Part shown: positions 1 through 64,000 of the stretch, piece after piece
Numbering within the stretch: the first letter of the stretch is position 1
How the letters are laid out: each line of letters begins with the position of its first letter
Translations under genes and position numbers: made by a program
Source of the DNA: Pseudomonadota bacterium
GTDB taxonomy: Bacteria > Pseudomonadota > Gammaproteobacteria > Burkholderiales > JAJZQI01
Reading direction: 5' to 3'
Assembly: GCA_021851875.1 (NCBI GenBank)
Contig: JAJZQI010000006.1
Coordinates: forward strand, 62,001 to 126,000
DNA: 64,000 nucleotides
The notes under the pieces: model-generated
Told to the model about the DNA's origin: nothing
Databases searched by the model: none
What the model saw: only the letters and a program-made list of their open reading frames with translations

Positions 1-1
1 G

Positions 2-334
2 TCCGTGCCGTCCATGAAAACCTATGTTCCGGAGCTCAGCGAACAGCGCATGATTGCCAAGGCGCCGGAACACCCGGTCGACTTCGCTGCCGACAATGAC
101 TACATCAATGCCTGCGTGCATGGCATCGCCGCGGCCTTCGGCCTGGACCCCTTTGCCGGACAGCCTGCCAAACTCATCCCGGCGCGCGCCCTGATCAAGC
201 AACTGATTGTCTGGTGGCGCACCCTTGAGCCCGCAAGTGCTGCCCAACACGAGGCTTTTTCACGTTTGCCGGGAAGCATCCGGCTGCTTGACACCCATTC
301 CAGCTGGTGGCGCGAGAATACGCACAAACGCTGA
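2..334 (+). CDS. C-terminal end of an unrecognised protein (partial)
   Basis: This open frame runs in from the left edge, so the N-terminus is missing; the first in-window start codons (GTG at 5, ATG at 14) are probably internal. The visible part of about 110 residues is soluble-looking, with a Trp-rich stretch (LIVWWRTLEP) and a second WW pair near the C-terminus (SSWWREN). I do not recognise the family and give no function. It is followed by a 160-bp AT-rich gap before the DUF917 gene. Confidence 0.5.
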   Translation, partial: SVPSMKTYVPELSEQRMIAKAPEHPVDFAADNDYINACVHGIAAAFGLDPFAGQPAKLIPARALIKQLIVWWRTLEPASAAQHEAFSRLPGSIRLLDTHSSWWRENTHKR

Positions 335-481
335 GAGCGTATCCCGGTTTCCCCCTATTCATTTGTCCTGGTTTGTCGTGTTGTTTGTCTCGTTAATTTT
401 TATTATTCATGTCATACTGCAGTTAATCTTTTTGAATAAAAATAATTGATGTTCCCATCAGATTCCAAAATGGCGGAAGGC

Positions 482-490
482 GGGGGGGGG
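482..490 (+). repeat. Run of nine G just upstream of the DUF917 start
   Basis: Nine consecutive G residues, followed by AATA and the ATG at 495. The tract occupies the place of the ribosome binding site, so a change in its length would change ribosome-site strength or spacing. The AT-rich stretch at about 380-450 upstream probably holds the promoter, but no clear -35/-10 pair was chosen. Confidence 0.6.
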
Positions 491-494
491 AATA

Positions 495-1700
495 ATGTCG
501 GTTTATCAATACGGCTACACTGATTTTCTTGCCGTAGCCGCCGGAGCGGCCATTTTTGCCAGTGGCGGGGGCGGCAGTTACACCGACGCATTGAGTGTAC
601 TGGCCGATCTGGCACAGTGGCAGGGCACGGTGACCGTGCAAGATTACGATGGCGGCAGCAATTGCGGCGTGCTGGCCCTGATGGGCTCGCCCGACGCGGC
701 AGACAGCCTCACTTTCGGCGACATTGCCAATTCGGTGGCCAACACGGTCGCCCAATTTGCCGGCGGCACCGGCTATCCGCTCGAGTGTGTCATCCCGGTC
801 GAAATCGGACCGATCAATTCCATCGTACCGCTTATTGCCGCAGTCATGTCTGAATTTACCGGCATACAGTCGGTTGTGAACGGCGACGGCGCCGGACGCG
901 CAGTACCCGAACTGCCGCAAACCACCTACAGCGCTGCCATGCCGGTCAGTCCGGCCGCGCTTGCCGACAATGCGGGCCAGGTCTATCAGGCGCAATCCGC
1001 ACTTCTGTCCGCTCCGACCGCGGCGCAAATGGAAACACTGGCCGGCGGCATCGTCTCCGCTTTCGGCAGCGTTTCAGGCATCGCCCTATGGCCCTCCAAC
1101 CCGGCCAATAATTTTGCATTAAGCGGCAGCTACATCGCCGGCACGCTGGAGCAGGCACGCCAACTCGGCCTGTTTTTGCTGAATGCGGCAAGTCCGCCCA
1201 GCGCGACCGCCGTCGCCGGCGAGATCACGCAGCTTACCGGCCGGGCCGCATCTGTTGTCGCCGACAACTTTTACATTACCGCAATCACTCAATCGACCAC
1301 CAGCCAGTCGCTCGATACCGGCGTGATCCGGCTTGATAACACGGTTGATCCGGCAAACAGCACGCAGACCCATTACATATACAATCTTAACGAAAATCTG
1401 ATTATGTATTCGGCACAGTCCCAGGTGCCGGATATCATTGCGCCCGACTCCATTTGCTACTACTCTTCCGCTACGGGACGCGGGTTTTCCAATGCCGCGG
1501 ACGATCTCGCCGTTTACTTTGACAGCCGCACGGGCAAAAGCACCGGTCAGCCCGTCAGTATCCTGCGTATTGCCGCATTGCCGCAGTTCTACCAGGCAGC
1601 GGGAGTGCTTTCGTCTTTCGCCGCGCTGTTGCGTAATATCGGCTATGCCGGGGCGCTGCCCTATCCGGATAAGGGATATGATCGAACGCGACGACAATAA
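495..1700 (+). CDS. DUF917 family protein
   Basis: 401 residues. The N-terminal glycine-rich segment (FASGGGGSYTDAL) and the block VIPVEIGPINSIVPLIAAV followed by a GDGAGRAVPELPQTT segment match the DUF917 family, whose better known members are related to S-methylthiohydantoin desulfurases and sit beside hydantoinases. No hydantoinase is near here, so substrate and reaction are unknown. No signal peptide or membrane segment stands out. The last 23 bases overlap the start of a diguanylate cyclase gene in another frame, so the two are probably translationally coupled. The start follows a nine-G run that serves as the only visible ribosome-site-like element. Confidence 0.75.
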   Translation: MSVYQYGYTDFLAVAAGAAIFASGGGGSYTDALSVLADLAQWQGTVTVQDYDGGSNCGVLALMGSPDAADSLTFGDIANSVANTVAQFAGGTGYPLECVIPVEIGPINSIVPLIAAVMSEFTGIQSVVNGDGAGRAVPELPQTTYSAAMPVSPAALADNAGQVYQAQSALLSAPTAAQMETLAGGIVSAFGSVSGIALWPSNPANNFALSGSYIAGTLEQARQLGLFLLNAASPPSATAVAGEITQLTGRAASVVADNFYITAITQSTTSQSLDTGVIRLDNTVDPANSTQTHYIYNLNENLIMYSAQSQVPDIIAPDSICYYSSATGRGFSNAADDLAVYFDSRTGKSTGQPVSILRIAALPQFYQAAGVLSSFAALLRNIGYAGALPYPDKGYDRTRRQ

Positions 1701-2664
1701 GGAACGTCTGGAACTGGCGCTGGAAGCGGCCGGACTCGACTTATGGGAGAACGATCTGGTCACCGGCGAGGTGCCTTGCAAGGCGACCAAGGTATTTGCC
1801 GAACTGGGCTACAATACTAACGAATCGGCCGCTTTTGTCGACGACATCTTCCTCATCATCCATCCCGACGATCTGCTGCACGTGCAGCAAGCGGTTGCCA
1901 ATCATCTCAGCGGCAAAAGCGACCAGTATCGCAGCGAGTTCCGGCTACGCTCAAAATCCGGCGAGTGGATCTGGTATGCCAATTACGGCCGGATCATGGA
2001 CCGCGACAGCCAACACCCGGGCAAACGGTTCATCGGGGTGACCTTCAACATTCACGACCGCAAGCGGCGCGAGGACATGCTCGAGTCGATGAACCGCCAG
2101 CTGGCCGAGCAGAATGCCTTGCTGGAGAACATGAATACCCTGCTGCAAACCCTGGCCACGACCGATTCGTTGACTGGCGTCGCCAACCGGCGCAAGCTGG
2201 TGGAAGAGGGCAACAACGAGTTTTTGCGGGCGCAGCGGTTCGGCCAGCCGTTGTCGCTGCTTTTTCTCGACATCGACAATTTCAAGTTGGTCAACGACTC
2301 CTGGGGCCACCCGGTCGGCGATCAGGTCATCTGCACCATTGCCCGCACCTGCAGCCAGGCCGTCAGGGCGAATCTGGACACGGTGGCGCGCATCGGCGGC
2401 GAGGAGTTCGCCATCCTGCTGCCGCAAACCGCTTTCGATTCCGCCATGGAGCTGGCGCAGCGGCTCTGCTCCGTTGTGGCCGGCTTGCAAATCAACACCG
2501 GCATACCCGACCTGATCAAATGTACGGTCAGTATCGGCATTGCCTCGCTGGCCCCCGGCAGCAGCTCTTTCGAACAGCTGATGATGGAGGCCGACAAGGC
2601 GCTGTATCAAGCCAAGGAATCGGGCCGCAACTGCATCAGCTGCAGCTGTCAAGGACCCGCCTGA
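1678..2664 (+). CDS. PAS-GGDEF diguanylate cyclase
   Basis: 328 residues, cytoplasmic, with no membrane segment. An N-terminal PAS domain (about 10-130) ends in the PAC-like FIGVTFNIHDRKRRED, followed by a helix and a GGDEF domain (about 160-320) with an intact GGEEF active site (ARIGGEEFAILL), so it should make cyclic di-GMP from GTP. The usual inhibitory I-site RxxD before GGEEF is not conserved: the sequence there reads RANLD, with R one position too far, so product inhibition may be absent. The ATG at 1678 follows AAGGG and lies inside the end of the DUF917 gene. The longer reading upstream is out-of-frame DUF917 sequence. It converges on parA2 with only nine bases between stops. Confidence 0.9.
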   Translation: MIERDDNKERLELALEAAGLDLWENDLVTGEVPCKATKVFAELGYNTNESAAFVDDIFLIIHPDDLLHVQQAVANHLSGKSDQYRSEFRLRSKSGEWIWYANYGRIMDRDSQHPGKRFIGVTFNIHDRKRREDMLESMNRQLAEQNALLENMNTLLQTLATTDSLTGVANRRKLVEEGNNEFLRAQRFGQPLSLLFLDIDNFKLVNDSWGHPVGDQVICTIARTCSQAVRANLDTVARIGGEEFAILLPQTAFDSAMELAQRLCSVVAGLQINTGIPDLIKCTVSIGIASLAPGSSSFEQLMMEADKALYQAKESGRNCISCSCQGPA

Positions 2665-2673
2665 CCCCCGGCT

Positions 2674-3438
2674 TTATTCAAAAAAGCCTTTTTGCAGCAA
2701 TTCCATCGTCAGTGCGCCATAGTCCTGCGCGCCGCGGCTGTGGGCCGCGAACTCGAAAATGTCTTTGCCGCGCGAGGGACTCTCCGCCAGGCTCACGTTT
2801 TCATGTATGCGCGTCTCGCACACGTCGTCGCCATATTGCTGCTTCAGCTTGTCGTACACCTCGAACGCCAGTTTTCGGCGCGAGTCGAAACGGGTCAGCA
2901 CAATCTTCTTTTCGATTTTGCGCTTGAGCGGCTTTTCCAGCACCCGCAGGGCGGCATCCAACCGATATACCCCTTGCATCGACAGAAAGTCGGCGGCGAC
3001 GGGAATCAGTACCCGGTCGGCGGCAAATACGGCGTTGAGCGACAACACCCCCAGCATGGGACTGCAATCGATCAGCACGGGCGTCTCTTCCCATGCCAGC
3101 CCCGACTCCAGCCCCTCCTTCAGCTTGCCGGTCACGTTGACGCTCTTGCCGTAGAGCGCATCCACCTTGGCCAGTTCCGGATGCGCGCCAATCACGCGCA
3201 GACTTTGGGGAGAATGCTGGATCAGCTGCTGCAGCGGTTTATTGTTGCGGTAGAATTCGACGATGCTTTTGTCGGCCGGCACCTGGCCGATGCCGCAGGC
3301 GATGGTCAAATGCGATTGCGGGTCCAGGTCGATTGCCACCGGATTGCGCCCGAGCATGCCCAGCGAGGCGCTTACATTCAGTGTCGTGGTGGTTTTCCCC
3401 ACGCCACCCTTCTGATTGAATACTGCGATAATCGCCAT
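2674..3438 (-). CDS. ParA/MinD-type ATPase without a ParB partner
   Basis: 254 residues. It carries the deviant Walker A motif QKGGVGKTTTT with the signature lysine near residue 10, the switch I region IDLDPQSHL and Walker B VLIDCSPMLG, so it is a dimerising, nucleoid-binding ParA-type ATPase. It is distinct in sequence from the chromosomal ParA at 15291-16070 and has no adjacent centromere-binding gene. It lies 10 bases downstream of glmS in the same direction, so it probably belongs to a glmU-glmS-parA2 transcript. Orphan ParAs often position cargo such as chemoreceptor clusters or large protein assemblies; the cargo cannot be read from this window. Confidence 0.85.
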   Translation of the reverse strand: MAIIAVFNQKGGVGKTTTTLNVSASLGMLGRNPVAIDLDPQSHLTIACGIGQVPADKSIVEFYRNNKPLQQLIQHSPQSLRVIGAHPELAKVDALYGKSVNVTGKLKEGLESGLAWEETPVLIDCSPMLGVLSLNAVFAADRVLIPVAADFLSMQGVYRLDAALRVLEKPLKRKIEKKIVLTRFDSRRKLAFEVYDKLKQQYGDDVCETRIHENVSLAESPSRGKDIFEFAAHSRGAQDYGALTMELLQKGFFE

Positions 3439-3448
3439 TGTCGTTCCC

Positions 3449-5275
3449 TTATTCCACCGTCACCGATTTCGCCAGATTGCGGGGTTTATCCACATCCGTA
3501 CCTTTTTGCAGGGCGGCGTGATACGACAGCATTTGCAGCGGCACGACGTGCAGGATGGGGCTGAGCCAGCCGGCATGCAAGGGCAGGGTGATTTTGTGTA
3601 TTTCGTCCATGTCCTGGATATGCGTGTCTTCATCCAGCACGACGTACAGCTCGCCGCCGCGCGCCCGCACTTCCTGCAAATTGGATTTGAGTTTTTCCAG
3701 CAGGGCATCGTTCGGGGCGATGGCGATCACCGGCATGTCCTTGTCCACCAGTGCCAGCGGCCCGTGCTTGAGCTCCCCGGCCGGGTAGGCTTCCGCATGG
3801 ATATAGGAAATTTCCTTCAGCTTCAGCGCGCCTTCCAGTGCAATCGGGTAATGCATGCCTCGTCCCAGGAACAGGGCGTGCTGCTTCTCGGCAAAGCGCT
3901 CCGCCCAGCGTTGCACCCGGCTTTCCAACGCCAGCACCCGCTGCATTTGACCGGGCAGGGCACGCAATGCAGCGATCTGTTTTTGTTCTTCGACCGCATT
4001 CAGCCTGCCTCTTAGCTTAGCCAACACCAGTGCAAGCGTGAACAGGGCAGCCAGCTGGGTGGTGAATGCCTTGGTCGAGGCCACGCCGATTTCCGGACCC
4101 GCCCGGGTAATCATGTTGAGGCGCGACTCCCGTACCAGTGCGCTTTCGCTCACGTTGCAGATGGTCAGGGTGTATTCGTGTCCCAGGCTTTGCGCGTGTT
4201 TCAGCGCCGACAGGGTATCTGCCGTTTCGCCCGACTGCGAGATCGTTACGATCAATGCCTTCGGGTCCGGCACACTGGTGCGGTAGCGGTATTCGCTGGC
4301 GATTTCGGCATTGCAGGGAATGCCCGCCAAGGCCTCGATCCAGTAGCGGGCGGTCAGCGCGGAATGGTAGCTCGTCCCGCAGGCCAGAAAAGTGATCCGC
4401 TCAATGGTGGACAGGATGCTTTCCGCCTCCATGCCGAACAGGATCGGCTGAACGCCGCCGTTGATCAATTCCTGCAGCGTATCCGACAAGGCGCGCGGCT
4501 GCTCGTAGATCTCCTTTTGCATGTAATGGCGGTACTCGCCCAGCTCCACCATTTCCGCCCGCAATTCGGACTGCTGAATGGCGCGGCTGACTGCGGCGCC
4601 GTTTTTGTCGACGACCACGATAGAAGTCAGCCCCAGCTCGGCGACATCGCCGTCTTCCAGGTAAATGAAGCGTTGGGTGACCGGCAGCAGGGCGGACGTA
4701 TCGGACGCGATGAAGTGCTCCTCCACACCGACGCCGATTAACAGCGGGCTGCCTTGCCGTGCCGCTATCAGCTTGTTGGGCATGCTGTCGCACACGACAC
4801 CGATGGCATAGGCGCCCTGCAGACGGGCGACAGCTTCGCGGGTTGCCTGGAACAGGTCGCGGCAGCTTTTGAAGTAGTGGTTGATGAGATGGGCGATGAC
4901 TTCGGTATCGGTCTGGGAGGTAAAACTGAAACCGGCCTGCTTCAGTTCGGCTCGCAGCGCTTCGTGATTTTCGATGATGCCGTTATGCACCACGGCAATG
5001 CCGCCGCTCACGTGCGGGTGCGCATTGCCTTCGGTCGGCGCGCCATGGGTCGCCCAGCGGGTGTGGGCAATGCCTGTCAGGCCATGCGCATTCTGCTCCC
5101 GCACAGCCTCTTCCAGCGCGGCTACACGTCCGGTCGTGCGGATACGCTTGATCTCCTGATCCTGCAGCAGGGCTACGCCGGCGGAATCATAGCCGCGATA
5201 TTCCAGCCGCTTGAGCCCTTCGATCAGGATGGGAGCAACATTTCGCTGGGCAACAGCACCGATAATGCCGCACAT
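3449..5275 (-). CDS. glmS: Glutamine-fructose-6-phosphate aminotransferase
   Basis: 608 residues, the usual GlmS length. It makes glucosamine-6-phosphate from fructose-6-phosphate and glutamine, the first step to UDP-GlcNAc for peptidoglycan and lipid A. The N-terminal glutaminase begins [10 protein letters not shown] with catalytic Cys2 after Met removal. Two SIS sugar-isomerase domains follow (about 280-600), with the typical [10 protein letters not shown]-like and SQSGETADT segments, and the protein ends in the conserved AKSVTVE. It is nine bases downstream of glmU, the next pathway enzyme, and is very likely co-transcribed. No glmS ribozyme is seen, as expected outside Firmicutes. Confidence 0.97.
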
Positions 5276-5284
5276 TTTTCTTCC

Positions 5285-6664
5285 TTATGCCTTTTTCGGC
5301 TGTTTCACCGGCCGCTTCCAGCCGTTAATGGTTATCTGCTTGGAGCGCGACAGCGTCAGCTCGCCCGCCGGCGTATCTTTGGTAATCGTCGAACCGGCGC
5401 CAACCGTCGAGCCGGCGCCAATTTCCACCGGCGCCACCAACTGGCTGTCCGAACCGATGAATGCATCGTCACCAATGATGGTGCGGTGTTTGTTGGCGCC
5501 GTCGTAATTGCAGGTGATCGTCCCGGCGCCGATGTTGACGCGTTTTCCCACCGTGCTGTCACCCACGTAACTCAGGTGGTTGATCTTGCTGCCGCGGTCG
5601 ATCTGACTGTTCTTGATCTCAACGAAGTTGCCGATATGCGCTTCCTCGGCCGTGTGCGTGCCCGGACGTATCCGCGCATACGGTCCAACGCGGCTGTTCT
5701 CGCCGATGTGGCCGCCGTCGATGTGGGTGAATGCCTCCACCAGCGTGTCGCTGCCGATGTGGCAGTTGCGCAGCACACAGTTGGCGCCGATGCTGACCCG
5801 GTCCCCCAGAATGACTTCCCCCTCGCACACCAGGTTGACGTCGATCGCCACATCCTCCCCGCACAGCAGGCTGCCGCGCACATCGATGCGCGCCGGGTCT
5901 GCCAGCGTCACGCCCTGCTGCATCAGCGCGTTGGCTTGACGCTGCTGCACCTCGCGCTCCATGGCTGCCAGCTGCATTTTGTCGTTGATGCCCGCCACTT
6001 CAGCTGCGGCGCAATTGTGGGCCGAGACGGCAAGCCGCTGCGCGGCCGCCATGCCGATCACGTCGGTCAGGTAATACTCGCCCTGCGCATTGGCCGGCGT
6101 CAGCGCTTCGATCCAGTTTTTCGCATGTTTGAGCGGCAGCAGCATGATGCCGGTGTTGACCTCTTTGATCGCCCGCTGCTCGCCGCTGGCGTCCTTTTCC
6201 TCCACAATGGCCGTCACATGGCCGCGCTCATCGCGGATGATGCGGCCGTAGCCGGTCGGGTTGTCCAGTACCGTGGTGAGCAAACGGATGGAGTCGTCAT
6301 CGGCGCCAGCACACAGATCCTGCAGCGTGCCGCTGCCGATCTGCGGCACGTCGCCGTAGAGCACCAGGATGTGGCTGCATTCGCCGACATGGGGCAGGGC
6401 ATGCCTTACCGCGTCGCCCGTGCCCAGCTGCGGCGCTTGCTCCACCCATGTGACCTTGTCCGCGGCAATCGCCGCCTTCACCTGCTCGCCGCCGTGGCCG
6501 TAGACGATGAGCTGTTTGACGGGTTCCAGCGCTTGCGCCGCTTCGAGCACCCAGGTCAGCAGGGGCTTTCCCGCCAGCGGGTGGAGAACTTTCGGAAGCG
6601 CCGATCGCATGCGGGTGCCTTTACCCGCGGCGAGTATAACGGTGGCGATTTGAATGGCTTTCAT
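5285..6664 (-). CDS. glmU: Bifunctional UDP-GlcNAc pyrophosphorylase / GlcN-1-P acetyltransferase
   Basis: 459 residues from the ATG at 6664. It acetylates glucosamine-1-phosphate and then joins it to UTP to give UDP-GlcNAc. The N-terminal nucleotidyltransferase has the LAAGKGTRMRSALPK signature. The C-terminal half is a left-handed beta-helix of hexapeptide repeats (about 250-450) ending in the acetyltransferase site region. A seven-residue longer reading exists but the MKAIQIATVILAAG start is the family norm. The start lies close to the atp terminator, with no clear Shine-Dalgarno sequence and a TATACT hexamer only about 10 bases upstream, so a very short or absent leader is possible. It heads the glmU-glmS-parA2 group. 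Confidence 0.96.
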   Translation of the reverse strand: MKAIQIATVILAAGKGTRMRSALPKVLHPLAGKPLLTWVLEAAQALEPVKQLIVYGHGGEQVKAAIAADKVTWVEQAPQLGTGDAVRHALPHVGECSHILVLYGDVPQIGSGTLQDLCAGADDDSIRLLTTVLDNPTGYGRIIRDERGHVTAIVEEKDASGEQRAIKEVNTGIMLLPLKHAKNWIEALTPANAQGEYYLTDVIGMAAAQRLAVSAHNCAAAEVAGINDKMQLAAMEREVQQRQANALMQQGVTLADPARIDVRGSLLCGEDVAIDVNLVCEGEVILGDRVSIGANCVLRNCHIGSDTLVEAFTHIDGGHIGENSRVGPYARIRPGTHTAEEAHIGNFVEIKNSQIDRGSKINHLSYVGDSTVGKRVNIGAGTITCNYDGANKHRTIIGDDAFIGSDSQLVAPVEIGAGSTVGAGSTITKDTPAGELTLSRSKQITINGWKRPVKQPKKA

Positions 6665-6680
6665 ATTGCCGAAAGTATAA

Positions 6681-6710
6681 AACAAAAAAGGCAGCTCAAG
6701 GCTGCCTTTT
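6681..6710 (-). terminator. Rho-independent terminator of the atp operon
   Basis: A 10-bp perfect stem (AAAAGGCAGC paired with GCTGCCTTTT) with a five-base loop; on the minus strand it is followed by a T run (complement of 6684-6689). It lies 27 bases after the atpC stop and before glmU, and should end the ATP synthase transcript, with possible read-through into glmU. Confidence 0.85.
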
Positions 6711-6736
6711 GTGCTGCTGCAGGCCGATTACGTCAG

Positions 6737-7168
6737 TTAGACGCGCTGGCCTTTGTTACGCAGTTTCTGGATCGCATGCAATTGCGCAATCGCTTCCGCC
6801 AGCTCGGCCTGCGCCTTGGCGTAGTCCATTGCCGCAGAGCGGTCTTTCATTGCTTCTTCAGCCTCACGCTTTGCCTGCTGAGCCGCCGCTTCATCCAGGT
6901 CCTTACCGCGAACAGCGGAGTCGGACAGGATGGTCACCAGCCCAGGCTGAACTTCCAGCATCCCGCCAGAAACATAGATCAACTCAGGTTCATCCTGATT
7001 CGGCAGTTTCAAACTCACCGAACCCGGCTTGAGTCGTGTAATCATCGGCGCATGGCCGGGGAATACGCCGACCTCGCCCATTTCCGCCGGCACGATCGCG
7101 TATTCGACCAGGCCGCCAAAAATGGATTCTTCTGCGCTGACTACATCTACATGTACTGTCATAGCCAT
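6737..7168 (-). CDS. atpC: ATP synthase F1 subunit epsilon
   Basis: 143 residues. It is the rotor-stalk epsilon subunit that couples and inhibits F1. The N-terminal beta-sandwich starts [19 protein letters not shown] and includes [12 protein letters not shown]; the C-terminal two-helix region contains the Ala/Glu-rich AKREAEEAM. The ATG at 7168 is preceded by AAGG at good spacing; an in-frame TTG six bases further upstream is less likely. It is the last gene of the atp operon. Confidence 0.96.
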
Positions 7169-7226
7169 ATGCAAACCTTAAAAGCCATCTCGTTACAGGG
7201 GGGCGGCCGACGCCGCCCGCGTGCCA

Positions 7227-8615
<1,389 letters not shown>

Positions 8616-8648
8616 TTAACTCAATAATTACAATTCGTTGCCACCGGC

Positions 8649-9515
8649 TTAAACTGCAGCCGCGCCTGCCACAATTTCGGCCAGCTCTTTGGTAATCGCT
8701 GCCTGACGTGACTTGTTGTATACCAGTTTCAGCTCGCCAATCACGCTGCCAGCGTTGTCAGACGCGGCCTTCATGGCGACCATACGTGCACTTTGCTCGG
8801 ATGCCATGTTTTCGGCAACGGCGCCGTAAACCAGCGATTCGATGTAACGCTGCATCAGTGCATCGATAACCACCTTGGGATCGGGTTCGTAAATGTAATC
8901 CCAGTGGTCTGCCGCATTGCTGGTAATTTTCTCGCCGGTGAGTGGCAACAACTGTTCGACGACCGGTTCCTGCTTCATGGTATTGATGAAGCGGTTGTAT
9001 GCCAGATACAGACGGTCGATCTTGCCTTCGACGAAGGCATCCATCATTACCTTTACCGGGCCGATCAGGGTTTCCATGTGCGGGGTATCGCCCAGGCCAA
9101 CCAGCTGGGAGCTGATATTGGCGCCCATGCGTTGCATGAAGCCAGCACCCTTGTTGCCCAGTGGACATACATCCACACCCAGACCCTTGCCTTCCCATTC
9201 CTTCATTTTGCCGACCAACAGACGCAGCAGGTTGGTGTTCAAGCCACCGCACAGGCCTTTGTCCGAGGTCACCACAATGACACCTACTCGTTTTACCTGC
9301 TCTCGCTCGATCAGCGCCGGGTGGCGATATTCGGCGTGAGCACGGCTCATGTGAGCAGCAACGGTGCGGATTTTGTCGGCATAGGGGCGTGCTTTACGCA
9401 TGCGTTCCTGTGCGCGACGCATCTTGCTCGCTGCCACCATTTCCATGGCACGAGTAATCTTCTGAGTGTTCTGCACACTCTTGATTTTCGCGCGAATTTC
9501 CTTACCGCCGGCCAT
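8649..9515 (-). CDS. atpG: ATP synthase F1 subunit gamma
   Basis: 288 residues, the usual length. It forms the central rotor shaft. The N-terminal helix [20 protein letters not shown] and the C-terminal helix ([14 protein letters not shown], then [20 protein letters not shown]) are the two halves of the coiled coil that enters the alpha3beta3 head, and [11 protein letters not shown] marks the Rossmann-like middle part. It is placed between atpA and atpD as in other proteobacteria. Confidence 0.98.
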
Positions 9516-9573
9516 TTGAATACTCCAGTTCTAGCGTTCGTTTGCCGGCGGCAGTACCGCCGGCGCCGTTACA

Positions 9574-11115
9574 TCAGAATGCTGCGCTAGCCTTGAAGGC
9601 TTCAATGGCAGACGACAGGGCTTTTTCGTTGTCCGCGTTCAGGTCTTTGGAGGACTCGATCGCGTCGAGCAGCGCACCATGTTGACCCTTCAGGAAAGAC
9701 ATCAGGGCAGATTCGAACGGCAGAATTTTCTTCACGTCCACATCGTCCATGTAGCCTTTGTTCACGGCGAACAGGGAAACAGCCATTTCAGCGGTTTTCA
9801 GCGGAGCGTATTGAGCTTGTTTCATCAGCTCAGTTACACGCTTACCGCGTTCCAGCTGCTTGCGGGTTACTTCGTCCAGGTCGGAAGCGAACTGCGCGAA
9901 CGCAGCCAGTTCACGGTACTGAGCCAGTGCCAGACGGGTACCGCCACCCAGCTTCTTGATCACCTTGGTCTGCGCTGCACCACCTACGCGGGATACGGAC
10001 AGACCGGCGTTGATAGCGGGGCGCACACCGGAGTTGAACAGGTCGGTTTCCAGGAAGATCTGACCGTCGGTAATGGAAATCACGTTGGTCGGTACGAACG
10101 CGGAAACGTCACCAGCCTGGGTTTCAATCACCGGCAGAGCGGTCAGAGAACCCGTTTTGCCGGTCACGGCGCCATTGGTCTTCTTGGCAACGAAGTCAGC
10201 ATTCACGCGGGAAGCACGTTCCAGCAGACGGGAGTGCAGATAGAATACGTCACCCGGGTAAGCTTCGCGGCCCGGCGGACGGCGCAGCAGCAGGGAGATC
10301 TGACGGTATGCCCAAGCTTGCTTGGTCAGATCGTCATACACGATCAACGCGTCTTCACCGCTGTCGCGGAAGTATTCACCCATCGCGCAGCCGGCGTACG
10401 GTGCGATAAACTGCATGGCGGCCGGATCAGAAGAAGAAGCGGCAACGATAATGGTGTGACCCATTGCGCCGTGTTCTTCCAGCTTGCGTACCACGTTGGC
10501 GATAGAAGAGGCCTTCTGACCTACGGCAACGTAAATACAGATTACGCCGGTGCCTTTTTGGTTGATGATGGCATCAACGGCAACAGCGGTCTTACCGGTT
10601 TGACGGTCACCAATGATCAGCTCACGCTGACCACGGCCTACCGGCACCATCGCATCGATGGATTTCAGACCGGTCATCATCGGCTGGGATACGGATTCGC
10701 GAGCAATTACGCCCGGAGCGATCTTTTCAACCGGCGAAGTCAGCTTGGCGTTGATCGGGCCTTTGCCGTCGATCGGCTGGCCCAGGGCGTTCACTACGCG
10801 GCCAACCAGTTCCGGACCAACCGGAACTTCCAGAATGCGACCGGTACACTTAACGATGTCGCCTTCGGAGATGTGTTCGTAATCACCCAGAACTACGGCA
10901 CCAACGGAGTCACGCTCCAGGTTCAGCGCCATGCCGAAGGTGTTGCCCGGGAATTCCAGCATTTCGCCCTGCATTACTTCGGACAAGCCGTGAATGCGAA
11001 CGATACCGTCGGTTACGGAAACTACGGTACCCTGGGTACGCAGTTCTGCGGAGGTTTCCAGATTCTGAATCTTGCTCTTAATCAGATCACTGATTTCTGT
11101 GGGGTTTAACTGCAT
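9574..11115 (-). CDS. atpA: ATP synthase F1 subunit alpha
   Basis: 513 residues, matching the family. This is the non-catalytic nucleotide-binding subunit of F1. It shows [19 protein letters not shown] at the N-terminus, the P-loop [15 protein letters not shown] (about 170), and the family signature segment [14 protein letters not shown]. It lies nine bases downstream of atpH. Confidence 0.98.
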
Positions 11116-11123
11116 GATCTCTC

Positions 11124-11660
11124 CTAGCGTTTCAGCGAATACGCCATGTTTTGCAGGCTGCCACGTACCGACGCGTCGATGACTTCGTCGCCTACCTGAA
11201 TAATGACGCCACCAATCAATTCGGCGTCAACCGCAACCTGAGGTTCAACTTTACGGCCAAAGCGCTTCTCCAGCGATGCCACCAACTCTTTCAGTTGGGC
11301 ACCATCCAGAGGATAAGCACTGGTAATGACGGCATCCACGACACCGGCTTCTTTTGCCCGCAGCTCTTCGAACATTTCTGCCACTTGCGGCAGGATTGCC
11401 AGTCGGCCATTACTCAAAAGGGTCTTGAGCATATTCAGGCCTTCGGCATTCAGTTCTTTTTCGCACACGGCGGTCAGCGCAGTTTCTACGCTCTGACGGG
11501 CCACATTGGGGTTAGCAATGATGGCCGCCATTTCCGGTGCGGTTACTACAGCTACGGCAAAAGCCAGCATCTTGGACCACTGATCCAGCGCTTTTTGCTC
11601 CTTGGCGATGTCAAATACCGCCTCGGCATAGGGCCGGGCTATTGTCGTCAATTCCGCCAT
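11124..11660 (-). CDS. atpH: ATP synthase F1 subunit delta
   Basis: 178 residues. It links the F1 head to the peripheral stalk. The start [21 protein letters not shown] is typical, and the C-terminal part has the conserved [20 protein letters not shown]. Eight bases separate it from atpF. Confidence 0.97.
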
Positions 11661-11668
11661 GATTCGCC

Positions 11669-12139
11669 TTACAGTTGTTCCTTGATTGCGGTCAGCAGTT
11701 CAGCGTGCGCTTTTGCATCCACTTCGCGACGCAGGATCTTTTCAGCACCTGCAACAGCCAAGTCGGCAACCTGCTGACGCAGGGCTTCCTTGACGCGGAA
11801 CAGTTCCTGTTCCACTTCAGCCTTGGCGGCAGCAATCATGCGATCGCCTTCTTCCTTGGCTGCGTTTTTCGCTTCGTCAACGATTTGCGCAGAACGCTTT
11901 TCTGCTTGAGCAATGATTTCGGATGCTTTTACTTTAGCGTCGTGCAACACTTCCGCGGAGCGTTTGGAAGCCAGCTCCAGTTCGTGCTTGCCGCGCTCGC
12001 CTGCCGCCAGGCCGTCAGCGATCAGCTGCTTGCGGGCAGCCAGTGCGTTAACGATGGGCGGCCAAACAAACTTCATGCAGAACCAGACAAACATGAAGAA
12101 CATGATTGTCTGACCTACAAGGGTCACGTTGATGTTCAT
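11669..12139 (-). CDS. atpF: ATP synthase Fo subunit b
   Basis: 156 residues. One N-terminal membrane helix ([18 protein letters not shown], about 12-30) anchors a long charged, alanine-rich helix that dimerises into the peripheral stalk. Length and layout match the E. coli protein (156 residues). Confidence 0.97.
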
Positions 12140-12181
12140 CCGCGTTCCTCTCTAAACGATTTTAAGACCAGAACGCCTAGA

Positions 12182-12445
<264 letters not shown>

Positions 12446-12482
12446 TTAAAAAAGTTAAACCAAAAATCTAAATTCGTTCGCC

Positions 12483-13760
<1,278 letters not shown>

Positions 13761-13815
13761 CTAAAGCGCGCCACGTCAATGACAGTTTAATGACAATTAT
13801 GTCTTTTTAATGTGC

Positions 13816-14403
13816 TTATGACGTTGTCTCCAAAGCCTTATGCACCATCCGCCTTACCTGCGGCAGTACCTCCGACTCATACCAGCCGTTCTTTTTGAAC
13901 CAGGCGAGATTTCGTGGACTCGGGTGGGGCAGGGGGATGAATTGCGGCAGGTATTCCTGCCATGACTGCACGGTCTGCGACAGCGTGGCCTTCCTTTTTT
14001 CAGCCAGATAATAGGCTTGCGCGTAGCCGCCTATCAGCAGGGTCAGCTTCAGTTCCGGCAGGGCCTCGCGCAGACGCGGATGCCACAGGGGGGCGCAGCG
14101 CGGCGGCGGGGGCAAATCACCGTTTTTGCCCGTGCCCGGATAACAGAAGGCGGTGGGAATGATGGCAATGCGGCTTTCATCGTAGAACGCCGTGCGATCC
14201 AGCTCCAGCCAGCTACGCAAGCGGTCGCCGGACGGGTCGTTCCAGGGAATGCCGGTTTCATGTACGCGGCGGCCCGGCGCCTGCCCGACGATCATGATGT
14301 GCGCCGTCTCGGCTGCCCGCACAATCGGCTTCGGCCCCAACGGCAATTCGTCCGCACAGGCGGTACAGGCCCGAACCTGCTGCAGCAAGGCAGCCATCCG
14401 CAT
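13816..14403 (-). CDS. Uracil-DNA glycosylase family protein
   Basis: 195 residues. The GQAPGRRVHETGIPWNDPSG segment near residue 40 and the late HPSPRN motif match the uracil-DNA glycosylase superfamily, family 4-like group. A Cys pair near the N-terminus (C13xxC16), a Cys in AFCYPG and one in RCAPLW could hold an iron-sulfur cluster, though their spacing differs from the classical family 4 set. It lies 10 bases downstream of parB in the same direction and before the atp operon. It would remove deaminated bases from DNA; the exact substrate is uncertain. Confidence 0.8.
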   Translation of the reverse strand: MRMAALLQQVRACTACADELPLGPKPIVRAAETAHIMIVGQAPGRRVHETGIPWNDPSGDRLRSWLELDRTAFYDESRIAIIPTAFCYPGTGKNGDLPPPPRCAPLWHPRLREALPELKLTLLIGGYAQAYYLAEKRKATLSQTVQSWQEYLPQFIPLPHPSPRNLAWFKKNGWYESEVLPQVRRMVHKALETTS

Positions 14404-14413
14404 AAGTCAGCGC

Positions 14414-15268
14414 TTACTCTGGCTTGATATGACGCAACAGATCATCCAGCATGTCGAGGTTGCTGTATTCGATGATCAGCTTGCCGGCGCCTTTTTTTCC
14501 ATGTTTCAGGCTGACATGCGTGCCAAGCCGTTCCGACAGCGATTCCGCCAGACGCATCACATCACGATCCGGCTCGGCGGCAGCGGATTTTTTCGGCGGG
14601 TTGAGCAGATGCTGCACCAGTTTTTCCACCTGGCGCACGGACAGGTCTTTCAGCACGATCTGCTGGGCTGCTTCGACCTGCTGACCGCCGGCGAGCGACA
14701 GGAGGGCGCGGGCGTGGCCCATGTCCAGCTTGCCTTCCAGCATCATGCTCTGCACCACCGGCGCCAGGCCGAGCAGGCGCAGCAGGTTGCTGACCGCGCT
14801 GCGCGAGCGGCCGACGGCATGCGCCGCCTGCTCGTGGGTAAGGCCGAACTCCTCGATCAGACGCTTGATGCCCTGGGCTTCCTCCAGCGGATTGAGGTCT
14901 TCGCGCTGGATGTTTTCGATCAGCGCAAAAGCCAGCGCCGTCTCATCCGGAATATCGCGGATCGCCACCGGCACTTCAGCCAGACCGGCCAGTTGGGCCG
15001 CGCGCCAGCGCCGCTCGCCGGCGATGATCTCGTAATCGCCCGGCGCCAGCTGACGCACCACCACCGGCTGGATGATGCCCTGGGCCTTGATCGACTCGGC
15101 CAGCTGGGTGAGCGAGTGCTCATCCATGCGCGTGCGCGGCTGATATTTGCCGGGACGCAAGCTGGTGACGGGCAGGCATTGGCTGGTGACCGGCTCAGCC
15201 GCTTCTTTTTCGTCCGAGCCCATCAACAGCGCGTCCAGACCGCGCCCCAAGCCTTTCATTTTTGCCAT
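14414..15268 (-). CDS. parB: Chromosome-partitioning protein ParB
   Basis: 284 residues. It binds parS and spreads as a CTP-dependent clamp. The N-terminal region starts [20 protein letters not shown], followed by [14 protein letters not shown] and the CTP-binding [14 protein letters not shown] helix-turn-helix lies near [20 protein letters not shown], and a C-terminal dimerisation domain ([15 protein letters not shown]) closes it. It is 22 bases downstream of parA; four candidate parS sites are in this window. Confidence 0.97.
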
Positions 15269-15290
15269 AGTGGTATTGCCTTAGTTTTTA

Positions 15291-16070
15291 TCAGGCTTGT
15301 GCCGCCTGTTTTTCCTGATTGCGCAGCAGTTCGCCCGCCAGCTGCAGGTAGGCCTGTGCGCCCTTGGAGGTTTTGTCGAATTCCAGCGCTGGCACGCCGT
15401 AACTGGGCGCTTCCGCCAGACGGATGTTGCGCGGCACGACGGTGCGGTAGACCTTGTCGCCGAAATGCTGCTGCAGTTGATTGGCCACCTGCAGCGCCAG
15501 CGTGCTGCGCGGATCGTACATGGTGCGCAGCAGGCCTTCGATTTCCAGTTTCGGATTAAGATGCTGACGCAGGCGCTTGACCGTCTGCACCAGATCGCTC
15601 AGCCCTTCCAGCGCATAGTATTCGCATTGCATCGGAATCATGACCGCATCGGCTGCCACCAGCCCGTTCAGAGTCAGCAGATTGAGCGCCGGCGGGCAAT
15701 CGATGAGGATGAAGTCGTAACGCTCGGCCACTTTGGCCAGCGCGCGCTTGAGCCGGACCTCGCGGTTTTCCTCGTCCACCAGCTCCACCTCGGCACCCGC
15801 CAGTTCGCGATTGGCCGGCAGGATGTCGTGTTTGGACGGCGTTTGCAGGATGACATCGCCCACCTCGGCCAGCCCCAGCAGCAGGTGATAGACGGTCTGC
15901 TTGCAGGCGCGCTTGTCGATGCCGCTGCCCATAGTGGCGTTGCCCTGCGGATCCAGGTCGACCAGCAGCACCTTGCGTTTCATGGCCGCCAAGCTGGCCG
16001 CCAGATTGACGGCGGTGGTGGTTTTGCCGACGCCGCCCTTTTGATTGGTGATCGCGAGTATTTTGCCCAT
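15291..16070 (-). CDS. parA: Chromosome-partitioning ATPase ParA (Soj)
   Basis: 259 residues. It has the deviant Walker A NQKGGVGKTTTAVNLAASL, LLVDLDPQGNAT and FILIDCPPALNLLT. It works with ParB to move the origin region by a nucleoid-bound ATPase gradient. It is the third gene of mnmG-rsmG-parA-parB; its start is three bases from the rsmG stop. Confidence 0.97.
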   Translation of the reverse strand: MGKILAITNQKGGVGKTTTAVNLAASLAAMKRKVLLVDLDPQGNATMGSGIDKRACKQTVYHLLLGLAEVGDVILQTPSKHDILPANRELAGAEVELVDEENREVRLKRALAKVAERYDFILIDCPPALNLLTLNGLVAADAVMIPMQCEYYALEGLSDLVQTVKRLRQHLNPKLEIEGLLRTMYDPRSTLALQVANQLQQHFGDKVYRTVVPRNIRLAEAPSYGVPALEFDKTSKGAQAYLQLAGELLRNQEKQAAQA

Positions 16071-16073
16071 GGT

Positions 16074-16700
16074 TTATGTACTTGTCGGTTCCAGTTTGAG
16101 CACGTGCCGTTCTCCCTCCAGCATCGGCACCGCGAGTTTTATGCTTTCCGCCAGCCTGATGCCGGGCAGCCTGGCCAGTTCGTCCGCCGGGTACTGCCCC
16201 TTCAGCGCCAGCCAGACGCCGCCGGGGGCGAGCAGGTGACGCGTCAATCTGATGAACAGCTCCAGTTCGGCAAAGGCGCGCGATAGGATGCAGTCCATTT
16301 TTTCTTCCGGCTGCCAGTCTTCCACGCGCTTGGCCACCACCTCGACATTGTCCAGTTGCAGCTGCATGCGCGCCTGCTGCATGAACGCAGTGCGCTTGCT
16401 GTTGCTTTCCACCAGATAGTATTGCCGCTGTGGGTCAACCATGGCCAGCACCATGCCGGGCAAACCGGCGCCGGTGCCGATATCGGCCACCCGTTTTCCG
16501 CTAACATAAGGCAATACCGCCAGACTGTCGAGCAGATGATATATAACCATATTATCGCGCTCGCGTACCGCCGTCAGATTATAGACGCGGTTCCATTTTT
16601 CCAGCAGATCAAGATAAGTGAGCAATCGCTCACCGGCTTCCGGCGGCAAATCGAGCCCCAGAGATGCCACGCCTTCGGCCAGAATGGCTGCAGCCGTCAT
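16074..16700 (-). CDS. rsmG: 16S rRNA (guanine527-N7)-methyltransferase
   Basis: 208 residues. It methylates G527 of 16S rRNA with SAM. It shows [20 protein letters not shown], the SAM-binding [16 protein letters not shown] and the later [10 protein letters not shown]. It overlaps the mnmG stop by four bases, the usual mnmG-rsmG arrangement. Confidence 0.96.
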
Positions 16701-18610
16701 TTGCGCACCTGCGCGCGGCCGAGCGCGCTTTGTCCGGCGGCCTCGCGGCGCTTCAGGTGCACCAGCAGCACGGAAATGGCTGCCGGCGTGATGCCGGAAA
16801 TGCGCGCCGCCTGGCCCAGCGTTTCCGGCTTGTGTTGCGACAAACGCTGACGCGCCTCGATGGACAGACCGTCCACCTGGTTGTAATCCAGGTCTGCCGG
16901 CAAGGGCAGGGTTTCATGCGCCTGATGGCGTTCAATTTCGTCGCGCTGGCGCTCGATATAGCCCTGGTACTTGGCGGCAATTTCCACCTGTTCGGCGGCT
17001 TCGCTGTCGCCCAGCGGCTCGCCGGCGCCCGGCAGCGTCATCAGGCTGGCATAGCTGACGTCCGGCCGGCGCAACAGGTCATACAGGTTGTACTCGCGCT
17101 CGATATTTTTGCCCAGCACACGTATGGCATCCGCTTCAGGCAGGATTTTCGGGTTGACCCAGCTGCTGCGCAGGCGCTCGGTTTCGCGCGCAATCGCCTC
17201 GCGCTTGGCCTCGAAGCGGGCCCAGCGAATGTCATCCACCACGCCCAGCTTGCGGCCGGATTCCGTCAGGCGCATGTCGGCGTTGTCCTCGCGCAGCATC
17301 AGGCGGTACTCGGCACGGCTGGTAAACATGCGGTAGGGCTCGGTCACGCCGCGGGTGATCAGGTCGTCGACCAGCACGCCGAGGTAGGCTTCGTCGCGGC
17401 GCGGGCTCCAGGCCTCGCGCTCCAATGAATAATTGCCGGCATTGATACCCGCCAGCAGCCCCTGGGCGGCAGCCTCTTCATAACCAGTGGTGCCGTTGAT
17501 CTGGCCGGCGAAAAACAAACCGTTGATGGCTTTGGTTTCCAGCGAGCTTTTCAGATTGCGCGGATCGAAGTAGTCGTACTCGATGGCGTAGCCGGGACGA
17601 GTGATATGGGCGTTTTCCATGCCGCGGATGGAACGGACAAGACGCAACTGCACGTCAAACGGCAGGCTGGTGGAAATCCCATTGGGGTAGATCTCATGCG
17701 TGCTCAACCCTTCCGGCTCGATGAAGATCTGGTGCGAATCCTTGTCGGCAAAACGCATGATCTTGTCTTCGATGGACGGACAATAGCGCGGCCCCACCCC
17801 CTCGATCACACCGGTATACAGCGGCGAACGGTCCAACCCGCCGCGAATGATATCGTGGGTCTCCAGATTGGTGTGCGTCATCCAGCAGGGTAGTTGCTTG
17901 GGGTGTTGCGTCACGTTGCCGAGGAAGGAAAACACCGGCGGCGGATCGTCACCGGGCTGGACGGTCATAACGGAATAATCCAGCGTGCGGCCGTCAATGC
18001 GCGGCGGGGTGCCGGTTTTAAGCCGGCCGACCGGCAGCTGCAGCTCGCGCAAACGGTGCGCCAGGCTGACTGCCGGCGGATCGCCGGCGCGGCCGGCCTG
18101 GTAGTTGCTCTGACCGACATGAATCAGGCCGGCCAGAAAGGTGCCGGTGGTCAGCACCACCGAACGGGCAAAAAAACGGATGCCCAGCTGGGTGGCCACG
18201 CCGCTGACCCGGTCGCCCTCCAGCAGCAGATCGTCCACCGCCTGCTGAAACAGCCACAGGTTCGGCTGGTTTTCCAGCCGGCTGCGAATCGCCTGCTTAT
18301 ACAGCACCCGGTCAGCCTGCGCACGGGTGGCGCGCACCGCCGGACCCTTGCTGGAGTTGAGGATGCGGAACTGGATGCCGCCCTCGTCGGTGGCGGCTGC
18401 CATGGCGCCGCCCATGGCGTCGACTTCCTTCACCAGATGACCCTTGCCGATGCCGCCGATGGAGGGATTGCAGGACATCTGGCCGAGCGTTTCGATGTTG
18501 TGCGTCAGCAGCAGCGTTTTTGCACCCATGCGGGCAGCCGCAAGGGCCGCCTCGGTGCCGGCGTGCCCGCCGCCCACCACAATCACGTCAAAACGCTTGG
18601 GAAAATCCAT
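16697..18610 (-). CDS. mnmG: tRNA uridine-5-carboxymethylaminomethyl modification enzyme MnmG
   Basis: 637 residues. It is the FAD-dependent partner of MnmE that installs cmnm5 on U34 of certain tRNAs. It has the dinucleotide-binding [19 protein letters not shown], the conserved [12 protein letters not shown] with its active-site cysteine, and a C-terminal helical domain that docks MnmE. It is the first gene of the mnmG-rsmG-parA-parB-glycosylase group. Its promoter should lie in 18611-18682, next to the parS-containing hairpin. Confidence 0.97.
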
Positions 18611-18673
18611 TTGCCGGCCAGTTTAAGTGTGTAAAAAGGCAGGAAATTATATATTGAGGAATGACACTGTGGC

Positions 18674-18710
18674 AAAAAATCGGCCGCCTGTTTCACGTGA
18701 AACAGGCGGC
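18674..18710 (-). terminator. pldA terminator hairpin with a parS site in its stem
   Basis: Bases 18683-18710 form a 28-base perfect palindrome that starts GCCGCC and ends GGCGGC. Its core, 18689-18704, is TGTTTCACGTGAAACA, a perfect parS sequence. On the minus strand it begins directly after the pldA stop and is followed three bases later by six T (complement of 18674-18679). It therefore has the form of a Rho-independent terminator for the rpmH-to-pldA transcript as well as being a ParB-binding site. Confidence 0.85.
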
Positions 18711-19733
18711 TCAGAGCCAGCCTCCCAGCTGGATGCCGAAACCGAGCGAACGGCTGTGATAGTTGTAGTCGATCAGGCTTTCGCCAAAGCCGTCGTAGTA
18801 CTGGATGTAGCCGCGCAGGTTTTTGTAGAACGGGTAGCTGTAATCCAGCTGCAGCGCGCTTCTGCCGGTATCCGGCGCCGTGCGCAGCATCATGCTGGAA
18901 ACGTGGTTGCCGGCATGATGCACGGCGGTGAACTCGATGCCGCCGATATACTGTTCAATGTCCGGGTTATCGTCTGACGCCGGTTTTTCCGGAATCCGCC
19001 TGGACAGGCGCAGGCCCAGCGCCAGGTTGTCACGCTCCACCACCGCTGCCGCATAGACGCGGTTCCAGCTGCGCGACAGCAGGCCCGACTGGCCGTTGGA
19101 CTGGTGTTCCAGCCCGACATTGAAAACCCGTGCGGTCCAGCCGTCCTGCTCGATGTCCGTACGCCAGCGCAGCCAGATTTCCGGCTCGTGGTTGGTTTCG
19201 CGGAAAGGCGCCGACAGGTGGTGGTTGAACACCTGCCAGAACGAGCGGTTGGTGTAGCCGGCCATCAGGTCCATATTGTCGCCGAACAGATTGAGCGCCA
19301 GCGGGAACTTCAGGCTCAGCTGAAACTTGGCTTCGGCATTGCGAAAGCTGATGTTGTCCGCCGGGTAGGCCTGGTTGTACGGCGCATCGTTCGGCTTGTT
19401 GAACTGGTAGGCGAAAATGAAATAATTGGGCCGATGCGTCGTGATGGCGTAGGGATTGTCGAAGGCCTGCATTTCCCTGCTCAGGCGATTCTCAACGGTA
19501 GCCGACTCTTGTTCTGCGGTGTTTACCGCTGCGTGCTCGGCGTTTGTTTGCATTGCGGGCGTCGACGTCACCCGTAATGAACCCGACCGGCATGCTGCGC
19601 GCAACTGCGCGACGGTGGTGTTGTCGGCCGCGTTGCGGATTTTTTCCAGCAAGCATTGTTCTTGCCGCTCTGCCGCTGCGAGCTGTGGCAGCAGGAGCAG
19701 GGCGGCAGCCAGAGCAGGCTTATTCTTCCACAT
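18711..19733 (-). CDS. pldA: Outer-membrane phospholipase A (PldA/OMPLA)
   Basis: About 340 residues from the ATG at 19733, which gives a clean signal peptide (MWKNKPALAAALLLLPQLAAA); an ATG 12 bases earlier is also possible. The catalytic block GLEHQSNGQSGLLSRSWNR contains the His-x-Ser pair and the downstream Asn typical of OMPLA. The C-terminal half is a 12-strand beta-barrel ending in GFGIQLGGWL. It hydrolyses phospholipids in the outer leaflet to keep outer-membrane asymmetry. Its start overlaps the preceding YchJ-like gene. Confidence 0.9.
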   Translation of the reverse strand: MWKNKPALAAALLLLPQLAAAERQEQCLLEKIRNAADNTTVAQLRAACRSGSLRVTSTPAMQTNAEHAAVNTAEQESATVENRLSREMQAFDNPYAITTHRPNYFIFAYQFNKPNDAPYNQAYPADNISFRNAEAKFQLSLKFPLALNLFGDNMDLMAGYTNRSFWQVFNHHLSAPFRETNHEPEIWLRWRTDIEQDGWTARVFNVGLEHQSNGQSGLLSRSWNRVYAAAVVERDNLALGLRLSRRIPEKPASDDNPDIEQYIGGIEFTAVHHAGNHVSSMMLRTAPDTGRSALQLDYSYPFYKNLRGYIQYYDGFGESLIDYNYHSRSLGFGIQLGGWL

Positions 19734-20121
19734 CACCGTTAACATAAACCCATCGGCCTTCATCACGGACAAAACGGCTGGTTTCCTGCATACGATACGC
19801 CTTGCCGTTGATTTTGTAACGCGCGATAAACGCCACCACCGCGTGGTCCGGATCCAACTGTTCATGCCGGACCACTTTCAGGCCCAGCCAGTTCGGACGC
19901 GGCTCAACGGCCAAATCCAGACTGGCGGGCCGGGTCTGGTGAAACCAGGTGTTGCGCAAATACGCTTCCAGCCCCAGCACATAAGCTGTGTAACGCGAGC
20001 GCATCAGCTGCTCGGCGGTTTCTGCCACAGCGCCCCGGTGCAACAAGCCGCAACAGGATGCGTAGGGCTTGCCGCTGCCGCACGGGCAGGCCGCCGGCTC
20101 AGTAGTGTGGCGGTTTTTCAT
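19720..20121 (-). CDS. YchJ-like (UPF0225) SEC-C protein
   Basis: 133 residues. An N-terminal SEC-C zinc motif (CPCGSGKPYASCC, about 12-24) is followed by an NTF2-like YchJ domain (RSRYTAYVLG, then ARYKINGKAYRMQETSRFVRDEGRW). Function in the family is not established. It overlaps slyX upstream and pldA downstream, indicating one transcript. Confidence 0.88.
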   Translation of the reverse strand: MKNRHTTEPAACPCGSGKPYASCCGLLHRGAVAETAEQLMRSRYTAYVLGLEAYLRNTWFHQTRPASLDLAVEPRPNWLGLKVVRHEQLDPDHAVVAFIARYKINGKAYRMQETSRFVRDEGRWVYVNGDVEE

Positions 20122-20308
20122 TGCCGCTGGGCGCTTCCGCCTGGTTTTCCTTCAATTCCAGGATATGCCGGGCAAGTGTCTCACACAGGCTCTGCAGCTG
20201 GTCGAGCTGCTTTTGCTGCTTGTAGACCAGCATGTTCAGCTCCTGCAATTCATGTTCCTGCAGGGCGCTGCGTGTTTCCAGTTCGATCAGGCGGTCTTCG
20301 AGCTGCAT
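20099..20308 (-). CDS. slyX: SlyX-like protein
   Basis: 69 residues, almost all coiled coil (RLIELETRSALQEHELQELN, then KQQKQLDQLQ), ending in the proline-rich tail EKPPHY typical of SlyX. Its role in the cell is unclear. It is eight bases downstream of mnmE and overlaps the next gene. Confidence 0.88.
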   Translation of the reverse strand: MQLEDRLIELETRSALQEHELQELNMLVYKQQKQLDQLQSLCETLARHILELKENQAEAPSGNEKPPHY

Positions 20309-20316
20309 TGAGAACC

Positions 20317-21663
20317 TTACTTTCCGATACAGAAGCGGCTGAAAATCTCTCCCAGCAAATCGTCCGCGCTGAATTCGCCGGTGATGGTGTTAAGGTCTTC
20401 CTGCGCCAGACGCAGCTCTTCGGCGAACAATTCCAGCTGCGTCCAGGCCATATCGGCTGTCGCAAGACGGGTTCCGGCCGAGCTGAGCGCGCGCAGATGC
20501 CGCTCGCGCGCCAGGAATACGCTTTCCTGTCCAGGCTGCCAGCCGACCAGCCGCAGCAGTTCATCGTGCAGCAGTTCGATGCCGATGCCGGTTTTGGCGG
20601 ACAGGTAAATGTCGACTGCGCCACCCGTTCCGTCGATGCGGGGCGGGTGTCCGGCGAGGTCGATCTTGTTGTGGATGTGCAGCACCGGCAGGTCCTCCGG
20701 CAGGCGCGCCAGAATGGCTTCTTCCTGCGGACCGACACCGTGTTGCGCATCGAGCAGCAGCAAGGCGGCGTGGCTTTTTTCGATGGCCGCCCAGGTCCGC
20801 TGGATACCGATCTGCTCCACCTCGTCGGCCGTTTCACGCAGGCCGGCGGTGTCGACAATGTGCACCGGCACGCCTTCCAGATGGATTTCCTCGCGAATGG
20901 TATCGCGCGTGGTGCCGGCCACCGCCGTCACAATGGCCACCTCGTCGCCCGCCAGGCAGTTCATCAGGCTGGATTTGCCCACATTGGGCTGGCCGATCAG
21001 CACGATCTGCATGCCCTCACGCAGAATGCGGCCCTGCGTCGCGCTGGCAAACACCTCCTGCAGCTGCTGGCGAATTTTCTCCAGACGTCCCGCCGCATCG
21101 GCCCTTTGCAGGAAATCGATTTCTTCTTCCGGAAAATCCAGCGTCGCTTCCACCAGCATGCGCAGTTCGATCAGGCCGTCCACCAGCGACCGCACCTTAT
21201 GGGAAAACTCCCCCTGCAGCGAACGCAGCGCCCCCCGGGCCGCCTGCTCGGAACTGGCGTCGATCAGGTCGGCCACGCTCTCGGCCTGAGCCAGATCCAT
21301 TTTGTCGTTCAGAAATGCTCGCAGCGTGAATTCACCCGGCTCCGCAATTCTCGCCCCCAGATCAAGGCAGCGCTTGAGCAACTGCTGCAGCACAACGGGC
21401 CCGCCATGGCCCTGCAATTCCAGCACCTCTTCACCGGTGTATGAGTGAGGTGCCGCAAAGTGGATGGCCAAACCACGGTCAATCAGTTCGCCGTCTGTCT
21501 GCTGAAAATCACACAGTGTCGCCTGGCGGGGTTGCAGCGGCCGGCCGAGGATGGCGTCGATAAAGGGAAGAAGGTTACGGCCGGAGATGCGTACAATGCC
21601 GACCCCGCCTCGGCCTGGCGGGGTTGCAATGGCAGCAATGGTATCAGTACTTGCCGCTGGCAA
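20317..21663 (-). CDS. mnmE: tRNA modification GTPase MnmE (TrmE)
   Basis: 448 residues. The N-terminal folate-binding domain starts [21 protein letters not shown] GTPase domain is inserted in the helical part with [20 protein letters not shown] and NKID. The C-terminus is the conserved FCIGK, whose Cys is needed for activity. It partners MnmG. It overlaps the yidC stop by 20 bases. Confidence 0.97.
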
Positions 21664-23284
21664 GCTTGGCCTTTTCCATGGACCGGTTGATGGTCCACTG
21701 CTGGGCGATGGACACCACGTTGTTTACCAGCCAGTACAACACCAGACCGGCAGGGAAGAAGAAAAAGAACACGCTGAACGCCACCGGCATGATCATCATC
21801 ACTTTGGCCTGGATCGGGTCGGGCGGAGTCGGATTCAAGCGTGTCTGAATAATCATGGTGATGCCCATGATGATCGGCAGCACGTAATAAGGGTCCGGCA
21901 CCGACAGATCGGTAATCCAGCCGAAGAACGGCGCATTGCGCAGTTCCACTGCGCCCAGCAAGGCGTAGTAAAGCGCAATGAAGACCGGAATCTGCACCAG
22001 AATGGGCAGGCAGCCGCCCAGAGGATTGATCTTTTCGGTCTTGTACATTTCCATCATGGCTTCGTGCAGGCGCTGTTTGTCGTCGCCGTACTGCTCTTTC
22101 AGCTTCTGCATTTTCGGGCCAAGAACACGCATGCCTGCCATGGAACGGTAACTGGAAGCTGACAGGGGATAAAACGCCAGTTTGATCAAGACCGTCAGCA
22201 GAATAATGGCCGTGCCCCAATTACCCACCATGGAATGAATCAGCGACAGCACCCAGAAAATCGGTTCAGCAAAGATTTTCAGCCAACCGTAGTCGACCAC
22301 CAGATCAAGCCCGGGGGCCAGTTTTTTCAGTACATTCTGTTCCTGCGGGCCGACATACAGACGCATTTCCTGCGATCCGCTCGCGCCTGGAGCAATTGTT
22401 CCTATCGGGGTAATCAAGCCGGCTGAATACAAACCGTTGCCAAGCTTGTTGGCGAAGAACTCCCGCTTTATGTTGCCTTCCGGCAGCCAGGCGGAAACAA
22501 AATAGTGCTGCACCACACCAATCCAGCCATCGGTTGAGACGGGGGGGATCTTCTTTTTGCCTTCAGCCAATTCCTGGAAGGTGGTTTTCTCATATTTGCC
22601 TTTATCGGTATAAGCACCGATACCGGTAAAGGTGCGGCTGCCCATAAAGTATGATTCGATTTCCGGGGCATTGCCGTCGCGTACCAGCTGGTAGTAGGCT
22701 TCGGCATTCAGTGGAGCGCCCGACGCATTATGTACAACCTGGCGTTCATCGATCAAATAGCTGCCACGGGCGAACGTATAGATTTTGTCGACGCTGACAC
22801 CGTTGCCTTGCCAGGTCAGCTTGACTTCCAGCTTGTTTTCGCCCGCTTGCATGGCATAGCTGGCAGCGGAGGAAGCGAAGACGGACTTGTGCGTCGGCAG
22901 AACGCCGCCGAGGAAGCCGGATTGAGCGATATACGTTTCTTCCTTGCCGTCGTGCAGCAAAACCAGGTTCTTTTTGGTGTGTTCGATATCTTCGTGCTGA
23001 ACCAGCTCTACCTTGCGCAAATCACCGCCGATAGTATCGATCTCGATATTGAATACATCAGTCTTGACCTCGATGCGCCGGCCTTTTTGCAGCACATCGG
23101 CCGCTTTCGGCAGTTCGCCCGGCAGGACCGCTTTGGAAGCCACCGGCAAATCAGCGGCTGTCGAGGAAGCCTGTTGCGAAGCCACAACGGCAGGTTTTTG
23201 CTCATGTTCCTTTTGCCAGTTTTCCCACAGCATCAGCAGGGAAAAAGATAAAACGATAAAAACGATTAACCGTTGGGTATCCAT
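21644..23284 (-). CDS. yidC: Membrane protein insertase YidC
   Basis: 546 residues from the ATG at 23284 ([19 protein letters not shown]); the TTG before it is less likely. An N-terminal membrane helix is followed by a large periplasmic beta-domain (about 60-340), then the five-helix insertase core ([20 protein letters not shown], then the cytosolic [16 protein letters not shown] hairpin and [18 protein letters not shown]). The Gram-negative length is normal. Confidence 0.97.
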
Positions 23285-23311
23285 CAAAAAGCCTATTTAG
23301 TCTGTTTTGTT

Positions 23312-23521
23312 TCAGGGAACGGGATCATGCCCGCCCGGATGCCATGGGTGACAGCGCAGTATGCGTCGCGTGCCCAGCCAAATACCCTTGATGCTGCCAT
23401 GTTTGGCAACCGCTTCGCACATGTATTGCGAACAGCTGGGCGTATAACGGCAACTCTGACCCAGCCAGGGGCTGATCAGGTACTGGTAGGCCCGCACGAG
23501 AGCAATGATCAGTCTGCGCAT
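23312..23521 (-). CDS. yidD: Membrane protein insertion efficiency factor YidD
   Basis: 69 residues. It is a small Cys-containing protein with [15 protein letters not shown] and [17 protein letters not shown], the UPF0161 signature. It overlaps rnpA by 13 bases and precedes yidC, as in most bacteria. Confidence 0.95.
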
Positions 23522-23868
23522 TTTACCTGCAATTTATGAATAATTGATGCCAATTCCCGCAAAACCTCCTGGCGCTCGGCACGACCAAAGCGCTTACGCA
23601 CCAGAATGACGACGTCGAGGGAGGTGTAATTTGCGCGAGTTAGACGAAAAAATTCCCGCAACGTTCGTTTCATGTAGTTACGGCTGACCGCCCGCTGCGC
23701 GACTTTTTTTCCAACCACCAGACCGACGCGCGGGCGGCCCAGTCCGTTGGCTTTGCCGTAGAGCTGAAAATGCGGACTGAAAAGGGAACAGCGCAAACGA
23801 AAAACGGATGAATACTCATCCGTTTTTGTGATTCGATACTGCTTGCCGAAGCCGAAGTCGGCTTTCAA
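23509..23868 (-). CDS. rnpA: Ribonuclease P protein component
   Basis: 119 residues, TTG start at 23868. The basic motif [22 protein letters not shown] is the RNase P protein signature that binds P RNA. The gene begins three bases after the rpmH stop. Confidence 0.94.
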
Positions 23869-23871
23869 ACC

Positions 23872-24006
23872 TTACACGCTCAGACGTGCACGTCCTTTGG
23901 CGCGGCGCGCGCGAATCACTGCGCGGCCCCCTTTGGTGCGCATACGAACCAGAAAGCCATGAGTACGTTTACGGCGGGTAACCGAGGGTTGATACGTGCG
24001 TTTCAT
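23872..24006 (-). CDS. rpmH: 50S ribosomal protein L34
   Basis: 44 residues beginning [19 protein letters not shown] and ending in a highly basic tail GRARLSV. It is too short for many gene callers but unmistakable in sequence and place, between rnpA and dnaA. Confidence 0.98.
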
Positions 24007-24125
24007 TGCTGCCTCGCTAAACTGTCAAATATAAAACCCGCTATTAAAGCGCTAAATATATTGTTTTGTCAATAAAAATTGTTTAGGGAAATCTATGAAG
24101 ATTTAGTGCTTCTTTGCTTTCGTGC

Positions 24126-24134
24126 TGTGGATAA
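24126..24134 (-). promoter_or_regulatory. DnaA box in the rpmH-dnaA gap
   Basis: TGTGGATAA, the exact complement of the TTATCCACA consensus, 96 bases before the dnaA start. The 223-base gap (24007-24229) is otherwise AT-rich and must hold the divergent rpmH and dnaA promoters. A single strong box suggests DnaA autoregulation. Confidence 0.7.
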
Positions 24135-24229
24135 CTCCAGTAAAATAGCATCTTTAGCATGAGATAAAAAAGCCGCGCGCCCGATTCCACCCGTTCTTCG
24201 TATCATGTATGCGCTGCGGCCAACATCCG

Positions 24230-25555
24230 ATGGAAAATTTCTGGTCCTACTGCCTTAACCGGTTTGAACAGGAACTGTCTTCACAGCAGTTCAACACCTG
24301 GATCAAGCCCTTGCGCTTCGATGCGTCCAGCAAGCTCGTTCTGGCGCCGAACCGCTTTGTGCTGCAGTGGGTAAAGGACCGTTTCCTGGCCACACTGCAG
24401 GATTTCGCCTGCACTTATTTCGACCAGCCGACTGAAATTACCCTGGCGCTCGACAAGGCGCCCCCCAAACCGGCGCCTGCCGAAAGCAAACCCGTTAGCG
24501 CGGCGGTTCAGCCGCAACCGAACGCCCGGGCGGAAATCAACGGCCTCAACCCGTCCTTTACCTTCGACAGTTTCGTCACCGGCCGCGCCAATCAGCTCGC
24601 TCGCGCCGCCGCCATCCAGATCGCCGATCATCCCGGCACGGCCTACAACCCGTTGTTCGTATACGGCGGCGTAGGCCTGGGTAAAACCCACCTGATCCAG
24701 GCCATCGGCAACCACGTAAAGACCAAGAATCCCGGCGCCAGGATCAGCTACATCCACGCCGAGCGGTATGTTTCCGATGTCGTGCGCGCCTACCAGCACA
24801 AATCGTTCGACGATTTCAAGCGCTATTACCACTCGCTCGATCTGCTGCTGATCGACGACATCCAGTTTTTTGCCGGCAAGAACCGTACGCAGGAAGAGTT
24901 TTTCTACGCCTTCAATGCGCTGATCGAAGCCAAAAAGCAAATCGTCATCACCTGCGATACCTTCCCCAAGGAAATCGAAGGCATGGAAGATCGCCTCATT
25001 TCCCGTTTCGGCTGGGGGCTGACGGTTGCCATCGAACCGCCCGAACTGGAAATGCGTGTCGCCATTCTGCTGAAAAAAGCCATGACGGAAGGCATCGACT
25101 TGGATGTCAACATCGCCTTCTTCATCGCCAAACAGGTGCGCTCCAACGTTCGCGAACTGGAAGGCGCCATGAAACGGGTGATCGCTTATTCCCGTTTTAC
25201 CGGCCATGCCATCACGCTCGAACTGGCCAAGGAAGCGTTGAAGGATTTGCTGGCCGCGCAAAACCGTCTGATCAGCATCGAAAACATTCAGAAGACCGTG
25301 GCGGACTTTTACCAGATGAAAGTCGCGGAAATGTATTCGAAAAAGCGTTCACGGGCCGTTGCCCGTCCGCGCCAGATGGCCATGGCGCTGGCAAAGGAAC
25401 TGACCAACATGAGCCTGCCGGAAATCGGCGACGCATTCGGCGGGCGCGACCATACAACGGTTCTGCACGCCTGCCGCAAGATTGTCGAGCTCAGAGAGAA
25501 CGACAGCGAAATGGAAAAGGAATACAAGCTGTTGATACAAGTGCTGACAAACTAG
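24230..25555 (+). CDS. dnaA: Chromosomal replication initiator DnaA
   Basis: 441 residues from ATG 24230 ([20 protein letters not shown]); the ATG at 24209 would add seven residues. Domain I is N-terminal, followed by a short Pro/Ala-rich linker (about 85-110), then the AAA+ domain III with [17 protein letters not shown] and [13 protein letters not shown], and domain IV with the DNA-binding signature [15 protein letters not shown]. No strong ribosome site is visible. Confidence 0.98.
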
Positions 25556-25735
25556 GGATAGTTTGTGGATAAGTGCGGGAAAACCAAAAAGCGAAATTTC
25601 ATCCACATTTCATCCACAGGTTTTCCGGCATTTATACATAAGCTGTTTGTTTATTTAAGTTATTGTAAGTAAATATATTTTTAGAGTTATCCCGCTTTTT
25701 GATCGTTATTATTAGCCTTTATCAAGGTGATATAT
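25556..25735. other. Probable oriC between dnaA and dnaN
   Basis: This 180-base gap holds a perfect DnaA box (TGTGGATAA, 25564-25572, minus orientation) and two TCATCCACA boxes, one mismatch each, at 25599-25607 and 25610-25618, spaced 11 bases, about one helical turn. A weaker TTATCCCGC lies at 25687-25695. Bases 25625-25690 are very AT-rich (for example TTTATTTAAGTTATTG), a plausible unwinding element. Gene strands diverge around this region, as expected for an origin. Confidence 0.7.
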
Positions 25736-26833
25736 ATGTTATTTAATGTACAACGAGACACACTGCTTAAACCTTTGCAGACCGTCACCGGTATCGTGGA
25801 AAAACGACATACCTTGCCGATATTGGCCAATGTATTGATCGAAGGTTCGGGCAACAGGCTGAATTTCATTGCCACCGATCTGGAAATCCAGATCCATACA
25901 ACAGTCGAACTGGAACAGTCGCTAGACGATTTCCAGCTCACCGTTGCAGCACGCAAGTTGCTGGATATCTGTCGTGCGCTGCCGGATGTGCCCTTGTCGC
26001 TGGAAAGCAGCGACAGCCGTCTGTCGTTGAAGAGCGGTAAAAGCAAGTTTGCTCTTCAGACACTGCCGGCGGCCGATTTCCCGCAACTGGCGCAAAGCAG
26101 CGAAAGCAAGTGCAGTTTTAGCCTGCCGCAAGCCATTTTGAAGGAACGCATTTCGCTGGTGCAGTTCGCCATGGCGCAGCAGGATATCCGTTATTATCTG
26201 AACGGCTTGCTGTTGTCGCTGGAAGGCAATGTCCTTAATCTGGTGGCAACAGACGGTCACCGTTTGAGCCTGGCAAGTACCATGCTGGCGCAGAATTACG
26301 ACAAGACCGAAGTGATCCTGCCGCGCAAGACCGTGCAGGAACTGGCCAAACTGCTGGGCGACCAGGGCGATGTCAAAGTCGATATCGGCGCCAATCAGGT
26401 GCGTTTTGAATTCGGCAATATTGTCTTGAGCAGCAAGATCGTCGACGGCAAATTCCCCGACTACAACCGCGTTATTCCTGCCCGCCAGGACAAGTTCTTC
26501 AACATTTCCCGCACCAGTCTGCAACAGGCATTGCAACGCGCCGCGATTCTTTCCAATGAAAAGTTCAAGGGCGTGCGTCTGGTGCTGACGACCAATTCGC
26601 TGGGCATCATCTGCAACAACAACGAACAGGAAGAAGCCCATGAAGAATTGGAAATCCCCTACAGCGGCGGTCCGCTGGACATCGGTTTCAACGTCAGCTA
26701 CCTGCTCGACGTGCTGGCCAACTTGAGTGTGGACGAGGTCGCCTGCAGTTTCGGCGACGCTTCCAGCAGTGCCATGATCATGGTGCCCGGCCAGGATGAT
26801 TTCAAATACGTCGTGATGCCGATGCGTATTTGA
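25736..26833 (+). CDS. dnaN: DNA polymerase III subunit beta (sliding clamp)
   Basis: 365 residues from ATG 25736, which has AAGG at eight-base spacing; a GTG three codons earlier was not chosen because it overlaps this site. Three repeated clamp domains, with TVTGIVEKRHTLPILANVL near the N-terminus and the usual C-terminal end YVVMPMRI. Confidence 0.97.
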   Translation: MLFNVQRDTLLKPLQTVTGIVEKRHTLPILANVLIEGSGNRLNFIATDLEIQIHTTVELEQSLDDFQLTVAARKLLDICRALPDVPLSLESSDSRLSLKSGKSKFALQTLPAADFPQLAQSSESKCSFSLPQAILKERISLVQFAMAQQDIRYYLNGLLLSLEGNVLNLVATDGHRLSLASTMLAQNYDKTEVILPRKTVQELAKLLGDQGDVKVDIGANQVRFEFGNIVLSSKIVDGKFPDYNRVIPARQDKFFNISRTSLQQALQRAAILSNEKFKGVRLVLTTNSLGIICNNNEQEEAHEELEIPYSGGPLDIGFNVSYLLDVLANLSVDEVACSFGDASSSAMIMVPGQDDFKYVVMPMRI

Positions 26834-26841
26834 TATTGCCT

Positions 26842-26868
26842 CGGATTGACGACTTTGCCGTCAATCCG
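26842..26868. terminator. Hairpin after dnaN
   Basis: A perfect 10-bp stem (CGGATTGACG paired with CGTCAATCCG) with a seven-base loop starts eight bases after the dnaN stop. No T run follows, so it may be an RNA-stabilising or weakly terminating hairpin. A second small hairpin, CCGGGC-TTC-GCCCGG, lies at 26948-26962 in the same 221-base gap. I see no gene there. Confidence 0.5.
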
Positions 26869-27032
26869 CACTCCCTGCCCACCGGGCGGGGATAAGAGGG
26901 GTGGGGATATGAAATCAGACTGCGAAATCGGTTGCTTGCATAGTGGGCCGGGCTTCGCCCGGTCTTGCGGGAGGCAGTGAAGTGGTTTGTCTGCAGTCTG
27001 GGGCGATGCCTTGTGTGTTTTGTTTGTAATGT

Positions 27033-27048
27033 TGTTTCACGTGGAACA
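27033..27048 (+). promoter_or_regulatory. parS site overlapping the gyrB ribosome site
   Basis: TGTTTCACGTGGAACA is the reverse complement of the classical Bacillus subtilis parS, TGTTCCACGTGAAACA. It ends six bases before the gyrB ATG, and its GTGGA is the only Shine-Dalgarno-like sequence for gyrB. Confidence 0.85.
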
Positions 27049-27051
27049 TGA

Positions 27052-29442
<2,391 letters not shown>

Positions 29443-29471
29443 CTGCGGAGGCTGTTTTATGCCTGCAAAAC

Positions 29472-29500
29472 AAGGGGCTCCGCGGAGCCCCTTAGTTTTT
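29472..29500 (+). terminator. gyrB terminator
   Basis: A perfect GC-rich palindrome (29472-29493, arms AAGGGGCTCCG and CGGAGCCCCTT) followed by TAGTTTTT, 29 bases after the gyrB stop. Confidence 0.85.
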
Positions 29501-29582
29501 GGAATGCTTTGGAACCTTGTTGCGGCCACAAGCTCAAACAGACGCAATTTTCAATTCATAAATTCATATAAGAAAGCACAAA

Positions 29583-30089
29583 ATGAGACAGAAACATAGA
29601 CTTACAGCTTATTTACTGGCCGCTTGCATGCTCGCAGCCGTTGGCGTACGGGCGGATGACAACGCATTGTATCCTGGCGGCACCGCATTGGATCGGCACA
29701 CCCAAAAATTCAAGAACTTGAAAATCGTCATGGATATCAAGGCGCGCAATGTAGCCAATTTGAATTTCGCCGCCGTTGTAGCCAGGCGCATCATGGAACA
29801 CCCCGGCAGCAAACTGGTGGTCGTCGTGGAGGGGCCGGCAATTACGGCATTTGCCAAGGATAATTACCTCGATCATCAGGGCGCCATCGACAACTGGGTT
29901 AGCCTGGCGGAAATGGGGGTCAAAGTCGAATACTGCGGCAACTCGGTCAAAGGCGCGGGTCTCAAGCCCGAGGATATGATGGGCCTGACGGAAAAAAACC
30001 CTGCTGCCGTCAACCCGGGCGCGTTCCCTTCCATTGCCTACTATGAAGCATTGGGATACCAGCTGGTAATCCCGGAAAAACTGGATTAA
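29583..30089 (+). CDS. Exported DsrE-family protein
   Basis: 168 residues. A signal peptide is clear (KHRLTAYLLAACMLAAVGVRADD, cleaved after about residue 24). The mature part is a DsrE/DsrF-like alpha/beta domain with KIVMDIKARNVANLNFAA, VVVVEGPAITAFAKD and a single Cys in VEYCGNSVKGAGLK, the place of the family's conserved cysteine. Periplasmic DsrE-like proteins are common in sulfur-using and other betaproteobacteria, but no function is established. It sits alone between terminators. Confidence 0.8.
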   Translation: MRQKHRLTAYLLAACMLAAVGVRADDNALYPGGTALDRHTQKFKNLKIVMDIKARNVANLNFAAVVARRIMEHPGSKLVVVVEGPAITAFAKDNYLDHQGAIDNWVSLAEMGVKVEYCGNSVKGAGLKPEDMMGLTEKNPAAVNPGAFPSIAYYEALGYQLVIPEKLD

Positions 30090-30108
30090 TCCCTGGCCAC
30101 AGAAACAA

Positions 30109-30135
30109 AAAAGGGTGCCAAGGCACCCTTTTTCA
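30109..30135. terminator. Bidirectional terminator between the dsrE-like gene and topA
   Basis: AAAAGGGTGCC, a two-base loop, and GGCACCCTTTTT form a stem with T runs on both strands, placed between the two convergent stops. Confidence 0.88.
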
Positions 30136-30156
30136 TGAACCGCATGCTGAACGCGC

Positions 30157-32592
30157 CTACTTTTTCTTTTTCTCCGCCTTTTCCGATTTCTTGCCGATGA
30201 TGTCGATCGCCTGCTCGAGCGTCAGCGTCAGCGGATCGACGCCGGCAGGCAAGCGGTAGCTTTCGCCTTTGTACTTGATATAAGGCCCGAAGCGGCCTTT
30301 CTTGACTTCGATCGGTTCCTGGTCCGCCGGGTGAATACCCAGCGCGCTCTTGGCGGCCAGCAATTCCTTGTCATTGATCAGCTGCAGCGCCCGTTCCAGG
30401 CCGATATCGTAAACATTATCGGTTTTGGGAATGGATGCGAAGATTTTGTCATGCTGCACATAGGGTCCAAAGCGACCGAGATTGGCATTGATGACCTTGC
30501 CCGTCTGCGGATGGTGACCCAGCTGACGCGGCAGGGACAGCAGCTTGAGGGCAATTTCCAGCGTTGCCTTGTCGAGCGGAATGTTCTTTGGCCAGGAGGC
30601 CCGGCGCGGTTTTGGATTGCTGTCGGATTTTTCGCCCAATTGCAGGTAATGGCCATAAGGCCCCTTGAGCAGCTGGATCGGCAGACCTGTTTCCGGGTCG
30701 TCGCCGAGCGATTGAGCCGTGGGCAGCGGCGAAGAGCCTTCCCACGGGCGGGTATAATCGCATTCCGGGTAGCCGCTGCAGCCGACGAAGAAACCGCGCT
30801 TGCTGGGGTACTTGAACAGCATCTTGCCGCATTTGGGGCAGGCTTCGTCGAGCGCCTCGCCGCGCTCTACCGTCTGCTTTTCGTCCAGCAGGCTGTGGAA
30901 CGGCTGCCAGAAGTCCGCCAACACCGGCACCCATTCCTTTTGCGCATTGGAAATGGCATCCAGCTGGTCTTCCAGCTTGGCGGTGAAGTCGTAATCCACG
31001 TAACGGGTGAAATGGCGCGTGAGGAAGCTGTTGACGGCGCGGCCCGTTTCCGTCGGCATGAAGCGCTTCTTCTCCAGCACCACGTAATTGCGGTTCTGCA
31101 GGGTGGTGATGATGCTGACGTAGGTGGACGGGCGGCCGATGCCGTGCTCTTCCAGCGCTTTCACCAGGCTGGCTTCGGAATAGCGCGGCGGCGGCTGAGT
31201 GAAATGCTGCTCGCCGGTAATGTCGTCCACCGGCAGGACATCGCCTTCCTCCAACACCGGCAGCTTGGTTTCTTCCTCGTCATCGACGTCATCCTCGCCT
31301 TCCTGATAGACGGCGATGAAGCCGGGGAAAACCATGCTCTGACCGGTGGCGCGGAAGGTTCCCTTGCCTTTGCCGACGTCGAGATCCAGCGCTACGGTAT
31401 CGAACTTGGCGGGCGTCATCTGGCAAGCCAGCGCGCGCTTCCAGATCATGTCGTAGAGCTTGAACTGGTCAATCGTGAGGTGCCCTCGCAGGGATTCCGG
31501 CGTGCGGAAAATAGACGTCGGGCGAATCGCTTCGTGCGCCTCCTGGGCATTCTTGGCTTTGCTGCGGTAAAAGTTGGGTTTGGCCGGCAGGTAATCGGCG
31601 TTGAAATGCTTGCCGATGTAGCTGCGGATATCGTCCAGCGCTTCGTTTGCCAGGTTGAACGAATCGGTACGCATATAGGTGATCAGACCGACGGTGCCGG
31701 TGCCGATGTCGATACCCTCATACAGCTGCTGCGCTACCCGCATGGTGCGCTCGGAAGAAAAACCCAGTTTGCGCACGGCTTCCTGCTGCAGGGTCGAGGT
31801 GGTGAATGGCGGTGCTGCGGTGCGCTGCTTGCGTTTTTTCTCGATTTTCACCACATCGGCGGTTTCGCCGGCGGCCTTCAGCCGGGCAATGGCGCTGTGC
31901 GTGACGCCTTCCTGACCGAGGCTGAACTGTTCGAGTTTCTGCCCGTCGAGGTGGGTCAGGCGCGCGCTGAATTTCTGCCGCCCTTTGTGGCTGGCCAGAT
32001 GAACGGTCCAGTATTCCTGCGGTTTGAACGCCTCGATTTCCTCTTCGCGCTCCACGATCATGCGCAGGGCGGGGCTTTGCACGCGCCCTGCGGACAGGCC
32101 CTTGCCGATTTTCTTCCACAACAGCGGCGAGAGGTTGAAACCCACCAGGTAATCCAGCGCGCGGCGCGCCTGCTGGGCATTGACCAGCGGCATGGAAATG
32201 TCGCGCGGTTCGGCAATGGCGGCATTGACGGCCGACTCGGTGATTTCGTGGAACACCACGCGCTGCATGGTCTTGTCCTTGAGCAGTTTTTTCTGCTTGA
32301 GGATCTCGGCGATGTGCCAGGCAATGGCTTCACCTTCGCGGTCCGGATCGGGCGCCAGATAAACATGCTTGGCTTGTTTGACGGCCTGGGCGATAGCGTC
32401 GACGTGGCGGCTGTTGCGGGCGATCAGCTCGTATTTCATGGCGAAATCGTGCGCCGGGTCGACCGCGCCGTTTTTGGGAATCAGGTCGCGCACGTGACCG
32501 TAGGAGGCGAGCACATCGAAGTCGCGGCCCAGGTATTTCTTCAAGGTTTTGGCCTTGGAAGGCGATTCGACGATCAGCAGATTTTCAGCCAT
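30157..32592 (-). CDS. topA: DNA topoisomerase I
   Basis: 811 residues. The N-terminal TOPRIM begins NLLIVESPSKAKTLKKYLG and has APDPDREGEAIAWH. The active-site tyrosine is in LITYMRTDS. A C4 zinc finger (CPKCGK...CSGYPEC, about 585-620) and repeated C-terminal GRFGPYI segments follow, with a lysine-rich tail. It relaxes negative supercoils and is transcribed toward gyrB from a region shared with the phoB promoter. Confidence 0.97.
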   Translation of the reverse strand: MAENLLIVESPSKAKTLKKYLGRDFDVLASYGHVRDLIPKNGAVDPAHDFAMKYELIARNSRHVDAIAQAVKQAKHVYLAPDPDREGEAIAWHIAEILKQKKLLKDKTMQRVVFHEITESAVNAAIAEPRDISMPLVNAQQARRALDYLVGFNLSPLLWKKIGKGLSAGRVQSPALRMIVEREEEIEAFKPQEYWTVHLASHKGRQKFSARLTHLDGQKLEQFSLGQEGVTHSAIARLKAAGETADVVKIEKKRKQRTAAPPFTTSTLQQEAVRKLGFSSERTMRVAQQLYEGIDIGTGTVGLITYMRTDSFNLANEALDDIRSYIGKHFNADYLPAKPNFYRSKAKNAQEAHEAIRPTSIFRTPESLRGHLTIDQFKLYDMIWKRALACQMTPAKFDTVALDLDVGKGKGTFRATGQSMVFPGFIAVYQEGEDDVDDEEETKLPVLEEGDVLPVDDITGEQHFTQPPPRYSEASLVKALEEHGIGRPSTYVSIITTLQNRNYVVLEKKRFMPTETGRAVNSFLTRHFTRYVDYDFTAKLEDQLDAISNAQKEWVPVLADFWQPFHSLLDEKQTVERGEALDEACPKCGKMLFKYPSKRGFFVGCSGYPECDYTRPWEGSSPLPTAQSLGDDPETGLPIQLLKGPYGHYLQLGEKSDSNPKPRRASWPKNIPLDKATLEIALKLLSLPRQLGHHPQTGKVINANLGRFGPYVQHDKIFASIPKTDNVYDIGLERALQLINDKELLAAKSALGIHPADQEPIEVKKGRFGPYIKYKGESYRLPAGVDPLTLTLEQAIDIIGKKSEKAEKKKK

Positions 32593-32709
32593 GTACGGTC
32601 CGGTATTTCAAGTCAGAAGTGGAGCAGATAATAATGAACAAAACTCGACTGTGGCAAGAGCTAGTCCTTGAATCGGGGTGAAACCACACCTTTAATATAT
32701 AATTGAAGG

Positions 32710-32743
32710 CTGTAACCAAGGTGTAATAATACTGCAATATGAT
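32710..32743 (+). promoter_or_regulatory. Pho box and -10 of the phoBR promoter
   Basis: Three heptamers at 11-base spacing: CTGTAAC (32710), GTGTAAT (32721) and CTGCAAT (32732), close to the PhoB half-site CTGTCAT. A -10 hexamer TATGAT (32738-32743) lies 10 bases after the second heptamer, with no -35 needed, as is known for PhoB-activated promoters. PhoB autoregulation is therefore likely. Confidence 0.7.
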
Positions 32744-32776
32744 GCGCGGAAATTCTTTCATAAAGGGGAGTTGCAG

Positions 32777-33466
32777 ATGTCTGCCAAGATACTGCTGGTG
32801 GAAGACGAGCCGGGCATTCAGGAACTGGTGAAATTCAATCTCCAGGCGGCCGGGCATACTGTCTTGACAGCAATGAACGCGGAGCAGGGCCTCGCCATGA
32901 TCCGCGATGCCTTACCCGATCTTATCCTGCTCGACTGGATGCTGCCGGGCATGAGCGGAATCGAGCTGGCGAAAAAGATTCGCGCCGATCATCGTACGGC
33001 GGCCACCCCGATCATTATGCTGACCGCCCGCGGCGAAGAACAGGATCGTATTGCCGGGCTCGATACCGGCGCCGACGACTACATGACCAAGCCGTTCTCG
33101 CCCAAGGAAATGGTGGCGCGCATTCGTGCAGTGCTGCGCCGCCGCGCGCCGCAGATGACCGAGGACATTGTCGAAATAAACGGTCTGAAGCTGGATCCGA
33201 TCAGCCATCGCGTCAGCGGCAACGACAAAGCGCTTGATCTGGGTCCGACGGAATTCCGCCTGCTGCACTTCCTGATGACGCATCAGGAGCGTGTCTATAC
33301 CCGCTCGCAATTGCTCGATCAGGTATGGGGCGACCATGTCTTTGTGGAGGAACGGACCGTCGACGTGCACATCCGTCGCTTGCGTCTGGCGCTGGAGCCG
33401 TCGACGCACGACTGGATGATTCAGACCGTGCGCGGAGCGGGTTACCGCTTTTCACCGAACCACTGA
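32777..33466 (+). CDS. phoB: Phosphate regulon response regulator PhoB
   Basis: 229 residues. ATG 32777 follows AAAGGGGAG. The receiver domain has the acidic pair DE near residue 10, phospho-acceptor Asp in LILLDWMLPGMSG and the Lys of TKPFSPKE. A winged-helix OmpR/PhoB output domain (about 125-229) includes LTPSTHDWMIQT-like and VRGAGYRF segments. Pairing with phoR and a Pho box upstream support the PhoB name. Confidence 0.94.
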   Translation: MSAKILLVEDEPGIQELVKFNLQAAGHTVLTAMNAEQGLAMIRDALPDLILLDWMLPGMSGIELAKKIRADHRTAATPIIMLTARGEEQDRIAGLDTGADDYMTKPFSPKEMVARIRAVLRRRAPQMTEDIVEINGLKLDPISHRVSGNDKALDLGPTEFRLLHFLMTHQERVYTRSQLLDQVWGDHVFVEERTVDVHIRRLRLALEPSTHDWMIQTVRGAGYRFSPNH

Positions 33467-33491
33467 GTCAAAGACAGGTTCAGCAGGCTTC

Positions 33492-34814
33492 ATGCAAACA
33501 CTACTTGGCCGTACAGCGGTTCTTATCCTGCTTCTGGCGCTGCCATCCTTGTTTATCGCTTTGGTTACCGCACCCCGCTATGGCTGGGGGCTGTTTTCCA
33601 TCGCCATCCTGGGCGTGCTGGCTTACCATGTGCATAATCTGCAGCAGCTGCGCCGCTGGCTCAAGCAGCCGCAATGGCAAACCATGCCGCACGGCTGGGG
33701 CGCCTCGTGGGAAGAGGTGTTTGCGGCCTTGTACCAGATCATGCGCAGCCAATGGGAAACGCGCAATGAACTGACGGAAGCCAATGACCGTTTGCAGCAG
33801 GCCGCAGCCGCCATGCCGGACGGCGTGATCATTCTGGATGAGTATGACCGGATCGAATGGTGTAACGTCCACGCCGAGCAGCACCTGGGTTTGCACCGCG
33901 AGCAGGATTACGGCCAGAGCGTGGCGCACCTGCTGCGCCATCCGCTGTTCTCGCAATATCTGCGTACCAAGGATTACGGCGAGCCGCTGAGCATTCGCGC
34001 GCCGCACAACAAGGAAATGTCCCTGTCCATTCAGCTGGTGCCGTTCGGCCAGACCCGCAAGCTGCTGATCAGCCGCGACATCACCAAGCTTGAGCAGGTG
34101 GAATCCATGCGGCGCGATTTTGTCGCCAACGTGTCGCATGAAATGCGCACGCCATTGACGGTGGTGGGCGGGTTCCTTGAGACCATGGTCGAGATGGAAA
34201 ATTACGATCCGCAGCAAAGCCAGCACCACCTTAAGCTGATGCTCGATCAGACGCAGCGCATGCAGCGGCTGGTGGAGGATCTGCTGACGCTGTCCCGCCT
34301 GGAAGACAATCAGAATCCCCTGCTGGAAGAGTATGTCGATATGCCCGCGCTGATGCGCCGGCTGGTTACGGAGGCGGAAAGCCTGTCGCGCGGACGCCAT
34401 AAAATCCTGCTGGAAATGGATAACACGCTGTGCCTGAAGGGTAACCAGCATGAACTGATGAGCGCCTGCGGCAACCTGATCAGCAATGCCGTGCGTTACA
34501 CCCCCGAGGAGGGCGTCATTACGGTGCGCTGGATTGGCGGCAAGGATCAAAGCGCGCTGTTCAGCGTGAGCGATACCGGCGAAGGGATCGCACCGGAACA
34601 TATTCCCCGGCTGACCGAGCGTTTTTACCGGGTGGACCGCGGCCGTTCGCGCGAAACCGGGGGGACCGGTCTGGGGCTCGCCATTGTCAAACACGTCCTG
34701 TCGCGCCATCAGTCCCATCTGCAGATTCAGTCGACCCTCGGCAAGGGCAGCACCTTTGCTGCCGAGTTTCCCGCCGGGCGCGTGCAACTGTGCCGCGAAG
34801 AGTCGGCGGCCTAG
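33492..34814 (+). CDS. phoR: Phosphate regulon sensor kinase PhoR
   Basis: 440 residues. Two N-terminal membrane helices (VLILLLALPSLFIALVTA and FSIAILGVLAYHV) with hardly any periplasmic loop are typical of PhoR. A PAS domain (about 105-200) leads to the phospho-acceptor histidine in VANVSHEMRTPLTVVGG and an HATPase with ETGGTGLGLAIVKHV. It lies 25 bases after phoB. Confidence 0.94.
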   Translation: MQTLLGRTAVLILLLALPSLFIALVTAPRYGWGLFSIAILGVLAYHVHNLQQLRRWLKQPQWQTMPHGWGASWEEVFAALYQIMRSQWETRNELTEANDRLQQAAAAMPDGVIILDEYDRIEWCNVHAEQHLGLHREQDYGQSVAHLLRHPLFSQYLRTKDYGEPLSIRAPHNKEMSLSIQLVPFGQTRKLLISRDITKLEQVESMRRDFVANVSHEMRTPLTVVGGFLETMVEMENYDPQQSQHHLKLMLDQTQRMQRLVEDLLTLSRLEDNQNPLLEEYVDMPALMRRLVTEAESLSRGRHKILLEMDNTLCLKGNQHELMSACGNLISNAVRYTPEEGVITVRWIGGKDQSALFSVSDTGEGIAPEHIPRLTERFYRVDRGRSRETGGTGLGLAIVKHVLSRHQSHLQIQSTLGKGSTFAAEFPAGRVQLCREESAA

Positions 34815-34824
34815 CGTCTGTCAA

Positions 34825-34849
34825 AGCAGGCTTCGCTGGTCTTTTTTTT
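34825..34849 (+). terminator. Possible phoBR terminator
   Basis: A run of eight T (34842-34849) follows an imperfect GC-rich segment with only a weak stem. It lies between phoR and the riboswitch. Confidence 0.35.
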
Positions 34850-34877
34850 ACACTTCTTCTAAAATTCGCAGCTTCTT

Positions 34878-35057
34878 CAGGTGCCGGCAGCTCATCCAAG
34901 CTTGCCGGTTAAACGGGAAACTGGTGCGCACACAGCGTGTGCAAAGCCAGCGCTGCCCCCGCAACGGTAAGCAAGTGCGGGCGTACTCCATGCCACTGGG
35001 CAATTTGCCTGGGAAGGCGCTACGTCAAAACTTGCCAGCCCGGATACCGGCCTGAGA
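34878..35057 (+). ncRNA. Cobalamin riboswitch
   Basis: The adenosylcobalamin-element landmarks appear in order: GGTGCCGGC at the 5' side, GGGAA with GCCAGCGCTGCCCCCGCAAC (the B12 box), GGTAAG, CCACTGGG, GGGAAGGCG, and the closing GCCAGCCCGGATACCGGCC. It sits 77 bases before the btuB-type gene and should lower expression of the uptake operon when cobalamin is bound. Confidence 0.93.
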
Positions 35058-35134
35058 ACACGGGCAGGGTCGCTTTCCCTGCAAACCATGACCTGACCGC
35101 CTGCGGGGACGCTGGCGGCAAATGGAGTTTCCTC

Positions 35135-37063
35135 ATGAAATCTGCATTTCCCTTTGGGCTGGGTATTCTCAGCCTGGCCGTTTCTTCTTCCCTGTATGCC
35201 GATACGGCTGATTACCGGCTGGACCCAATCATTGTTACCGCAACCCGCGTAGCCATGCCGGATACCGATGCGCCATATACTTCTGAAGTGCATACCCGCA
35301 AAATGATCGAGGCATCCGCCGCCACTACTGTGTACGAGTACCTGTCGCAGGAAACCGGTCTGGCGGTAATGCCAAGCTACGGCAATACGTTTGCGCCGAT
35401 GCTTGATATGCGCGGCTACGGTCTTGGCAATGGTTATCAGAACATTGCGGTGACCGTTGATGGCCGCCGCATGAACAACATTGATATGGCGGCCCCCCTG
35501 CTGGGTTCGATACCTTTGGCTGATATTGAACGTATTGAAATTACTCGCGGCAGCGGTTCGGTAATGTTTGGCGATGGCGCTACGGCCGGCTCCATCCAGA
35601 TTTACACCCGCCCGAAAACCGGCATGGCCGCATCCATAATGACGGGCGGCTATGGTTTCAATGCGGCCTCCCTCACGGGTGGCATGAGTGGCGAAAAGGT
35701 CAGTTTCTCGGTCGGCGCCGAACAGAGTGATGCCAATGGTTTCCGCGCTCCCGATGCGACCGGCTTTCGCGATAGCTCCAGCATGAATGAGCAGCGCGCG
35801 CAGGTGAAGATGAATGTGACGGATGCGCTCAAGGTTAATCTGAGCGGCTCGAGCGCGCATATCGATACGCGCTATGGCGGTTATGTGACCTTGGCCCAGT
35901 ACAATGCCGATCCGGCCCAGAACAATGGAAAGACCTATACGCACCAGATTTTTGAGAGCGATGTATGGGGTCTTGGGCTGGATTACCAGATTAATCAGGC
36001 GCTTAGCCTGGCTGTGAAACATAATCAGGAAGACAAGCTTTCCAATTATGTGGCTTATTCCTCTGTTTCCCGCTACGACTACACCAGCGATGATGCCGCA
36101 TTGCGCTATCAGGCGGGGAACCTGAATGTGGTGCTGGGTACGCAGGTGTTTGACGGCATCCGTTTAAGCTCCAGCAACAGAACCAGCAAGAAGAATACCG
36201 GCTGGTATCTGCAGGGTCAGTACAGGATTGAGCGGGTGACTTTGTCTGCAGGCGCCCGTGAGGAAGAGGTGGAGTATGCGTATATCCCCAATAGCGGGAC
36301 TGCGCTGAACTCGACCAAGCGCTTGTCTGCTGCCGATGTGGGCATCAATTATCGCTACAGCCCGACCACCAGCGTCTTCGCCAACTACAATTTGGCGTTT
36401 GAAGCGCCTGATATCGACCGGTTCTTTAATTATGGCGGCACGTTCAACGGCTTTATTCAGCCCGCCCAGAGCCGTACGCTCAACTTCGGCGCCAATTACG
36501 TGAACGGCGGGCATCGTCTCAAGGCCACAGTATTCCGCGCCAACCTGAACAATGAAATTTATTACTACAACACAGGTTCGTACTTTACGTCTTACAACAC
36601 CAATCTGGACAAGACGCACAAATACGGGCTGGAGTTGCAGGATACCTGGCGGGTGAATAGCCGTCTGAGTGCCGAAGCAATGTACTCCTATACCAGGGCA
36701 ATTATCGATAGCGAGGATATGGCGGGCGGCGCGTACAATGGCAAGGAGTTGCCGGGTGTATCGCGAAATGCCGTCAAGCTGGGGCTGAACTATGCCATCG
36801 ACTCTGCCAGCTCGGTTAATCTGAGCCATGTATGGCGCAGTGAGGCATGGGCGGCCAACGATTTTGGCAACAGCTTCAGCCAGAAACAGGCGGCTTATCA
36901 GTCCACCAGCCTGGCGTATCGTTATCGTGTGAAGAACATGGAGTGGTTCGCCGCTATCGACAACCTGTTTGACCAGAAAAATGGCGTCTGGGTCAGTGAT
37001 AATGTGATCTATCCGGTTAACTTTACCCGCACCTGGAAAGCCGGCCTGAAGGTTAATTTCTGA
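35135..37063 (+). CDS. btuB: TonB-dependent cobalamin receptor, BtuB-like
   Basis: 642 residues from ATG 35135, which has GGAG at good spacing. A signal peptide (FGLGILSLAVSSSLYA) is followed by the TonB box DPIIVTATR, the plug domain (about 40-160, with IERIEITRGSGSVMFGDGA) and a 22-strand barrel ending in the outer-membrane signature WKAGLKVNF. The upstream cobalamin riboswitch and downstream btuM, cobO and cobQ make cobalamin or a related corrinoid the likely substrate. The longer upstream reading lies inside the riboswitch. Confidence 0.9.
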   Translation: MKSAFPFGLGILSLAVSSSLYADTADYRLDPIIVTATRVAMPDTDAPYTSEVHTRKMIEASAATTVYEYLSQETGLAVMPSYGNTFAPMLDMRGYGLGNGYQNIAVTVDGRRMNNIDMAAPLLGSIPLADIERIEITRGSGSVMFGDGATAGSIQIYTRPKTGMAASIMTGGYGFNAASLTGGMSGEKVSFSVGAEQSDANGFRAPDATGFRDSSSMNEQRAQVKMNVTDALKVNLSGSSAHIDTRYGGYVTLAQYNADPAQNNGKTYTHQIFESDVWGLGLDYQINQALSLAVKHNQEDKLSNYVAYSSVSRYDYTSDDAALRYQAGNLNVVLGTQVFDGIRLSSSNRTSKKNTGWYLQGQYRIERVTLSAGAREEEVEYAYIPNSGTALNSTKRLSAADVGINYRYSPTTSVFANYNLAFEAPDIDRFFNYGGTFNGFIQPAQSRTLNFGANYVNGGHRLKATVFRANLNNEIYYYNTGSYFTSYNTNLDKTHKYGLELQDTWRVNSRLSAEAMYSYTRAIIDSEDMAGGAYNGKELPGVSRNAVKLGLNYAIDSASSVNLSHVWRSEAWAANDFGNSFSQKQAAYQSTSLAYRYRVKNMEWFAAIDNLFDQKNGVWVSDNVIYPVNFTRTWKAGLKVNF

Positions 37064-37076
37064 TCTTTGCATTAAA

Positions 37077-37105
37077 TACGGGCGTGGGGTAACTCTCCGC
37101 CCGTA
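37077..37105 (+). other. Hairpin between the receptor gene and btuM
   Basis: TACGGGCG pairs with CGCCCGTA around a 13-base loop; no T run follows. It may stabilise the upstream message or reduce read-through. Confidence 0.45.
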
Positions 37106-37125
37106 AACCCGGAATAGGAGATGCA

Positions 37126-37704
37126 ATGTTCAAGCTGAATGCACGTCCGCGATTTGCGGTTCTTGTTGTGCTCGCCCTGGTGATGCTGCTGACTCGCAGT
37201 CATCATGTCGGGGGCATGAATTTCCTGCCTGATGCCTCATGGGCAATCTTTTTTCTGGCCGGCTTTTATTGCACGTCGATCTGGTCGGCCCCATTGCTTA
37301 TGCTGGCGGCGGCCGCAGTCGACCTGCTGGCAATCCAATTCGGCGGGGTAAATGGCTTTTGTGTAACGCCAGCCTATTGGGCTCTGATACCCGCTTATGG
37401 CAGCCTGTATCTGGCCGGCAGAGGGTTTCGTAAAATTTACCAACCCACCCTTGCCAGCCTCTTGACAGGCTTCGGCGCGGCCATGGGGGGCGCTCTGGCG
37501 GCAGAGCTGTTCTCCAGCGGCGGTTTTTACCTGTTCTCCGGCTATTTTTCCCAGCCTACGCCAGCTGGCTTTGCCGCGCGGCTTCTCAAGTATTTTCCTG
37601 CGACGGTCGAAGTCATGACCTTGTATCTTGTCATGGCGGCAGCCATCCATATTCTGCTAGTCAATCTCTCAGCGGGGCGGAGCGCCGACTTGCATGGCCG
37701 ATGA
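37126..37704 (+). CDS. btuM: Cobalamin transporter BtuM-like membrane protein
   Basis: 192 residues, about six membrane helices, ECF S-component-like. The segment GVNGFCVTPAYWALIP carries Cys79; BtuM from Thiobacillus denitrificans is known to hold the cobalt of cobalamin through a cysteine at almost the same position and to remove cyanide from cyanocobalamin. Position just after a btuB-type receptor under a cobalamin riboswitch and before cobO fits inner-membrane cobalamin uptake without a full ABC transporter. GGAG precedes the ATG. It overlaps cobO by 11 bases. Confidence 0.82.
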   Translation: MFKLNARPRFAVLVVLALVMLLTRSHHVGGMNFLPDASWAIFFLAGFYCTSIWSAPLLMLAAAAVDLLAIQFGGVNGFCVTPAYWALIPAYGSLYLAGRGFRKIYQPTLASLLTGFGAAMGGALAAELFSSGGFYLFSGYFSQPTPAGFAARLLKYFPATVEVMTLYLVMAAAIHILLVNLSAGRSADLHGR

Positions 37705-38296
37705 GCGCGATGTCCGCCATGCAGAGCGTATGGCACGCAAGAAAGCGGTGGTTGATGCGGCCATTGGCCGCGCTCAAGACGAGCGAGGCCTGCTGCTGGT
37801 ATTGACTGGCAATGGCAAAGGCAAGTCGTCCTCGGCTTTCGGCATGGTGGCGCGGGCGTTGGGTCACGGTCTGAAAGCGGGCGTGGCGCAGTTTATCAAG
37901 AGCCGCACGGATACCGGAGAGGAGGCTTTTTTCAGTCGCCAGCCCAATGTGGAGTGGCATGTGCTGGGTGACGGGTTTACCTGGGATACCCAGGACCGCC
38001 GGCAGGATATCGTCACGGCAAAACGGGGCTGGAATGTCGCTGAACGGATGCTGCAGGATCCTGCGTTCAATCTGGTTGTGCTGGATGAGCTGACTTATCT
38101 GCTGAGTTACGGCTATCTCGATACCGGCTTGGTGCTGGATAGGCTCGCGCAACGTCCGCCGATGCAGCACGTTGTAGTGACTGGGCGGGCTGCCTTGCCG
38201 GCGCTGATCGAACTTGCTGATACCGTGTCGGTGATCGAAGACAACAAGCATGCTTTCCGCGCCGGCGTAAAAGCCCAGAAGGGGATCGACCTGTAA
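37694..38296 (+). CDS. cobO: Corrinoid adenosyltransferase
   Basis: 200 residues. It has the P-loop [20 protein letters not shown] and [16 protein letters not shown] of the CobA/CobO/BtuR family, which transfers adenosyl from ATP to cob(I)alamin or precursors. Coupled by overlap to btuM and cobQ. Confidence 0.94.
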
Positions 38297-39750
38297 TGCC
38301 GACGCTGATGGTGCAGGGCACGACATCGGATGCCGGCAAGAGCACCCTCGTTACGGCCCTGTGCCGTTGGCTGGTTCGGCGCGGAATTCGGGTGGCGCCC
38401 TTCAAACCCCAGAATATGGCGCTGAACAGCGCTGTGACCATCGATGGCGGAGAGATTGGCAGAGCCCAGGCTGTGCAGGCGCAGGCCTGTCGGCTGGCGC
38501 CCCATTCCGACATGAACCCGGTGTTGCTCAAGCCCAACTCTGACAGCGGCGCCCAAGTCATTGTGCAGGGGCGCGCACTTTTTAATATGGAGGCCGGCGC
38601 GTATCACGATTACAAGCCGATTGCTCGTGCTGCGGTGCTGGAATCCTACCGCCGTCTTGCTGCCGGGTACGGCACCGTTATCGTCGAAGGGGCGGGCAGC
38701 CCGGCCGAAATCAACCTGCGCAAGGGCGATATCGCCAACATGGGGTTTGCCGAACAGGCGGATTGTCCCGTTATCCTGATAGCCGATATAGACCGGGGTG
38801 GAGTGTTTGCCCATCTGGTCGGTACGTTGGCGCTGTTGTCAGCTTCCGAACAGGCTCGCATCAAGGGGTTTGTGATCAATCGTTTTCGTGGCGATATCAG
38901 CTTGCTGAAACCGGGGTTGGACTGGCTGGAGCAGCGCACCGGCAAACCGGTGTTGGGCGTACTGCCGTATCTGCCGGGTTTGCATGTGGCGGCGGAAGAT
39001 GCCCTGCCGCAAATACAGCGCCCCGGCAAGCCGGATACCCTGCGAGTCATTGTTCCGGTTTTGCCGCGCATTTCCAACCACACCGATTTTGACCCCTTGC
39101 GTCTCCACCCGGATGTGTCTTTCAGTTTTGTCGCTCCGGACCGTTCGCCGGGGCCGGCGGATCTGGTTATCCTGCCGGGCAGTAAATCCGTGCGCGACGA
39201 CCTTGCATGGCTGCGGGCGCAGGGGTGGGACACATATCTGCAGCGTCATTTGCGCTATGGCGGAAAGGTCATCGGGATTTGCGGCGGCATGCAAATGCTT
39301 GGCCGCGCAATTCATGATCCCCAGGGGATTGAGGGGCCGCCGGGCAGTTCCGGGGGGTTGGGGCTGCTGGATTATGAGACAACGCTGAAGGCGGAAAAAC
39401 AATTGCGCACGGTTGAGGGGGCATTGACTTTCACGCCGGCCCGCATACGGGGCTATGAGATTCATGCCGGGGTGAGTTGTGGTCCTGCGCTGAATCGGCC
39501 GGCTCTGATGCTGGGTGGCGCGCCGGATGGCGCACTGTCTGAAGACGGACAAATTCTGGCGACTTATGTGCATGGACTGTTCGATCAGCCCGATGCGCTT
39601 GCAAGCCTGATCGGCTGGTCTGGATTCGCTGCGCAGTCGACGCCGGACATGGATTGCTTGATGGAGTCGCAGATCGACCGGCTGGCGGAGATGGTAGAAC
39701 AGCACATGGACATCGCCCGTCTGCTGGGTATTTTGGGCATGGCGGAATGA
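38296..39750 (+). CDS. cobQ: Cobyric acid synthase
   Basis: 484 residues. It performs four glutamine-dependent amidations of adenosylcobyrinic a,c-diamide. The N-terminal ATPase has [19 protein letters not shown] and [12 protein letters not shown]; the C-terminal glutaminase has [12 protein letters not shown] with the catalytic Cys and YVHGLFDQ with the His. Presence of cobO and cobQ without other corrin genes here suggests salvage or that the remaining genes are elsewhere. Confidence 0.95.
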
Positions 39751-39770
39751 AGATATGGCGGAATGAAGAT
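39739..39770 (+). repeat. 16-bp perfect tandem duplication at the end of cobQ
   Basis: ATGGCGGAATGAAGAT occurs twice head to tail (39739-39754 and 39755-39770). The first copy contains the cobQ stop, so the protein is unaffected. Confidence 0.9.
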
Positions 39771-39792
39771 AATGCGTGCCCGGGCCCGAGCA

Positions 39793-39808
39793 TGTTTCAC
39801 GTGAAACA
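39793..39808. promoter_or_regulatory. parS site upstream of the LPS cluster
   Basis: TGTTTCACGTGAAACA, a perfect palindromic parS, in the 103-base gap between cobQ and the heptosyltransferase gene. About 14 kb from the probable oriC. Confidence 0.9.
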
Positions 39809-39853
39809 CCGGCAGCAATTCCCCCCTGCCCACGCATTTGTTATAGTGGCGCC

Positions 39854-40927
39854 ATGCTGAAAGACGCCATCGACTTCTCTTCCATCCAGCGCGTGCTGGT
39901 CATCAAGCTGCGCCATCACGGCGACGTCCTGCTGACTTCTCCCGTCTTTACCGTGCTGCAACAGCATGCTCCGCATATAGAGATTGATGCGCTGGTATAT
40001 GCCGACACGGCGGAGATGTTGACCGGGCATCCGCACATCAGCCGCGTGCATGCGATCGACCGCAAATGGAAGCATCGGGGCGTGCTGCGCCAGGCCGCGG
40101 CCGAGTGGCGGCTGCTGACCGAGCTGCGCGCGCGCCATTATGATCTGGTCGTGCATCTGACCGAGCATCCCCGGGGGGCATGGCTGACCCGCCTGCTGGG
40201 CGCGCGTTATGCCGTTGCGCGCTCGCGCGCGGGACGGTTCTGGCGCAAGGCGTTCACGCATTTCTACCCCATCCACGGTCGCGGTAATGCGCGTCATACG
40301 GTGGAAAGCAATCTCGACGCGCTGCGGCGTATCGGCATTCAGCCGGCACAACGGGACCGCCGGCTGATTCTTGAAGCGGGACAGCCCGCGCGCGAAAAGA
40401 TGCAGGCGCTGCTAAGCCGGCACGGCTTGACGCGAGGCGAATTCATTCATCTGCACCCGGCTTCGCGCTGGCAGTTCAAGTGCTGGGAAACCCGCAAAAT
40501 GGCCGAGCTGATGCAGCAACTGCACAGCGCAGGACACAAGCTGGTGTTGACGGGGGCGCCGTCCGCCGACGAGCAGGCCATGCTGGCCGAGATCCTGCGG
40601 CTGGCCAACGTCCCGGTCGTCAACCTGGCCGGTCAGCTCAGCCTCAAGGAGCTGGCGGCGCTGACTGAGCAGGCACGCTGTTTTGTCGGTGTTGATTCTG
40701 CCCCCATGCATATCGCTGCGGCGATGCAGACTCCCGTCGTCGCTCTGTTTGGTCCGAGCGGCGACATCGAATGGGGCCCCTGGATGGTGAAACATCGTTT
40801 GTTGGTGAGCGATCACTCTTGTCGCCCGTGCGGCCAGGACGGCTGCGGCGGCGGCAAGGTGAGCGAATGTTTGACCACCATCCCGGTCGAGCGCGTACGT
40901 GCCGCCATCCGGGACGTGTTAGGCTGA
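39854..40927 (+). CDS. Heptosyltransferase-like GT9 glycosyltransferase
   Basis: 357 residues from ATG 39854. The glycosyltransferase family 9 layout is clear: RVLVIKLRHHGDVLLTSPVF at the N-terminus and HLHPASRWQFKCWE, then FVGVDSAPMHIAAAMQTPVVALFGPSG with the ADP-heptose-binding loop. It resembles heptosyltransferase III (RfaQ/WaaQ), adding a side heptose to the LPS inner core. A longer upstream frame would run across parS and was not used. Confidence 0.85.
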   Translation: MLKDAIDFSSIQRVLVIKLRHHGDVLLTSPVFTVLQQHAPHIEIDALVYADTAEMLTGHPHISRVHAIDRKWKHRGVLRQAAAEWRLLTELRARHYDLVVHLTEHPRGAWLTRLLGARYAVARSRAGRFWRKAFTHFYPIHGRGNARHTVESNLDALRRIGIQPAQRDRRLILEAGQPAREKMQALLSRHGLTRGEFIHLHPASRWQFKCWETRKMAELMQQLHSAGHKLVLTGAPSADEQAMLAEILRLANVPVVNLAGQLSLKELAALTEQARCFVGVDSAPMHIAAAMQTPVVALFGPSGDIEWGPWMVKHRLLVSDHSCRPCGQDGCGGGKVSECLTTIPVERVRAAIRDVLG

Positions 40928-40933
40928 TAGCGG

Positions 40934-42085
40934 ATGAAAATCGCTATTGTGCGTCAGCGCTACAACCCGTATGGCGGAGCGGAGCGCTTTGTCGAACGTG
41001 TGCTGGCGGCGCTGGCTAACAACAGAGTCGGAGCCGGTGTGCGGGTGAGCATCATCACGCGAAAATGGCGCGGCGGCGAACAACAGGCGATCGAATGCAA
41101 GCCGTTCTATCTTGGCAGTTTGTGGCGGGATTGGGGCTTTGCCCGTTGTGTCTGCCGTCTGCTGCAGCGGGAAAAGTTCGATCTGGTGCAATCGCATGAG
41201 CGGCTGTCCTGTTGCGATATCTATCGTGCCGGCGACGGCGTTCATCGCGAGTGGCTGGCCCAGCGGGCGCAAACTCAAAACCCGCTGCAGAGTGTCCTGA
41301 CCCGCCTGAACCCGTACCACCGTTATGTGCTGGCGGCAGAGCGCGCCATGTTCGCATCCAAGCAACTCAAAGCGGTGATCTGCAATTCGCACATGGTCAA
41401 ACAGGAAATCCAGCGCTATTTCGCTTTGCCGGACGACCGACTGCATGTCATCTATAGCGGCATCGACAGCACCGAATACCATCCGGGTTTGCGCCGGCAA
41501 TACCGGCAAGACATACGGCTGCAGCTCGGTGTGGTGGAAGAAACCCCGGTATTCCTCTATGTCGGCTCCGGTTTTGCCCGCAAGGGGCTGGCCGTGGCAA
41601 TGCAGGCATTGGCGAGCGTGCCGCAGGCGCATCTGTGGGTGGTCGGCAAGGACAAACATAGCCGGCGCTACCAAAAGCTGGCCGGGCAACTCGGCATCAG
41701 CGAACGCATGCGGTTTCTGGGCGGGCAGCAGGACGTGAAGCCTTATTACGCCGCGGCGGATGCGCTGGTTCTGCCGACACTCTACGATCCCTTTCCCAAT
41801 GTGGCGCTGGAAGCCATGGCGTGCGGCCTGCCGGTCATTACCAGCGAAAAGAGCGGGGCGGCGGAATTGCTGCGCCATGGCGAGAGCGGTTTCGTCTTTC
41901 CGGCAAGCGATACGGCCGGCGTGGCCATGGCCATGCAACGGCTTTGCTCGCCGCAGACGGCCCAGGCAATGGGGGCGGCGGCGCGCAATGCGGTGCTGCC
42001 GTACAGTCCGGCCGCCATGGCCGCCGCCATGCGGGATCTGTATGCAAATTTGCTGAAACAGTCGTCGAGCGCCAATTCGTTGTAA
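40934..42085 (+). CDS. LPS core GT4 glycosyltransferase, WaaG-like
   Basis: 383 residues. The N-terminus MKIAIVRQRYNPYGGAERFV is that of WaaG/RfaG-type core glucosyltransferases, and the GT4 C-terminal domain has VGSGFARKGLAVAMQAL and the donor-site region DPFPNVALEAMACGLPVI (EX7E-like). It is six bases after the GT9 gene. Confidence 0.85.
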   Translation: MKIAIVRQRYNPYGGAERFVERVLAALANNRVGAGVRVSIITRKWRGGEQQAIECKPFYLGSLWRDWGFARCVCRLLQREKFDLVQSHERLSCCDIYRAGDGVHREWLAQRAQTQNPLQSVLTRLNPYHRYVLAAERAMFASKQLKAVICNSHMVKQEIQRYFALPDDRLHVIYSGIDSTEYHPGLRRQYRQDIRLQLGVVEETPVFLYVGSGFARKGLAVAMQALASVPQAHLWVVGKDKHSRRYQKLAGQLGISERMRFLGGQQDVKPYYAAADALVLPTLYDPFPNVALEAMACGLPVITSEKSGAAELLRHGESGFVFPASDTAGVAMAMQRLCSPQTAQAMGAAARNAVLPYSPAAMAAAMRDLYANLLKQSSSANSL

Positions 42086-42112
42086 AATGGCGCATTCGGA
42101 CAAGAAAACCCT

Positions 42113-43876
42113 ATGGCAACGACCACACCTCCGCTGAACAGCCGTACCCTGTATTTGCGTCTTCTCAAATACGTCGTGCCTTACTGGCGCGTATTCGCGC
42201 TGGCCGTTTTCGCCATGGTGGTGACCGCGTTGACCGAGCCGGCTTTTGCCGCCTTGCTGAAACCTTTGCTGGACGGCAGTTTTGTCAGCAAGGATCCGAC
42301 CTTGATGAAGCTGATCCCGCTTGCCGTAATCGGTATTTTTTTCGTCCGCGGGGTGTTTGGCTTTATCAGCGACTATTGCATGTCATGGGTGGCGAACAAG
42401 CTGGTGATGGACATGCGCAACATCATGTTCGGGCGGCTGCTGCTGCTGCCCACGCGCTATTACCATAACCATTCATCCGGTAATCTGATTTCCAATATCG
42501 CCTTTACCGTCAACCAGGTGGCGGATGCGGGTACCAATGCCATCACCGTGCTGGTAAAGGATGCGGTGACGGTTATCGGCCTGCTGGCGTGGATGCTGTA
42601 CCTGAACTGGCAGCTTACCATGGTATCGCTGGTGGGCATCCCGCTCATCATTCTGATCGTCAGCCTTTTCAGCAAACGCTTGCGTCAGAGCAGCCGCAAT
42701 TCGCAGCAAACGATGGGGCATATCACCCATGTATTGGAAGAATCGCTGGACGGACACAAGGTGGTCAAGGTGTTCGGCGGGCAGCAATACGAGCGGCAGC
42801 GCTTTTTTGAGGCGTCGAACGCCCTGCGCCAATTCAACATGAAGCAGACCGTGGCCGCCGCCGCCAATGTGCCGCTGGTGCAGCTGGTGGCGGCCATCTC
42901 GCTGGCGGTCATCATCTACATGGCCACGCTGCAGTCGGCGCAGGACAAAACTACGGTGGGCGGTTTCATCTCCTTTATCACCGCCATGCTGATGATCCTG
43001 TCGCCGCTCAAGCGCCTGACCGGCATCAACCAATCCATGCAAAGGGGGCTGGCGGCGGCAGAGGTGGTGTTCGATCTGCTGGATGAGGACGTTGAAATCG
43101 ACCGCGGCCAGCACCCGCTTGGCCGGGTGAACGGGCAGATCGAGTTCCGCGCGGTGCAATTCCGCTATCGCGACGACGGCCCGCTGGCGCTCAACAATGT
43201 CGGCTTTACCATCCAGCCGGGGCAGACCATTGCGCTGGTGGGCGCGTCCGGCGGCGGCAAAACCACCCTGGCCAACCTGTTGCCGCGGTTTTACGACGCC
43301 ACGTCGGGCGCTATTCTGATCGACGGACATGATATCGCCGACGTGACCTTGGCAAGCCTGCGCAGCCAGATTGCCCTGGTGAGCCAGGACGTGGTGCTGT
43401 TCAACGACACGGTGGCCGCCAACATTGCCTATGGCCAGAAACATGAAGCGAGCATGGAGCAAATCCGTGCTGCGGCGAAGGCCGCCAATGCGCTGGAATT
43501 CATCGAGAAACTGCCGCAGGGCTTCGACACCCTGGTGGGCGAAAACGGCGTGCTGCTGTCCGGCGGCCAGCGTCAGCGCCTGGCGATTGCGCGGGCCTTG
43601 CTGAAAGATGCGCCCATCCTCATTTTGGACGAAGCCACCTCGGCCTTGGATACCCAGTCGGAACGCCAGGTTCAGGCGGCGCTGGAAAACCTGATGCAAA
43701 ACCGCACCACGCTGGTCATTGCGCACCGGCTTTCCACCGTGGAGAACGCCGACCGGATTCTGGTGCTGGTACACGGCCAGATTGCCGAATCCGGCACGCA
43801 TGCCGAGCTGCTGGCGCTCAATGGCGTCTATGCCGGCCTGTACCGGCTGCAGTTCGCCGAAGGGGCCGCCCAATGA
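42113..43876 (+). CDS. msbA: Lipid A export ATP-binding/permease MsbA
   Basis: 587 residues. A half-transporter with six membrane helices (about 20-310) and an ABC domain: Walker A VGASGGGKTTLANLLPR, signature LLSGGQRQRLAIARAL, Walker B LILDEATSALD and the switch His in IAHRLSTV. It flips lipid A-core across the inner membrane, consistent with the surrounding LPS core genes. Confidence 0.93.
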   Translation: MATTTPPLNSRTLYLRLLKYVVPYWRVFALAVFAMVVTALTEPAFAALLKPLLDGSFVSKDPTLMKLIPLAVIGIFFVRGVFGFISDYCMSWVANKLVMDMRNIMFGRLLLLPTRYYHNHSSGNLISNIAFTVNQVADAGTNAITVLVKDAVTVIGLLAWMLYLNWQLTMVSLVGIPLIILIVSLFSKRLRQSSRNSQQTMGHITHVLEESLDGHKVVKVFGGQQYERQRFFEASNALRQFNMKQTVAAAANVPLVQLVAAISLAVIIYMATLQSAQDKTTVGGFISFITAMLMILSPLKRLTGINQSMQRGLAAAEVVFDLLDEDVEIDRGQHPLGRVNGQIEFRAVQFRYRDDGPLALNNVGFTIQPGQTIALVGASGGGKTTLANLLPRFYDATSGAILIDGHDIADVTLASLRSQIALVSQDVVLFNDTVAANIAYGQKHEASMEQIRAAAKAANALEFIEKLPQGFDTLVGENGVLLSGGQRQRLAIARALLKDAPILILDEATSALDTQSERQVQAALENLMQNRTTLVIAHRLSTVENADRILVLVHGQIAESGTHAELLALNGVYAGLYRLQFAEGAAQ

Positions 43877-44985
43877 GCGAGCGGCAGCTGCATATTGTGC
43901 ACACCGAAGCATCGGTGGGCTGGGGCGGGCAGGAAATCCGCATTCTGTCGGAAGCGCGCGGCATGCTCGCGCGCGGTCACCGCGTGACCTTGTTGTGCCC
44001 GGCCCAGGCGCGCATCCATGAAGAGGCCCAAAAGCAGGGGGTGCCGGTGCAGGCGCTGCCGATCGGGCGCAAGAAGCTGCGCGGCATGCTGGCCATGCGT
44101 CGCTGGCTGAAACAGAATGACGTTGATGTCGTCAACACCCACAGTTCCACCGACAGCTGGTTGGCGGCGCTGGCCTGCGCAACGCTGCGCCATGCGCCGG
44201 CCATCGTGCGCACGCGCCACATCTCGACCCCCACGCCCAACAACCGCGCCACGCGCTGGCTGTATCAAACCGCCACGGCACACATCGTGACCACCGGCGA
44301 GCTGTTGCGCGAGGCGCTTATCAAACACAACGGCTACGATCCGGCGCGGCTCACCTCGGTGCCGACCGGCATCGACGGCGAGCGGTTCAAGCCGGGCGAC
44401 AAAAAACTGGCGCGGCAGCAATGCGGCTTGCCGCAGGACGATCTGATCATCGGCATCGCGGCGACCATCCGCACCTGGAAGGGTCACGTTTACCTGCTGG
44501 AGGCGTTTGCCGCTTTGAATCAGCCCAACACCCGGCTGTTGATCGTCGGCGAGGGCCCCAACCGCGGCAACGTCGAGGCGAAAATCGCCGAGCTGGGTTT
44601 GCAGGATAAAGTCATCATGCCCGGCAACCAGGGCAATGTGGTGCCATGGCTGCAGTCGCTCGACATCTTCGCCCTGCCGTCATACGCCAACGAAGGCGTG
44701 CCGCAGGCCGTGCTGCAGGCCATGTATTGCGCCCTGCCGGTGGTCAGCACGCCGGTCGGCAGCATCACTGAGGCAGTTAAAGACGGGCAGACCGGCTTTA
44801 TTGTGCCGCCCAAGGACAGCGCCGCATTGGCGGCGGCTCTGGGCAAGCTGGTGCAGAACCCGGAACTGAGAAAAACCTTCGGTGCGGCCGGTCAGGCTTT
44901 TGTCGCGGCGAACTTTGCTTATGCCGCCATGCTCGACAAAATGGAACAGATTTTCCGGAAAGCGCGCAATGGGCGGGCGAACTAG
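43873..44985 (+). CDS. GT4 glycosyltransferase
   Basis: 370 residues. The N-terminal acceptor domain begins LHIVHTEASVGWGGQEIRIL; the donor domain has GIAATIRTWKGHVYLLEAF and SYANEGVPQAVLQAMYCALP (E-x7-type site), with GSITEAVKDGQTG. Start overlaps the msbA stop by four bases. Likely an LPS core sugar transferase; the sugar is unknown. Confidence 0.85.
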   Translation: MSERQLHIVHTEASVGWGGQEIRILSEARGMLARGHRVTLLCPAQARIHEEAQKQGVPVQALPIGRKKLRGMLAMRRWLKQNDVDVVNTHSSTDSWLAALACATLRHAPAIVRTRHISTPTPNNRATRWLYQTATAHIVTTGELLREALIKHNGYDPARLTSVPTGIDGERFKPGDKKLARQQCGLPQDDLIIGIAATIRTWKGHVYLLEAFAALNQPNTRLLIVGEGPNRGNVEAKIAELGLQDKVIMPGNQGNVVPWLQSLDIFALPSYANEGVPQAVLQAMYCALPVVSTPVGSITEAVKDGQTGFIVPPKDSAALAAALGKLVQNPELRKTFGAAGQAFVAANFAYAAMLDKMEQIFRKARNGRAN

Positions 44986-46060
44986 ATCGCGCCTGAAACT
45001 GTTTCCCCGCGCAATCGTCAACCGTTGGCTGAAAAGCCGACGGGCGCCCATACACCCTGCTCGAATTCTTGTTGCTCATAATCTGCTGCTGGGCGACACC
45101 CTGATGCTGGCGCCCCTGTTCGCCAAGCTGCGCCAGACTTACCCGCAGGCGGAAATCAGCACGACGGTTAAGCCCGCTTTTCTCGCGCTGTTCAAGGAAA
45201 GACCATATGGCGTGCGAGCGCTAGCTTACGATCCGCGCCGGCCGGAAACCGTCGAGGCGCTGCTGGCCGATACAGGCTATGATATGGCGCTGATACCCGG
45301 CGACAATCGCTACGCCTGGTTGGCGGCTGCCTTGGGCAGCCGATGGATCCGCGCCTTTGCGGAAGACCGGCCGAGCCTGAAATCCGCCGCGGTCGACGAA
45401 ACCGTGGCATACCCCGCCGCTCCCGCCGCATGGAGCGATATGAACGGTTTATTGGCCGCCGGCACGCTCCCGCAACCCTATGCCGTCGGCGACTGGCCGT
45501 CCCCGCCCTGCGAGCCGTTCACCCTGCCGCAGCAGCCTTACGCCGTCTTGCATACCGGCGCCAGCACGCCGCTCAAGCACTGGCCTGCAGAACAATGGCG
45601 CCAGCTTGCCCGCTGGCTCGCCGGCCAGGGTATCCAGCCGGTATGGTCGACCGGACCGGGGGAGGGGGCCATGCTGGCGGATTGGGTCGAAGACGGCCAG
45701 CCATCCTATCCCGGCAACCTGCGCCTGGAGCAGGTGTGGCATCTGGTGGCCAACGCGCGCCTGCTGGTTTGCCCTGATACAGGCGTATCGCACCTGGGCA
45801 AGCTGACCGGCACGCCGACGGTGACATTGTTCGGGCCGGGTGCGGCAGACGTGCACGGCGCGGGAGAATACTGGCGCAACATGCCGTATCGCGCCGTGAC
45901 GGTCACGCCGTTTCCCTGCCGCGATCAGCACGTGCTGTTCGGCCGTCAGATCAGTTGGGTGCGGCGTTGCGGGCGCAGCACGCAGGAATGCGGCGAGCCG
46001 CGCTGCATGCAGGCGATCACGCTCGACAGTGTGCAAACGGCCATAGGGCAAGTATTGTGA
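44969..46060 (+). CDS. GT9 (heptosyltransferase-like) glycosyltransferase
   Basis: 363 residues from ATG 44969, overlapping the previous gene by 17 bases. It shows ARILVAHNLLLGDTLMLAPLFA at the N-terminus and YAVLHTGASTPLKHWPAEQW, then LVCPDTGVSHLGKLTGTPTV of GT9. Near the end there are several Cys residues (FPCRDQH, RRCGRSTQECGEPRC) typical of this group of LPS heptosyltransferases. Confidence 0.82.
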   Translation: MGGRTRSRLKLFPRAIVNRWLKSRRAPIHPARILVAHNLLLGDTLMLAPLFAKLRQTYPQAEISTTVKPAFLALFKERPYGVRALAYDPRRPETVEALLADTGYDMALIPGDNRYAWLAAALGSRWIRAFAEDRPSLKSAAVDETVAYPAAPAAWSDMNGLLAAGTLPQPYAVGDWPSPPCEPFTLPQQPYAVLHTGASTPLKHWPAEQWRQLARWLAGQGIQPVWSTGPGEGAMLADWVEDGQPSYPGNLRLEQVWHLVANARLLVCPDTGVSHLGKLTGTPTVTLFGPGAADVHGAGEYWRNMPYRAVTVTPFPCRDQHVLFGRQISWVRRCGRSTQECGEPRCMQAITLDSVQTAIGQVL

Positions 46061-47193
46061 ATACCTGCTACCAGATCAATCTGATGCAGGGCTATGGCGG
46101 CGGGGAGGTCTACACACGCTTCTTTACGCGCGCCTTGCATGAGCTGGGCTGGCGGCCTGTCGTATACGTCCACCCGGCGGGCCCGTTGCGGCGGCGGCTG
46201 GAGGAGGACGGCGTTGAAACCATTCCGGCGAGGAGCTTCGCAGACGTTGTTCCGCTGCTGCCGCAGGCGTCGTCGATCATCATCTCCCACACCCCGGCGC
46301 TGGGGTCTTTAACCGACTCCCTGGCTAAGCATTTTTGGGCAAGCTTTGCGCACATGCCTTTAACCGGACGCAATCCGGAACCGTTTCGAAAGCCTGATCG
46401 GGTGCTGGGGGTGTCTCGCTACGTTATTCAGACCTTGCGTGCAGCCGGCATTGAGCGGGTTTGGCCGGAGCCGATGTACGGCATCGCCGATCTTGTTCCA
46501 CGTGGAACATCCGGCGGAAAAATCATACGCCATTCCGAATACGACTGGGATACCCGCAAATTCCGCGACCGTCTGCTCGGCTGGCTTGAGCCGCTGGCCG
46601 GCATGATGAGATCTCCTGAAGAATACATCGCACGGCCGGGGCTGACCCTGGGCATCGTTTCACGTCTTACTCCCATCAAACAGTTTCCCGCGATGTTTCA
46701 CCGCCTGGCGCCGGTCCTGCTGCGGCACGAGGCGGTCAATCTGGAGGTGTTCGGCAATGGCGGTTACCGCTCCGTGACCGATCTGAAAAAGGCGCTGGCG
46801 CCGCTGGGACGCCGTGTCCGCTTTTGGGGGCATCAAAGCGATGTGGCCGCCATCTACCGGCAGCTTGACTGCGTTATGTCCGGGCTGCCGGAGAAGGAGG
46901 CGCTGGGACTGAACTTGATCGAGGCGCAGGCGGCCGGCACAGCCGTTGTCGCGGTCAATGCGCCGCCGTTTACCGAAACGGTCAAGCACGGCGTAACCGG
47001 CTGGCTGTATACCGACCCGCGAGAGGACCGCGGAGAGGATTTTGAACGCTTGATCCGCCGCTTGCTGGATGGCGCGCAATTGGACCACGGCAGGGCGGAA
47101 GAGCATTTACAGCAGTTTTCACAGACGGCATTTCGGCAACGGGTACACGATCTGATGCAGGCATTGGCGAGCGGCCGGCAGAAAAATGCATGA
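46057..47193 (+). CDS. GT4-type glycosyltransferase
   Basis: 378 residues, GTG start at 46057 sharing GTGA with the preceding stop. The N-terminus NTCYQINLMQGYGGGEVYT is a GT4 acceptor-domain start, and the C-terminal half has LGIVSRLTPIKQFPAMFHRL and GLPEKEALGLNLIEAQAAG with the EX7E-like donor site. A perfect parS lies inside it (46494-46509), encoding residues of LVPRGTSG. Confidence 0.82.
   Translation: MNTCYQINLMQGYGGGEVYTRFFTRALHELGWRPVVYVHPAGPLRRRLEEDGVETIPARSFADVVPLLPQASSIIISHTPALGSLTDSLAKHFWASFAHMPLTGRNPEPFRKPDRVLGVSRYVIQTLRAAGIERVWPEPMYGIADLVPRGTSGGKIIRHSEYDWDTRKFRDRLLGWLEPLAGMMRSPEEYIARPGLTLGIVSRLTPIKQFPAMFHRLAPVLLRHEAVNLEVFGNGGYRSVTDLKKALAPLGRRVRFWGHQSDVAAIYRQLDCVMSGLPEKEALGLNLIEAQAAGTAVVAVNAPPFTETVKHGVTGWLYTDPREDRGEDFERLIRRLLDGAQLDHGRAEEHLQQFSQTAFRQRVHDLMQALASGRQKNA
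46494..46509. promoter_or_regulatory. parS site inside a glycosyltransferase gene
   Basis: TGTTCCACGTGGAACA, a perfect palindrome and a known parS variant, within coding sequence about 21 kb from the probable oriC. Confidence 0.85.
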
Positions 47194-47285
47194 CGGGGTA
47201 GCCACAGGGATTCACAGTTGGGCTGCATTTATGCAGAATGGCGCTCAATGGATGCGCCAAGCGCAGTGACAAGAGAAAATCAAAC

Positions 47286-47891
47286 ATGAAAATACTCAAC
47301 CCGGCCGTGTCGCGGGCCCTCGCTGCGGGGGAAAAAATAAAACTGAATATCGGCGGCGGCAGCACCAAAAAAGAAGGCTACTTCAACATCGACATCGTCG
47401 AGTTGCCCGAGGTCGATATCGTGGCCAACCTGAACGAACCCTTGTCGCTGTTGCCGGACAACAGTGTCGAGCGTGTATATACCTGCCATGTGCTGGAGCA
47501 TGTCAGCAATCTGCTTGGGCTGATGGAAGAGCTGCATCGCGTTTGCACCGCCGAAGCGGAACTGGAAATCATCGTGCCGCACTTTTCCAACCCGCTGTAT
47601 TATTCCGATCCCACACACGTACGGCCGTGGGGCATTTACACCATTGCCTACTTCATGGACAAGGACGACCAGGTGGGCAGGAAAGTGCCAAGCTATTACT
47701 CCAAGGCCCGTTTCCGGCTCCTGTCGCGCAAGATCGTATTTGCCCGCACCAACCTGCTCGACCGCTTATTCGTACCGCTTTTACGCAGCGTACTCAATCG
47801 CTGGTTCAGCGCGCTGGAAGTGTATGAACGCCGCTGGACATGGATTTACCCCGCCTGGGAATTGCAGATGCGCATCAGGCCGAAGAAGTAG
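47286..47891 (+). CDS. SAM-dependent methyltransferase-like protein
   Basis: 201 residues from ATG 47286. It has a glycine-rich start KIKLNIGGGSTKKEGYFNID and the class I pattern YTCHVLEHVSNLLGLMEELH with acidic SAM-contact residues. The C-terminal third is rich in Arg and Trp and may contact membrane or a lipid-linked substrate. In an LPS cluster it may methylate or phospho-modify a core sugar; the substrate is not known. Confidence 0.72.
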   Translation: MKILNPAVSRALAAGEKIKLNIGGGSTKKEGYFNIDIVELPEVDIVANLNEPLSLLPDNSVERVYTCHVLEHVSNLLGLMEELHRVCTAEAELEIIVPHFSNPLYYSDPTHVRPWGIYTIAYFMDKDDQVGRKVPSYYSKARFRLLSRKIVFARTNLLDRLFVPLLRSVLNRWFSALEVYERRWTWIYPAWELQMRIRPKK

Positions 47892-47906
47892 CGCAGGATC
47901 GAGCGC

Positions 47907-48887
47907 GTGGACCGACCGAACGACCATCAAACGACAGCGGAAATTGCCCCGCTTATCGTATTTAATAGCCGTAAGGGCGCTGATGCGCTCAAATACAGTC
48001 TGCGTGAAGCAGGCTGTCAGCTGATCGAGGATTGCTGGCAGCCGACTTGTTTACAAAAACACCAGCCCCGGGCCATTGTGCTCGATTTTTATGAAGCGGT
48101 GCGCAATCTGTGGCGCACACGGCAGCTCAAGCGTTGGGCAAGCAAAAACGGCGTCAGGGTGGCTGTGCTCGATCGGGATGCGCCATGGCACCGCGGCGTC
48201 CGCCGCTGGCGTCTGGCGCTGTTCGGCTGGCTTAAACTGGCGGACATCTACGCAAGCCATTCCCTTCAGGCGGGCGAAAAGTGGGCCGCGCAAGTCGAAT
48301 ATTTTCCCAACGCGGCCAACCTGCCGTATTACGGGCTTGGCGGCAAAAGCCTCGCCGACCTGCGAAAGCCGGAAAATTACCGCTATGACGTCAGTTTTCT
48401 CGGCAACCTCAATGCACAGCGTTACCCGGAGCATACCGAGCGCGCGGCCTTTTTTCGCAGGCTCGAGCCGATGCTGCAGCAACAGGGCATCAGTTATCTG
48501 TTCGCCGACAGCGCAGGCATGACGGTAACGGAACAGGTCGACCTGATCCAGAGCAGCAAAATCAATATCAATTACGGCGCTGCCTGCGATTCGAGCGGAG
48601 TAAAAAGCTGGGGTTTGCCGGAGCGTTGTTACGGCGTACCGGCGTGCGGGGGATTTTTGTTGTCGGACAAGCGCGAGCACGCCGGCAAAGACTTCGAGCC
48701 GAAGACGGAGTGGGCCGATTTCTCCGATTTACATAATTGTGTAAACCAGATTCGCTACTATCTGGAACACTTTGAGCGGGCAAGGCAGGTTGCCGAAGCC
48801 GCACATGTGCGGGTAATGCGGGATCATACATATACAAATCGCGCCTTGCAGCTCATGGCGATGCTGAACGTGACAAACAAACAATAA
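47907..48887 (+). CDS. CgeB-like glycosyltransferase family protein
   Basis: 326 residues, GTG start with AGGA nine bases upstream. The C-terminal part KININYGAACDSSGVKSWGL, then ERCYGVPACGGFLLSD and the closing RVMRDHTYTNRALQLM match CgeB-type glycosyl transferase group 1 proteins. The N-terminal part holds IVLDFYEAVRNL and AVLDRDAPWHRG. The role in LPS is inferred from location only. Confidence 0.75.
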   Translation: MDRPNDHQTTAEIAPLIVFNSRKGADALKYSLREAGCQLIEDCWQPTCLQKHQPRAIVLDFYEAVRNLWRTRQLKRWASKNGVRVAVLDRDAPWHRGVRRWRLALFGWLKLADIYASHSLQAGEKWAAQVEYFPNAANLPYYGLGGKSLADLRKPENYRYDVSFLGNLNAQRYPEHTERAAFFRRLEPMLQQQGISYLFADSAGMTVTEQVDLIQSSKININYGAACDSSGVKSWGLPERCYGVPACGGFLLSDKREHAGKDFEPKTEWADFSDLHNCVNQIRYYLEHFERARQVAEAAHVRVMRDHTYTNRALQLMAMLNVTNKQ

Positions 48888-48975
48888 ACAGTTTAATTGT
48901 TTCCAGATGTAACGGCCAAACACGTCAGCAGGGTTTTAAGGTACCATTAACGCAATTCAGGAGCCACTTATAACT

Positions 48976-50415
48976 ATGCTTATTCCCGTCATTCTTTGCG
49001 GCGGAGCCGGCACCCGGCTTTGGCCCGTGTCCCGCGAACTGCACCCGAAGCCTTTCATGCGTCTGGCAGACGGCGAAAGCCTGCTGCAAAAAGCCTTCAT
49101 CCGGGCGGGCAAGCAAAAGGATGTGGCTGAAATCATGGTGGTAACCAACCGCGAACTGTATTTCAAAACCGAAGACGACCTGCAGGCGGTCAATGCGGAC
49201 AAGTTGCCCATTTCCTATATTCTGGAACCTTTCGGGCGCAATACCGCGCCCGCCATCGCCAGCGCAGCGTTGCAAATCGCCGAGCGGCATGGAGAGGATG
49301 CCACCTTGCTGGTGCTCGCCGCCGACCATCTGATCAGCAAAGAAGCGGCGTTTACGGCGGCCGTGGAGCAGGCTGTTGCGCTGGCGCAACAGGGAATGCT
49401 GGTCACCTTCGGCATCCGGCCGGATGCGCCGGAGACGGGTTTCGGCTATATCGAGGCGGATGGGCACAAAGTCGTGCGGTTCGTGGAAAAACCGAATTTG
49501 GAAAAAGCCGCGGAATACCTCGGCAGCGGTAAATTCCTGTGGAACTCCGGCATGTTCTGCTTCCGCGCCGGAGACATCATCGCAGAACTCAAACAGCATG
49601 CGGCCGATTTGCTTGACGCCATGCGCGACACGCTCGGGCACTCGAAAAACAGCGCCGGCAGAGGTTTTGTGCATATCGAGCTCAGCCCGGATCATTTTAA
49701 GGACGTGCCGGATATTTCCGTCGATTACGCCGTGATGGAGCCGTCGACCCGTGTGGGCGTGGTCGCCTGCGATATCGGCTGGAGCGACATCGGCTCGTGG
49801 AATGCCATGAGCGAACTCACGGCCGCCGATGCGCAGGGAAACCGCATCGACGGCGAAGCGCTGCTGCACGACGTGAACAACTGCTACATCAAGAGCGACG
49901 AGCGGATAGTCGGCGCGGTAGGCGTCAACGACCTGATCATCATCGACACGCCGGATGCGTTGCTGGTGGCGGACAAAGACCGCGTGCAGGATGTTAAGAG
50001 CATTGTCGGCCAGCTCAAACAGGCCGGTCACGAGGCCTACAAAATCCACCGCACCGCCCATCGTCCATGGGGCACCTACACCGTGCTGGAAGAGGGCAAC
50101 CGCTTCAAGATCAAGCGCATTGTCGTCAAGCCGGGCGCCTCCCTATCCATGCAAATGCACCACCACCGCAGCGAACACTGGATCGTGGTGTGCGGCATGG
50201 CCAAAGTGGTCAATGGCGACAAAGAGCTGTTCGTCAACACCAACGAATCGACTTTCATCCCGGCCGGTCACAGACACCGGCTGGAAAACCCCGGCGTGCT
50301 CGATCTGGTCATGATCGAGGTGCAAAGCGGCGATTATCTGGGCGAAGACGATATCGTGCGCTTTGAAGACCGCTATGGACGGGTGGAGTCCGGCAAAGAG
50401 AGCAAGCAGCTCTGA
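48976..50415 (+). CDS. manC: Mannose-1-phosphate guanylyltransferase / mannose-6-phosphate isomerase
   Basis: 479 residues. The nucleotidyltransferase N-terminus has VILCGGAGTRLWPVSRE and HPKPFMRL, and FVEKPNLEKA; the C-terminal cupin (about 355-470) shows RPWGTYTVLEEGNRFKIKRI and QMHHHRSEHW with metal-binding histidines. It makes GDP-mannose, the precursor used by gmd downstream. AGGAG lies 13 bases before the ATG. The 88-base gap before it may carry the O-antigen promoter. Confidence 0.93.
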   Translation: MLIPVILCGGAGTRLWPVSRELHPKPFMRLADGESLLQKAFIRAGKQKDVAEIMVVTNRELYFKTEDDLQAVNADKLPISYILEPFGRNTAPAIASAALQIAERHGEDATLLVLAADHLISKEAAFTAAVEQAVALAQQGMLVTFGIRPDAPETGFGYIEADGHKVVRFVEKPNLEKAAEYLGSGKFLWNSGMFCFRAGDIIAELKQHAADLLDAMRDTLGHSKNSAGRGFVHIELSPDHFKDVPDISVDYAVMEPSTRVGVVACDIGWSDIGSWNAMSELTAADAQGNRIDGEALLHDVNNCYIKSDERIVGAVGVNDLIIIDTPDALLVADKDRVQDVKSIVGQLKQAGHEAYKIHRTAHRPWGTYTVLEEGNRFKIKRIVVKPGASLSMQMHHHRSEHWIVVCGMAKVVNGDKELFVNTNESTFIPAGHRHRLENPGVLDLVMIEVQSGDYLGEDDIVRFEDRYGRVESGKESKQL

Positions 50416-50714
50416 TGCGACTGACGCCGCAACAAATCCAAGCGATACGCGCTGCCACTGCAGAGCTGGCCGGCAGTGATGCCAAGGTACGCGTATTTGG
50501 CTCGCGGCTGGACGACACAAAGCGGGGCGGCGATGTGGATTTGTTGCTGGAAATGCCGCTGCCGGTTGATCAGCCGGCTCTTCTTGCGGCCAGGCTGGCG
50601 GCGGAAATTTCCCGGCTGATGCATGGGCGCAAGGTCGACATTATTGTTGCTGCGCCGAATCTGCAACACCTTCCCATACATGATGTCGCGCGGCGGGAAG
50701 GGGTGTTGCTATGA
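50415..50714 (+). CDS. MNT nucleotidyltransferase, MntA-type antitoxin (module 1)
   Basis: 99 residues. Minimal nucleotidyltransferase with G29S30 and the acidic pair D40xD42 (GSRLDDTKRGGDVDLLLE). MNT proteins paired with HEPN toxins act as antitoxins; the characterised Shewanella MntA adds AMP to the HepT toxin. It overlaps the manC stop by one base and the toxin gene by four. Confidence 0.82.
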   Translation: MRLTPQQIQAIRAATAELAGSDAKVRVFGSRLDDTKRGGDVDLLLEMPLPVDQPALLAARLAAEISRLMHGRKVDIIVAAPNLQHLPIHDVARREGVLL

Positions 50715-51196
50715 CGCGCCAGCCCAATCCCCGTCTGGCATTTTTGTCTCGTGTTGTGAAAAAAGAACTGCAGCATGTGCTGAGTACCGATACGCGGCTC
50801 TTTGCGGAACCTTTCACCGTGGAACGCGCCCGGCGACTTGAGTCGGATCCGGATTTGGCCGAACGGGTAGAGGCTTTCGTCAGCCGCTTCGGGCGTTTGC
50901 AGGACACCGTGGGAGACAAGCTCCTGCCGGCCTTGCTCGCAGCGCTTGGGGAAAATCCCCGCAGCCACATCGACAACCTCGACAGGGCGGAGCGCCTGGG
51001 ACTGATAACCTCTGCGGATGAGTGGTATACCGTCAGATCGCTCCGTAATCAAATGGTGCACGAATACATCGAGGATCTGTTTATTCTTGCCAATGCATTG
51101 CAATCAGCGCATAACTACGTGCCGCAGCTTGTTATCAGCGCTCAGGCAATGCTGCGCGAGATTGAGCAACGCGGCTTAACAGGGTCAGCCGCATGA
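50711..51196 (+). CDS. HEPN ribonuclease toxin, HepT-like (module 1)
   Basis: 161 residues, all-helical. The RX4HXY motif of HepT toxins is present as RNQMVHEY: R112 and H117 are the RNase residues and Y119 the predicted AMPylation target. Overlap with the MNT gene indicates co-translation. Apparently intact. Confidence 0.8.
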   Translation: MTRQPNPRLAFLSRVVKKELQHVLSTDTRLFAEPFTVERARRLESDPDLAERVEAFVSRFGRLQDTVGDKLLPALLAALGENPRSHIDNLDRAERLGLITSADEWYTVRSLRNQMVHEYIEDLFILANALQSAHNYVPQLVISAQAMLREIEQRGLTGSAA

Positions 51197-51246
51197 CGAG
51201 TAGAGCCGCAGCCGGCACGATACCGAACTACAGCGAGGAGCCTGCC

Positions 51247-51351
51247 ATGATCATGCGTCAGCTGAATCGCCGGCCGCGAAAACGCCTCAACTGGAAAACC
51301 CCTCACGAGGTTTTTATGCAATCACTCAACCGCGTTGCGCTTCGTGATTGA
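51247..51351 (+). pseudogene. IS30-family transposase C-terminal remnant
   Basis: Thirty-four codons read MIMRQLNRRPRKRLNWKTP, then HEVFMQSLNRVALRD and a stop. The LNRRPRK-NWKTPHEVF string and VALR end are those of IS30-family transposases. Nothing else of the element is left, and no inverted repeats were found. It separates two related MNT/HEPN pairs. Confidence 0.85.
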
Positions 51352-51368
51352 ATTTGCCAGGAACAATA

Positions 51369-51668
51369 ATGCGCCTCACCCCCTTGCAACGGCAAGTCAT
51401 ACTCGAAGCCGCCAAAAATAGTTTTGGCGATCAAATGACCGTGCGTCTGTTCGGTTCTCGCACGGATGACACGAAGCAGGGCGGTGATATCGATTTGTTG
51501 GTGGAAAGCCCTGTGGCAATAGAAAACAAAGTCGAAAAAAAATGCCGAATGGCTGCCTATATTCTGAAACAATTGGGTGAGCAGAAAATAGATATTCTGG
51601 TGCTGGACGAGAGCACGCCAGGCGCGCCCGTCTATACACAGGCCAAACAAACGGGAATTCCATTGTGA
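51369..51668 (+). CDS. MNT nucleotidyltransferase, MntA-type antitoxin (module 2)
   Basis: 99 residues from ATG 51369. Same layout as module 1: MRLTPLQRQ, G29S30 and D40xD42 in FGSRTDDTKQGGDIDLLVE. The two proteins are clearly related. It overlaps the following HEPN gene by four bases (GTGA). Confidence 0.82.
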   Translation: MRLTPLQRQVILEAAKNSFGDQMTVRLFGSRTDDTKQGGDIDLLVESPVAIENKVEKKCRMAAYILKQLGEQKIDILVLDESTPGAPVYTQAKQTGIPL

Positions 51669-52205
51669 GTCAGAATGCATTGGCCATGGAGCGGCAGCGT
51701 CTGGGCGCCACGCTGGAAACCGTGCGGCGTGAGGGGGTGCGCCTGCTGTATAGCCAGCAAGGGCTGGCGTGTCAAACAACAGACAAGCGCCGGGTCGTCG
51801 AATTGGAAAACAACCCGGCAATGGCCGAAAGACTCGAAGCGTTCGTATCCCGTTATTCCAGAATGCAAGACACCATCGGAGAGAAGCTCCTGCCGCATTG
51901 GCTGCACGCCCAAGGCGAGCGTACAACAACGCTGATCGACACGCTTAATCGCGCTGAAAGGCTGCAAATTATAAATGCAAATTATAAATAGCGCAGACCG
52001 CTGGATCGCAGCGCGTCAGCTGCGCAACAGTTTGATACATGAATACATGACCGATCCGGATGAGTTTGCCCAAGCAATTGGACTTGCAAACGTTGAAGCG
52101 ACTGAACCGGTCAATGTTTATAACCGCATACTGGAACAGGTAAAACAATTCATGCAACTTCCAGGCAGTCTTGCCCCTTTGAAAAATACACACCATGATA
52201 AGTAG
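51665..52205 (+). pseudogene. HEPN toxin gene broken by a 13-bp duplication (module 2)
   Basis: The 5' part (51665-51991) encodes 108 residues and then stops after RLQIINANYK. A 3' part in another frame (51975-52205) reads MQIINSADRW and carries the toxin motif RNSLIHEY. Removing one copy of the 13-base repeat at 51963-51989 restores one frame of about 175 residues reading RLQIINSADRW. The 3' part has its own ATG and could still be translated as a 76-residue fragment. It overlaps wzm by 11 bases. Confidence 0.85.
51963..51989 (+). repeat. 13-bp tandem duplication in the second HEPN gene
   Basis: GCAAATTATAAAT occurs twice in direct succession (51964-51976, 51977-51989). Thirteen is not a multiple of three, so the duplication shifts the frame. 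Confidence 0.95.
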
Positions 52206-52995
52206 CGCCTCACTCAAAGCAGTCTGGAATTTTCGCGGGTTCGTGCTGGGCAGCGTCCGGCGCGAATTCCAGCTCAAATACCGCGGCTCCATGCTGGGCA
52301 TAGCGTGGACAGTATTGCAGCCGTTGGCCATGATCATTGTTTACACGGTGATCTTCTCCGAGGTCATGAAAGCGAAATTGCCCGGTGTGGAGGGTTCGTT
52401 TGCCTACAGCATCCACTTATGCGCCGGACTGCTTACCTGGGGATTGTTCGCCGAAATTGTCCAGCGCGGCCAATCCGTGTTTCTGGACAATGCCAATCTG
52501 CTGAAAAAAATCAATTTCCCGCGATTAACATTACCCCTCATTGTGGTGAGCAGCGCCTTGCTCAATTTCGCGATCATTTTCGGTTTGTTTTTGCTGTTTC
52601 TGCTTATCAGCGGCAATCTGCCAGGCATAAGTATTGTCGCCATCATTCCTTTGCTTGTTGTGCAAGTGTTGTTCGCCGTTGGGCTGGGTGTGGCCCTGGG
52701 GGTCCTCAACGTATTTTTCAGGGATGTCGGGCAGCTGTCCGGCGTGCTTATGCAATTCTGGTTCTGGGCCACGCCTGTCGTTTATCCGGTCAGCATTCTG
52801 CCCGATTGGGCTCAGACATGGATGCAGTTCAACCCCATGTATCACTTGATAAAGGGATACCAGGACATTTTCGTTGTACACCAATGGCCGGAATGGAAAA
52901 GCCTTGCGGTGGTCACCGGCCTGTCGGTCTTGCTTGCCGTGTTTGCGCTGCACCTGTTTCGCAAGCGCGCGGGCGAAATCGTGGACGAACTGTGA
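52195..52995 (+). CDS. wzm: O-polysaccharide ABC exporter permease (Wzm)
   Basis: 266 residues, about six membrane helices, ABC-2 type. It begins with an amphipathic segment and REFQLKYRGSMLGIAWTVLQP, typical of Wzm/KpsM/TagG permeases, and has WFWATPVVYPVSILPDW near the end. With Wzt it exports a complete lipid-linked polysaccharide. A VapBC pair separates it from wzt. Confidence 0.92.
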   Translation: MISSASLKAVWNFRGFVLGSVRREFQLKYRGSMLGIAWTVLQPLAMIIVYTVIFSEVMKAKLPGVEGSFAYSIHLCAGLLTWGLFAEIVQRGQSVFLDNANLLKKINFPRLTLPLIVVSSALLNFAIIFGLFLLFLLISGNLPGISIVAIIPLLVVQVLFAVGLGVALGVLNVFFRDVGQLSGVLMQFWFWATPVVYPVSILPDWAQTWMQFNPMYHLIKGYQDIFVVHQWPEWKSLAVVTGLSVLLAVFALHLFRKRAGEIVDEL

Positions 52996-53023
52996 TTCAT
53001 CAAAATATGTCATCATGCGGTGA

Positions 53024-53046
53024 TATAATTGATGCACAAAATGCAT
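53024..53046 (+). promoter_or_regulatory. Promoter -10 and possible operator of vapBC
   Basis: TATAAT (53024-53029) is a consensus -10, although no good -35 is seen. It is followed by ATGCA-CAAAA-TGCAT (53032-53046), an inverted repeat at the expected transcription start, where a VapB dimer could bind for autoregulation. Confidence 0.45.
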
Positions 53047-53061
53047 TTGTCGGAGTCTAGC

Positions 53062-53259
53062 ATGAGAACAACCTTGGCCCTTGATGACGACCTTGTCGCC
53101 AAAGCGCAAATCATGACCGGCCTTAAAGAAAAATCCGCGCTGATCAGAGAGGCCCTCAAGGCGCTCATTGAACGCGAAAGCGCTCACAGGCTTGCGCTGC
53201 TGGGTGGCAGCGAGCCGGATATCGGAGCAATACCCAGGCGGCAAATGGAGCAACAGTGA
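53062..53259 (+). CDS. vapB: VapB-type antitoxin
   Basis: 65 residues from ATG 53062, with GGAG at six-base spacing. RTTLALDDDLVAKAQIMTG and SALIREALKALIERE form a ribbon-helix-helix DNA-binding start; the C-terminal tail would block VapC. The GTGA overlap with vapC shows coupling. Confidence 0.85.
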   Translation: MRTTLALDDDLVAKAQIMTGLKEKSALIREALKALIERESAHRLALLGGSEPDIGAIPRRQMEQQ

Positions 53260-53627
53260 TTCTCGTTGATACATCAATCTGGATCGATCACCTGCGTAGC
53301 AGCAATGCCGCATTGGCCAGCCTGCTGATGGCTGGTCAAGTACTGCTTCACCCTTTTGTAATAGGCGAACTGGCTCTTGGCAGCGTACAACGGCGAGACA
53401 GCCTGCTTGATGTGCTCAACTGCATGCCACGTGTTACGGTCGCATCTGACGCTGAGGTCATGATGTTTATAAATCAAAACAAGTTGTACGGCCGAGGTAT
53501 CGGCTATATCGATGCGCACCTTCTCGCAAGCGTGCGGCTTACCCCGGGCACCCGACTTTGGTCACGCGACAAACGACTCGGTGCCACGGCAGAACAGTTG
53601 GGTTTGCTGGTCTCGGTAGAGCATTAA
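53256..53627 (+). CDS. vapC: VapC-type PIN-domain toxin
   Basis: 123 residues, GTG start. PIN acidic residues are D5 in ILVDTSIWIDHL, E38 in VIGELALGS, D86 in IGYIDAHLLAS and D105 in LWSRDKRL, so it should be an active, metal-dependent RNase. It ends one base before wzt starts. Confidence 0.88.
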   Translation: MILVDTSIWIDHLRSSNAALASLLMAGQVLLHPFVIGELALGSVQRRDSLLDVLNCMPRVTVASDAEVMMFINQNKLYGRGIGYIDAHLLASVRLTPGTRLWSRDKRLGATAEQLGLLVSVEH

Positions 53628-53628
53628 A

Positions 53629-54852
53629 ATGGGCACATTACGCGTCACAAATCTGGGCAAGGCCTACAAAATTTATCCGGGACGGTTTGCCCGCCTTAAA
53701 GAATGGCTTATCCCATTCGCCAAACCGCGGCACTCCATGAAGTGGGTGCTTCAGGGCATTAACTTCACCATTCAGCCTGGAGAGGCTGTCGGAATTATCG
53801 GGGTAAATGGCGCTGGCAAAAGCACCCTGCTGAAAATACTGACTGGGACAACTCAGCCAACAACAGGCTCGGTTGAAACAACCGGGCGCGTGGCGGCCTT
53901 GCTGGAATTGGGCATGGGTTTTCACCCGGAATTTACGGGTCGCCAGAACGTTTATATGGCCGGTCAATTGCTTGGCATGACGGTCGAAGAAATAAACGAT
54001 CTCATGCCGCAAATCGAAGAATTTGCCGAGATTGGCGATTATATAGACAGTCCAGTCAGAGTCTATTCAAGCGGAATGCAAATGCGATTGGCGTTCAGTG
54101 TTGCCACAGCCAGACGCCCGGATATTTTGATCGTGGATGAGGCGCTATCGGTGGGGGATGCCTATTTCCAACACAAAAGTTTTGAACGCATTCGGCAGTT
54201 TAGGGAGCGTGGTACCACTCTTTTGATTGTTTCTCATGATAAGCAAGCAATTCAATCGATCTGCGATCGGGCTCTTTTGCTGAATGAAGGAAAGATTGCA
54301 AAAATAGGAAATCCAGAAGCAATTATGGATTATTACAATGCAATGTTGGCGGAAAAACAAAATCAATCAATTCAACAAGAAGAACAACCAGATGGTAAAA
54401 CGGTAACAGTCTCTGGAACGGGGGAGGCAACAGTAACTGAAATAGCTTTACTTGATGAACAAGGAAACGCGATAGAAGTTGTTGATGTTGGGCAATTGGT
54501 AACACTAAAAATAAGAGTCAAGATAAAAGCAAATATCGAAAGACTTGTACTGGGATACAGCATTAAAGATAGGCTCGGACAATTTATGTATGGAACAAAC
54601 ACAGATATAAAAAAACAGCCATTAGAAAATCTTCGCCAAGGAGAGGCGATAACCTATTGTATTAAGTTTCATGCAAATTTGGGTGCAGGATCTTATTCAG
54701 TGCAAACGGCACTCGTAAGCACTGAAACTCACCTTGTAAACAATTATGAATGGCGGGATTTGGCTTTGGTATTCACGATGGTGAATTTAAATAAACCACG
54801 TTTTGAAGGCTGCACCTGGATGGATCCTCAAATAGATATATCAACTCAATGA
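53629..54852 (+). CDS. wzt: O-polysaccharide ABC exporter ATPase with C-terminal carbohydrate-binding domain (Wzt)
   Basis: 407 residues. The N-terminal ABC domain has Walker A GVNGAGKSTLLK (K64), signature VYSSGMQMRLAFSVA and Walker B ILIVDEALSVGD. The C-terminal part (about 260-400), VTEIALLDEQGNAIEVVDVG and later YGTNTDIKK, is a Wzt_C-like beta-sandwich. In O9a-type systems this domain recognises the capped end of the chain. Codon composition becomes clearly AT-rich from about base 54200, within the gene. Confidence 0.92.
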   Translation: MGTLRVTNLGKAYKIYPGRFARLKEWLIPFAKPRHSMKWVLQGINFTIQPGEAVGIIGVNGAGKSTLLKILTGTTQPTTGSVETTGRVAALLELGMGFHPEFTGRQNVYMAGQLLGMTVEEINDLMPQIEEFAEIGDYIDSPVRVYSSGMQMRLAFSVATARRPDILIVDEALSVGDAYFQHKSFERIRQFRERGTTLLIVSHDKQAIQSICDRALLLNEGKIAKIGNPEAIMDYYNAMLAEKQNQSIQQEEQPDGKTVTVSGTGEATVTEIALLDEQGNAIEVVDVGQLVTLKIRVKIKANIERLVLGYSIKDRLGQFMYGTNTDIKKQPLENLRQGEAITYCIKFHANLGAGSYSVQTALVSTETHLVNNYEWRDLALVFTMVNLNKPRFEGCTWMDPQIDISTQ

Positions 54853-55606
54853 CAATCATTTCATGTGCTCAGAACAATGAGGATGTAATTCTTTGGCGTG
54901 CTTTAAAGTATATCGACCAAGAGTTTTTATTGATCTGGGAACTAACGATCCTGTCTCTGACTCCGTTACAAAACTGTTTTATGATAAAGGCTTGAACGGG
55001 ATAAATATAGAACCAACAAAAACTTATTATGAGAGGTTGAAGAGGGAGTGGCCTTTAGACGTAAATCTACAATGCATTACAAGTGAGCGTGATGGTAGCG
55101 GGTTGTTTTCTTGAGGCAACAACAGAAGGCTGTTCAACATCTACGCTAGCCGTTGGAGAGGTATATGAGGAAAGGGGATTAGCCTCCCCAATGAATGTGG
55201 CATCAGCACGACTTGATACCATCATTTCAAATGATGCAGACAAGAAATTCATTTTCTTAAGATTGATGTTGAAGGCGCAGAGGCAAGTGTATTAAGCGGT
55301 TTGGACCTTACCCAAGTTAGACGTTGGATATTGCTAATTGAGGTGCTTGATCCAATAACGCATAAACTGAATTGTGAAGAATGTGAGTCAGCTATACTGG
55401 CAGCAGCATATGAACAGGTGTATTTTGATGAAACAAATCGATACTGTCTGGTAAATGAACATGCCGAGCTAAAAATGCATTTTTTCTCTGCCCGTCCTAG
55501 ATGGATCTGCTGTGCTCAGCAGCCTCTCTTGGAAAATAACAAAGCAAGTAAGATTTATCCAAAAAATTACAAATTCCTTGCGGAATTAAGAAGAAAAGCA
55601 TTATGA
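54849..55606 (+). pseudogene. Broken stand-alone FkbM-type methyltransferase gene
   Basis: Compared with the FkbM domain of the next gene, this stretch is a related methyltransferase broken by three single-base indels: one T missing in the run near 54920 (before FIDLGTNDP), one T extra near 55105 (before LEATTEG), and one A missing near 55260 (before IDVEGAEASVLSG). With those corrected it encodes about 252 residues with no coiled coil. It begins in ATGA with the wzt stop and ends in ATGA with the next gene. Homopolymer sequencing error must be excluded. Confidence 0.85.
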
Positions 55607-58600
55607 CCAACGTGATTTCCTATAGTCAAAATCAAGAAGATATAGTCCTGTTTAGGGTTTTCAAAAACCTAGATACAGGATTTTATATTGATGTTGGTGC
55701 CAACGACCCTGTAGAGGACTCCCTGACCAAACTATTTTATGATCGTGGTTGGTGCGGAATTAATATTGAGCCGGATAAGACTTATTGGGAGCGGCTTAAA
55801 GAGGACCGTCCTAGAGATATTAATTTGCCATGGGCTCTAGGTGCGTTTGACGGAGAAACAGATTTTTATGAAGCAACAATTAGAGGGTGGTCTACCTCGA
55901 ATAAAGAATTAGGGGAGCGATATACTAATGAAAATATAGCAACAAAAACAAAAACAAATGTTTACACGTTAAATACGGTCCTGAAGAAATATCCCCAAGA
56001 TACTATTCATTTCCTGAAAATTGATGTCGAAGGTGCGGAAGCAGAAGTATTAGCTGGCATTGATTTTACAAAAATTCGACCATGGGTTTTAATCATTGAA
56101 AGCGTAGACCCTATTTCCCATGAGGGCAATTATGCAGATTGGGAGAGTAGTTTACTAAATAATGGTTATCTATTTGCATATTTTGATGGACTTAATCGAT
56201 ATTATTTGGCTCGAGAGCAAAAAGCCCTCATGCCGCTTTTGATGACTCCGCCAAATGTGCTCGACAACTATGTTCCTTATTCGATAGTTAAGCTTGAAGC
56301 AAGGATGATGACTTTAAGTGCGGATGGAAAAAAGGTGTTGGACGAGACTTTGGGGCAGCTGCGGGCCGAGATTGAAAACAATAAAAGTCTACTGCAAGAA
56401 AAAGAAAAAATTACAGGACAACTGATCCAAGCAGAAACGCAAGCCACCCAATACCGTGTGCAGTTAACGGAACGAGAAAAAAGAATCGAGGAACTTGAGT
56501 TAGCGCTTGAAGAGACGGCACAACAAAAAGTCAAGCAACTGATCCAAGCAGAAACGCAAGCCACCCAATACCGCGTGCAGTTAACAGAAAGAGAAAAAAG
56601 AATAGAAGAACTTGGATTGACACTCAATGAGGCGGCACAACAAAAAGCCAACTTAGAAAAAAAAATACAAGATGCTGCAACGGAATTGGGATCACTGAAA
56701 GTCAAGCTAATTCAGGCGGAAATAGCAGCAAAGAGCAATGAACAGCAGTTGAATGAATTAATTCAGAGCCGCTCTTTCCGATTAACTTTACCACTTAGGT
56801 TAGCTCGAAGAGAAATAGAAAAAGTCAAAAAAACAGCATTTAGAATGCTCTCTCATATAAAAGAGAAACTGAAGGAATACGCACGAAAGCCACTAAAAAA
56901 AGCAGTTGTAGTAATAAATCAGTACCCAAAACTGAAACGGGCAATAAATTCAACATTGCACCGATTTCCAGCACTGAATCAATGGTTGCGCTCTGCGATA
57001 AGTGCATGCAATGGCCCTCATCCGATAGCAACACTCATTCGGGAAGATGTTTTAATTCGATCCAGCAACGGAGTAGCAGATAAGTACTGCTTACCGCTAC
57101 CGCTAGGTGTTCGGACCCTTTTCGTATTTGTTGACCACACTGTGATGTGTAGTACAAATACAGGGGTTCAGCGCGTGGCTAGGGGAGTGGCGAAAGGACT
57201 TATAGGAAGAGGTGAGCACATACGCTTTGTGAAGTGGGAGCCGATAAGCGGGCAATGCGTATTTATCACATTAGAAGAGCGACAGCACCTCTCCCTTTGG
57301 AATGGCCCCGCCATTTGCGAAGATGAACTAGTGGTGTATCGACCGCTCACCGAACCGCTGACACCCGTCAGCTACAGCCTGGACTCACAGAACAATTGGC
57401 TGGTAGTTCCTGAGGTGACTCACATTACCTTCCAACAACAGCCGATCACCCTGGATGTGTTGCTGTGGGCAAAAAAGGCAGGGTTGAAAACGGGTTTTAT
57501 CTTTTACGACGCAATACCCTTGCGGCGTACCGAATTTGTGAACATGAAGGAAAAGCACTCGCAGTATATGGAACAGTTGCTGCTGGCTGACGTTGTATGG
57601 CCGATATCCAAATGGTCGGCGGATGACTTGCTGGCAAACTGGGTAAAGCATAACGAAGCACATCAAAACACCATGACTGACGTGCAGCCAATACTTTTGC
57701 CGGGTGAATCAGAGCACTGCGCGCGCGCGCAGTTATATACACCTGGCGAAGACTTGATTCTTTCCGTTGGAACGATAGAACCAAGGAAAAATCAAGTTGC
57801 ACTAATTCATGCCTTCGAGGCATACCGCGAGCAGAATCAAAACGCTACTTGGAGTTTGGTGCTAGTTGGAAATCTGCATCCATTGGCGGAAAAAGAAGTG
57901 CAACGTGCAACAAAAAAATGGGGTGAATCGATTAAGCATCTGGGGCATGTGTCGGATGAGGAACTGGATTCCCTGTATAGACGATGCGGATTCACGGTTT
58001 ATCCCTCTGTAGAAGAGGGTTTTGGGCTGCCTATTTTGGAAAGTTTGTGGTACGGCAAACCATGTTTATGTGCTGATTTTGGTGCCATGGCTGAGGTAGC
58101 AGAGTCTGGTGGGTGTCTGACCGTCGATACGCGAGATGAGGTCGCCTTGAAAAAGGCAATGATACAGCTGATCGAGTCTTCTGAATTGCGGGCGGAGTTG
58201 GGCTGTGCGGCAGTAAGTAGGCCCATCACAACATGGCAGGATTATGCGGGTGCAATTCAAGAAAAAATAAATGCTGCGGGGAGTGTTACCTCAAAAATAG
58301 GGAAGATGTACTTCTGGATCGATGCGACGCTCCAGTTTCCCAAAAACACCGGCATACAGAGAGTGGCCCGCCAATTAGCCAGAGGGCTCATCGAATCGGG
58401 GGTGGCGCTGATAGCCGTTAAGTGGGATCCGGAGCATAAGCGATTTACCGCGGTAACTAAGGACGAGCTCGAGTATTTCTCGCGTTGGAATGGGCCGTCG
58501 GCAGACTCATGGGCGCCGTGGGTTCAGCCAGACAGCCAAGCAAAACATGACTGGTTCATGATGCCTGAGCTGCCACTCAATTTGGCAGAGTCTGAACGTA

Positions 58601-60549
58601 CTGGCTTGCTGGCATATGTCCGAGAGTGTGGGCTGAGCTGTGCCGCGGTCTTTTATGATGCAATACCCTGGAAAATGAGGGCGATTTATCCCGAGCATTT
58701 TGCCATGGCACACAAGGCCTATATGGAGGGGTTGGCGCTTTATGACTTGGTGTTGCCCATTTCGCAATTTAGCAAAAATGATTTGATTGAATTTTGGGGG
58801 GGGGCATTGCCACGACCGCAGGGAATAGACGATAAGGTCAAAGCGGTTGAACTGGCAGGGGAGTTTGCCGAAAGTGAGCGCATCAGGAATGTAACTATAA
58901 GAAAAAATGGACCTATTACAATTTTGTGCGTTGGTACGGTAGAGCCGCGTAAAAATCACGAAACGCTTCTGGCTGCATTTGAAAAAGCAATTGAACATAC
59001 GGGCGACAAATTACATCTTGTAATTGTTGGTCGTTCAACAGAAACAGACGTATCAGTGCGTTTAAGAAAGTATATAGACGATCACCCTAGCATTACGTGG
59101 GAAGAAAATGCAGATGACGCAAAGTTGAAAGCATTGCAAAGCGAGTGCGATTTTACTGTTTATCCCTCTTTGGAAGAGGGGTTCGGGCTCCCGATCCTGG
59201 AAAGTCTTTGGTATGGAAAACCGTGTATTTGCGCAAATTTCGGGGCAATGCAAGAGGTAGCGGAAGGCGGCGGGTGCCTTACGGTTGATGTAAGGCAAAC
59301 CGAGGAACTGGCTGCCGCGATATTACAGCTGGCAGAAGATGTCGCACTCCGCGAGAAACTCACCAGAGAAGCTGTCACAAGACATTTCAAGACATGGGCG
59401 GAATATGCGCAGGAGGTGGCCGGAAGAATTGGTGCGGCCATAGAGGAACCTACCCCAGAAATTAATTTACCTGACTCCCACGAGCTGGACCCTAGAATCG
59501 AAGCAATGGATTTAACACCCCGTCCGCTACTCTCTGTATGTATCACCACCTACAATCGAGCGGAGTGGTTGGCTGCGAGTCTCAAAAATTGGGCGCGTCT
59601 TATTCCGCATCCATTGGGAGAAGTCGAATTACTGGTGTGTGACAATGCGTCCACTGACCACACGGCCGAGGTAGTCAAAGCTTATCTCAATAGAGAGGAT
59701 TTTTCTTATCGCAGCAATCCTCGCAATGTGGGGATGTTGGGTAATCTGAGAGAAACCGCACACCACGCACGTGGACAATACATCTGGATCATCGGCGATG
59801 ATGATTTGCTTATGCCTGGAGCCGTGGAGCGGGTGTTGCAGGCATTGCATGAGCACCGCGATGTTGCGTTGGTATACCTGAATTACGCATTTACACGCAT
59901 CGAGGATGCCAGGACAGTCAAGGATTTTGATGCGTTTTTCCGGGATGCGACCCCCATCGTGCCTGCAGAACCAGACAAAACAGGGCCGATACGTGCGATA
60001 TGCGCTAGAAACGAAAACTTCTTTACTGCGATATATACGCTTGTATTTCGGCGGGATCATGCCCTGCGAGCCTATACGCAGGATACCAGTGGAAGGCCAT
60101 TTTCAACGATGTTAACGTGCATTCCGACAACATATTATGTGTTAAATCACATGATGGAAGAAGAGGGTGTTTGGATTGGGGAGCCGCAGCTAGTAGTCAA
60201 TATGAACGTATCTTGGATTAAGTATGCGCCGTTGTGGATACTCGAGCGCATACCCGAGGTCTACGAACAAGCAGAGGTAAGGGGAGTAACGCAAGACGAA
60301 ATGGATCGCTGGCGATGTCATACCTTGCCTGGTGTGCAGCATTACTTTCGGGAAATCTTTGAGAATGATCCGATGAACAATGCGGCCTATTTTTCCCCGG
60401 CGCGCCTAGTCAGGCGGTTTAAACATCTCGATGAATTTACAGCAATTCGGTCTGAACTGCGGGAAATATATGACCGGGCTCATGCGGCAGGTCATCCGGC
60501 TGCACAATATTCGACCGATAGCGTATTTCCAGAGTCAAAAAATAGATAG
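55603..60549 (+). CDS. FkbM methyltransferase-coiled coil-GT4-GT4-GT2 polysaccharide polymerase
   Basis: 1648 residues. Residues 1-210: FkbM-type methyltransferase (YIDVGANDPVEDS, FLKIDVEGAEAEVLAG). About 240-395: coiled coil with a 39-residue repeat. About 500-890 and 900-1280: two similar GT4 domains, each starting NTGVQRVAR or NTGIQRVAR and having VGTxEPRKN and the donor motif EEGFGLPILESLWYGKP (EX7E). About 1305-1648: GT2 domain (SVCITTYNRAEW, DNASTDHT, GDDDLLMPG). It probably builds and caps the O-chain exported by Wzm/Wzt; sugars and linkages cannot be told. A run of nine G lies at 58796. The first half is AT-rich. Confidence 0.9.
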   Translation: MTNVISYSQNQEDIVLFRVFKNLDTGFYIDVGANDPVEDSLTKLFYDRGWCGINIEPDKTYWERLKEDRPRDINLPWALGAFDGETDFYEATIRGWSTSNKELGERYTNENIATKTKTNVYTLNTVLKKYPQDTIHFLKIDVEGAEAEVLAGIDFTKIRPWVLIIESVDPISHEGNYADWESSLLNNGYLFAYFDGLNRYYLAREQKALMPLLMTPPNVLDNYVPYSIVKLEARMMTLSADGKKVLDETLGQLRAEIENNKSLLQEKEKITGQLIQAETQATQYRVQLTEREKRIEELELALEETAQQKVKQLIQAETQATQYRVQLTEREKRIEELGLTLNEAAQQKANLEKKIQDAATELGSLKVKLIQAEIAAKSNEQQLNELIQSRSFRLTLPLRLARREIEKVKKTAFRMLSHIKEKLKEYARKPLKKAVVVINQYPKLKRAINSTLHRFPALNQWLRSAISACNGPHPIATLIREDVLIRSSNGVADKYCLPLPLGVRTLFVFVDHTVMCSTNTGVQRVARGVAKGLIGRGEHIRFVKWEPISGQCVFITLEERQHLSLWNGPAICEDELVVYRPLTEPLTPVSYSLDSQNNWLVVPEVTHITFQQQPITLDVLLWAKKAGLKTGFIFYDAIPLRRTEFVNMKEKHSQYMEQLLLADVVWPISKWSADDLLANWVKHNEAHQNTMTDVQPILLPGESEHCARAQLYTPGEDLILSVGTIEPRKNQVALIHAFEAYREQNQNATWSLVLVGNLHPLAEKEVQRATKKWGESIKHLGHVSDEELDSLYRRCGFTVYPSVEEGFGLPILESLWYGKPCLCADFGAMAEVAESGGCLTVDTRDEVALKKAMIQLIESSELRAELGCAAVSRPITTWQDYAGAIQEKINAAGSVTSKIGKMYFWIDATLQFPKNTGIQRVARQLARGLIESGVALIAVKWDPEHKRFTAVTKDELEYFSRWNGPSADSWAPWVQPDSQAKHDWFMMPELPLNLAESERTGLLAYVRECGLSCAAVFYDAIPWKMRAIYPEHFAMAHKAYMEGLALYDLVLPISQFSKNDLIEFWGGALPRPQGIDDKVKAVELAGEFAESERIRNVTIRKNGPITILCVGTVEPRKNHETLLAAFEKAIEHTGDKLHLVIVGRSTETDVSVRLRKYIDDHPSITWEENADDAKLKALQSECDFTVYPSLEEGFGLPILESLWYGKPCICANFGAMQEVAEGGGCLTVDVRQTEELAAAILQLAEDVALREKLTREAVTRHFKTWAEYAQEVAGRIGAAIEEPTPEINLPDSHELDPRIEAMDLTPRPLLSVCITTYNRAEWLAASLKNWARLIPHPLGEVELLVCDNASTDHTAEVVKAYLNREDFSYRSNPRNVGMLGNLRETAHHARGQYIWIIGDDDLLMPGAVERVLQALHEHRDVALVYLNYAFTRIEDARTVKDFDAFFRDATPIVPAEPDKTGPIRAICARNENFFTAIYTLVFRRDHALRAYTQDTSGRPFSTMLTCIPTTYYVLNHMMEEEGVWIGEPQLVVNMNVSWIKYAPLWILERIPEVYEQAEVRGVTQDEMDRWRCHTLPGVQHYFREIFENDPMNNAAYFSPARLVRRFKHLDEFTAIRSELREIYDRAHAAGHPAAQYSTDSVFPESKNR
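56421..56654 (+). repeat. 117-bp in-frame tandem repeat in the coiled coil
   Basis: Two near-identical copies start at 56421 and 56538. Each encodes LIQAETQATQYRVQLTEREK followed by RIEEL, with a few silent changes. The period of 39 residues equals four heptads plus one hendecad. Confidence 0.9.
58796..58804 (+). repeat. Run of nine G inside the polymerase gene
   Basis: Nine consecutive G residues encode part of FWGGAL in the second GT4 domain. Gain or loss of one G would truncate the protein before the second donor site and the GT2 domain. Confidence 0.9.
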
Positions 60550-60576
60550 TCCAAAATTATAGGGAGTTGAGAAGCA

Positions 60577-61815
60577 ATGAAGTCATACCATGAAATCCAG
60601 GAATGTCGCGTAGGGAAAAGCAGCAATTTGATTTCCGTACTTAACTTAGGTAAACAAGCGCTTACAGGGGTATTTCCCAAAAGCCCGGCAGATAAGGTGA
60701 CCGAGGGACCGTTGGAATTGGTATGGTGCCCAGACAGTGGATTGCTGCAGCTCAAGCATTCATATGAGCCGTCGGAAATGTACGGCGAGAATTATGGATA
60801 TCGATCTGGCTTGAATCAGTCGATGGTAGACCATTTGACGCAAAAAGTTCGCTATCTTGAGCGGTTGGTGCCATTAAATATGGGTGACGTTGTAGTAGAC
60901 ATTGGAAGCAATGACTGCACAACGCTTAAAGCTTATACCGCTAGCGGAATTAAGCGAATTGGTATTGATCCAACAGGCAAGAAGTTTGCTGAATATTACC
61001 CGGCTGAAGTTCGTCTGGTACCCGATTTCTTTTCTGCGCAGGCATACCGCTCGATCGAAACGAAGCCAGCCAAGATTGTTACCTCTATTGCAATGTTCTA
61101 TGACTTGGAGGCGCCAATAGAATTTGCCAAACAGATTGAATCGATACTGGCCGAAGACGGAATCTGGCATTTTGAGCAAAGCTATATGCCATCCATGCTG
61201 CGATTGAACTCATACGATACAATTTGTCATGAACATCTGGAATATTATTCCTTGGGGGTCGTGAAGACTATTTTGGAAAAAGCTGGACTCCGTCTAGTCG
61301 ATGTGGTGATGAATGCGGTCAACGGGGGAAGTTTTGCCGTTACGGCAGCAAAGGTGTCAAATAAAACAGTAAAAGCAAATCAAGCTGTAATCGATTGGTT
61401 GCTCGAACAAGAAGAGCGCATGGGCCTAAATACGCCCCGGCCATACAGGGAATTTGAAGAACGGGTATTTCGGCACAGGGAAGACCTAACACGTTTAATT
61501 CGTGCCTTAACTGCTGACGGAAAAAAGGTTCTGGGCTATGGCGCTTCTACCAAGGGCAACGTCGTACTGCAATTTTGCGGCTTAAGTACAAACGATTTGC
61601 CGGCTATTGCTGACGTCAATCCGGAGAAGTTTGGTAGGGTGACACCAGGAACTCATATTCCAATTGTATCTGAAGCAGAAGCAAAAGCGATGAAGCCTGA
61701 CTATTTCCTGGTGCTTCCGTGGCATTTCAAGGATGGTATTTTGCGCCGCGAAAAAGAGTATTTGGCCAACGGCGGTAAGTTCATTTTTCCATTCCCTGAG
61801 ATTGAAATTGTATAA
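60577..61815 (+). CDS. Sugar C-methyltransferase-like protein
   Basis: 412 residues. The order matches NDP-sugar C-methyltransferases: an N-terminal zinc-finger-like part (about 10-60), a SAM domain with VVVDIGSNDCTTLKAY and HFEQSYMPSML, and a C-terminal part with GYGASTKGNVVLQF. In the family the first part has four cysteines; here only C10 and C51 remain and the partners are replaced (CRVGKS, CPDSGLLQL). It is 11 bases before gmd, so the substrate may be GDP-4-keto-6-deoxymannose. The exact position of methylation is unknown. Confidence 0.82.
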   Translation: MKSYHEIQECRVGKSSNLISVLNLGKQALTGVFPKSPADKVTEGPLELVWCPDSGLLQLKHSYEPSEMYGENYGYRSGLNQSMVDHLTQKVRYLERLVPLNMGDVVVDIGSNDCTTLKAYTASGIKRIGIDPTGKKFAEYYPAEVRLVPDFFSAQAYRSIETKPAKIVTSIAMFYDLEAPIEFAKQIESILAEDGIWHFEQSYMPSMLRLNSYDTICHEHLEYYSLGVVKTILEKAGLRLVDVVMNAVNGGSFAVTAAKVSNKTVKANQAVIDWLLEQEERMGLNTPRPYREFEERVFRHREDLTRLIRALTADGKKVLGYGASTKGNVVLQFCGLSTNDLPAIADVNPEKFGRVTPGTHIPIVSEAEAKAMKPDYFLVLPWHFKDGILRREKEYLANGGKFIFPFPEIEIV

Positions 61816-61825
61816 GGTAAAATAA

Positions 61826-62860
<1,035 letters not shown>

Positions 62861-62966
62861 GCGTGCCGGTTTTGGGGTTTTTGCGGGGGCGTTAAGGCGG
62901 AGTGACTTGCGCACCCGCAGGTGTAGCCATCTGCTTAAGCAGGAATATCTAAATAAGGAGTGAGCT

Positions 62967-63251
62967 ATGTTCATGATCGACATTACGGGTATGCGCCCGC
63001 TGCAAGCCCGCCAGCTTGAGTTGACCTTTGCAGACGGCCTGAAAGGGACGGTTGATCTAGATAAGGTTATCAGCCAATACAGCGGTATTTTTGCTCCACT
63101 CCTCGACCAAAATTACTTTGCTCAGGTAAGTCTCAATGAAGAGTTGGGTACGATCGTTTGGCCGAATGGCGCGGATATATGCCCAGATGTGCTTTATTCC
63201 CATGTCTCGGGAAGGCCGGTCGTGGTGAGTGGGGAACGGGTATTGAATTGA
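62967..63251 (+). CDS. DUF2442 domain protein
   Basis: 94 residues, with AAGGAG six bases before the ATG. LQARQLELTFADGLKGTVDL and LGTIVWPNGADICPDVLY mark the DUF2442 family, small proteins often found beside toxin-like genes such as DUF4160. No such partner is next to it here. A 12-base palindrome CTGCTTAAGCAG precedes it. Confidence 0.8.
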   Translation: MFMIDITGMRPLQARQLELTFADGLKGTVDLDKVISQYSGIFAPLLDQNYFAQVSLNEELGTIVWPNGADICPDVLYSHVSGRPVVVSGERVLN

Positions 63252-63287
63252 CCCCAATTCAGCGCATGCATAGCAAGAAGCATTTCT

Positions 63288-63701
63288 TTGAGTGAGCCGG
63301 ATAGCTGTTGGCAACGGTGCTTTGAGCGTTTTTTGCACGCCTTTGTCTGGTTGGAAGCGGCTGTCCAGCTTAGCAAAACTCGCCCATTGTCGGAACTTGA
63401 ACAGCAAGGGCTGATACACGTCTTCAATTTTACCCATGAGCTTGCCTGGAACGTGATGAAGGATTATTTTGCTTGCCAGGGTAATGCAAATATAACCGGC
63501 TCGCGTGATGCGGTAAGAGAGGCATTCGCCAATGGTCTGGTGCAGGATGGGGAAAGCTGGATGGATATGATTAAAAGTCGCAATCAATCGTCGCACACAT
63601 ATAACCAGTCAGTTGCAGATATGATCGCGGAGCGGATTGTGGTGAATTATTTTCCGCTTTTTTTGGCATTCGCCGAGCGGATGGAATCCTTGCGGGATTG
63701 A
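63288..63701 (+). CDS. HEPN-like nucleotidyltransferase-associated protein, HI0074 family (module 3)
   Basis: 137 residues, probable TTG start. NFTHELAWNVMKDYFACQG and GLVQDGESWMDMIKSRNQSS match the HI0074 family. The HepT-type RX4HXY motif is present as R98NQSSHTY, suggesting toxin-like RNase ability. It is followed by its MNT partner, the reverse of the order in modules 1 and 2. Confidence 0.84.
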   Translation: MSEPDSCWQRCFERFLHAFVWLEAAVQLSKTRPLSELEQQGLIHVFNFTHELAWNVMKDYFACQGNANITGSRDAVREAFANGLVQDGESWMDMIKSRNQSSHTYNQSVADMIAERIVVNYFPLFLAFAERMESLRD

Positions 63702-63707
63702 CCGGCT

Positions 63708-64000
63708 ATGCAGTTTGGTCTTCCTGACGAGGCGATATCCAAATTAGTGGCATTGCTGTCTAGCAATGAGAAAGTGCGTAGCGTGCGTCTTTTTGGCTCT
63801 CGTGCAAAAGGGAATTACAGAGACGGATCTGACATTGATTTGTGTCTTGATGCGCCTAATTTGGATTTGCCAGAGAAATTTCATCTGGAAAATGCCTTAG
63901 ACGATTTGATGTTGCCATGGAAAGTGGATTTGGTCATTCAGCAGCAAATCGACAATAGTGCTTTACTTGACCATATTGCACGGGTGGGTATACGGCTTTA
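63708..64000 (+). CDS. MNT nucleotidyltransferase, HI0073 family (module 3, partial)
   Basis: At least 97 residues, running off the right edge in frame. VRLFGSRAKGNYRDGSDID carries the GSx10DxD site (G30, S31, D42, D44). HI0073 and HI0074 are known to form a complex; together they fit an MNT/HEPN module. Confidence 0.85.
   Translation, partial: MQFGLPDEAISKLVALLSSNEKVRSVRLFGSRAKGNYRDGSDIDLCLDAPNLDLPEKFHLENALDDLMLPWKVDLVIQQQIDNSALLDHIARVGIRL

What the first reader, a model, noticed from the sequence alone, without database searches (positions are those of the whole stretch)
18674..18710. parS built into a transcription terminator
A perfect 16-base parS is the core of a 28-base palindrome that follows the pldA stop directly and is followed by six T on the transcribed strand. 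ParB binding could affect termination, and hairpin formation in RNA is given for free by the palindrome. The site lies between two gene groups, the second one encoding ParA and ParB.
Basis: partly seen in the sequence, partly recalled or inferred. Interest (0 to 1): 0.6.

Follow-up and report, generated by a model that had tools for sequence, protein, structure and literature searches.

The report
Centromere site doubling as transcription terminator
A site where the chromosome-segregation protein ParB should bind is also the hairpin of a transcription stop signal between two groups of genes, and the same fusion turns up again in many unrelated bacteria, usually just ahead of the genes for ParA and ParB.

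Summary
On the minus strand, 18710-18683 is a perfect 28-base palindrome (GCCGCC-parS-GGCGGC). It starts at the base after the pldA TGA and is followed by CGA-TTTTTT. It folds at -23.7 kcal/mol against -10.0 for shuffles, and is the only one of the window's four parS sites of this form.

The fusion is not private to this genome. The sister species keeps it, with a compensatory change in the flanking stem. In unselected Burkholderiaceae sites upstream of mnmG, stem extension and T-run occur together (9 of 10 sites with a T-run, 1 of 29 without), T-run in the mnmG direction. A scan of all prokaryote genomes found parS hairpins with T-runs in Burkholderiales, Clostridia, Negativicutes, Bacilli, Streptomyces and others. 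In 42 of 64 loci mnmG or parA begins within 320 bases downstream. The six flanking pairs covary while the parS core never changes.

I read it as a composite boundary element: intrinsic terminator, ParB loading site, and adjacent conserved promoter for mnmG-rsmG-parA-parB. Termination and ParB binding are strong inferences; ParB repression of the promoter is plausible; ParB-controlled termination is untested. No held paper describes parS terminators; the closest precedent is uptake-sequence (DUS) terminators in Neisseria.

The parts
18683..18710 (-). 28-base perfect palindrome: GCCGCC-parS-GGCGGC, the hairpin of the terminator
18689..18704 (.). parS core TGTTTCACGTGAAACA (ParB nucleation site, by consensus)
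   Evidence: ParB with ParB_N, HTH_ParB and ParB_C domains in the same genome
18674..18679 (-). T6 tract of the terminator (RNA U-tract), three bases after the stem
   Evidence: conserved in sister species
18711..18713 (-). pldA stop codon TGA, immediately before the hairpin
18670..18675 (-). -35 hexamer TTGCCA, overlapping the last two T of the T-tract
   Evidence: conserved in sister
18646..18651 (-). -10 hexamer TATAAT of the predicted promoter for mnmG-rsmG-parA-parB
   Evidence: conserved in sister
18711..19865 (-). pldA (outer-membrane phospholipase A1), the upstream gene that would be terminated; true start probably inside this ORF, since it overlaps the YchJ-like ORF
   Evidence: PF02253
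16697..18610 (-). mnmG/gidA, first gene of the downstream operon
16074..16700 (-). rsmG/gidB
15291..16070 (-). parA
14414..15268 (-). parB
27033..27048 (.). second parS (TGTTTCACGTGGAACA), dnaN-gyrB gap, no terminator form
39793..39808 (.). third parS, intergenic, no terminator form
46494..46509 (.). fourth parS (TGTTCCACGTGGAACA), no terminator form

Best explanation
The element is a composite boundary. Read as RNA from pldA, the extended parS palindrome forms a 12-pair hairpin followed by U6 and ends the pldA transcript as an ordinary intrinsic terminator. Read as duplex DNA, its 16-base core is a ParB loading site, one of four around oriC. Directly behind it lies the promoter of mnmG-rsmG-parA-parB, so ParB loaded at parS and sliding outward would sit on or next to that promoter and probably dampen its own operon. 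The two functions share sequence because parS already supplies six stem pairs and a four-base loop; evolution needs only a few flanking pairs and a T-run. Steps shown: sequence, fold, conservation, covariation and direction. Steps inferred: termination, ParB occupancy, promoter use and repression.
For: Hairpin, U6 and position right after a stop codon. The sister species has the same layout, with a C-G to T-A double change in the stem and the T-run, -35 and -10 kept. Of 93 unselected parS sites in the order, 19 have at least 4 extra stem pairs against 0.7 expected, with 0 of 2000 shuffles reaching that. In Burkholderiaceae, not selected for T-runs, 10 of 39 sites upstream of mnmG have a T-run of 5 or more in the mnmG sense; only one site (G530, a bidirectional hairpin) also has one in antisense. 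Nine of those 10 have an extended stem against 1 of 29 others. In the all-genome scan for parS followed by T6, 69 of 90 sites have at least 4 flanking pairs against 6.9 in shuffles. Flanking pairs covary: score 0.320 against 0.107 shuffled and at most 0.110 slid in Burkholderiales; 0.370 against 0.107 shuffled and at most 0.139 slid elsewhere. Same-strand genes usually end shortly before the hairpin, and convergent gene pairs carry bidirectional versions. mnmG or parA starts within 320 bases downstream in 42 of 64 loci. ParB repression from intergenic parS sites is measured in P. aeruginosa (PMC5521831).
Against: No RNA 3' ends or ParB ChIP data were available. Twelve or so of the 19 extended palindromes in the order census lack a clear T-run, so the extension is not always a canonical terminator. 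In the window only one of four parS sites is of this form. The promoter is a consensus match only.
Confidence: 0.78

Rival explanations
1. ParB-dependent attenuation: ParB on parS acts as a roadblock that changes termination, so that readthrough from pldA into mnmG-rsmG-parA-parB reports how much ParB is on parS. The terminator would be a feedback switch for the partition operon.
For: The hairpin and the ParB site are the same bases. In 42 of 64 loci the composite lies just upstream of mnmG or parA on the same strand, in unrelated phyla.
Against: Polymerase must already have passed through parS before the hairpin forms, so ParB must have been displaced by then. Composite sites also lie between convergent genes with no par operon next to them (Leuconostoc L141 and L149). 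Nothing in the sequence requires ParB for termination: the stem and T-run are strong alone.
Confidence: 0.12
2. The extended palindrome serves ParB or DNA structure (tighter binding, cruciform), and the T-run is incidental.
For: Several extended palindromes upstream of mnmG have no T-run (G003, G131, G127, G063, G007).
Against: T-runs go with the extension and lie on the sense side. The ParB contact map in Burkholderia cenocepacia concentrates specificity inside the 16 bases, and the outermost pair is the most tolerant (PMC5450999). Flanking pair identities are arbitrary as long as they pair.
Confidence: 0.08
3. parS next to a terminator is a chance or positional by-product: parS and terminators both sit between operons near oriC.
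For: Both elements favour intergenic sites (general knowledge).
Against: They do not merely neighbour each other; parS is the centre of the stem. Shuffling flanks among sites gives 0.7 extended stems against 19 observed.
Confidence: 0.02

Closest known systems
DNA uptake sequence (DUS) terminators of Neisseria and their Pasteurellaceae counterparts
   Same: A short sequence kept for another reason (DNA uptake) also builds the stem of intrinsic terminators (stated in PMC2397512, citing Ambur 2007 and Kingsford 2007).
   Different: There two DUS copies in inverted repeat make the stem, and uptake needs only one; here one palindromic protein-binding site is itself the inner stem and loop, and the partner is ParB and the centromere, not uptake.
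Chromosomal parS next to regulated promoters (P. aeruginosa parS3/parS4; parS overlapping a gidB promoter in M. bovis BCG)
   Same: parS upstream of a promoter near oriC; ParB represses PA0011 and PA0013 from it (PMC5521831), and a parS over a gidB -10 was proposed to regulate it (PMC2346475).
   Different: Neither is described as a terminator; here the same bases also close the upstream transcript.
Burkholderia cenocepacia chromosome 1 parS
   Same: Same 16-base consensus and same order, with 2 sites (PMC7022226, PMC5450999).
   Different: The papers that could be read do not describe parS as a terminator; the terminator form is shown here for Paraburkholderia, Caballeronia and Trinickia.
Ordinary intrinsic (Rho-independent) terminators
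   Same: G+C-containing hairpin plus U-tract right after a stop codon.
   Different: Six of the twelve stem pairs and the loop are frozen by a second function.

Membership tests
Chromosomal parS (ParB centromere site) | 16-base consensus TGTTNCACGTGNAACA | tested here: met
   0 mismatches; 4 sites per genome, 0 in reversed control
Chromosomal parS (ParB centromere site) | Clusters near oriC with a cognate chromosomal parAB in the genome | tested here: met
   all four in the dnaA/parAB window; ParB_N, HTH_ParB and ParB_C domains
Chromosomal parS (ParB centromere site) | Bound by ParB in the cell | not testable with these tools
   needs ChIP-seq or EMSA
Intrinsic transcription terminator | Stable hairpin followed within a few bases by a U-tract | tested here: met
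   12 pairs, -23.7 kcal/mol, U6 after three bases
Intrinsic transcription terminator | Lies after a gene end, in the direction of transcription | tested here: met
   starts at the base after the pldA stop, T-run on the same strand; same in relatives
Intrinsic transcription terminator | Stem kept by compensatory change | tested here: met
Intrinsic transcription terminator | RNA 3' end at the U-tract | not testable with these tools
   no RNA data held
DUS-type terminator | Two copies of an uptake sequence in inverted repeat form the stem | tested here: not met
   the stem is one parS palindrome plus flanking pairs whose identity varies freely between lineages
ParB-autoregulated par operon | parS at the operon's promoter | tested here: inconclusive
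   parS lies about 13 bases upstream of a predicted and conserved -35; promoter not mapped

The most novel reading that the evidence does not exclude
parS terminators are a widespread class in which the partition complex and transcription termination are functionally coupled: ParB loading at parS changes readthrough into the parA-parB operon (or polymerase passing through the hairpin resets ParB loading), giving a feedback loop between transcription and centromere assembly.
Probability: 0.13. Interest if true: 0.8.

Novelty: new variant of a known kind. Interest (0 to 1): 0.56.

Why it matters
parS is treated as a pure DNA site. That the same bases repeatedly became the hairpin of a terminator, in lineages from Leuconostoc to Paraburkholderia and mostly at the upstream edge of the par operon, means that changing or deleting such a parS also removes a terminator. 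Phenotypes of parS mutants and of parS insertions could then partly be readthrough effects. It also gives a clean natural system for asking what RNA polymerase does to ParB loading, since here polymerase must cross the loading site each time and then stop just beyond it.

Tried and rejected
A T-run count alone over the phylum was not a usable measure: several hits look like lysine codons near a gene start read antisense (G405, G340, G312, G410, G296), and G020a is the end of mnmE read antisense. Paper searches on parS with terminators, Rho-independent or stem-loop gave no description of parS terminators; the hits opened were about plasmids, cloning vectors or unrelated statements. Two key Burkholderia parS papers are not held. 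Chance was rejected.

Full report
WHAT IS THERE. On the minus strand the pldA stop codon (18713-18711) is followed at once by GCCGCC-TGTTTCACGTGAAACA-GGCGGC (18710-18683), then CGA, then six T (18679-18674). The core is an exact parS. The genome has four parS sites (TGTTNCACGTGNAACA), all in this window (18689, 27033, 39793, 46494), and no match to the reversed control pattern. The other three are not terminator-like. The hairpin is the best terminator hit of the region and one of the two longest perfect stems in the window. It folds at -23.7 kcal/mol against -9.96 +/- 2.39 for shuffles. Genes were checked with Pfam: pldA, mnmG, rsmG, parA, parB, mnmE.

THE PROMOTER. The last two T of the tract are the first two bases of TTGCCA, which with TATAAT 18 bases on makes an 11-of-12 sigma-70 match, the only one of that quality in 64 kb (0.25 expected in shuffles). 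The sister species keeps both hexamers, with a 17-base spacer (reading). parS therefore ends about 13 bases above the -35 of the predicted promoter of mnmG-rsmG-parA-parB. In other families parS sits even closer to a promoter-like element: in G062 and G144 a conserved TTATGAT lies about 15 bases beyond parS, and in G076, G430, G513 and G594 the conserved TGCTATGAT lies about 10 bases beyond it (read by eye, not tested).

CONSERVATION AND COVARIATION. The sister species has AAGCGCTTG...CAAGCGGCTGATTTTTTGCCA after the pldA stop. The innermost flanking pair is C-G in one species and T-A in the other, while parS, the T-run and the -35 are identical. In 30 distinct Burkholderiales sites the six parS pairs never change, whereas all six flanking pairs show changes on both sides; 98.9% of cells pair (88.8% in shuffles) and the covariation score is 0.320 (0.107 in shuffles, at most 0.110 when slid). 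In 48 sites outside that group the score is 0.370 (0.107 in shuffles, at most 0.139 slid). These counts involve related sequences, so the numbers are not probabilities, but the slid controls keep relatedness.

UNSELECTED TESTS. In 150 genomes of the order, 93 parS sites were read with flanks without regard to terminators. At least 4 flanking pairs occur in 19, against 0.7 when flanks are exchanged among sites (0 of 2000). In Burkholderiaceae (80 genomes), 39 sites upstream of mnmG were oriented by the mnmG strand. Ten have a T-run of 5 or more in the sense direction, and one of these (G530) has it on both sides. No sense A-run of 5 occurs. Nine of those ten have an extended stem against 1 of the other 29. 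The tenth (G585) uses parS as the right arm of a different hairpin. Here the upstream gene is an ABC transporter ATPase gene (livF-like by its sequence), not pldA, so the arrangement does not depend on pldA. These sites come from few genera, so they are not 39 independent events.

BREADTH. They come from Paraburkholderia, Caballeronia, Trinickia, Undibacterium, Methylotenera, Sulfuritalea, Clostridia (Flavonifractor, Pseudoflavonifractor, Oscillospiraceae, Lachnospiraceae), Negativicutes (Selenomonas, Phascolarctobacterium, Acidaminococcus), Bacilli (Leuconostoc, Domibacillus), Streptomyces and Desulfobacteraceae. Ten loci carry T-runs on both strands; some of these lie between convergent genes whose ends are 9-22 bases away (L109, L141, L149). 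In 42 of 64 loci with a strong stem, mnmG or parA starts within 320 bases downstream on the same strand. In several Clostridia and Negativicutes loci the site lies between a ParB-family gene (Noc-like position, inferred) and parA. The stems differ between lineages (42 distinct stem arms in 56 loci with at least 5 pairs), which points to repeated origin; this was not tested on a tree.

MECHANISM. Shown: the sequence forms, the conservation, the direction. Inferred from established knowledge of intrinsic terminators: the hairpin plus U-tract ends the upstream transcript. The parS core alone folds at -3.9 kcal/mol, the full stem at -22.3, so the terminator depends on the flanking pairs, which explains why they are kept. 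Inferred from the consensus and from the presence of ParB: ParB loads here. Inferred from measurements elsewhere: ParB on intergenic parS3 and parS4 of P. aeruginosa represses the adjacent promoters (PMC5521831, PMC7022226), and a parS over a gidB promoter was proposed to regulate it (PMC2346475), so autoregulation of mnmG-rsmG-parA-parB is likely but unproved. A role of ParB in termination itself is possible but unsupported; polymerase has to cross parS before the hairpin can form.

UNEXPLAINED. About a dozen of the 19 extended palindromes in the order census have no clear T-run (for example G003, G131, G127, G063, G007). They may be terminators with poor tracts, attenuators, or serve ParB. 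This is the main weakness of a pure terminator reading for the class, though not for the window's site.

NOVELTY. Full-text searches of the held library found no account of parS as a terminator, and the two general reviews read do not use the word. Subscription papers, including two on Burkholderia parS, could not be read. The principle, a sequence kept for another purpose reused as a terminator stem, is known for DUS in Neisseria (PMC2397512). I therefore call it a new variant of a known kind.

Noticed in passing
window 23800-23827 (-): A 28-base perfect palindrome AAAAACGGATGAGTATTCATCCGTTTTT lies inside the rnpA reading frame (23509-23868), about 40 bases after its start, encoding KTDEYSSVF; it is terminator-like on both strands and could attenuate rnpA.
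   Followed up: no
Burkholderiaceae loci, e.g. L039:485-500: A second parS lies inside the mnmG coding sequence (V-S-R-E-T codons) in Burkholderiaceae and family f49; the window's mnmG has I-A-R-E-T there and no parS.
   Followed up: partly
L041:2024, L051:2024 and G076/G430/G513/G594 sites: In other families parS upstream of mnmG sits against a conserved TATGAT-type -10, so that parS would cover the -35: a promoter-type instead of a terminator-type arrangement.
   Followed up: partly
G585:C70:84029-84090: A variant terminator in which parS is the right arm of the hairpin: GAGGGTGTTTCA-TGTTTCACG-TGAAACACCCTC-TTTTTT.
   Followed up: no
G003, G131, G127, G063, G007, G136a sites: Extended parS palindromes of 5-8 extra pairs without a T-run, nearly all just upstream of mnmG; function unclear.
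   Followed up: no
window 18711-20121 (-): pldA and a YchJ-like gene lie between mnmE and mnmG here, whereas mnmE directly precedes parS and mnmG in many Burkholderiales (L041, L045, L049, L051).
   Followed up: partly
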